A DNA stretch of 35,164 bases. Origin: Planctomycetales bacterium. GTDB taxonomy: Bacteria > Planctomycetota > Planctomycetia > Pirellulales > JAEUIK01. This document shows, in pieces, positions 1 through 35,164 of the stretch. Made by a program: the position numbers and the translations under genes. Each line of letters opens with the position of its first letter. Positions within the stretch are counted from its first letter, which is position 1. Location of the stretch: positions 1 through 35,164 of the forward strand of contig JAGQPT010000085.1 in NCBI GenBank assembly GCA_020426575.1, in the 5' to 3' direction. The notes under the pieces were generated by a model, which saw only the letters and a list, made by a program, of their open reading frames with translations, made no database searches and was not told the DNA's origin.

Positions 1-2
1 AG

Positions 3-71
3 ATCAGTCGCGCCTTTGACCTGGTGCTTTCCCAGACCCGGGCCAAACGATCCTCCCGCTATGCCAATTAG
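3..71 (+). CDS. C-terminal end of an unidentified protein (partial)
   Basis: The window opens inside a gene. The frame starting at base 3 stays open for 22 codons to TAG at 69-71 and reads as a basic tail, ISRAFDLVLSQTRAKRSSRYAN. The other two plus-strand frames give unnatural Pro/Trp-rich translations. The start lies upstream of the window and no family can be named from so short a tail. Confidence 0.45.
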   Translation: MSRAFDLVLSQTRAKRSSRYAN

Positions 72-194
72 GCTTTGGCGCGAGTGACGCCGCGACCGAG
101 CCCACACGGATCGGCGTGCCGCAGGCGTGCGCAGCGTACCCCTCGCCAGCCGGTCATGGCACCGCGCAATAATTTCGGTGCTCCCGCGCTCCGT

Positions 195-530
195 TCACAC
201 GTCCAGCACGGGCGTGCCGACGTAGAGCTGGAGTACCTGGCTTTGCACCTTGATCGCACGGATCAGCACCCAGACCTGGTCCATCGTGAACTTCTCCGGG
301 TCGCTGCCGGCGAGGCGTTCCAGATCGTCGGTCATTGCCGCGTGTTGATCGGTTGCCGCCTGCAGGCGGATGCTCATGTCGCGCCAGGCCTCGGTCAACA
401 CGTTGTCGTCTTCGAGCAGCCGCGGATCGTCGACGTGATTCGTCAGCAGCAGGCACAGGCGGGCCACGTCGCGGGGCGCCGCCTCGGGCTGCAGCCGTTC
501 CACCCGGCTGGCCAGTTGTTCGCAGTTCAT
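195..530 (-). CDS. small hypothetical protein, 111 aa
   Basis: I do not recognise this gene. It encodes about 111 residues starting MNCEQLASRVERLQPE and ending QLYVGTPVLDV. The composition is that of a soluble, mostly helical, acidic cytoplasmic protein with no signal peptide, membrane segment or cysteine cluster. The frame is open upstream to about 767, but that extension is Pro/Arg/Ser-rich and looks like random GC-rich sequence. The ATG at 530 begins the sequence with normal amino-acid composition, so I place the start there, although no good Shine-Dalgarno precedes it. It lies alone on the minus strand, tail to tail with the partial gene at the window edge and divergent from pdxJ. Confidence 0.55.
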   Translation of the reverse strand: MNCEQLASRVERLQPEAAPRDVARLCLLLTNHVDDPRLLEDDNVLTEAWRDMSIRLQAATDQHAAMTDDLERLAGSDPEKFTMDQVWVLIRAIKVQSQVLQLYVGTPVLDV

Positions 531-1236
531 GATGTGCGTCTCAGTTGTCGGTCGTGGGCAGTGGATGAGTGTCGTCGTCGAACGGGGCCACTCGCCATCG
601 GGGCGACGACCGGGCGCCACGTGCTCTGCGATGGACGGGCCGTTCGAAGGGCAAACGTATTGGACCCCGTCGCTGGACGGTTGAGGGGAAACCGCGAACG
701 CGCTGGGGCGTCCAGATTCGGATCGAGGGGGTGCATCGTGGCGAGCCTTTCGGCCCGGCCACACCAAAAGTTTAGCTTAGTTTCTGGACCTAAATCCTTC
801 GGTCGCAAGTCCCAGGCAAGGCACGAGTTGACGCCGGTCGAGCGGGTGTGTCCACCAGCCTATTTGTAGTCGGAATTCTTGCCCAGCGGCAGCCAGCCGC
901 GGTGCCCCGGCGGCGGCGAATCTCACCAAGCACTGCGGTCGGACAACCACCCCAGGCCGCGCAATCGCACCATGGGCATCGGTGAACCAGCACGGATCGC
1001 CGCGTGTCCGGCCCCCGTGGTATGGCACAGGTTGTCCGCCGCCGATCGCCATCCACCTGCCGCCAGAGCGACCGGGCAGCGGCGGCGCATTCGCGGTCAG
1101 TTGTGGCCACCACACCTACGCGTATAATCACCCGCCTTCGCTGCGGTGCCTTTGGGGCTTGGCTCGGCGCACCGAGCGGGACGTAGAAATCGCAGCGCAC
1201 GGACAACTCAGCGTAGGCTCCACGGCACGGAATAAC
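531..1236. other. intergenic region between the hypothetical gene and pdxJ
   Basis: About 700 bases with no convincing gene. The open frames here are Pro/Arg-rich and typical of GC-rich noncoding DNA. The only element I can support is a promoter-like pair at 1101-1128 facing pdxJ. Confidence 0.5.
1101..1128 (+). promoter_or_regulatory. sigma-70-like promoter for pdxJ
   Basis: TTGTGG at 1101-1106 and a consensus TATAAT at 1123-1128 are separated by 16 bases, about 110 bases before the pdxJ ATG. A perfect TATAAT is unusual in this GC-rich sequence, which supports the call. Inferred from motif only. Confidence 0.4.
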
Positions 1237-1950
1237 ATGGCCAAACTCGGTGTCAACATCGATCACATCGCCACGGTGCGCGAGGCTCGGCGGACCAATG
1301 AACCCGATCCGGTCTGGGCGGCCGCGTTGGCCGAATTGGGCGGCGCCGACGGCATCACGATCCACCTCCGCGAGGACCGCCGCCACATCCAGGACCGCGA
1401 CCTGCGCGTGCTGCGCGAAACGGTGACCGTCAAGCTCAACCTGGAACTTGCCTGCGAGGACGAGGTGCTCGACCTCGCCTGCGAACATCGGCCGGACCAG
1501 GCGACGCTCGTCCCCGAACGCCGCGAAGAACTCACGACCGAAGGCGGGCTCGACGTCGTGGGACAGGCCGATCGGGTGCGGCGTGCCACGGAGCGTCTCC
1601 ACGAAGCCGGCATTGTCGTCAGCCTGTTCCTCGATCCGGACGAACGGCAGATTCGCGCCGCGGCCGATCTGGGCGCCGACGCGGTCGAACTGCACACCGG
1701 CGGCTATGCCAACGCTCGGGATGGCGATGGCAGACAGGCCCAACTGGCCGCGATCACCGCCGCCGCCGTCCGCATCCGCGAATTGGGGCTCGTCCTGCAC
1801 GCCGGCCACGGCCTCACGTACCGCAACGTCCAGTCGATCGCCTAGATCGAGGGCATGGACGAGTTGAACATCGGCCACAGCATCGTCGCCCGGGCGATCA
1901 TGGTCGGTTTCGAGCGTGCCGTTCGCGAGATGAAACAGTTGATCGTCTGA
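1237..1950 (+). pseudogene. pdxJ: pyridoxine 5'-phosphate synthase with in-frame amber codon at position 203
   Basis: PdxJ condenses 1-deoxyxylulose 5-phosphate with 3-amino-2-oxopropyl phosphate to give pyridoxine 5'-phosphate in the DXP-dependent vitamin B6 route. The reading begins [19 protein letters not shown] and carries the family residues: H43 and R45 in TIHLRED, E70 in LNLELAC, E151 in VELHTGGY, and [11 protein letters not shown] at 1843-1845 ends the frame after 202 codons. The same frame continues for 34 codons to TGA at 1948-1950 with the expected C-terminus, including [14 protein letters not shown]. Uninterrupted, the protein would be about 237 residues, the normal PdxJ length. 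The lost part holds the NIGH segment, which helps bind substrate phosphate, so the 202-residue product should be inactive unless the stop is a sequencing error or is read through. TAG is an ordinary stop elsewhere in the window (e.g. 5724-5726, 32695-32697), so reassignment is unlikely. dapA follows 131 bases downstream. Confidence 0.85.
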
Positions 1951-1984
1951 CGGCCGGTGACACGTGTCGCGTCGTGCGGGTCGA

Positions 1985-2014
1985 TTGCGTGGCGCTGACG
2001 GCTTCTTGTATCAT
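1985..2014 (+). promoter_or_regulatory. possible promoter for dapA
   Basis: TTGCGT at 1985-1990 and TATCAT at 2009-2014 with an 18-base spacer lie about 70 bases before the dapA ATG. A similar -10 (TATCAT) precedes the gene at 20822. Motif-only inference. Confidence 0.25.
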
Positions 2015-2081
2015 GCGGCGACGTGTTCGCGCCGCAGTGACCGACGTTCATCGGGCATATGACCAGGGAGAAAAAAAATCG

Positions 2082-2969
2082 ATGTCCACACGTGGTGAAG
2101 CGTTCGCCGGCCTTTCGGTCGCGCTGGTCACACCCTTTCGCGACGGTGTCGTCGATGTCGAGCGGCTGCAACAGCAGGTCGAGTTCCAGATCGCCGCCGG
2201 CACGACCTGCGTTTGCCCGGTCGGCACGACCGGCGAGTCCCCTACCCTCTCGCACGAAGAGCACGACCGTGTGATCGCGGCCGTGGTCGAAGTCGCCGCC
2301 GGGCGCATCAAGGTGATGGCTGGCACCGGTTCCAACAGCACCGAGGAAGCGCTGCGGCTGACGCGTTGGGCGGCCCAGGCCGGGGCCGACGCCGCGCTGG
2401 TCGTTGCTCCGTACTACAACAAGCCGACCCAGCGCGGCATGTACGAACACTTCAAGGCGTTGGCCGAAGCGGTCGACATTCCTATCTGCGTCTACAACAT
2501 CCCTGGCCGCACGGGAAAGAACATCGAGCCGGAAACGATCGCCCGGCTCGCCGAGCTGCCGACCATCACGATGGTGAAAGAGGCGACCGGTTCGCTCGAC
2601 CAGGCTTCGCAGATCGCGGCGCTCACGGACCTGACGATTCTCAGCGGCGACGACAGCCTCACGCTGCCCTTGATGGCGATTGGCGGTCGGGGTGTGATCT
2701 CCGTCGTCGGCAACATCGTTCCGTACGACATGATCGCCATGATCAAGGCGTTCGAGGCGGGCGATACCGCGGCGGCCACCGGCTGGCACCGTAAGCTCTT
2801 TCCGCTCTGCCGCGACATGTTGGGCCTCTCGACAAACCCGATTCCGATCAAGGCCGCCATGCAGATGCTCGACCGCGACACGGGCGACGTTCGGCTGCCC
2901 CTCACGCGCCTCGACACGGCCGAGCAGGAAAACCTGCGGCGCACGCTCACCAACTACGGCATGCTGTGA
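2082..2969 (+). CDS. dapA: 4-hydroxy-tetrahydrodipicolinate synthase
   Basis: DapA condenses pyruvate with aspartate semialdehyde, the first committed step of the diaminopimelate/lysine pathway, in the cytoplasm. The 295-residue length matches the family (E. coli 292). The Schiff-base lysine is K166 in MVKEATGS, the catalytic tyrosine Y138 in VYNIPGRTG with R143 following, and the pyruvate-binding pair T49-T50 in [10 protein letters not shown]112 in [10 protein letters not shown] matches the tyrosine contributed across the dimer. A constant offset of about +5 from E. coli numbering fits all of these. The frame is open upstream to 1974, but ATG 2082 is preceded by AGGGAG at 2065-2070 and begins at the normal N-terminus. 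The glycosyltransferase follows closely on the same strand and may be cotranscribed. Confidence 0.96.
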
Positions 2970-3042
2970 CGGGATGTTATGTAGCCGGTCCTTCTTTGAC
3001 CGGCGGCTTCAACGCGGCGCGGCTCTCAGAGGGGTGCGTACC

Positions 3043-4179
3043 GTGACGCGCCGCGTGCTCTGGATCTGCGAATACGCGCGTCTGAACGGTGCCGAGCGTT
3101 CCCTGTTGGCAACGTTGTCGGGCCTGCGCAGTTCGGGCTACGACGTTGCCGCCGTCGGCCCCGCCACGGGACCCCTTGCCGAGGAACTCGCACGCGCCGC
3201 GGTCCCGCTCACGCCGGTCGAGTGGCACGACGCGGCCGGTCGCCGGATCGCCCTTGACGACGTCCGCGCCGAACTCGAACGCTGCATCGGCTCGCTCGCG
3301 CCCGGCCTCGTGCATGCCAACAGCCTGTCGATGGCGCGCATCGCCGGCCCCGTCGTCCAGTCGCTCGGCGTCCCCGGCATCGGGCACATCCGCGACATCG
3401 TCGGCCTGAGCCGTACGGCGATCGCCGACGTCAATCGCAACGCCCGCCTGTTGTGCGTTTCGGCGGCAACGCGCGACTTCCACGTCGCACAGGGGCTCGA
3501 TCCCGACCGGGCCCACGTGCTCCACAACGGCGTCGATCTCGAGGAGTTCCGGCCGCGAACTGCCACGGGACGGCTGCACACGGAATTGGGGCTCGAGCCA
3601 ACGACGCGGCTGCTGACAACGATCGGCCAGATCGGTGCCCGCAAAGGCCAGGACGTCGTGCTTGCCGCCTTGCCGGACATCGTTGCCGCCGCTCCCGACG
3701 TGCACCTTCTTATCGTCGGCGAACGGTGTTCGCAAAAGGCCGAGACCGTCGAGTACGAGCGACAACTGCTCGCGGCCGCCGACGCGTCGGGGCTCAGCCC
3801 GCACGTTCACTTCCTGGGCGTTCGCGAAGACGTTGCCCGTATCCTCAACGAGACGGCCGTGCTCGTGCATGCGGCCCGGCAAGAACCGCTCGGTCGCGTG
3901 TTGCTCGAAGCGGCCGCGTCGGGCTGTGCGGTCGTCGCCACGGATGTCGGTGGCACGGCCGAAATTTTCGCCACCGTCGCGCCGTCAGCCGTGTTGATCA
4001 AACCGAACAACTCCCGCCTACTCGCCGAGGAGGTCTTGCGCCTGTTGGAGGACGACGAGCGGCGCGGGCGACTCGCCGCCGAGGCCAAACTTCGCGCTAC
4101 CGCCGCTTTCGACCGCCGCACGACCGCCCGCCAACTTGCCCTGCACTACGACGCGGTCATTGACACAGCGTCGCGGTGA
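3043..4179 (+). CDS. GT4-family glycosyltransferase
   Basis: A GT-B fold, retaining glycosyltransferase of family GT4 (Glycos_transf_1 type), expected to transfer a sugar from a nucleotide-sugar donor to a lipid or glycan acceptor at the cytoplasmic face of the membrane. The N-terminal domain begins RRVLWICEYARLNGAERSLL, a typical GT4 start with the glycine loop. The C-terminal donor domain has TTIGQIGARKGQDVVLAAL and the E-x7-E motif in EPLGRVLLEAAASGCAVVAT, followed by DVGGTAEI. The frame is open from ATG 2974, five bases past the dapA stop, giving 401 residues. I prefer GTG 3043 (378 residues) because AGAGGGG at 3028-3034 lies eight bases before it. Donor and acceptor cannot be read from the sequence. 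Confidence 0.88.
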   Translation: MTRRVLWICEYARLNGAERSLLATLSGLRSSGYDVAAVGPATGPLAEELARAAVPLTPVEWHDAAGRRIALDDVRAELERCIGSLAPGLVHANSLSMARIAGPVVQSLGVPGIGHIRDIVGLSRTAIADVNRNARLLCVSAATRDFHVAQGLDPDRAHVLHNGVDLEEFRPRTATGRLHTELGLEPTTRLLTTIGQIGARKGQDVVLAALPDIVAAAPDVHLLIVGERCSQKAETVEYERQLLAAADASGLSPHVHFLGVREDVARILNETAVLVHAARQEPLGRVLLEAAASGCAVVATDVGGTAEIFATVAPSAVLIKPNNSRLLAEEVLRLLEDDERRGRLAAEAKLRATAAFDRRTTARQLALHYDAVIDTASR

Positions 4180-4292
4180 GCCTTCCCGCTTTCACGCTTG
4201 CCACGTATCATCGGGGCGGATGCTGCGAGGGCCGCAACGCACGATTTTGACCGTCAGGCCTCGCCGGCGAACGACACGATCCAGGAAGTCCA

Positions 4293-5726
4293 ATGAACCA
4301 GTCCAGCGCAGTCGCCGAGGTGCTTGGTCGCATGGCCGACTCGGCGATCGTGGCCGAGTATCGCCGCCGCACGCCGACGTCGGCCCGCTTCGCCGATGAA
4401 GCGCGCCACGTGCTGCCGGGCGGTATCACGCACGATGCGCGCCATGTGCTGCCCTATCCCCTTTACGTCGAACGGGCGCATGGTTCGCGGAAGTGGGACG
4501 TCGACGGCAACGAGTACGTCGACTACGCCGGCGGCCACGGTGCGCTGCTGCTGGGCCACAACCACCCGGTCGTCACCGAGGCCATCCAGCGGCAACTCGA
4601 ACGGGGCACGCATTTCGGCACCTGCCACGAGCTGGAATTGCGCTGGGGCGCCCTCGTGCAGCGGCTCATGCCCAGTGCCGAACGTCTCCGCTTCACCAGT
4701 TCCGGCACCGAGGCCACATTGCTGGCCGTCCGCCTGGCCCGCGCCGCCACCGGCCGCAAGAAACTGCTGCGATTTGCCGGCCATTTTCACGGCTGGCACG
4801 ACCACATGGCCTTCGGCGTCAGCGGCGGTTTCGACGCCCCGTCGTCGCCCGGTGTGCTACCGGAGATCACCGAAAACGTCGTGCTCGCGCCGCCGGACGA
4901 CACCCAAGCCACCGAGCGCATTCTTGCCGCAAGCGATGACATCGCCGCCGTGATCATCGAACCGACCGGTGCGAGTTGGGGGCAGGTCCCCGTGCAGCCA
5001 GAGTTCCTCCACGCCCTGCGCGATGCCACAACGCGGCACGGCGCCCTGCTGATCTTCGACGAGGTGATCTCGGGCTTTCGCTGTTCGCCGGGTGGCGCAC
5101 AAGCGGTGCTGGGCATTCGGCCCGACCTCACGACGCTGGCCAAGATTCTCGCCGGCGGGCTTCCCGGCGGCGCCTTGGCAGGCCGGCGCGACGTGCTCGA
5201 ACTCCTCGAATTCGCCGACGTGCGGGCCGCCGAGTTGGGCACTGACGTTACGCCCCGACCGAAAGTGCCGCACCACGGCACGTTCAACGGCAACCCCCTC
5301 TCGGCCGCCGCGGGCATCGCCACACTCGAGATCGTCGCGACCGGCGACGCCTGTCAGCGGGCTTCGGATTACGCCGAACGTCTCAGAACGGCACTCAACG
5401 GGGTGATAGCCGACGAGCGCCTCGACTGGTCGGTATACGGCACGTATTCGGGGTTCCACGTCTTTACGAATCCCGCTGGCGAGTCGATCACGGCCGACGA
5501 CATCGCCGCCGGGCGCGTCGACTACCGCACGCTCAAGTCGCGGCCGGACCCCGCGCTGTTGATGAAGCTGCGGCTGGCCATGCTCGTGCATGGCGTCGAG
5601 TTGTTTTCCTGGCCGGGCGGCCCTACTTCGGCCGTCCACGACGAACGAGATCTCGCCCTCACAGTCGCGGCCTTCGGCAGCGCGCTGCAGATGCTTAAGG
5701 ACGAAGGCGAAATCGGCCGCCGCTAG
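4293..5726 (+). CDS. class III PLP-dependent aminotransferase, glutamate-1-semialdehyde-mutase-like
   Basis: A fold-type I, class III (OAT-like) aminotransferase of 477 residues. Visible features are the N-terminal DVDGNEYVDYAGGHGALLLGH typical of this class, the phosphate-binding SSGTEAT near 136-142, HFHGWHD at 164-170, the PLP-ring aspartate D256 in LLIFDEVISGFR, and the Schiff-base lysine K284 in TLAKILAGGLPGGA. FNGNPLSAAAG follows, as in GSA aminomutase relatives. At 477 residues it is longer than HemL (about 430), and it lacks the HemL N-terminal GGVNSPVR signature, having GGITHDARH instead. It is therefore probably a HemL-like aminotransferase or mutase of another pathway. AGGAAG at 4283-4288 sits four bases from the ATG. 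It follows the glycosyltransferase by about 110 bases; whether they share a pathway is unknown. Confidence 0.88.
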   Translation: MNQSSAVAEVLGRMADSAIVAEYRRRTPTSARFADEARHVLPGGITHDARHVLPYPLYVERAHGSRKWDVDGNEYVDYAGGHGALLLGHNHPVVTEAIQRQLERGTHFGTCHELELRWGALVQRLMPSAERLRFTSSGTEATLLAVRLARAATGRKKLLRFAGHFHGWHDHMAFGVSGGFDAPSSPGVLPEITENVVLAPPDDTQATERILAASDDIAAVIIEPTGASWGQVPVQPEFLHALRDATTRHGALLIFDEVISGFRCSPGGAQAVLGIRPDLTTLAKILAGGLPGGALAGRRDVLELLEFADVRAAELGTDVTPRPKVPHHGTFNGNPLSAAAGIATLEIVATGDACQRASDYAERLRTALNGVIADERLDWSVYGTYSGFHVFTNPAGESITADDIAAGRVDYRTLKSRPDPALLMKLRLAMLVHGVELFSWPGGPTSAVHDERDLALTVAAFGSALQMLKDEGEIGRR

Positions 5727-5742
5727 CGTTCCGCACGAACAC

Positions 5743-7896
5743 TCAATGCGCGTCCAACGCGTCGCGACGAGCCCCTTCGAGCCAGATGCGGGGGTGTCCC
5801 TGAACGCGCTGCATGACCTGTCCCCAGTTCGGCAGGCCGTGCTCGTGCTCCAACCGCGCTGCTTCGGCAGCGCGCTCTAGCGCTGCGTCCGACTCGCCCG
5901 TCATGTGAAGCGCAAGTGCCCAGTGGTAACGATACAGAGCACTGTCGGGGTTCGATTGGGCCGCCGTCGCGAATGAATCGAGCGCCGCTGCAAACTCGCC
6001 GGCCGTCAACAGATCGCGGCCGCGGCTGAATTCGTCGGCTGCCTGCGCGAGGCTTGCCGGTGTGACGTCGGGCGCTCTCACTGCTACCGGCACATCGACG
6101 GGGCGTTCCTCCCGGGGCAATGCGAGAGTGTGATCATGGGCGATGTTGTTCGTTGGCGGCGCGGGCGATTCACGACGCGCCGCAGCGGTGTCTTGTCGAG
6201 GCGATTCGACATGCTGATCTTTCGCCTCGGCAGAGTGGTCATCCGACTCGACGTCTTGATTGAGCACTGCTTCATCGAGCACGACGATTTCAGCGTCGGG
6301 AAGCCGCGGCGACGTCGCCACACCCGGCGTCACGTCCGCCGGCGAAACGACCGACACATCGCTCTCAAACGGCGGCGCCGAAGTCGCTTCGGTGGCACCG
6401 GTAGACGGCCGGGCCGTGCTCGCTTCAGGGGGCCCCTCCACCGTCGTGGCGGCCATGTCGTGTTGGGTGGTCGCAGTGGGGTCGGGGGTAAAGGTGCGCG
6501 GAACGGCCGCAGGGGCAAGCGGCAATTCGGGTGGCGTGTGGTGCTCCACCGTCTCAGCCAACGAGCCGCTTTGCGCCAACGGCTTCGTCAACGACGTTTG
6601 GGCGCGCCGAGCCGTGTGGGGTGCCGTTGGTTCGGTGTGGCGTGGCGCGGTGGGCCGACTCCGTCGTTGCTCGATGTCGGCGGCGGCGCGATTACTCGCG
6701 GTACGATGGCTTGGCGCATCTTCCACGTCATGCCGCCTCACGCCGACCAAGTCGCTGCTCGGGTCGATTGTAATTTCCCGGCCCGCTTCGTCGGGCGAGG
6801 CGAATCTTGCGGCGCCGACGGCGCTTGTCGTCGCATCGCCAGCGATTCTTTCGTCGCCGCTTGCACGTTGTGCAATTGAGGCATCCGTCATAGTGGGCGT
6901 CGCTTCAACGACTGGCGTTTGCGGCGCTGAATCCGACTTCGTCGGTTGCACGTCATGGGGCTCAGCCGCAGCCGAGCTGTCGGCATGACCGACATCCTCA
7001 GTACGAAAACCGGCAAGTTCGACATCGGGTGTGTCCAGGGGCGAGCCGGTCTGCTGGGCCACCGTCTCCACCTGCGATGTCCGAGTTGCCTGCAGCGCCG
7101 GCAGCACCAGCAACGACGGGCCGATAAACATCAGGAACACGGCAACGCCGAACGCCAGGTTGGCCGAGCGTTTGGTCACTTTCCGCGGCGCGGGACCCAG
7201 GCCCCAGGACGACTCGGCCGACGTGCCGTCCAGGGCGAAAGGCATCAGGTGGCAGTGATCGGTCTCGTTGACGAACCGGCAGCCGCCGACGTGCCCTGAA
7301 TCCGTTCGGGCGCTCCAGCACAACTCCGCCGGGATCACGGCCTCGTTGCCCTGCATGGTCGTCATCCGCACGAGCAGCCGATCGCCGGTCGAGCCCATGC
7401 TCGCCGCGCGAAAACAGAAACCACCGAGCGAGGCATCGATGATCTCGATGGGTCGTTCTTCGATGCTCAGTTCCCAGCGGGCCATGGCGACGATTTGCGT
7501 CGGTCGTCGCGCCGCCTGACGGCGTTCGATTTGGCCACGATCGGCGAACATGGCGAGCACGCCATCGGAGAGCTCCGTCTCGCAGTCGCAGCCGACCGAC
7601 CACTTGCCGTCTTCCGTGGGGCGCGACCAACAGACGTTGATGTCGAGTTCAAGCTGCCCGTCCCGACCGCCGGTGCCGTCGTCGAAGTAGACGCGCATCG
7701 TCGCGTGTTCACCTCGCGGCAGACAATCGTCGAGACACAGTCGCACGCCCCCCTGCGACGAGTTGTCAAGCGTGCCGTGGATGACCGCTGGCCGCGTGTT
7801 CTTGTCGCGCAGGATCGTCACCCGCGCAGGATTCGAGCCGCCAAGTTCAAAACGCCGCGATCGGTCGACCATCGTGCGTTGGCGAGGGTTGGGCAT
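5743..7896 (-). CDS. two-PilZ, single-TM protein with long Pro/Thr/Ala linker and C-terminal TPR
   Basis: A 717-residue modular protein. Residues 10-110 form a PilZ-like domain (RSRRF, then DNSSQGGVRL at 44-53). Residues 122-220 form a second one with a fuller signature: RRQAARR at 125-131 and DASLGGF at 154-160, matching the RxxxR and D/NxSxxG elements that bind cyclic di-GMP in PilZ domains. One membrane helix follows (about 247-268). Residues 270-610 are a low-complexity Pro/Thr/Ala/Ser/Glu-rich stretch, probably extracytoplasmic and disordered. Residues 616-690 contain a TPR-like helical repeat (AGEFAAALDSFATAAQSNPDSALYRYHWALALHMTGESDAALERA, in two pieces). The expected topology is cytoplasmic PilZ pair, outside tail. 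ATG 7896 has GGGAG ten bases upstream. Binding of c-di-GMP is inferred from motifs only, and the output is unknown. Confidence 0.82.
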   Translation of the reverse strand: MPNPRQRTMVDRSRRFELGGSNPARVTILRDKNTRPAVIHGTLDNSSQGGVRLCLDDCLPRGEHATMRVYFDDGTGGRDGQLELDINVCWSRPTEDGKWSVGCDCETELSDGVLAMFADRGQIERRQAARRPTQIVAMARWELSIEERPIEIIDASLGGFCFRAASMGSTGDRLLVRMTTMQGNEAVIPAELCWSARTDSGHVGGCRFVNETDHCHLMPFALDGTSAESSWGLGPAPRKVTKRSANLAFGVAVFLMFIGPSLLVLPALQATRTSQVETVAQQTGSPLDTPDVELAGFRTEDVGHADSSAAAEPHDVQPTKSDSAPQTPVVEATPTMTDASIAQRASGDERIAGDATTSAVGAARFASPDEAGREITIDPSSDLVGVRRHDVEDAPSHRTASNRAAADIEQRRSRPTAPRHTEPTAPHTARRAQTSLTKPLAQSGSLAETVEHHTPPELPLAPAAVPRTFTPDPTATTQHDMAATTVEGPPEASTARPSTGATEATSAPPFESDVSVVSPADVTPGVATSPRLPDAEIVVLDEAVLNQDVESDDHSAEAKDQHVESPRQDTAAARRESPAPPTNNIAHDHTLALPREERPVDVPVAVRAPDVTPASLAQAADEFSRGRDLLTAGEFAAALDSFATAAQSNPDSALYRYHWALALHMTGESDAALERAAEAARLEHEHGLPNWGQVMQRVQGHPRIWLEGARRDALDAH

Positions 7897-8214
7897 GTGC
7901 GTCGGACTCCCAGTGTGTCAGCAGTACGCGGCAGCGACGTCGCGGTGCGCGCTACTTTTTGCCTGCCGTGGGGCCAGGACGTAAGTCATCGCAGGCAGCG
8001 AGATTGGACCGCAGGCCCCGTCGCAAATCTACTCTGCAAACCTACGTTGCGATGCTGACGTTCGCAAAGCGCGCCTCCCGCGCGCACGCGTCCCAACCCG
8101 CACAACTGGAACCGCGTCGTCGCCGTGTGCGGTGACGGCGCACCGTCGGGGTGCAACGCCGCCGGTATGGGCGGCGGAAGATGTTCGCCGCCGAGACGAC
8201 GGCGGCCTCACGCG
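7897..8214. other. intergenic region between PilZ gene and M16 peptidase gene
   Basis: About 320 bases with no supported gene. It contains the hairpin at 8187-8206 just beyond the peptidase stop; the remainder must hold the PilZ-gene promoter, but I see no clear -35/-10 pair. Confidence 0.45.
8187..8206 (-). terminator. hairpin after the M16 operon, no T-tract
   Basis: GCCGCCG and CGGCGGC arms with a six-base loop lie eight bases beyond the minus-strand stop of the M16 peptidase. No T-run follows, so it is at best a weak terminator or a 3'-end stabilising hairpin. Confidence 0.3.
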
Positions 8215-9444
8215 TCAGAGCGATTCGAGCGGACCAACCGTGACGATCGTGCTCGTTGTGAGGGGGAACCGCCGCAGCACGTCCGCAACGTCGTCAGCGG
8301 TGATGGCGGCGACGGCGTCGATGTCGTCGCGGACCGTGCGGTACTCGCGTCGCTGCAGCCAATTGCCCCCCAGCGTGAACAGCCGTCCGCGCGGCCGCTC
8401 GCTGCTGAGCACGACCCGCGAGCTGATTTTGCTTTTGGCGCGCGCCAATTCGGCGTCATCGATGCCGCTGGCCTCGACGGCCGCATACACCGCCTGTACC
8501 CTTCGCAGGTTGTCCGCCGCCGACTCTGGAGGACAACTCAGATACGTCATCATCAAGCCGGCGTCGAGGTAGTCATAGTGGCTCAGCGAACAGTGCTCGG
8601 CCAAACCCGGATCGACTAATTCCCAGTACAGCCGGCTTCCCTGGTCGTCACCCAGTACCGTGGCGAGGATCTTGGCCGCGTAGCGGGCATCGTCGTCCGC
8701 GGCCGGGCCGTCGCTGAGCAAGAGCACGTATTGCTGCGTCGACGACGACTTGTTCATCGTGCGGCACGCCCCACGCGTCGTCCGGTACGATTCGGTCTGA
8801 CGCTGCGGGGTGACGTCGTTCCAATGGGCCGTCGCTCGTTCGGTCTGCGCGACGAGTGCCTCGAAGTCGACATGGCCCGCAGCCGCCAGCACGATGTTGC
8901 GGGCGCTGTATTGACGCTCGAAATAGTTCCGCATCTGTTCGACCGTGAGCTCCGTGATGCTTTGTTCGGTGCCGAGCACGCTGCGGCCGAGCGGATGCGA
9001 ACCGAAATGATCCGCCTTGCACTGTTCGTCGGCGCAGTACGGCGGCTGGTCTTCGTACATGCCGATCTCTTCGATGATCACCTTCTTTTCCATGTCGAAG
9101 TCATCCGCCCGCAGGGACGGTCTCAACATGTCGGCGAGCAGTTCAAGCGCCGCCGCCTGTTGCTCGGGCAGCACGGCCGCGTAGTAGACGGTGTTCTCTT
9201 CGGTCGTGTAGGCGTTGTAATGGGCGCCCATCTCGTCGAACTCGCGGTTGACGTCGTCGGCCGAGCGGGTGGGGGTCCCCTTGAACATCATGTGTTCGAG
9301 GAAATGGCTCACGCCGGCGACGGTGTCGTCCTCGTCACGCGATCCCGCCTTGACGAAAAAACCCAAGGCCGTGCTGTGCGCCTGGTCGTCGCACTCGGCG
9401 ACAATTTCCAGGCCATTGGCGAGCTGTTGGCTACGAAACTTCAA
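8215..9444 (-). CDS. M16 family zinc metallopeptidase, catalytic subunit type
   Basis: An M16 (pitrilysin/mitochondrial-processing-peptidase) protease of 409 residues. The inverted zinc motif HFLEH is at 47-51, and the third ligand glutamate is about E126 in IIEEIGMYEDQP, the correct 74-residue spacing from H51. The second M16 domain follows (about 180-409) with the family Arg/Tyr substrate-binding region less obvious. No signal peptide is seen, so it is probably cytoplasmic. The start is TTG at 9444, overlapping the TGA of the upstream gene as TTGA, with GGAG eight bases before it, which suggests translational coupling. Its partner upstream is an M16 homologue without the zinc motif. Together they resemble the alpha/beta pairing of bacterial and mitochondrial M16B enzymes. 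Confidence 0.92.
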   Translation of the reverse strand: MKFRSQQLANGLEIVAECDDQAHSTALGFFVKAGSRDEDDTVAGVSHFLEHMMFKGTPTRSADDVNREFDEMGAHYNAYTTEENTVYYAAVLPEQQAAALELLADMLRPSLRADDFDMEKKVIIEEIGMYEDQPPYCADEQCKADHFGSHPLGRSVLGTEQSITELTVEQMRNYFERQYSARNIVLAAAGHVDFEALVAQTERATAHWNDVTPQRQTESYRTTRGACRTMNKSSSTQQYVLLLSDGPAADDDARYAAKILATVLGDDQGSRLYWELVDPGLAEHCSLSHYDYLDAGLMMTYLSCPPESAADNLRRVQAVYAAVEASGIDDAELARAKSKISSRVVLSSERPRGRLFTLGGNWLQRREYRTVRDDIDAVAAITADDVADVLRRFPLTTSTIVTVGPLESL

Positions 9445-10676
9445 AGCGGCATCTCCAACGGTTCGGGGCCCAGCGTCACCACGGTGAAGTCCCGCGGTGC
9501 TCGTCGCTCAAGGTAGGCGTTGATGTCGTCGCTGCTGAGTCGGTCGATGATCGCGGCAAGTTCGTCGAGCGTCCGCACGCGGCCCAGGTGAAACCAGTCG
9601 CGGGCAATCGAACTGCTCCGGGATGAACTGCTCTCGTGCTGCATGATCAGCCCGCTCTTGATCCGCGCCTTGAGTCGGTCGAGCTCTTCGGGGCGAACTC
9701 CCTCGGCCAACCGTCGCAACTCGGCCAGGGTGACGTCGAGCGTCTCCTGGGCGCGATCAGCGCTGGTGCCGGCATAGCAGAGCACGGCACCGCGGTCCTT
9801 AAGCGTCTGGTGCGAAGCCTGCACTGAGTAACAAAGCCCGCGCTTTTCCCGCACTTCGGTGAAGAGCCGTGCACTCATGCCGCCACTGAGCACGCCGACG
9901 GCTCCCCACGCGCAGAAGTAATCCTCGTGGCTGTAGGGAACACTTGCATAGGCGATGCCGATCTGCGTCTGATGCGCCTCGTGCATGATGTGACGTACGC
10001 GCTGGTTGGTCGGACCCTCGGCCGGCCGCGGCACCTCGACGGACTCCCAGGCCGCAAAAAGTCGGCTCACGTGGTCGCGCAACTCGTCCCAGTCGAACTT
10101 GCCCGCCACCCCGAGGATCGTGCCGTTGGGGCGATAACAGCGGGCGACCTGGGCGCGAATTTGCGCGATGTCGATCGACATCGCACTGGCCATTTCACCC
10201 TGACTGGGATTGCCCCAGGGGCTGGGGAAGTGGCTCCGTTTGAGCTCTACCATCACCTTGTGGGCCGGCTCGTCTTCGGTCGCCATGAGTTCCTGGATCA
10301 CGACTTGGCGGCCCGCCTCGATCTGTTCGACCGGCAGGTGAGGCCGCTGCAGCACGTCGGCGTAGATCTCCAGCGCGGGCAGCAAGTTGTCCGCGACGGC
10401 GGCACCACCATAGTTGGTGTGTTCGACCGACACGCCCTCGCCGCGCTCGACTCCCAAGGCGTCCAGGTCATCGACAAGCTGCCGTGAATCGCGCGGGCCC
10501 GCACCGCGCAGTGCCATCTCGCACGCGAAACTGTTCAAGCCCAGTGCATCGGCCGGGTCGTAGGCACCGCCCGCCGGCAACAGAAACGTGAACGCCGCCG
10601 ATTCGAGCGACGGATTAGGTTCGGCAACGAGCACCAGGCCGTTGTCTAGCGTGTGGGTGTAGTTCTCCGGCTGCAC
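9441..10676 (-). CDS. M16 family peptidase-like protein lacking the zinc motif
   Basis: An M16 homologue of about 411 residues. The N-terminus (YTHTLDNGLVLVAEPNPSLESAAFTFLLPAGGAYDP, in two parts) aligns with the active partner, but where the partner has HFLEH this one has SFACE within GLNSFACEMALRGAG, so it cannot bind zinc in the usual way. Later family features are kept: VIQELMATEDEPAHK, NPSQGEMAS, GLCYSVQASH. It is most likely the non-catalytic partner of the downstream M16 peptidase, with a four-base overlap between the genes. A GTG start is possible at 10691, but GTG 10676 has AAGGGA six bases upstream, so I prefer it. Confidence 0.9.
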   Translation of the reverse strand: MQPENYTHTLDNGLVLVAEPNPSLESAAFTFLLPAGGAYDPADALGLNSFACEMALRGAGPRDSRQLVDDLDALGVERGEGVSVEHTNYGGAAVADNLLPALEIYADVLQRPHLPVEQIEAGRQVVIQELMATEDEPAHKVMVELKRSHFPSPWGNPSQGEMASAMSIDIAQIRAQVARCYRPNGTILGVAGKFDWDELRDHVSRLFAAWESVEVPRPAEGPTNQRVRHIMHEAHQTQIGIAYASVPYSHEDYFCAWGAVGVLSGGMSARLFTEVREKRGLCYSVQASHQTLKDRGAVLCYAGTSADRAQETLDVTLAELRRLAEGVRPEELDRLKARIKSGLIMQHESSSSRSSSIARDWFHLGRVRTLDELAAIIDRLSSDDINAYLERRAPRDFTVVTLGPEPLEMPL

Positions 10677-10890
10677 TCGAATTCCCTTCACGGTCGGATT
10701 TCACAGTCGACTCGCCACGGCGAACCGCTTCCTCAGGAATGATCGTTCACCAAGGACCGAATGGCGTCATGGCACTCGCCACCGCCAGCCGGGAGCGACT
10801 TTGCGGTCGTTCGCCGGCCCACGGCCGGACGACGATCGAAGCCCCACGAGCAGTGACGTTCCCCAAAGTGTCTCGACCGCGACAGACCGG

Positions 10891-11490
10891 TCAAGTGTAG
10901 GCGACTTCGACGGCCTTATACACGGTGCGGGCCCGGCGGAATCCCATCTCTTCGTAGAGGCGGATCGCGGCTTCGTTCTGAGCCGTCACCTCTAAGAAGG
11001 CCCGTGGCAAGTCTTCCGCCTGAAAACCACGCAGCGCCTTGAGCAGCAAACAAGCCCCTAGGCCAAGGCCGCGGTGTTCGGGCGTCACTCCGAGATTTTG
11101 CACCGCACCAACGCCGCGGGAATCGCGAATGCCCTGGATCGTGCCGCAGTACTCGATGCCGCCCGTCGTGCCCGTGGATACCTTCCCCGCCTCGCCCTTG
11201 GCAGTCAGCGTCTCGCCCTTGGCAATCAACCAAGTTGCCTCGGGCAGAAACCCCTGCTTCCGGGCGATCTCTTCCATCAGTCTCAGACAGCCAGCGTATT
11301 CGCCCAGACATGGAAACACGTTGGCGTCGATTTCCGCCCGAAAGCTGCGGTACTTCGCCTCGGCGTGCCGTTCGAGCAGCGTCGGGCTCCAGGGTAGAAA
11401 TCGGTAACCGGCAGGCAAAACCGGCTCCGGGATGTAACGGCCCGTGAGACCGATTTCCATGCGAAACCGTTTGAAGAACGTCAGATTCAT
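10891..11490 (-). CDS. GNAT-family N-acetyltransferase
   Basis: A 199-residue GCN5-related acetyltransferase that should transfer acetyl from acetyl-CoA to an amine; the substrate is not evident. The acetyl-CoA-binding motif A is VGAVQNLGVTPEHRGLGLG followed by ACLLLKALRGF, with the R-G-L-G-L-G loop. Motif B is FLEVTAQNEAAIRLYEEMGF, ending RRARTVYKAVE, a standard GNAT C-terminus. ATG 11490 (MNLTFFKRFRMEIGL) is chosen; the open frame upstream to 11724 has no typical composition. It is on the same strand as the M16 pair but separated by about 200 bases, so probably its own unit. Confidence 0.85.
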   Translation of the reverse strand: MNLTFFKRFRMEIGLTGRYIPEPVLPAGYRFLPWSPTLLERHAEAKYRSFRAEIDANVFPCLGEYAGCLRLMEEIARKQGFLPEATWLIAKGETLTAKGEAGKVSTGTTGGIEYCGTIQGIRDSRGVGAVQNLGVTPEHRGLGLGACLLLKALRGFQAEDLPRAFLEVTAQNEAAIRLYEEMGFRRARTVYKAVEVAYT

Positions 11491-11825
11491 GCCGGACGGC
11501 CTGACCGAATGAGGAAACGGATTGGCTGGCGCGGCCGACAATAACGCCCGGTCGACGAGGACCGTGACCGTGCAGTGCCTACGCGGCGCGCTGTTAAATG
11601 TAGTCGCGAGCCGCAGAGCGGTCAACGAATCTGGCCCCAATCTCCAATGCTGAAAGACACTTACGCGTATTCTTATCGGCCGTGACACGGCCGTCGTCGG
11701 CAAAATCACAGTTGCGTCGCGCATCCGGAACAGCCCGACTCACCGGCCGCCCTCACAGTGTGGATGCTCGGGGCAATGCGGCACCGGGACAGCCGGGGAA
11801 ATCGATCCAAGCAAAAACTGCTATA

Positions 11826-11841
11826 TTTTGGATGACCAAAA
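11826..11841. promoter_or_regulatory. palindromic operator candidate upstream of metal operon
   Basis: TTTTGGATGACCAAAA has six-base perfect arms and a four-base centre, in an AT-rich patch about 150 bases before the substrate-binding-protein gene. Size and symmetry suit a dimeric repressor such as a DtxR/MntR-type protein. The nearest candidate regulators are the DtxR-like tails encoded in this same operon. Binding is inference. Confidence 0.45.
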
Positions 11842-11929
11842 AAAATATTTTTAGTTATTGAATACCGGCGGCCCGATCAAGTACTCTGAGGCGGTGAGGC
11901 TGTGCGCCGATCGCTCCGCCTGCCAGAGA

Positions 11930-11938
11930 TGGTCATCC
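11930..11938. promoter_or_regulatory. inverted second copy of the operator core
   Basis: TGGTCATCC here is the exact reverse complement of GGATGACCA at 11830-11838. On the minus strand it is preceded by TTTTTC, like the TTTT arm of the upstream site. It lies 56 bases before the first gene of the operon and could be a second, partial binding site. Confidence 0.35.
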
Positions 11939-11993
11939 GAAAAACCCCGCAACCGCAGCGAATATCGACCGCAAGAAAATAGGAACTCGACCG

Positions 11994-13010
11994 ATGCGTG
12001 ATCGCGATGCGTCTTGGGGACATGCGTTATGGGAGCGTTTGCTCTGGGGAGGCGTCCTGCTGCTGCTCGTCGCCCCGACGGGCTGTGACCATGCCATCGA
12101 CGGCGTCGCACCGTCGGCCACGGATTCTCCCGTCGAAGTCGACGGGTTGTTTCGCGGTCTCGGCCGGCCCTTGCGCGTGGTCTGCACGACCGCCCAGGTG
12201 GCCGACATCGTCAAGAACGTCGGAGGTGGTGACGTCGAAGTCGACACCCTGATGGGCGATGGCGTCGATCCGCACCTGTTTACGGCCACGGCCGGCGACG
12301 TCCATCGTCTGCGGGCGGCTGACCTGATCTTTTACAACGGCCTGCATCTCGAAGGACGCCTGGCCGACACGCTGCACGACCTCGGTGCCACCAAACCGTC
12401 GATTGCCGTGACCACGGGCCTTGTCGATCAAGAACCTGAGCGACTGCGTCGCCCGGCCGAATTCGAGGGCATGTACGACCCACACGTCTGGCTCGACGTC
12501 GCCCTGTGGCACCGATGTGCCGACTATGTGGCGGCCGAACTGTGCCGGCTCGATCCCGAACGCGCCGAGGGCTACCGCCAGCGCGCCGCGGCGTACGGCA
12601 GTGAGTTGAACGCGTTGGACGAGGAGTGTCGTCGACAAATTGCCGAGATTCCCGTTCGGCAGCGCGTGATGGTGACGGCCCACGACGCCTTCGGCTATTT
12701 CGGCCGCGCCTACGACGTCGAAGTCCGCGGGCTGCAAGGGATCAGCACCGCCGACGAGGCGGACCTGGTGACGCTCGGTGCGCTGATCGACCTGCTGGTC
12801 GAGCGCGGCGTGAAGGCAGTGTTCGTCGAGAGCAGCGTCTCGGAAAAATACGTTCAGGCGCTCGTCGAGGGCTGCGCGGCGCGGGGCCACGACGTTCGCA
12901 TCGGCGGCGAGTTATACTCAGACGCCATGGGGCCCGACGGCACGCCCGAGGGCACATACGTCGGCATGGTGCGTCACAATGTCGACACCATCGCCCATGC
13001 ACTCAAATAA
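11994..13010 (+). CDS. metal ABC transporter substrate-binding lipoprotein (TroA/YtgA/MntA type)
   Basis: The cluster A-I substrate-binding protein of a Mn/Fe/Zn importer, anchored outside the cytoplasmic membrane. It has a signal sequence (about 12-30) ending in a lipobox-like APTGC with C31. Four metal ligands can be placed from the family pattern: H94 in VDPHLF, H164 in YDPHVW, H230 in [10 protein letters not shown] and D310 in LYSDAMG. This His3Asp set is that of TroA and chlamydial YtgA, not the glutamate-containing PsaA/MntC site, and there is no His-rich loop of the ZnuA kind. The metal (Mn, Fe or Zn) therefore cannot be fixed. It heads a four-gene operon: the ATPase begins 45 bases after its stop, and the later genes overlap. 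Confidence 0.93.
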
Positions 13011-13054
13011 TTCCGCTCAGCGCTGATTCACGGTTCCTCACCCCATCGCCCACG

Positions 13055-13822
13055 ATGTCCGCCCCCCCAGTCGAGATTCATGACGTCACCGTCGCCTACG
13101 ATCGCAAACCCGTTTTGTGGGACATCGACGTCACGATCCCTGAAGGCAAGATGGTCGGCATCGTCGGCCCCAACGGCGCCGGAAAGAGCACGTTGATCAA
13201 GGCGATGCTGGGGCTGCTCGCGCTGGCCAGCGGCAAGATCGAAATCTTCGGGCGCCCCTCGGCCCAACAACGTCACCTCGTTGGATATGTTCCGCAGCGC
13301 GAGACGGTCGACTGGGACTTTCCTGTCACGGCCAAGGACGTCGTGATGATGGGAACGTACGGCCGACTTGGCTGGTTTCGTCGTCCCGGCCGCGCCGAAC
13401 GGCAATTGGCCGACGAATGCCTCGCCAGCGTGGGGATGGCGGACTTCGCCGACCGGCAGATACACCGTCTCTCGGGCGGGCAACAACAGCGCGTGTTCCT
13501 GGCCCGCGCCCTCGCGCAACAGGCGCGGCTCTATTTCATGGACGAGCCGTTCGCCGGTGTCGACGCCGCCACCGAACAGGCGATCGTCGCCACGCTTAAA
13601 CAGCTTCGCGCCGAGGGCAAGACCGTGCTTGTCGTGCATCACGACCTACAGACGGTCCGCGACTATTTCGACTGGGTGATGCTGCTCAATATGCGGCTCG
13701 TTGCTGCCGGACCGACTGAAACGACATTTACTTCGGCCAACCTCGACGCCACCTATGGCGGTCGGCTCACGGCCCTGGACGTGGCGGCCGAGGCCGTGCG
13801 ACAGCGGGAGTCGGCCCAGTGA
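13055..13822 (+). CDS. metal ABC transporter ATP-binding protein
   Basis: The 255-residue ATPase of the importer. Walker A is GPNGAGKST at 38-46, the signature is LSGGQQQR, Walker B is [12 protein letters not shown], and the switch histidine is in VLVVHHDL. The sequence [26 protein letters not shown] (in two parts: [23 protein letters not shown]) is typical of Mn/Zn/Fe (MntB/YtgB/ZnuC) ATPases, which all share the VDWDFP segment after the Q-loop. The open frame upstream to 12626 overlaps the binding-protein gene and is Arg-rich. ATG 13055 starts the domain normally. Its stop overlaps the GTG of the first permease (GTGA). Confidence 0.94.
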
Positions 13823-15180
13823 CGTATTCCACCTTCATGGTGCTGTTGGGCACGTCGCTGCTGGGATGCGTGGCCGGCGTCGTTGGTTGCTTTAGCGTGT
13901 TGCGCCGCCGCGCCTTGATCGGGGACGTGTTGGCCCATGCCGCGCTGCCGGGGCTGTGTTTGGCTTACCTCGTGGTGGGTGAACGACACTTCGCCTCACT
14001 GTTGGGCGGCGCCTGGTTGGCCGGCGTCGTCGGCGTCGGCGTGATAAGTTTCGTGTGCCGCTGGACCCGCACAAAGGAAGACGCTGCCATCGGTATCGTG
14101 CTTAGCACCTTTTTCGGCTTCGGCGTCGTGTTGCTATCGGTGATCCAGCGCTCGGCCGGGCTCAGTGGCAAGGCGGGGCTCAACACGTTCATTTTCGGTC
14201 AGGCCGCCGCGATTGTGCGGCGCGACGTTTGGCTGATCGCCGGCATCTCATTCGCCGTGCTGATCGTCGTCGCCCTGCTCTACAAAGAATTCAAACTGCT
14301 GAGTTTTGACAACGACTTTGCCCAGGCCCAAGGCTGGCCCGTCGGTTGGCTCGACTTGGTGATGATGGGACTGCTGACCGTCGTGACCGTCGTCGGGCTG
14401 CCGGCTGTCGGCGTCGTCCTGATGGCGGCGATGCTGATCATCCCCGGCGCGGCGGCCCGTTTTTGGACCGACCGGCTCGGTGTCATGCTGCTCGCTGCAG
14501 GTATGATCGGCATGATCGCCTCGTGCGTCGGTACGTTGGTCTCGGCCGGCTACCTCGTACCCACCGCCCTGCTACCCACCGCGGCGGCCAGCGGACGCGT
14601 CATGGGACTGCCGACCGGCCCGCTGATCGTGTTGGCTGGCGCCGCTATTTTTCTGGGCTCGGTCATGTTTGCTCCCGGACGTGGCGTTGTGGCGCAGTGG
14701 TGGTCCGACGCGCGGTTGCGCCGGCGGACGGCCGAAGAGAACCTGCTGCGGGCGATGTACGAGTGCAACGAACCGGTATTGCCACGCTGCGACGACGTCG
14801 ACTTGGGACAGTTGCGTCTGCAGCGCGATTGGCGGCCCGGCTGGTTCAACTGGGCCCTGCGGCGCGCGTCGGCGCGGGGCTGGATTGAGCTGGCGACTGC
14901 GCACGCCCGACTCACCGATGCCGGTCTCCACGAAGCCGCCCGCATCACCCGCCTGCATCGACTCTGGGAGACGTTCTTGATCAAGGGGGCGCACATCGCG
15001 CCCGACCACGTCGACCGCGACGCCGACTCGATCGAGCACTTCCTCGGTGTGACTGAGGTCGCAGCGCTCGAAGCCACTCTTGCTCAGAAACACGTTGGCC
15101 GTATCGGTGCGGACGATGTTCCGGCGTCTCCCCACGCGATCTCGACGGCCGACACGCAGCGCGAGGCGGGCCATGGCTGA
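13819..15180 (+). CDS. metal ABC permease fused to C-terminal DtxR/MntR-like domain (YtgCR-like)
   Basis: A 453-residue fusion. Residues 1-290 are an ABC-3 family permease with about eight or nine membrane helices, beginning [20 protein letters not shown] and including [18 protein letters not shown] and the conserved [19 protein letters not shown]. From about 296 the sequence turns soluble. A winged-helix-like segment spans 304-370 ([20 protein letters not shown] as probable recognition helix, then ARLTDAG). The DtxR/MntR metal-binding and dimerisation helices follow: H380 in LHRLWETFL and E406-H407 in [10 protein letters not shown]. Against MntR's E-x-x-E-H the first position is D403. The nearest described case is Chlamydia YtgCR, where the repressor is cleaved from the permease and binds its own promoter. 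GTG start, four-base overlap with the ATPase gene. Confidence 0.9.
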
Positions 15181-16498
15181 CTGGTTCGCCGCAGAACTTG
15201 CGCTTTGGCAGTCGTCGGTGTGGGTGATCGCCGTCGCCGCCGTCACCAACGCGGCCTGCGCGCTGCTGGGTTGTTACCTCGTGCTGCGACGCATGAGTTT
15301 GCTCGGCGACGCGCTCTCGCACGCCGTCCTTCCTGGCTTGGTCGTGGCGTTCGCCATGTCCGGTTCGCTCAACATTGGGGCGATGTTCGTGGGCGCGTTT
15401 GTCGCCGGCCTGGCAACGACGTTCCTCACCGACGTGTTGCACCGCCAGGCCGCCGTGCCCGCCGACGCGGCCATGGGCGTCGTGTTCACGTCCCTGTTTG
15501 CCCTGGGTGTGGTGATGCTCAAGTGGGTCGGCCAAAGTGCCCACATCGACGCCGACTGCGTGCTGTTCGGCCGTCTCGACTTGGTCGAGTTCCAAACCGT
15601 CTCGCTGGCCGGCATCCGGTTTCCTCGGGCGCTGGTCACGATCGCACCGGTGCTGCTCGTCAACTTGATCTTCATCCTGCTTTGCTGGAAAGAACTGTTG
15701 ATCACGTCGTTCGACGCCGCTCTAGCCGACACGATCGGCATTCGCACGTCGTGGCTGCACTACGCCCTGATGACACTCGTCGCTGCCACGAGCGTGGCCT
15801 CGTTCGAGGCCGTCGGTTCGATCCTCGTCGTGGCCATGTTCATCGCACCGGCCGCCTCCGCTCATCTGCTCTGTGACCGGCTTTCCAGCATGATCTTCAC
15901 AGCGGTCGGTATCGCCGTGCTCAGCGCCGTCGCCGGTTATCGACTTGCCGTGCTGACCGACACCAGTGCCGCCGGCATGATGGCGGTCGTCGTGGGCGGA
16001 TGTTTTGCCACGGCGGTGCTGCTCTCACCACGCTACGGCGTCGGCGTCAAACTCTGGCAAAACGTGGCCACCGCCGAACGCATCATCCGTGAAGACCTGT
16101 TGGCGATGTTCTATCGTCTGGAGGAACTCGCCGTCGGTCGCCTTTTGGGACCTGGCGAGGCCGTGCAGGCGGTCGGTGGCGGCCTGCTCGCCCGCTGGGG
16201 GCTCTGGTCGCTGCGACGAGCCCGCCTCATCGAGCGCCGGTCCGACGGTGTGCAACTCACGAACCTCGGCCGGCAACGCGCCCAGCAACTCGTCCGTTCC
16301 CACCGGCTCTGGGAGACCTACCTCGTCACCTACCTCGACCTGCCCTTGGACCACGTGCACGCACCGGCCGAACGCATGGAGCACTTCATCTCGCCGGAAC
16401 TGCAACAACAGATCGAGGCGGACTTGAACGTTGTGGAAGAAGACCCACACGGCCGCGCCATCCCGCCCCGCCCCGACGATCCGACCAACGGAGGGTGA
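15173..16498 (+). CDS. second metal ABC permease, also fused to a DtxR/MntR-like domain
   Basis: A 441-residue paralogue of the preceding permease and presumed second half of the channel. Residues 1-290 are the ABC-3 permease (LGCYLVLRRMSLLGDALSHAVLPGL cut as LVLRRMSLLGDALSHAVLPG; VGSILVVAMFIAPAASAHLL). Residues 300-441 are a soluble tail with a winged-helix-like part (GGGLLARWGLWSLRRARLIERR, shortened as LWSLRRARLIERR, then VQLTNLG). A well-kept DtxR dimerisation/metal domain follows: H377 in SHRLWETYL, E400-x-x-E403-H404 in APAERMEHFIS, and DPHGRAIP at 424-431, the usual DtxR-family end motif. It is closer to MntR than the tail of the first permease. ATG 15173 overlaps the previous stop by eight bases. 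In Chlamydia the second permease YtgD has, to my knowledge, no such tail. Confidence 0.9.
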   Translation: MADWFAAELALWQSSVWVIAVAAVTNAACALLGCYLVLRRMSLLGDALSHAVLPGLVVAFAMSGSLNIGAMFVGAFVAGLATTFLTDVLHRQAAVPADAAMGVVFTSLFALGVVMLKWVGQSAHIDADCVLFGRLDLVEFQTVSLAGIRFPRALVTIAPVLLVNLIFILLCWKELLITSFDAALADTIGIRTSWLHYALMTLVAATSVASFEAVGSILVVAMFIAPAASAHLLCDRLSSMIFTAVGIAVLSAVAGYRLAVLTDTSAAGMMAVVVGGCFATAVLLSPRYGVGVKLWQNVATAERIIREDLLAMFYRLEELAVGRLLGPGEAVQAVGGGLLARWGLWSLRRARLIERRSDGVQLTNLGRQRAQQLVRSHRLWETYLVTYLDLPLDHVHAPAERMEHFISPELQQQIEADLNVVEEDPHGRAIPPRPDDPTNGG

Positions 16499-16650
16499 GC
16501 GGGCACCGCAGAGTGCGCAATCGACATGTGCCTATGACTGGCGCCTATGACTGCGGCTCATGATCAAATGCGAACGTTCGCAACAGACAAAGAGCCCGTC
16601 GCGCTACGAAACAACCCCCCGTTATCCTCCTGCCACGACGCTGAGACCCT

Positions 16651-17517
16651 CTACGCTTTGATCAACCCGCGCAGCGTGGCCAGGTTGATGCGGTCGAGGT
16701 CGCGGCGGCCCCGCTTGCCCTTGGGTGTCTCCAGGTACATCGGTATCTTCGCCATGCGGCGGTCGTTGAGCACATGGGCGAACGCCTCGATGCCGATCTG
16801 ACCTTCACCGATGTGTTCGTGTCGGTCGACGTGCGAGCCGAACCTGCTTTTGCTGTCGTTCAGATGAATCGCTCGTAGCTTCTTCCGGCCGACGTGTTTG
16901 TCGAACGCTCGCATCGTGGCGCGGTAGTCTTGCTCACCGGCGATCGCGTATCCGGCGGCGAAAACGTGGCAGGTGTCGAGGCACACGCCCAGCCGCTCCG
17001 GTTCCTTCACCCCGTCGAGCATCGCCCCGAGCTGCTCGAACTTCCAACCCAGGTTGGTCCCCTGCCCTGCCGTCGTCTCCAGCAGGCAGATCGAGTCCAG
17101 CTTCGCGGTGCGGCCGATCACCGTGTCGAGCGCGCGAACAATCCGCTTGATGCCGCGGGCTTCGCTGCTGTCGGTGTAGGCGCCCGGATGAAAGACGACG
17201 TAAGGAATCCCCAAGGCGTCGGCCCGTTCGAGCTCAACGACGAGGCCGTCGATCGATCGTTTCCAAAGCACGTCATCGGGGCTGGCGAGGTTGAGCAGAT
17301 ACGACGCGTGGCTGATCGGATGAGTGATGCCATGCCGTTCGAGCGCCGAGCGGAAAAGCTCGACGTCCTGGTCGGTGATCTCTTTGGCCCGCCACTGGTT
17401 GTTGTTCTTCGTGAACAGTTGCACGCAGTCGCAGCCGGCCGCCTTTGCGGCGTCAACCGCCTTGTAGTAACCGCCGGCCATGGACATGTGGGCGCCGAGA
17501 ATAGCCAAGATTCGCAC
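16651..17517 (-). CDS. nfo: endonuclease IV (AP endonuclease)
   Basis: Endonuclease IV cleaves DNA 5' to abasic sites in base-excision repair, using three zinc ions in a TIM barrel. The family ligands are all visible in order: H in SHASYLLN, H in VVFHPGAY, E in CLLETTAGQG, D and H in CLDTCHVFAAG, H in AIHLNDSK, D and H in SHVDRHEHIGEG, and E in MYLETPKG. The start AILGAHMSMAGGYYKAVDAA (without its first residues) is the usual N-terminus. The frame is open to ATG 17583, but GTG 17517 (VRILAILGAHMS) gives 288 residues, the family size, so I choose it. It follows modC by 82 bases on the same strand, possibly cotranscribed without functional connection. Confidence 0.94.
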   Translation of the reverse strand: MRILAILGAHMSMAGGYYKAVDAAKAAGCDCVQLFTKNNNQWRAKEITDQDVELFRSALERHGITHPISHASYLLNLASPDDVLWKRSIDGLVVELERADALGIPYVVFHPGAYTDSSEARGIKRIVRALDTVIGRTAKLDSICLLETTAGQGTNLGWKFEQLGAMLDGVKEPERLGVCLDTCHVFAAGYAIAGEQDYRATMRAFDKHVGRKKLRAIHLNDSKSRFGSHVDRHEHIGEGQIGIEAFAHVLNDRRMAKIPMYLETPKGKRGRRDLDRINLATLRGLIKA

Positions 17518-17599
17518 TCCGTTGCTATGGGATGATTCTGAGAACTTTCCAGCCGCGTCGCTCGGGCAACAAGCGTCGGGCAACGCCGCGCGTGTCGCG

Positions 17600-18667
17600 T
17601 CAATACAGCGGTTGCGCGGCCGCGGCTTTGATCAAGCAGTAAACTTCCGCCCCTTCACACAACTTGAGTTCGTCGACGACTTCGTCGCTCACCTCGGCCC
17701 AGATCAACTGCCCCACGTCGACCGCCACGAACGTGCGATGTTCCAAGGCGACAATCTTGTCGACGCGGCCCCGAAGTTGATTGCGGGCGCTCAGCCCCTC
17801 AACCGCGTGTTGACACAACGTCACGTCGCGCGGGCTGAGTTGGATGTGATGCACGCTGCCGTTCGGGGGCGTGTCGGCCGGCAGACGAAAACGCTGCTGG
17901 CCGATCCGGCCTTCCCAGTGTTCATGCGTCCGTTTCACGTCTTCGATCAACAGCAGGTTCGTCGGACCCGGGTGCGATCGCATGGTGCTGATCACGGCCC
18001 GATCGAGCGTCGCCGAAGTGGGACCACTGGCGACGACGCGGCCCCCTTCGATCACCACGACGCGGTCGGCCAGTCGCCGCACGTCGGTCTGGTCATGGCT
18101 GACGAAAAGTGTTGGCAAGTGGTATTCGCTCACCACCTTCTCCAGGTACGCGAGGATACGGTCCTTGAGGCCCTCGTCGAGCGCCGTGAGCGGTTCATCC
18201 ATCACGAGCAGTTCCGGACTACTAAGAATCGCGCGTCCCAGGGCCGTCCGCTGGCGCTGACCGCCACTCAGCGTCGCCGGGTAGCGGTCCAGCAGGTGCT
18301 CGAGTTCGAGGATTTCCACGACGCGGTCAAATTGGATGTTGCGGCCGGGCCGCCGGCGTTTGCCGTACAGCAGGTTTCGCCGCACCGACATGTGAGGAAA
18401 CAGCAGGTGATCCTGAAAGACGAAGCCGATGTGGCGCTGGTTCGGCGGCACACAGCGCCCCGCCTCCGTGTCGAGCAGTACCCTGTCGCTGAGCTTGACG
18501 AACCCGTGTCGCGGTCGCAGCAAGCCTGCCGTGATCGAGAGCGTCGTGCTCTTACCACTGCCGGACGGACCAAAGATAGCCGTCACGCCGTCGTCGGCAT
18601 CGAACTGGATGTCCAGGTCGAAGCCTCCGGCGAAGTAGTGTTGGCAGCGGAATTCGAGTCGGCTCAT
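17600..18667 (-). CDS. modC: molybdate ABC transporter ATP-binding protein
   Basis: A 355-residue ATPase, the length of E. coli ModC (352). Walker A is GPSGSGKST near residue 33, the Q-loop FVFQDHLLFPHMSV, the signature LSGGQRQRTALGRA, and Walker B LLVMDEPLTALD followed by the H-loop VSHDQ. The last 120 residues (from about 235) form the C-terminal regulatory/TOBE region, with LRGRVDKIVALEHRTFVAVD and ending LKLCEGAEVYCLIKAAA, as in ModC proteins. ATG 18667 starts MSRLEFRC; the frame upstream to 18745 lies inside modB. It is seven bases from the modB stop, so translationally linked. Confidence 0.9.
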   Translation of the reverse strand: MSRLEFRCQHYFAGGFDLDIQFDADDGVTAIFGPSGSGKSTTLSITAGLLRPRHGFVKLSDRVLLDTEAGRCVPPNQRHIGFVFQDHLLFPHMSVRRNLLYGKRRRPGRNIQFDRVVEILELEHLLDRYPATLSGGQRQRTALGRAILSSPELLVMDEPLTALDEGLKDRILAYLEKVVSEYHLPTLFVSHDQTDVRRLADRVVVIEGGRVVASGPTSATLDRAVISTMRSHPGPTNLLLIEDVKRTHEHWEGRIGQQRFRLPADTPPNGSVHHIQLSPRDVTLCQHAVEGLSARNQLRGRVDKIVALEHRTFVAVDVGQLIWAEVSDEVVDELKLCEGAEVYCLIKAAAAQPLY

Positions 18668-18674
18668 GGGACTG

Positions 18675-19376
18675 TTACAGCGACGTGATGCGTGACCGCC
18701 CGCGACGTTCCAGCGTTTCGCTGAACACCAGTGCCAGTCCGGCAATGGCGATCGAGATCACAATGATGCGGTACGAATTTGAAATCGCCCCGGGCGACTC
18801 GAGCAGGCTGAAGATATACAGCGGGATCGTCTGCGTTCGGTTGGGGATATTTCCTGAGATCATGATCGTCGCGCCGAATTCACCCATGCTGCGGGCAAAC
18901 GACAATACGCAGCCGGCAATAATGCCGTGGCTGGCCAGCGGCAATGTGACCGTGAAAAACGTGTCGAACCAGCCGGCACCCAGGCTCCGCGACGCCGCTT
19001 CGAGCTTCGGGTCGACCCCGATGAACGCCAGCCGCATCGCCCGCACCATCAACGGAAACGAGATCACGGCCGACGCCAAAGCGGCACCTTTCCAATTGAA
19101 CACGAGTTGGATGCCGAACCAGTCGTTGAGCCGACTGCCGATCGGTCCCTTGCTGCCGAACAACACCAACAATAAAAACCCGGTCACCACCGGGGGCAAC
19201 ACCAACGGCAAATTGAGCAGCGTCTCGACGATGCTTTTGCCCCAGAACTGCTTGCGCGCCAGCAGCCACCCCAGCGCAATCCCAAACACCAGGCTGCCGG
19301 CCACCGACGTGATGCCCACGACCATGCTGAGCCGCACGGCGTCCCATTCGGCCGTGGTTAGCATCCAGGATTCCAT
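18675..19376 (-). CDS. modB: molybdate ABC transporter permease
   Basis: A 233-residue permease with about five or six membrane helices, matching ModB in size and sequence. The conserved PLVLPPVVTGFLLLVLFG lies in the first third, and the ATPase-coupling EAA loop is EAASRSLGAGWFDTFFTVTLPLA (given in part: EAASRSLGAGWFDTFFTVT), followed by SFARSMGEFGATIMISGNIP, a ModB signature. Stop to modC start is seven bases; modA ends 50 bases before its ATG (19376). Expected to form the membrane channel dimer of the molybdate or tungstate importer. Confidence 0.94.
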   Translation of the reverse strand: MESWMLTTAEWDAVRLSMVVGITSVAGSLVFGIALGWLLARKQFWGKSIVETLLNLPLVLPPVVTGFLLLVLFGSKGPIGSRLNDWFGIQLVFNWKGAALASAVISFPLMVRAMRLAFIGVDPKLEAASRSLGAGWFDTFFTVTLPLASHGIIAGCVLSFARSMGEFGATIMISGNIPNRTQTIPLYIFSLLESPGAISNSYRIIVISIAIAGLALVFSETLERRGRSRITSL

Positions 19377-19426
19377 CGTCGTGTCCTACTCGCGGGCCAG
19401 CGGGTTCGTGTGGCGATGTAACGTGC

Positions 19427-20359
19427 TCAGGTTTTTTCCGGATCGCTCACCACGCCGAAGCCGAATCGCTCAAACGTGGCCGAGGCCTCGGGAGACGCGA
19501 GAAACTCGAAGAACTTCGTCGCCGCCGGGTTCTGTTCTTCGTTGACCAGCAGCAGCAACGGATATTCGATCGCGTCGTGTGTTTCGGGGGCGAAGGTGTA
19601 GACGACTTCGACGTTGTCGGTCAGCACCGCGTCGGTCGAATAGACGATCCCGGCTTCCGCCTCTCCCCTTTCGACGTGCGACAGCGTCACCCGCACGTCG
19701 TGCCCAGTGGCAACTTTGCCCGACTCGTTCAGCGCCTCGAGCACGCCCAATTTGCTCAGGGCCTGGCGGGAGTAGATGCCGGCCGGAACCTTTTCACCCG
19801 CAAGCGCAAGGTGCCCGACTTTTTCGGACTTGAGGTCCTCGGGTGAATGGATCTCGGCCGGGTTTCCCTTGGGAACGATCATCACCAGGGCGTTTTTCAG
19901 CAACAGGCGGTGGGCCGCGACGGGCACTGTCTCGGCGACGGTGTCGGCCCACTTTGTGTTGGCCGAGAGGAACAGGTCAACGGGCGCTCCCGACATGATC
20001 TGGTTGGCCAGCGCGCTGGACGACGCCGCATTGATGCTCACTTCGGTGCCAGTCTGTTCCTGAAATGCCGAGGCGATTTCCTTCACCGCGTCCTGTGTGC
20101 TGGCCGCGATAGAGAACGTCACACTTCCGGCAGCGACGGGCTCACTCGTTGCGGCCGTCTCACCCGGCTCCGACGAATTCGTCCGTGCCGCGCCGCCGTC
20201 GCCGCACCCTGCCAACACCACGCTGATCAGCGCGACCAAGGCCCAAGCGAACGGTGTCGACCGCCGCGTGCGGGGTGCCCAAGCGCCAAGACGCTGCCAA
20301 TGGGTCGTGAGTGACGAGAATAATGCCAAATCGATTGTCATGAACCGTTCGCGACGCAT
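19427..20359 (-). CDS. modA: molybdate ABC transporter substrate-binding lipoprotein
   Basis: The ModA-type oxyanion-binding protein, 310 residues. It has an unusually long, arginine-containing N-region before the hydrophobic stretch FAWALVALISVVLAGC, whose lipobox cysteine is C52. The mature part starts with a Ser/Thr/Glu linker and then VTFSIAASTQDAVKEIASAF, the ModA beginning with the oxyanion-contacting SxxxxD region. SSSALANQIMSGAPVDLFLS supplies the second binding serine, and VPAGIYSRQAL and AGIVYSTDAV are further ModA motifs. ATG 20359 (MRRERFMTID) is preceded by AGGAG six bases upstream; ATG 20341 is an alternative. The same frame stays open upstream to 21619, antisense to another gene, and that part is not coding. 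Confidence 0.93.
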   Translation of the reverse strand: MRRERFMTIDLALFSSLTTHWQRLGAWAPRTRRSTPFAWALVALISVVLAGCGDGGAARTNSSEPGETAATSEPVAAGSVTFSIAASTQDAVKEIASAFQEQTGTEVSINAASSSALANQIMSGAPVDLFLSANTKWADTVAETVPVAAHRLLLKNALVMIVPKGNPAEIHSPEDLKSEKVGHLALAGEKVPAGIYSRQALSKLGVLEALNESGKVATGHDVRVTLSHVERGEAEAGIVYSTDAVLTDNVEVVYTFAPETHDAIEYPLLLLVNEEQNPAATKFFEFLASPEASATFERFGFGVVSDPEKT

Positions 20360-20821
20360 GTGTTGCTCCTGGGCGAAGAGTTGACCCGATTCAACGTCTG
20401 TTGGACAGCACGGGTCGGGCAACTCGAGGCGCGAACGCGCCGTCGGGCCGCGGAGACAATGCGGTGGCTGGACCCGGAACCCCCTCGGGCAAACGAGGCG
20501 GGAAACTCCAGCATACTCACCATCATGGCGGTCGTCGACTAACTTGCCGGGTTCGCACAACGAGCCCGGAAGCGGACCGCACGTTCGGTTCTGCCATTTA
20601 TGACGTCGCAAGGGCACGCAGAACATCGCAGAACACTGGGGCGCCGAGTCGCCGTGCCGGCCGGGGGGCGACACGCTGGCGGCCGCTGTAGCGGTGCCGG
20701 TGTGCTGCCGGCGCACCGGTCCGCAAAACCGTTGGCGTCCCCGTTTTGCTGATTGTCGGCCTCCCCCCGGCGCGGTTATCATGTGGAGATCAGTGCTATC
20801 GGAAAAAGGGCAGGTTATTGA
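20360..20821. other. divergent intergenic region between modA and the LRR-like gene
   Basis: About 460 bases with no supported gene. I found no ModE-like palindrome and cannot support a molybdenum-cofactor riboswitch. A GC-rich hairpin at 20697-20719 (arms CCGGTGTGC and GCGCACCGG, one wobble, five-base loop) and a promoter-like pair at 20753-20782 are the only elements seen. Confidence 0.45.
20753..20782 (+). promoter_or_regulatory. possible promoter of the LRR-like gene
   Basis: TTGTCG at 20753-20758 and TATCAT at 20777-20782 are 18 bases apart and 40 bases before ATG 20822. Same spacing and -10 as the candidate before dapA. Motif only. Confidence 0.3.
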
Positions 20822-21814
20822 ATGATTTCCCGGCGAGGGACCCGATGTGTCCTCGACCCGCCCGACGATACCATCCGTCCACCTGAGGTGCCGAGTCCCA
20901 ACATGAGTGAACAATCGACAGAATCCCCCCAACAGCGCGCTTCGGCCGATGTGGCCAGCCACGAGAATCTTTCCTCCGTGGGAGCCAGCGCCGCGCGGAT
21001 TATCGTCACGGTGGTCGTGATCATTCTGGTGGCGGCAGGTGTTTGGTTTGTCAACGACTTCCTCAGCGGCAAGGCCGAAGCACAGGCACGTGAGGCCCTC
21101 AAGGGAATGGGCGCGCTTGTCGTGATGGACGCGAATCAGCAATACGCCGGCGTGGTCAACCTCACGTTGCCCGACGTCGAGCCCAAGATTCACGAGGCAG
21201 TGAAGCACGTGCCGGCGCTCTGCCGGCTCGACACGCTCGAACTCTCCCGTTCGCGGTTGGCAGACGCCGATCTGGTGCCGGTCGGAAAAAACTCGCACCT
21301 CAAGTCGCTGCAGATCAGCGAGACGGCGGTCACCGACGAAGGACTTGCGCACCTGACCGGGCTTTCGAACCTCGAAGCGCTGCACGTCGTCGGCATCAAG
21401 ATGAGCAATGCCGGACTCGAGTCGATCGGCGATCTGACGTCTGTTGAGGTACTTGACCTCTCGGAAAACAACCTTAGTGGCGATCTGGCCCCGCTGGCCA
21501 ACCTCCAAGTACTCAAGTGGTTGCTGCTGCGGAAAATGACGATCGACGACGCGGCGTTCGAGACGTTGGCAAAGCTGCCGATGCTGGGCCGGCTCACGCT
21601 CAGTGAGTGCAAACTCCACCGCGCGGCGCTCGAAGGACTCATGAAGCAGAAGCCCAACCTCGATGTCGATCTCGACGGAGCCTCGGAGATTGGCAGCCCC
21701 GAAGCAGAGAGCGACAGTGGTGACGCGGGTGCAGACGAGACCGCACCTGCCGACGACGCTGCCCCGGCAGAGGACACCGCTCCGGCTGAAGAGAACTCAG
21801 ACGACACGGTCTGA
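20822..21814 (+). CDS. membrane-anchored leucine-rich-repeat-like protein with acidic tail
   Basis: A 330-residue protein with one membrane helix near 59-79 (IIVTVVVIILVAAGVWFV) and an outside domain of irregular leucine-rich repeats of about 24 residues: LDTLELSRSRLADADLVPVG, LKSLQISETAVTDEGLAHL, LEALHVVGIKMSNAGLESIG, VEVLDLSENNLSGDLAPLA, LKWLLLRKMTIDDAAFETLA, LGRLTLSECKLHRAALEGLM. The last 45 residues are an Asp/Glu/Ala/Pro tail. Such LRR proteins are frequent in Planctomycetes and usually bind proteins; the partner is unknown. ATG 20822 has AAGGGCAGG upstream at good spacing. ATG 20903 (MSEQSTESPQQ) is the alternative if the first 27 residues are not translated. Confidence 0.8.
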   Translation: MISRRGTRCVLDPPDDTIRPPEVPSPNMSEQSTESPQQRASADVASHENLSSVGASAARIIVTVVVIILVAAGVWFVNDFLSGKAEAQAREALKGMGALVVMDANQQYAGVVNLTLPDVEPKIHEAVKHVPALCRLDTLELSRSRLADADLVPVGKNSHLKSLQISETAVTDEGLAHLTGLSNLEALHVVGIKMSNAGLESIGDLTSVEVLDLSENNLSGDLAPLANLQVLKWLLLRKMTIDDAAFETLAKLPMLGRLTLSECKLHRAALEGLMKQKPNLDVDLDGASEIGSPEAESDSGDAGADETAPADDAAPAEDTAPAEENSDDTV

Positions 21815-21880
21815 CTCGTGTCCACAGTGTGACAAGCTCGCCATGCAGTGACGGCTGACGTGATGAGGCGAGTCGACGCG

Positions 21881-22072
21881 TCAGGCTTGAGCGTCGAAGA
21901 CTTCGCCGGCGCCGGTCGATTTGCCCACATTCGCCGCCGCTTTGATAAGCGAAACGGCGGCGTCCCCCTGGGCTTCGAGGGCGTCTTGCCGCTTAGCCTC
22001 AACAGCAAATGCGATTTCCGTTGCCAATGCTGCCTGTTGAGCCGCTAGGGTACAATTCACTGCGGTGCTCAT
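21881..22072 (-). CDS. small YjfB-like putative motility protein, 63 aa
   Basis: A 63-residue reading with no membrane segment: MSTAVNCTLAAQQAALATEI, then an Ala/Glu/Gln-rich amphipathic helix, ending VGKSTGAGEVFDAQA. The pattern (Ser/Thr-x2-Ala-x2-Gln-Ala-x-Leu start, central AFAVEAKRQDALEAQGDAAVSLI, and a short tail ending in Gly-x2-hydrophobic-Asp) resembles the YjfB_motility family of small uncharacterised proteins. GGAG six bases before ATG 22072 supports translation. The longer frame to 22126 has no comparable start. It sits convergent to the LRR-like gene and divergent from the TPR lipoprotein. The family assignment is by eye and tentative. Confidence 0.5.
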   Translation of the reverse strand: MSTAVNCTLAAQQAALATEIAFAVEAKRQDALEAQGDAAVSLIKAAANVGKSTGAGEVFDAQA

Positions 22073-22314
22073 ATGTGACTCCACGTGGCCCCAAGGGGAG
22101 ACGTTCGACTCCTTTTGGATCGGCAACTCGTGGGGAGTTTCGCGGCCGTATTTCCCGGAAATCTTGCGGTGGCGACGCCACGGGGCCCCAAATTAACCGC
22201 CGAGTCGCTATAGGTCCGCCGCCGCCACCCCAGCTAGAATAGTCCCGCCTTTCGGCAAGGTCGCTAGCAGGACGCTTGGACATCGACTCAGCCCGTGGCG
22301 GAAACGGCGTCAAC

Positions 22315-23586
22315 ATGGAAGGTTTCTCGGCACAACGCGCGCTTTGCATATTGGTGAGCTTCGCTTGTTGGTTGGCCCTGCTGGTCGGCTGCGTGTCGGG
22401 CGTGTTGCCCCCGCTCAGCGCCGCCGACGAAGAGGCTCGCACAGCCAACGCCGATCCGTTTGCCGCGCTGACAGCGATCCCCGCTGAGAGCGACGCCGCT
22501 GACGACACCCTTCCCCCCTTCTCGGCCGACTCCTGGCCCAATGAGCGCGAGAGGTTTGCCGCCCGCGGTGAGGCCGAACTGAGTTTCGGCGACGTCGAAG
22601 AGGCGTTGTCGGTGTACCAGGAGACACACCGTCGCGATGCCGAAGTCTACGGCGAAGGCAACTGGCGCGTCGTCGAAGGAGCGGCGCAGATCGCCGTGGT
22701 CATCGCCATCCGCGACCTGGCCGACGAATCCGATCGGCAAGCTGCGCTCGATGCCATTCGCGGACGCCGCCGGGCGATCGACGTCGCGCTGACAGGTCAT
22801 TACGACTTGGCGTACGATTCGATCACCCAGGCGCGTGACGACTGGGGCCGCGTCATGGGTACCGACGACGTCGTGTTCGCCTCGCTCACCCACGGTCTGG
22901 CCAAGGTGGAAAAGCTGAGGCACGAGGGCGAGGCGTCGCGCAAACACTATCTCGCTGCCCTTGCCCTCCGGCAGCAACAGTTCGGTGACGATCACCCACG
23001 GGTGGCAGATACGTGCGACGGCCTGGGAATGCTCTATCTCGACGTGTTCGACGATCCGGCGTCGGCACGAGAGTGGCTCGAGCGAGCCGTCGCCATCCGC
23101 CGCCGGGCACAGGGAGTCGAATCGACCTGGTACGCGCGCAGCCTGCTGCACCTGGCACGGACCCACCTTGCCGAGGGCGACGCGGCAACGGCCCTCGAAC
23201 TGCTCGACGAGTCGATCGCCAGCTACAACGCCCAGCAGACCGACGAACGTCTCTCATTGTTCCTGCCGACGATGCACATGGGGAGGGCGCGCGCGGCGCT
23301 GGGCGAGCTCGATCAGGCTGAAACGCTGTTCTGCGAAGCGCGGCAGATCGCCGAGGCGCACTTGCCACCGCTCAACCCTTTCTTGGCCGAATGCCTCGAT
23401 GAGCTCGCCGCGGTGCTGGTCGAGTCGGGCGAGCCACTGCGAGCCGCCGCCGTCGCGACCCGCGCCGAGCACATCCGCCGCGCGATGGCCGAACGTGGCA
23501 TCTATCAGCCCGCCGTAGCCGCGGACATGGGCTCGCCCGCTCTGCTGCCGGTGTTGCCGGCGCGAGTTTCCAGCGCCTCGCGGTGA
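22315..23586 (+). CDS. TPR-repeat lipoprotein
   Basis: About 423 residues. A hydrophobic signal (ALCILVSFACWLALLVGC) ends in a lipobox LVGC with C26, so export and lipid anchoring are likely. From about residue 80 the protein consists of tetratricopeptide-like helical pairs of the kinesin-light-chain type, e.g. ARGEAELSFGDVEEALSVYQ, GEASRKHYLAALALRQQQFG followed by DDHPRVADTCDGLGMLYLD, ARSLLHLARTHLAEGDAATA, and LGELDQAETLFCEARQIAEA. Such arrays act as protein-binding scaffolds; the partner is unknown. TTG 22276 would extend it by 13 residues, but ATG 22315 directly precedes the signal sequence. Confidence 0.82.
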   Translation: MEGFSAQRALCILVSFACWLALLVGCVSGVLPPLSAADEEARTANADPFAALTAIPAESDAADDTLPPFSADSWPNERERFAARGEAELSFGDVEEALSVYQETHRRDAEVYGEGNWRVVEGAAQIAVVIAIRDLADESDRQAALDAIRGRRRAIDVALTGHYDLAYDSITQARDDWGRVMGTDDVVFASLTHGLAKVEKLRHEGEASRKHYLAALALRQQQFGDDHPRVADTCDGLGMLYLDVFDDPASAREWLERAVAIRRRAQGVESTWYARSLLHLARTHLAEGDAATALELLDESIASYNAQQTDERLSLFLPTMHMGRARAALGELDQAETLFCEARQIAEAHLPPLNPFLAECLDELAAVLVESGEPLRAAAVATRAEHIRRAMAERGIYQPAVAADMGSPALLPVLPARVSSASR

Positions 23587-23695
23587 GGGCATGTTGCGAT
23601 TGGCGCAGCGGCAGGCTTGTCCGCGTCGGCCGTGCTTCCCACAATGGTGTCGACACGGGTTGCCCGTCTTCACACTGCCAGCCGAGGCCATTCCG

Positions 23696-24745
23696 ATGAG
23701 TCGTTATTCTCCCTTCATGCAGTGCGCCGTCCTCGCGGTTGCCGTTGCCTCGACATGCGCATGGTCATTTGGCGGCGAGTTCGAGCCAATCGCCCAGGAC
23801 GAGATCGTCCCGCTCGAGTCGCGCGTCGAACTGCTCTGGGACGAAGGCGAGTTCACCGAGGGCCCCGCACCCGCCGCCGACGGTGCGATCCTGTTTTCCG
23901 ACATTGGCAATCGCATCATGCGCTACGAACCTGCCACAGGCAGTGTGACCGTGTTTCGCGAACCGAGCGGTCGCGCCAACGGGATGATGTTCGACGCCGA
24001 AGGTCGCCTGGTCGTTTGCGAAGGGGCCAGTACCGGTGGCGGACGCCGGCTCTCGATCACCGACGCTGATGGCCAGGTGCGGACGTTGGTCGACCGTTGG
24101 CAGGGCAAACGCCTGAATAGTCCCAACGACCTGGCAATCAGCCCAGCGGGACGGGTCTACTTTTCCGATCCCCGCTACGTCGGCGACGAACCTCGCGAGA
24201 TTGACTTTGACGGCCTGTTCGTGGTCGAACCGGGTGGCGACGTGAGTGTCGCGACGGAAGAACTGACGATGCCGAACGGCGTCGTGGTTTCCCCCGACGG
24301 CAGTAAAGTCTACGTGGCGGACCATGACTCAGCGCCGACGGGCAATCGCCATCTGGTTGTGTTCGACGTGGCCGAGGACGGCACACTGACGAACAAACGC
24401 GTGTTGTTCGATTTCGGCGCCGGCAACCGCGGTATCGACGGCATGACGGTCGATCGACTCGGCAACGTCTATGCCACGGCCGGCAGCGGTGAGCGAGCTG
24501 GGGTGTACGTGTTTGCTCCCGACGGTCGTCAACTTGCCATGATTCCCGTTCCAGGGACGCCAACGAACTGTGTCTTCGGCATCGGCGAGGACGCCGCGAC
24601 GCTGTACATCACGGCGATGGCGCCGAGTGACGCTACCTCCGGCGCAACGAAAACCGGAGCTGCAAAGGGCGACATCGCGAAAGAGGCCTTTGCCCTGTAT
24701 CGGATCAAACTCCGCTACCCGGGTTTCCACGTTTTCGAACCCTAG
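23696..24745 (+). CDS. exported SMP-30/gluconolactonase-family protein
   Basis: A 349-residue six-bladed beta-propeller of the SMP-30/gluconolactonase/LRE family, which hydrolyses sugar lactones with one divalent metal. A signal peptide is visible (about 6-24, ending near STCAWSFGG), so it should act outside the cytoplasm. The metal-site residues are present in family positions: E in GEFTEGPAPAADG, N in RLNSPNDLAISPAG, and D in NRGIDGMTVDRLGNVYAT; YFSDPRY also matches. ATG 23696 is chosen because it begins the signal peptide; the frame upstream to 23591 is Arg/Cys-rich. It lies 101 bases before zwf on the same strand. Being exported it is unlikely to be the 6-phosphogluconolactonase that follows Zwf in the cell. 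Confidence 0.88.
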   Translation: MSRYSPFMQCAVLAVAVASTCAWSFGGEFEPIAQDEIVPLESRVELLWDEGEFTEGPAPAADGAILFSDIGNRIMRYEPATGSVTVFREPSGRANGMMFDAEGRLVVCEGASTGGGRRLSITDADGQVRTLVDRWQGKRLNSPNDLAISPAGRVYFSDPRYVGDEPREIDFDGLFVVEPGGDVSVATEELTMPNGVVVSPDGSKVYVADHDSAPTGNRHLVVFDVAEDGTLTNKRVLFDFGAGNRGIDGMTVDRLGNVYATAGSGERAGVYVFAPDGRQLAMIPVPGTPTNCVFGIGEDAATLYITAMAPSDATSGATKTGAAKGDIAKEAFALYRIKLRYPGFHVFEP

Positions 24746-24846
24746 GGCCGAAAACTCGCCGGCGCATCGACAGCGTGCGGTTCCGCCGCAGCAACCGTCG
24801 TAGTGTGTGAGCGGGCCATTCTCTTATCTCACGGACAGAGTAACTG

Positions 24847-26298
24847 ATGAAGTATTCGATGGTGATCTTCGGTGCGTCGGGCGACCTGACGAGCCGCAAG
24901 CTTGTTCCCGCGCTGTACCAACTGCATCGCAAGGGCCGGCTGCCCGAGGACCTGCAGGTTGTTGGTTTTTCCCGTTCGCCTTTCAGCGACGAGGAGTACC
25001 GCACGCACCTGGCCAACAGCCTGGAGGAAAAGTTAGGAGACCGCTGGGACAGTGCGGAGTGGGCGAAGTTTGCCCCGCGGATCGAGTACTTGCCCGGCGA
25101 CATCAACGAACCGGACGACTTTCGTCGTCTTGGCGAAAAACTCACCCAGTGCGAATCGGGTGCGCCCTGCACGCGCATTTACTACCTGGCGACCGACCCG
25201 CGGTTCTACGAACCGGCCGTCGAGCAGCTTGGTGCCAGTGGCCTGGCCGACGAGTCGTGCGGTGTGCGGCGAATCGTCGTTGAAAAGCCCTTCGGCCGCG
25301 ACCTAAAGAGTGCCCACCAGTTGAACGACGCGCTACATCGCGTGTTTGGTGAGGACCAGATCTACCGCATCGATCATTATTTGGGCAAGGAGACGGTCCA
25401 GAACATTCTGGTGCTGCGTTTTGCCAACGCGATCTTCGAGCCGATCTGGAACCGCAACTACGTCGACCACGTGCAGATCACGGCGGCAGAAGACGTGGGC
25501 GTCGGCCGGCGGGGAAGTTATTACGACAGTGCCGGCGTGTTCCGCGACATGTTTCAGAACCACCTGCTGCAACTCTTGACGATCACGGCCATGGAGGCGC
25601 CGTCCCATGCGACGGCCAACCTGGTGCGAAACGAAAAGGTCAAGGTGCTCGAGGCCGTGCGGCGACTCGATCCGCGCGACGTAGCCGAACGCCTCGTCTG
25701 TGGCCAGTACGCCGGGTACCTCGACGAAAAAGACGTGGCGGCCGACAGCCGCACGCCGACGTTCGCCGCACTGAAACTGCACGTCGACAACTGGCGCTGG
25801 CACGGTGTGCCGTTTTATCTTCGCAGCGGCAAGGCGATGGACTGCCGCACGACGCAGATTGTGATCCAGTTCCGGCAACCGCCGCTGATGCTGTTCCAGG
25901 ACACGACCCGCCGCATCGGCGATGCCAACCGACTGGTGATCCACATCCAGCCGGCCGAGGGGATGCAGTTGCTCTTTCAAACCAAGGTGCCCGACGCCGA
26001 AATGAAGATCCGGCTCACGGATCTCGACTTCCGCTTTCAGGCCCGCTTCGACAAGAAGATCCCCGAGGCGTATGAACGGCTGCTGCTGGACGTACTGGCC
26101 GGCGATCCGAGTTTGTTTGCTCGCAGTGACGAGGTCGAAACCGCCTGGCGGATCATCGACCCGATCATCAAGAGTTGGCAGGAGAGCGACGACGAGCCCG
26201 GCATCTACCAGCACGGCCAATGGGGGCCGACCGAGTCGAGCAACTGGATCGGCCGAGACAGCCGCGAATGGCTCGACTCCTGCCCGGTGCTGCACTGA
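24847..26298 (+). CDS. zwf: glucose-6-phosphate 1-dehydrogenase
   Basis: Zwf oxidises glucose 6-phosphate to 6-phosphogluconolactone with NADP(H) production, entering the oxidative pentose phosphate or Entner-Doudoroff route. The 483-residue length is normal. The NADP-binding loop is [12 protein letters not shown] at 8-19, EKPFGRDL at 146-153 follows, and the active-site motif RIDHYLGKE is at 174-182 with the catalytic-base histidine later in the sequence, within the [13 protein letters not shown] segment. IPFYLRSGK is present as VPFYLRSGK. No pgl or gnd is visible in the window. The gene ends 58 bases from the convergent methyltransferase. Confidence 0.97.
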
Positions 26299-26356
26299 CG
26301 GTGCACGCTTGCTGGCACCTTTTCATTTTGCCACATTGCATCGGAAGACGTTCCGG

Positions 26357-27241
26357 TCATCGCGTGTGTTCTGGCGGCTGCGCGACGGTCGACGGTATCG
26401 GCAACGGCGTTTTCACAAACACGTATTCGTTGCAGCCGTGGCCGGTGCCGACGGTTTTTAGCCGCGTGAGCGTGAACCCGCGCTCGGCGAGGAAGTCGAA
26501 GACCTCGTCCGGCCGGGCGACTTCGAAGGGGTAGCCGCCGACCCAGTCGACCAGGTCGTGCCACACCGACATGCCACGCGTTTTTTTCTTTTGGGCCCAG
26601 TCGGCAAACGGAAGCGGGTTTTCCAGTCGCACGAGCCGAACACAGAATGATCGCAGCTCCCACCAGGCGCCGACCGTTACGACCATCAACCATTGAATGA
26701 ACCGCGGCGAGTGGTTGTACACCCGCTTGATGGTGCGCCAGCGTCGGCTTTTGCCGCCTTGGTCATTGTAGATCGAGATGAAGAGTTGCCCCCCGTCGTG
26801 GACGGCGCGGCTGGCGTGGTCGATCGCTCGCCACATTGCGCCGGTCTGGTGCAACACGCCCCAGGAATAGACGATGTCGAACTTTCCCAGCCGCGCCAGG
26901 TAGTCTTCGTCCAACACCGAGCCTTCTTCGACGCACCAGTCGGGATCGTCTGGCAGGTAGCGGCGTCGTAGCTCGGTCGTGCAGCCGACGCATTGCGGGT
27001 CGTAGTCGAACGAGTGCACCTGCGCGCCGAGCCGTCGCGCGGCCAGGCTTGACAATCCGCTTCCCGAACCGATGTCGAGCAGGCGGCGGCCGGCAAGCCT
27101 ATCGACCCCCAACATATCAGCAAGGGCACGTTCCGCTTCGGCGATTCGCTCGTCGTCGAGCGTCTCCAGGAATCGTTCCCAATTCGCACCAAAGGCGAAA
27201 CGCTCCCCCCTGGCGACTTCCTCAGCATGCGTGACGGCCAC
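26357..27241 (-). CDS. class I SAM-dependent methyltransferase
   Basis: A Rossmann-fold methyltransferase of about 294 residues. The SAM-binding motif I is RLLDIGSGSGLSSLAARRLG (about 53-72), motif II ends in VHSFDYDP, and the motif IV region is FDIVYSWGVLHQTGAMW. The C-terminal 120 residues carry a basic, Trp-rich segment (SRRWRTIKRVYNHSPRFIQW) and WHDLVDWVGGYPFEVARPDE, ending in TGHGCNEYVFVK, a layout I associate with bacterial small-molecule or glycan methyltransferases. The substrate is not evident. GTG 27241 has GAGG eight bases upstream and is preferred; ATG 27292 and 27355 are longer options. Confidence 0.85.
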   Translation of the reverse strand: MAVTHAEEVARGERFAFGANWERFLETLDDERIAEAERALADMLGVDRLAGRRLLDIGSGSGLSSLAARRLGAQVHSFDYDPQCVGCTTELRRRYLPDDPDWCVEEGSVLDEDYLARLGKFDIVYSWGVLHQTGAMWRAIDHASRAVHDGGQLFISIYNDQGGKSRRWRTIKRVYNHSPRFIQWLMVVTVGAWWELRSFCVRLVRLENPLPFADWAQKKKTRGMSVWHDLVDWVGGYPFEVARPDEVFDFLAERGFTLTRLKTVGTGHGCNEYVFVKTPLPIPSTVAQPPEHTR

Positions 27242-27432
27242 GTTTCTTTCCTCGGCTGGCCCCTCGAGGCGACAATGACGGTTCTGGCCCATGGTGCGGC
27301 CAACACGGCTGGGACAGTATATCAGCCATGCCACTTGGTGAGTTGACCGGTTCAATCGTCATCGCGCTATTCGACTTCCGGTATTGGCGCGTTGGTTGAC
27401 GCCGCGCGGGGCCGTGCGACAAAATCGACCGA

Positions 27433-28533
27433 ATGAGTGCACCACTACCCAACCTGCGAATCGGTCCGGTCGAGATCGGTTTCCCCGTCGTACAGGCGGC
27501 GCTTTCCGGCTACAGCGACATGGCGATGCGGCTCATCGCCCGGCGGTTGGGCGCGTCGTACACGCTCTGCGAGGTGATGCTCGATCGGCTCATCATCGAA
27601 GCCGGTCGCAAGACGCGCCAGCGCTTCATGCAGCAGAACGAGGAAGAACGCCCGGTCGGTGCTCAGTTGATGGGCAGCGATCCGGAACGGTTCGGACCGG
27701 CGGCGCGCGAACTCGCCGCGACCGGGTTTCAGGTGGTCGACATCAACTTCGGCTGTCCAGTGAAGAAAGTGTTGGGCCGCTGTCGGGGAGGGTTCTTGCT
27801 CAGCACGCCCCCGGTCGCGCTGGAGATCGTCTCCCGGGTGCGCGACGCCGTGCCACCGGAAATTCCCGTTACGGTGAAGATGCGCCGCGGGATCGACGAC
27901 TCGACCGAAAGCCGCGACCGCTTCTTCGAAATCTTCGACGGTGCCTTTGACCGTGGTGTGGCCGCCGTCACGGTCCACGGCCGCACGGTCGAGCAGCGTT
28001 ACGTCGGCCCCAGCCGCTGGGAGTTTCTCGGCGAAGTGAAGCGACACGCCGGTGACCGCACTGTGCTGGGGAGCGGCGACCTGTTCACGGCGGCCGACTG
28101 TTTGCGGATGCTGCGTCAGACCGGCGTCGACGGTGTGACGGTCGCTCGCGGCGCGATCGGCAATCCGTGGATCTTTCGCGAGGTCCGCGCGCTGGCCGCC
28201 GGCAAACCGCTGCCAGCGCCGCCGAGTGTCCACGAACAGCGCGAAGTAATTCTCGAGCATTTCGCCCTGGCCGAACGGGTGTATGGCGAAAGCAAGGCGG
28301 GCCGACAGATGCGCAAATTCGGCATCAAGTACGCCCAGCTTCACCCGGAGCCGCAACAGGTTCGCGACGCCTTCGTGGCGGTCAAGTGTCGGGAAGATTG
28401 GCACCGCGCCGTTGCGCGTTGGTACTCGGAAGACGGACCGGGCCGCCGACCGCTTCCCGAGGACATTCACAAGGCCCAAGGCTCCGATACACCGGGTCAC
28501 GAGGCAGCGGCGACGTTGACCTGCGACGTGTGA
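27433..28533 (+). CDS. dusB: tRNA-dihydrouridine synthase, DusB-like
   Basis: An FMN-dependent reductase of uridines in tRNA, 366 residues, TIM barrel plus C-terminal helical domain. The catalytic cysteine is C108 in DINFGCPVKKVLGR; FMN and tRNA contacts appear as VKMRRGIDDS, VTVHGRTVEQRYVGPSRWE (split as VTVHGRTVEQRY and GPSRWE), GSGDLFTAADC and GVTVARGAIGNPWIF. The N-terminal LRIGPVEIGFPVVQAALSGY departs from the usual APMAGVTD, having QAALSGYSD, but the rest fits the NifR3/DusB subfamily. ATG 27433 gives a normal start. Its end lies 33 bases from the end of convergent queG, another tRNA-modification gene. Confidence 0.92.
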   Translation: MSAPLPNLRIGPVEIGFPVVQAALSGYSDMAMRLIARRLGASYTLCEVMLDRLIIEAGRKTRQRFMQQNEEERPVGAQLMGSDPERFGPAARELAATGFQVVDINFGCPVKKVLGRCRGGFLLSTPPVALEIVSRVRDAVPPEIPVTVKMRRGIDDSTESRDRFFEIFDGAFDRGVAAVTVHGRTVEQRYVGPSRWEFLGEVKRHAGDRTVLGSGDLFTAADCLRMLRQTGVDGVTVARGAIGNPWIFREVRALAAGKPLPAPPSVHEQREVILEHFALAERVYGESKAGRQMRKFGIKYAQLHPEPQQVRDAFVAVKCREDWHRAVARWYSEDGPGRRPLPEDIHKAQGSDTPGHEAAATLTCDV

Positions 28534-28566
28534 ACGACCGAGGCGCGCGACGCATGGTATGAGTGG

Positions 28567-29718
28567 CTACGTCCGCTTCTCGAGCGCCCGTGTGATTTCT
28601 TCGCGCACGTCGGCCGAGGTCTCGCGCTTCGACTGTTCGACGAGCAGGCGGCGTGCTTGCACATCACCAGCCCGGCCAAGTGCCCAGGCGCAAGCGCCTC
28701 GCACAATGGGTTCGTCGTCACAAAGTCCGCGCGCCAGGGATGTAATATCTTCCGCAGATGGGTGTTGGCCGAGCACGATGGCCGCGTTGCGCAACACGCC
28801 TCGTCGCCGGGCACGCCAGAGTGGCGTGTGGCGAAAGCGACGGCGGAACGCGTCGTCGTCCAGCTCGAACAGACTGCGGAGTTCGGCCGGGTTGGCGCCG
28901 GCGTTCGGCTGGAACGTCGTCTCGTCGCTCGTTGGCACTTTGCCGTTCCAGGGGCAGACCTCCTGGCAAACGTCGCAACCGAATACCCAGTGGCCGAATC
29001 GGTCGCGGAGGTCATGCGGCACGGCGTCGCGCAGTTCGATTGTCAGGTAGCTCAAGCAACGCCGGGCATCGAGCAAGTACGGCGCCACGAACGCGTCGGT
29101 CGGGCAGGCGTCGAGACACGCCGTGCAGGTGCCGCAGTGGTCGGCCTCGTGGGGCGCATCGTATTCGAGCTGGACGTCCGTGATCAGGGCGGCCAGGAAG
29201 AACCAACTTCCCTGCTCGCGGTTGAGCAGCAGCGTGTTTTTGCCGATCCAGCCCAGGCCGGCCAACTGAGCAAACTCGCGTTCCAACAGCGGGGCCGTGT
29301 CGACGACGCCGCGCGCGGCCGCGTCTGGGTGTGCATCCTGGAGAAAACCGACGAGCCGCTTGAGCCGCGCGTGGATCGTGTCGTGGTAGTCGGTCCCCCA
29401 GGCGTAACGCGAAATCTGCCCCTCACCAGGACCCGCTGGCTGCGGTTCGGCCGTGCGGTAGTTCATCGCCAACATCAGCAGGCTGCGGGCGCCTTCGAGA
29501 ATTGCCCGCGGGTGGGCATATGCCGCGTCGCGGTCGGCCAGATAGTGCATCTGCCCCGCGTAACCCGCCGCCAGCCACTCGCCAAAGCGGTGTATCCCGG
29601 CTGGTGTCACAGCCGGGCAGGCACCGGCGAGATCGAAACCGAGGCGACGCGCCTCCGTCTTGAGCGCGGTGGTGAGCGACGGGGTGTGCTGTTTCGGGAG
29701 TTCCGGTGATGTGGGCAT
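28567..29718 (-). CDS. queG: epoxyqueuosine reductase
   Basis: QueG reduces epoxyqueuosine to queuosine in the tRNA wobble position, the last step of queuosine synthesis, using cobalamin and two 4Fe-4S clusters. The 383-residue length matches (E. coli 379). The catalytic aspartate is D140 in VVDTAPLLEREFA, followed by GWIGKNTLLLN. Cluster cysteines are C195, C198, C201 and C205 in CGTCTACLDACPTDAF, and C221 with C248, C251 and C255 in FGCDVCQEVCPWN. The C-terminal 80 residues contain HEAT-like repeats (GACAWALGRAGDVQARRLL). The frame is open for over 200 codons upstream, but ATG 29718 (MPTSPELPKQ) begins the homologous region. Confidence 0.95.
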   Translation of the reverse strand: MPTSPELPKQHTPSLTTALKTEARRLGFDLAGACPAVTPAGIHRFGEWLAAGYAGQMHYLADRDAAYAHPRAILEGARSLLMLAMNYRTAEPQPAGPGEGQISRYAWGTDYHDTIHARLKRLVGFLQDAHPDAAARGVVDTAPLLEREFAQLAGLGWIGKNTLLLNREQGSWFFLAALITDVQLEYDAPHEADHCGTCTACLDACPTDAFVAPYLLDARRCLSYLTIELRDAVPHDLRDRFGHWVFGCDVCQEVCPWNGKVPTSDETTFQPNAGANPAELRSLFELDDDAFRRRFRHTPLWRARRRGVLRNAAIVLGQHPSAEDITSLARGLCDDEPIVRGACAWALGRAGDVQARRLLVEQSKRETSADVREEITRALEKRT

Positions 29719-29798
29719 CGAGCGAAGCGCTGAATAACGGCGAACGGCGGCGTTGGTTCCCGTCGGAAGAACGGAGCCTGTGACGAAGGGGGCACGTG

Positions 29799-29826
29799 TT
29801 GAGCAGCGGCGTCCATCATATACAAT
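29799..29826 (+). promoter_or_regulatory. possible promoter toward the small lipoprotein
   Basis: TTGAGC at 29799-29804 and TACAAT at 29821-29826 with a 16-base spacer. The -10 overlaps the palindrome at 29823-29844, a natural place for a repressor. Motif only. Confidence 0.3.
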
Positions 29827-29844
29827 CGACCCTATGGTCGATTG
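29823..29844. promoter_or_regulatory. 22-base palindrome between queG and a lipoprotein gene
   Basis: CAATCGACC and GGTCGATTG are perfect nine-base arms around CTAT. It is located in the divergent region between queG and the lipoprotein gene and overlaps a -10-like TACAAT. It has the size of a dimeric repressor site; alternatively it could form a hairpin in RNA. The regulator is unknown. Confidence 0.45.
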
Positions 29845-29968
29845 ACCGTTTTGGTTCAATTCCGCGCGGGCCCGTGCTAACGGCACCGAGACCACGCACG
29901 GCTCGTGGACGTGAGACGGAAGCTTGACACGACAGATTAGAAACTGGACACGACACAGAAGCTGCCCC

Positions 29969-30373
29969 ATGAATGACTCACGAGTTCGACGCCGTTTCTG
30001 TACGTCAAAGCTCTTGTTTATTGGCGTCGTAATGATGGGTGTTGTGGGCTGTGGGCCCGGGGTGGAACGAAAGGACCTTGGCGAGGTTGTTTTCAAGGTG
30101 CCGGAGATCCCCGGCGCGGAAAAGCCGTTTCCACTGCCGCAGCTCGAGGCCCCGTCTGAAGTCGCTGCGGACTCCGCGGCCCAGGCCGTTACGCCCGAGC
30201 CAACCGAACCGGCCGACGCGACGGTCGACCCGGCCGAGGAAGAAGGGAACGACGCTACCAAGGATTCGGCCGACGATGAGGGAGGGTCCATTTCAGCCGA
30301 CTCGTCCCCGACTGAATCCGTCCCGACTGAGCCGACCGACGCGAACGCCGAGCCGGCAACGAGCGGCAAGTGA
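29969..30373 (+). CDS. small planctomycete-type lipoprotein with acidic low-complexity tail
   Basis: A 134-residue lipoprotein. The signal (RRRFCTSKLLFIGVVMMGVVGC) has a basic start, a hydrophobic core and the lipobox VVGC with C28. A short conserved-looking stretch, VERKDLGEVVFKVPEIPGAE, then leads into a Pro/Glu/Asp/Ala/Thr-rich tail from about residue 55 that is probably disordered. I recognise no enzymatic domain. ATG 29969 starts the signal peptide; a TTG at 29924 would add 15 unlikely residues. Divergent from queG. Confidence 0.68.
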   Translation: MNDSRVRRRFCTSKLLFIGVVMMGVVGCGPGVERKDLGEVVFKVPEIPGAEKPFPLPQLEAPSEVAADSAAQAVTPEPTEPADATVDPAEEEGNDATKDSADDEGGSISADSSPTESVPTEPTDANAEPATSGK

Positions 30374-30743
30374 CCGCAGCCGTCCAGTGACCGTAGTCGT
30401 GTCGATCTCCGCGTTTACGACGCCGGCTTTGCATAGGGCCCGGCGGGCGCCCGCCGTCATCAACCGACGTTTAGGCCTGCTGGCGCGATTCTGTGCGTTT
30501 TTTCGGTTGAACCGGCCGTGACTCGGATTAGCCTGGAAGTGAGGCGGAAGGTCTCGTCCCGTGGTGGCCATCTGCCTGCTCGCCACAACCGTAATTGCGG
30601 TGGCCGGCGCGGTGATTTGCCGTTTCGGCCGCCGGCGTCGGTGCTTGGCAGCGTGCCGCTCGCCGGCGCGTCTTGCTGCCAGAGTGAGGTGAGCCAGAGT
30701 GACTTTTTTGCGACAGCTCAGTAGACAACCGAGGACACACATC
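30374..30743. other. intergenic region after the lipoprotein gene
   Basis: About 370 bases with no gene. CGGCGGGCGCCCGCCG at 30441-30456 is a perfect palindrome that could form a hairpin after the lipoprotein gene, without a T-run. A ten-base direct repeat GCCAGAGTGA occurs at 30678-30687 and 30693-30702, shortly before the next gene. Confidence 0.4.
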
Positions 30744-31265
30744 ATGAAAAAGAGCGCAACCCCCTGGTGCATCGTGGGCGCCATGGCCGCCGTCTCGCTG
30801 TTCCAACTCGCCGTCGCCGCGCCGGCCTCGGCCCAAGCGCCCTGCTATGGCTATGGCGGGGGGGGCTGGGGAGCGCCGTACTACGGCATGTACAGCATCT
30901 ACACGATGCGACGCATCCCCTACTACGCCGAGCACCCGCCGGTCTACTACAGCCGACCGGTCCCGCGGACCTACGGCTATAGCCCTTACGCCTATCCGCC
31001 GGGTGTGATGACGCCCGAGCTGGCGCCCGAGCCGGAACTGACCGTCAATCCCTACATTCCCGAGGACCAACGCCCGCCGCGGCCGGTCTCGACGAAGCAG
31101 GGCAAGATGGCCAAGGCACCACCGCGGACCGCCAATCCGTTCGTGAACACCCAGGGTGAAGACACGGCCCAGCCGACGGGGGCGAAGTCGGCGGCCACGA
31201 AATCGGCTTCGCTGCGGATCGAACCGGTGACGCTGGTCGTCCAGCGCCCGGCAAACGCATCGTAA
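30744..31265 (+). CDS. exported Tyr/Pro/Gly-rich protein
   Basis: A 173-residue secreted protein of unknown function. A clear signal peptide (MKKSATPWCIVGAMAAVSLF onward) ends in APASA with predicted cleavage after residue 30. The next 60 residues are extremely rich in tyrosine, glycine and proline (YGYGGGGWGAPYYGMYSIY; PYYAEHPPVYYSRPVP; YGYSPYAYPPG), then a Pro/Lys/Thr region ends SLRIEPVTLVVQRPANAS. The composition suggests a cell-envelope or matrix-associated structural protein; that is inference. GAGGA at 30731-30735 lies eight bases before ATG 30744. A strong hairpin follows at 31352. Confidence 0.72.
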   Translation: MKKSATPWCIVGAMAAVSLFQLAVAAPASAQAPCYGYGGGGWGAPYYGMYSIYTMRRIPYYAEHPPVYYSRPVPRTYGYSPYAYPPGVMTPELAPEPELTVNPYIPEDQRPPRPVSTKQGKMAKAPPRTANPFVNTQGEDTAQPTGAKSAATKSASLRIEPVTLVVQRPANAS

Positions 31266-31710
31266 ACCGTCGCGGGATAACTTGACGCTCGAAACGTCAC
31301 GTATTGACCAGGAAAAGGACGGCGGTCGCAACAACGCGAGAGACAACCACCCGGGCCGGTGACGTGAAACCGTCACCGGCCCGATGCGTTCGATTGCGAC
31401 GATCTGGTGATTTCGTCCCCATGCCGATTTTGGATCGTAAGTGTTGACACCTAATTGTGTTAGGGATTGTTTCGCGGCGACGCCGACAACATGGTGGACA
31501 ACATGGTTCTTGACGTCATGCCAACGATTTAGAAGATTGAAGCATCGGGACACTGGTGTGACTGGACACCCTTCTCTTACCGCGTCAGTGGGATGGCGCG
31601 TCAAATGGGCCGGGTTCGCGCCGTTCCGCATGCGCTTAGCGTGATCTTCATTTTTTAATTTGCGTCTTTTTTCCACGTCATTTGTGATCGGACAACGAGG
31701 TCATCCTTCC
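31266..31710. other. intergenic region before the DUF1559 cluster
   Basis: About 445 bases without a gene. It contains the hairpin at 31352-31383, a consensus TTGACA at 31444-31449 (no matching -10 at good spacing), two tandem copies of GACAACATGGT at 31485-31495 and 31497-31507, and a T-rich stretch at 31647-31672 before the first DUF1559 gene. Confidence 0.45.
31352..31383 (+). terminator. strong hairpin after the Tyr-rich protein gene
   Basis: CGGGCCGGTGACG and CGTCACCGGCCCG are perfectly paired 13-base arms around TGAAAC, 86 bases after the stop codon. No T-tract follows, so termination may be imperfect or the hairpin may protect the mRNA end. Confidence 0.5.
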
Positions 31711-32697
31711 ATGAAAACTGGTCGCCCCCGGTATGCGGCAGCGGGTTTCACGCTTGTGGAACTGTTAGTTGTCATTGCCATCATCGGAATCCTCATCGCC
31801 CTGCTGTTGCCGGCCGTGCAGTCGGCGCGCGAAGCGGCCAGGCGTTCCCAGTGTCAGAACCAGATGCGGCAGATGGGCATCGGTGCGCTCAACCACGAGA
31901 GCACGCACAAGATCATGCCGACCGGCGGTTGGGGATGGGACTGGGTCGGCGAACCTCAGCGCGGCTTCGGCAAGTCGCAGTGCGGCGGTTGGGAGTTCAA
32001 TCTGTTGCCGTTCGTTGAGCAGCAACAGGTGTTCGACATCGGCAAGCAATATACGGTGTTCAGCCAACCATTGAAGGACAGCCGCCTGCAGTTGATTCAA
32101 ACGCCGATCCCGATGTTCAATTGCCCCAGCCGCCGTAGTCCCGTGGTCCATCCCACGGCGTCGGGCGGCATGGTCAACGTTGTTCCGAAAGGGCAGGCCG
32201 GCAAGAGTGACTACGCCGCCTGCGATGGCGACGGCCCTTATGTCGAATTTGGTCCCGGGCCCGGTCAGAACTCACAGGTGGCAGTCGACCAATATAGTGA
32301 TAAATGGGCGACGATCCAGCAGTTGGAAGAGCGGCGGATCAACGGTGTCACGTTCGAGCGGAGTGAGATCCGGCTCGCCCAGATCAAGGACGGCACGAGC
32401 AACACCTACCTGTACGGTGAAAAATACGTCCTAGGTGACTATCGTACGTACGACCCGGCCGACAACGAGAACATGTACTCGGGCATGAACAACGACAACA
32501 TCCGCACGACTCAGGTAGCCCCCCTGCAGGACCGGCCGGGGTACTCTTACGGCGGCGGGTTCGGCAGTGCCCACGCGGCCGGGCTGAACTTCGTCTTGTG
32601 CGACGGGTCGGTGCACTTCATCAGCTACAGCATCGACCTGCCGACACACCAACGCCTCGGCAACCGCCACGACGGCCTGCCGGTCGAGTTGCCGTAG
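31711..32697 (+). CDS. DUF1559 prepilin-like protein, copy 1
   Basis: A 328-residue DUF1559 (SBP_bac_10) protein, a family expanded in Planctomycetes. The type IV prepilin-like signal has a short basic leader and cleavage expected at G12-F13 in [19 protein letters not shown], with glutamate at position 5 of the mature form, so a prepilin peptidase should process it. The long amphipathic helix [20 protein letters not shown] follows. The globular part has the family landmarks [40 protein letters not shown] and [16 protein letters not shown]. Role in the cell is not established: pseudopilin-like surface structures or secretion are the usual suggestions. ATG 31711 has GAGG ten bases upstream. Ends DGLPVELP like its neighbours. 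Confidence 0.93.
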
Positions 32698-32864
32698 TGG
32701 ACGACGCAGCGAACAAGCCGTGTCCTGTCCAGACTCGCACGGAATTTCGGAGTTGTGGGCAAACCCAGGTTTTTCGCTTTCCTCGAGGTTTTGTGGTAAC
32801 CTTACCTCTGGCCCCGTAGGGCTGTTCTTGGTGACAAAACGGTGCACAACGAGGAGTCGAGCGA

Positions 32865-33848
32865 ATGCCGTACCGAAGTCGGAAAAGATGTGCAGCCTCA
32901 TCGGGTTTCACCCTGGTTGAGCTGCTCGTTGTCATTGCCATCATCGGGATTTTGATCGCGCTGTTGCTGCCGGCCGTACAGGCGGCGCGCGAAGCGGCCC
33001 GCCGTTCGCAATGCCAGAACCAAATGCGGCAGATGGGCATTGGTGCGATGAACCACGAAAACACGCATCGCTATCTTCCCTCCGGTGGCTGGGGATGGGA
33101 CTGGGTGGGCGAGCCACAGCGCGGATTTGGCAAGACGCAGCCTGGCGGGTGGGTGTTCAATCTGTTGCCGTTTGTCGAGCAGACTCAGATATTCGACCTC
33201 GGCAAACAATACAACGTATTCAGCAGTCAGTTGTATGACAGCCGTTTGCAGTTGATTCAAACGCCGATTCCGATGTTCAACTGTCCCAGTCGCCGCAGTC
33301 CGGTCGTGCATCCCACGCAAAGCGGCGGCATGATTAACTGCTATCCCAAAGGTCAGGCCGGCAAGAGCGACTATGCGGGTTGCACCGGCGACGGCCCACC
33401 CTGCCAATTTGGTTCGGGGCCAGACAACACGCAATCGAAGATCGACGGTTATGCGTGGGCGACGATCAAGGTGCTGGACGATGCACGCATCAACGGCGTT
33501 TGCTATGAACGCAGCGAGGTGCGATTCGCCCAGATCAAAGACGGGACGAGCAATACCTATCTCTACGGCGAAAAATACGTCAAAGGGGACTATGGTTCGT
33601 ACGACGCCGCGGACAACGAGAACATGTACACGGGCATGAACAATGACAACTATCGAACCACCAATATCTTGCCCCAGCAGGACCGACCCGGCTATTCGTA
33701 TGGCTGTGGCTTCGGCAGCGCCCATCCAGCTGGGATGAACATGGTGTTATGCGACGGCTCGGTGCATTTTATTCCTTTCAACATCGACCTGGCGACGCAC
33801 CAGCGCTTGGGCAACCGTCACGACGGCCTGCCGGTCGAGTTGCCATAA
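32865..33848 (+). CDS. DUF1559 prepilin-like protein, copy 2
   Basis: A 327-residue close paralogue of copy 1, nearly collinear along its whole length ([55 protein letters not shown]). The prepilin-like motif is [20 protein letters not shown] after a basic leader MPYRSRKRCAASS. GAGGAG at 32851-32856 lies eight bases before the ATG, inside a leader (GCACAACGAGGAGTC, 32844-32858) repeated before copy 3. The 167-base gap after copy 1 shows no strong terminator, so readthrough transcription is possible. Confidence 0.93.
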   Translation: MPYRSRKRCAASSGFTLVELLVVIAIIGILIALLLPAVQAAREAARRSQCQNQMRQMGIGAMNHENTHRYLPSGGWGWDWVGEPQRGFGKTQPGGWVFNLLPFVEQTQIFDLGKQYNVFSSQLYDSRLQLIQTPIPMFNCPSRRSPVVHPTQSGGMINCYPKGQAGKSDYAGCTGDGPPCQFGSGPDNTQSKIDGYAWATIKVLDDARINGVCYERSEVRFAQIKDGTSNTYLYGEKYVKGDYGSYDAADNENMYTGMNNDNYRTTNILPQQDRPGYSYGCGFGSAHPAGMNMVLCDGSVHFIPFNIDLATHQRLGNRHDGLPVELP

Positions 33849-33916
33849 CGACGGCAGCAGTTTGGTACAGGAGGCTCTTCCGGTCTCGAAACGGAGCACA
33901 ACGAGGAGTCAAGCGA

Positions 33917-34900
33917 ATGCGGTACCGAAGTCAGAGAAGTTGCGCACCCTCAGCGGGTTTCACGCTGGTTGAGCTGCTCGTTGTTATTGCCATCATCGGG
34001 ATTCTGATCGCACTGTTGCTGCCGGCGGTGCAGGCGGCGCGCGAAGCGGCCCGCCGTTCGCAATGTATCAACCAACTCAAGCAGATGGGTTTGGGGGGTA
34101 TCAACCACCACGATACGCACAAACACTTTCCCACGGGCGGTTGGGGTTACGACTGGGTCGGTGATCCTGATCGCGGTTACGGCAAGGGACAGCCCGGTGG
34201 CTGGATCTACAACATCTTGCCGTTCGTCGAACAACAGACGATTCACGACCTGCCATCAGGTATGGCAGCGGCCGCCAAGAAGACGGCCACGGCGCGGATG
34301 ATTGAAACGCCGATACCCATGTTTGGCTGTCCGTCGCGCCGGCCGCACGTGACCTACCCGTTGTTTGCCGACATTCCGCCAAATTCGGATAAACCGAATG
34401 GCATGGTACGGTCCGATTTCGCCGTCAGCATTGGTGGCGGCTCGGTGTACGAATTCTCCGGTCCGACATCATTCGCCCAGGGCGAGGATCCCACGTTTGT
34501 CTGGCCCGCATGGATCAAGGACGACCCGCCGCCCGGGGTCAACCACACGCGCAGCGAGATTGCCATTCGCCACATCTCGGACGGCACGAGCAACACCTAC
34601 TTTTTTGGCGAGAAGTATCTCAACCCGGACACATACAAGACCGGCAGGGACGGCGGCGACAAGGAGAGCATGTACGCCGGCCAAGGCAACGACACTTCGC
34701 GCTCTTCGAGGTTAGGCCTTCCGCCGCTGCAAGACACACCGGGCATCGGAGCAAGTTGGTCGTTTGGCAGCGCCCATCCGTCGACGTGGAACGTGGTGTT
34801 TTGCGACGGCTCGGTGCATTCGATCAGCTATTCGATCGACGCAGAAATGCACCGCCGACTGGGCACGCGCAATGACGGCCTGCCCGTCGAGTTGCCGTAG
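33917..34900 (+). CDS. DUF1559 prepilin-like protein, copy 3
   Basis: A 327-residue third paralogue, more diverged in the middle than copies 1 and 2. The leader [20 protein letters not shown] matches copy 2 almost exactly, but the helix continues INQLKQMGLGGINHHDTHKH, and the central region (residues 110-200) differs, lacking the [15 protein letters not shown] form (here MIETPIPMFGCPSRRPHV). DGTSNTYFFGEKYL and VVFCDGSVHSISYSID are kept. The same leader GCACAACGAGGAGTC (33896-33910) precedes it, giving GAGGAG eight bases before the ATG. A strong intrinsic terminator lies about 100 bases downstream, closing the cluster. Confidence 0.93.
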   Translation: MRYRSQRSCAPSAGFTLVELLVVIAIIGILIALLLPAVQAAREAARRSQCINQLKQMGLGGINHHDTHKHFPTGGWGYDWVGDPDRGYGKGQPGGWIYNILPFVEQQTIHDLPSGMAAAAKKTATARMIETPIPMFGCPSRRPHVTYPLFADIPPNSDKPNGMVRSDFAVSIGGGSVYEFSGPTSFAQGEDPTFVWPAWIKDDPPPGVNHTRSEIAIRHISDGTSNTYFFGEKYLNPDTYKTGRDGGDKESMYAGQGNDTSRSSRLGLPPLQDTPGIGASWSFGSAHPSTWNVVFCDGSVHSISYSIDAEMHRRLGTRNDGLPVELP

Positions 34901-35003
34901 CCGATGCGGCGATGTTGAGCCGGCGGCGACTTCACTGCAGTCACTGTCAAATCATTCACTGTCAAATTGCCGGCTCGGATTTCGCGAACTAACAAATACG
35001 CAC

Positions 35004-35043
35004 ATCAGCGGTCCGGGAACGTTCCCGGGCCGCTGATTTTTTT
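35004..35043 (+). terminator. intrinsic terminator closing the DUF1559 cluster
   Basis: ATCAGCGGTCCGGGAAC and GTTCCCGGGCCGCTGAT form 17-base arms with a single T/G wobble, followed directly by seven Ts (35037-35043). This is the clearest rho-independent terminator in the window. Confidence 0.88.
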
Positions 35044-35124
35044 GCGGAGCGTTTGTCGCGCGTCGGGCCAAGTTGCATTGCGTGTGGCCCCGGGCGGGCA
35101 TGCGGATGAGATCGCCCCACGCGC

Positions 35125-35147
35125 GGAAGTTCTTCGGCCGAACTTCC
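35125..35147. repeat. inverted repeat near the window end
   Basis: GGAAGTTC and GAACTTCC are perfect eight-base arms around a seven-base loop. No gene is visible beside it before the window ends, so its role cannot be judged. Confidence 0.35.
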
Positions 35148-35164
35148 CCGACGCCGTACCGCCC

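Follow-up and report, generated by a model that had tools for sequence, protein, structure and literature searches.

The window analysed here, a stretch of 35,164 nucleotides, contains an operon for a metal ABC importer, in which both ABC-3 permeases end in a DtxR-type domain (PF02742), and a putative operator upstream of it. The features referred to below are located as follows.

11819 to 11827, plus strand: possible -10 element of the extended type (TGCTATATT), next to the operator
11826 to 11841, no strand assigned: putative primary operator TTTTGG-ATGA-CCAAAA, a TroR/MntR-type dyad with the consensus TTTTGR-N4-YCAAAA
11849 to 11864, no strand assigned: weaker tandem operator copy TTTTAGTTATTGAATA, a putative second dimer site that follows the primary one at about 22 bp
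11994 to 13010, plus strand: opening gene of the operon, for the importer's metal-binding lipoprotein (PF01297, ZnuA/MntC family)
13052 to 13822 (likely), plus strand: ABC ATPase, nearest to Mn/Fe ABC ATPase models
13819 to 15180, plus strand: permease 1 (PF00950) with a C-terminal DtxR-like domain
14716 to 15177: DtxR-like tail of permease 1
about 15173 to 16498, plus strand: permease 2 (PF00950) with a C-terminal DtxR-like domain
16031 to 16495, plus strand: tail of permease 2, with a DtxR/MntR fold, the residues at the ligand positions kept and the recognition helix eroded

The likely start of permease 2, the ATG at 15173, overlaps the stop of permease 1. A gene for a GNAT acetyltransferase at positions 10891 to 11490 on the minus strand (likely start around 11490) points away from the operon, and several relatives (L096, L097, L117-L119) have a GNAT homologue in the same divergent arrangement. 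This gene was disfavoured as the main target of the operator, because its likely start is located some 336 bp away. There was no separate regulator gene near the operon within the window, and for the window the earlier note was right on this point. Furthermore, no Rfam family of structured RNA was identified within the window, and a scan for a consensus sigma-70 promoter beside the operator at 11826 found none.

The palindrome TTTTGGATGACCAAAA at positions 11826 to 11841, whose position and letters are those given in the earlier note, consists of two 6-bp arms separated by a non-palindromic ATGA spacer. It is the sole 6-4-6 palindrome in the intergenic region, with 0.07 expected per shuffle. 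The pattern TTTTGRNNNNYCAAAA (TTTTGR-N4-YCAAAA) occurred a single time in the window, and the 5.27-Mb genome contained two exact matches, namely the site at 11826 and a site on contig C53, compared with zero matches for the reversed control pattern in the same genome. Over 58 genomes, the pattern was counted 158 times and the control 63 times.

Conservation upstream of orthologues had been put forward earlier as the test that might refute an operator, and when we ran it, allowing a single mismatch, the motif was found upstream of 29 of the 36 orthologous metal-ABC operons, all of which were syntenic, of the same order and had readable upstream DNA, the operon of the window being one of them. 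In most cases, 120 to 240 nt separated the motif from the conserved part of the downstream binding-protein gene. The positions in the arms were nearly invariant across the sites and the four bases in the centre varied, which is the pattern expected of the operator of a dimer. An offset scan of 29 operons showed that a second, weaker copy was enriched at +20 to +23 only, with a peak at 22. The copy at positions 11849 to 11864 in the window, two helical turns from the primary site, is weak; it obtained a score of 6.0 with a profile built from the conserved primary sites, and the overlapping register at 11848 was within the top 6 of the 35149 window positions.

The tro promoter oligonucleotide of Treponema denticola contains ATTTTGATATATCAAAAT, with TTTTGA-N4-TCAAAA inside, and after a change of four operator bases TroR gave only 23% repression (PMC2628430). 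The core of this operator, TTTTGATATATCAAAA, which was tested with a reporter, is identical in its letters to the site in one of the relatives (G011, locus L039). The TroR systems of T. denticola and T. pallidum share the dyad, upstream of the ABC cation importer troABCD(R) (PMC2628430). The window differs from them in the inner base, which is G/C (TTTTGG..CCAAAA), in that troR is not in the operon, in the weak tandem second copy that follows, and in the DtxR-like tails of the permeases. The sites of SloR in Streptococcus mutans, which are bound cooperatively, measure 18 bp with 4-bp gaps (PMC12096823). SloR resembles the system studied here in its tandem palindromes with a 22-bp period, as in the window and the relatives, and in its control of both an ABC importer (sloABC) and mntH, like the targets of the planctomycete motif, but differs in its AATTAA-type half-site, its 6-6-6 layout and its phylum. 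Judged by the letter match to TroR and the SloR-like period of 22 bp, the element in the window is a predicted TroR-type operator, a kind that is already known.

The second exact copy of the operator in the genome (L073, positions 12108 to 12123 of contig C53) is located 31 nt before a gene for an outer-membrane-barrel-like protein (PF13557). Among 20 genomes with an orthologue of this gene at 41% identity or more, 15 had the motif before it. One of the 5 orthologues without the motif belonged to a genome that lacks the regulator, another was cut by a contig end, and the remaining 3 were found in genomes that contain mntH in place of the operon, in 2 of which the barrel gene was located directly upstream of mntH. 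Among weaker PF13557 homologues, the motif was present in 1 of 10. The barrel gene was located beside or near a manganese transporter in 5 genomes (G017, G054, G023, G039 and G014), and its product is a candidate for an outer-membrane manganese channel. The Mn-responsive MnoP of Bradyrhizobium, which is controlled by Mur of the Fur family, is likewise an outer-membrane protein in a manganese-uptake regulon; the comparison does not imply that the two are related.

Strong MntH proteins (NRAMP, E < 1e-120) were identified in this order only in genomes without the fused ABC operon, and often there. It was also noted that strong MntH and the fused operon look mutually exclusive (G018, G021, G023, G034, G039, G050). 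With up to one mismatch allowed, the motif was present within 600 nt of 3 of the 6 strong mntH genes; a fourth is located downstream of the motif in a cluster with the order barrel gene, site, DUF1559 gene and mntH, and a fifth showed a match with two mismatches. None of the 11 other NRAMP genes had the motif. In addition, three genomes (L098, L108, L120) contained the exact operator 28 to 53 nt upstream of pseudopilin-like genes of the DUF1559 family (PF07596), one of which is that in the barrel-DUF1559-mntH cluster, and these genes are possible new members of a manganese regulon. The MntH targets, the best models for the ATPase and the nearest solved relatives of the regulator suggest that the metal is most likely manganese. 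The conservation, the regulon and the identity to the tested TroR operator lend strong support to the palindrome at 11826 as the predicted operator of a metal-dependent repressor, which we infer to bind it.

A stand-alone protein of about 230 amino acids was found in nearly all of the relatives; it has an intact helix-turn-helix, a dimer and metal domain, and a C-terminal extension. Both the motif and this stand-alone regulator were found in 26 genomes, the motif only in 3 (G000, which is the genome of the window, G002 and G045), the regulator only in 2, both of them distant operons, and neither in 5. The Fisher p value for this association was 0.0026; it fell to 2e-4 when the two distant operons were left out and to 1e-4 when the count was confined to genomes at least 95% complete. 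These tests ignore phylogeny, and the genomes with neither were spread over four families. In more distant loci from Verrucomicrobia (L201) and Phycisphaerae (L214), a gene for a three-domain regulator is divergent to the operon with the exact site at the junction, and in Kiritimatiellia (L261) the regulator is located about 2.5 kb away in the same locus, with the exact site upstream of the gene for the binding protein. Against this, at locus L215 the three-domain regulator is adjacent, and a variant dyad is located upstream of the regulator and not of the operon.

The recognition helices and the operators were also found to co-vary. Helices of the PGT-T-M type were paired with TTTTGA..TCAAAA or GTTTGA..TCAAAC operators and the PASVTNM helix with a TTTAGG..CCTAAA operator, and loci with a short MntR of the SHVTV type contained no such motif. 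In 2 of the genomes with neither motif nor stand-alone regulator (G014, locus L058, and G056, locus L069), the operon is adjoined by a divergent gene for a short two-domain MntR of this other helix type, and the TTTTGA motif is missing. Further loci with an SHVTV-type MntR and without the TTTTGA motif are L204, L207, L222, L227 and L228. The SHVTV-type loci appear to represent a natural replacement of the regulator along with its operator.

The ligand residues of the relatives' regulator, as read in A1, are N5, E99, E102, H103, H76, E80 and H95, with D instead of N5 in one of six sequences. This is the pattern reported for TroR, with N at the position of M10 and E at that of C102 in DtxR, and with E105, H106, H79, E83 and H98 kept; TroR itself has N10 and E102 as ligands, and the T. 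denticola protein contains an SH3-like third domain. The best PDB sequence matches of the regulator were the metal-dependent 5zr4, DR2539, SloR and ScaR, with IdeR and DtxR behind, and like DR2539 it has Lys at the position of E11 in MntR. DR2539 (MntR) of Deinococcus radiodurans is a DtxR-family Mn/Fe-dependent repressor of a manganese importer (PMC3327659; PDB 8pvt, 8pw0). It differs in that it represses mntH and not a fused ABC operon, and the likeness to the system described here rests on the protein and not on the letters of the operator.

The earlier note had proposed a repressor that binds two sites, possibly with looping, the second site being an inverted copy of the palindrome core. 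This 9-mer, TGGTCATCC, is indeed present at positions 11930 to 11938, 55 bases ahead of the ATG at 11994, and the exact nine-base inverted match would favour a looping pair of operators 100 bp apart, as would the rarity by chance of this particular 9-mer in this stretch (about 0.05% by shuffling), but it was noticed post hoc, and some inverted 9-mer pair was present in 13% of shuffles of the region. Read as a site, the 9-mer is mismatched at 4 of 12 consensus positions, lacks the TTTT arm, and has a profile score of -3.9; 78 places in the window score at least as high. Furthermore, no site was enriched in the relatives at an offset of about 100 bp, as the copy at 11930 would require, and the 9-mer is background. 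A second site is nevertheless retained in kind, in the form of the conserved tandem copy; as this copy follows the primary site at a distance of only about 22 bp, there is no need for looping, and the pairing of 11826 with 11930, which we rejected on the profile score and the missing conservation, has hardly any probability left.

Another suggestion was that the obvious repressor candidates are the tails of the permeases, which, anchored in the membrane, would attach to the palindrome and control their own operon. The tails are the sole DtxR-family domains found in this assembly, and they have the right fold: the predicted structure of the permease 2 tail, of high confidence (pLDDT 90.7), matched the structures of DR2539 and DtxR, with DR2539 as the best fold match (TM 0.71 by query), and a profile alignment of the tail with the stand-alone regulator covered 132 columns. 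The residues H91, E95, H110, E117 and H118 at the ligand positions were invariant in 25 tails. However, the recognition-helix region of the tails had a mean conservation of 0.44, compared with 0.85 in the stand-alone regulators, and the SPGTVTSMLKTL of the latter was replaced in the tails by Gly-rich and hydrophobic-rich stretches. The motif also tracks the stand-alone regulator and not the tails, in that tails occur in five genomes without the motif (G038, G047, G014, G052 and G056), genomes with the motif nearly always contain the regulator, and the motif before mntH persists in genomes without any tailed permease. The helix erosion and the co-occurrence led us to reject the tails as DNA-binding repressors, and autoregulation by them is very improbable. 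The tails are probably metal-sensing and not DNA-binding, and in the reading that we favour they may sense metal and act as a brake on the importer; most likely, repression is the work of a separate protein.

A stand-alone DtxR-family gene was not found in this assembly, which is 90.3% complete and consists of 610 contigs. In most relatives, mch is the divergent neighbour of the regulator gene, but beside mch in this genome (L268, contig C224, positions 5372 to 6943) no regulator was found, and other open reading frames occupy its place. The regulator has been lost, has moved or is unassembled in this organism. Among the 29 genomes with the motif, about 1.6 absences of the regulator were expected from the summed incompleteness and 3 were observed, and it is plausible that the gene is merely missing from the assembly. 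That the genome retains two intact operators speaks for a regulator that still acts in this organism. The absence of a DtxR-family regulator from the assembly would also be compatible with a site for a regulator from a different family, such as Fur, Zur, Mur or an unrelated protein, but there was no match to a Fur-family protein in this genome, and the Fur family was set aside on that ground. The co-occurrence, the physical linkage and the co-variation of helix and operator all favour a DtxR/TroR-type regulator, as does the identity with the tested TroR operator, so that a regulator of another family is improbable.

The palindrome is thus very probably the operator of a manganese-uptake regulon under a stand-alone three-domain repressor of the TroR type. 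When cytoplasmic Mn(II), and perhaps Fe(II) too, is sufficient, this DtxR-family protein would load the metal, and the metal-loaded dimer would bind TTTTGR-N4-YCAAAA; another dimer would occupy the weaker tandem copy, two helical turns further downstream. The bound repressor would block transcription of the metal ABC importer, and when the metal is scarce it would be released and the operon expressed. The operator, its conservation, the regulon, the tandem copy, the match to TroR, and the co-occurrence and physical linkage of the regulator were read from sequence comparisons, and it is from these that we infer the metal, the binding, the repression and the persistence of the regulator in this organism.

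The kind of operator is known, and the regulon is new for Planctomycetota. No described manganese regulon in Planctomycetota was found in the open literature searched, where queries for Planctomycetes with MntR, DtxR or manganese transport gave nothing relevant; a search with the letters of the motif gave no match, although the same letters are contained in a TroR oligonucleotide. For operons that sequence models leave between zinc, manganese and iron, the analysis would fix the metal (most likely manganese), the class of regulator and the operator. The operator also points to new members of the regulon, such as the PF13557 barrel, with a manganese role that can be tested, and some DUF1559 proteins. 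As a tentative and somewhat doubtful extension, Planctomycetota may have a TroR-type manganese regulon that includes the PF13557 barrel as a Mn(II) channel, and may in addition gate the importer itself through DtxR domains on both permeases, which no longer bind DNA but would sense metal in the cytoplasm and inhibit transport. If this is true, one metal-sensing fold would serve in two roles, repressing transcription in the regulator and braking transport in the permeases, and the tails with their eroded helices raise the question of whether repressor folds have been reused as brakes on transport.
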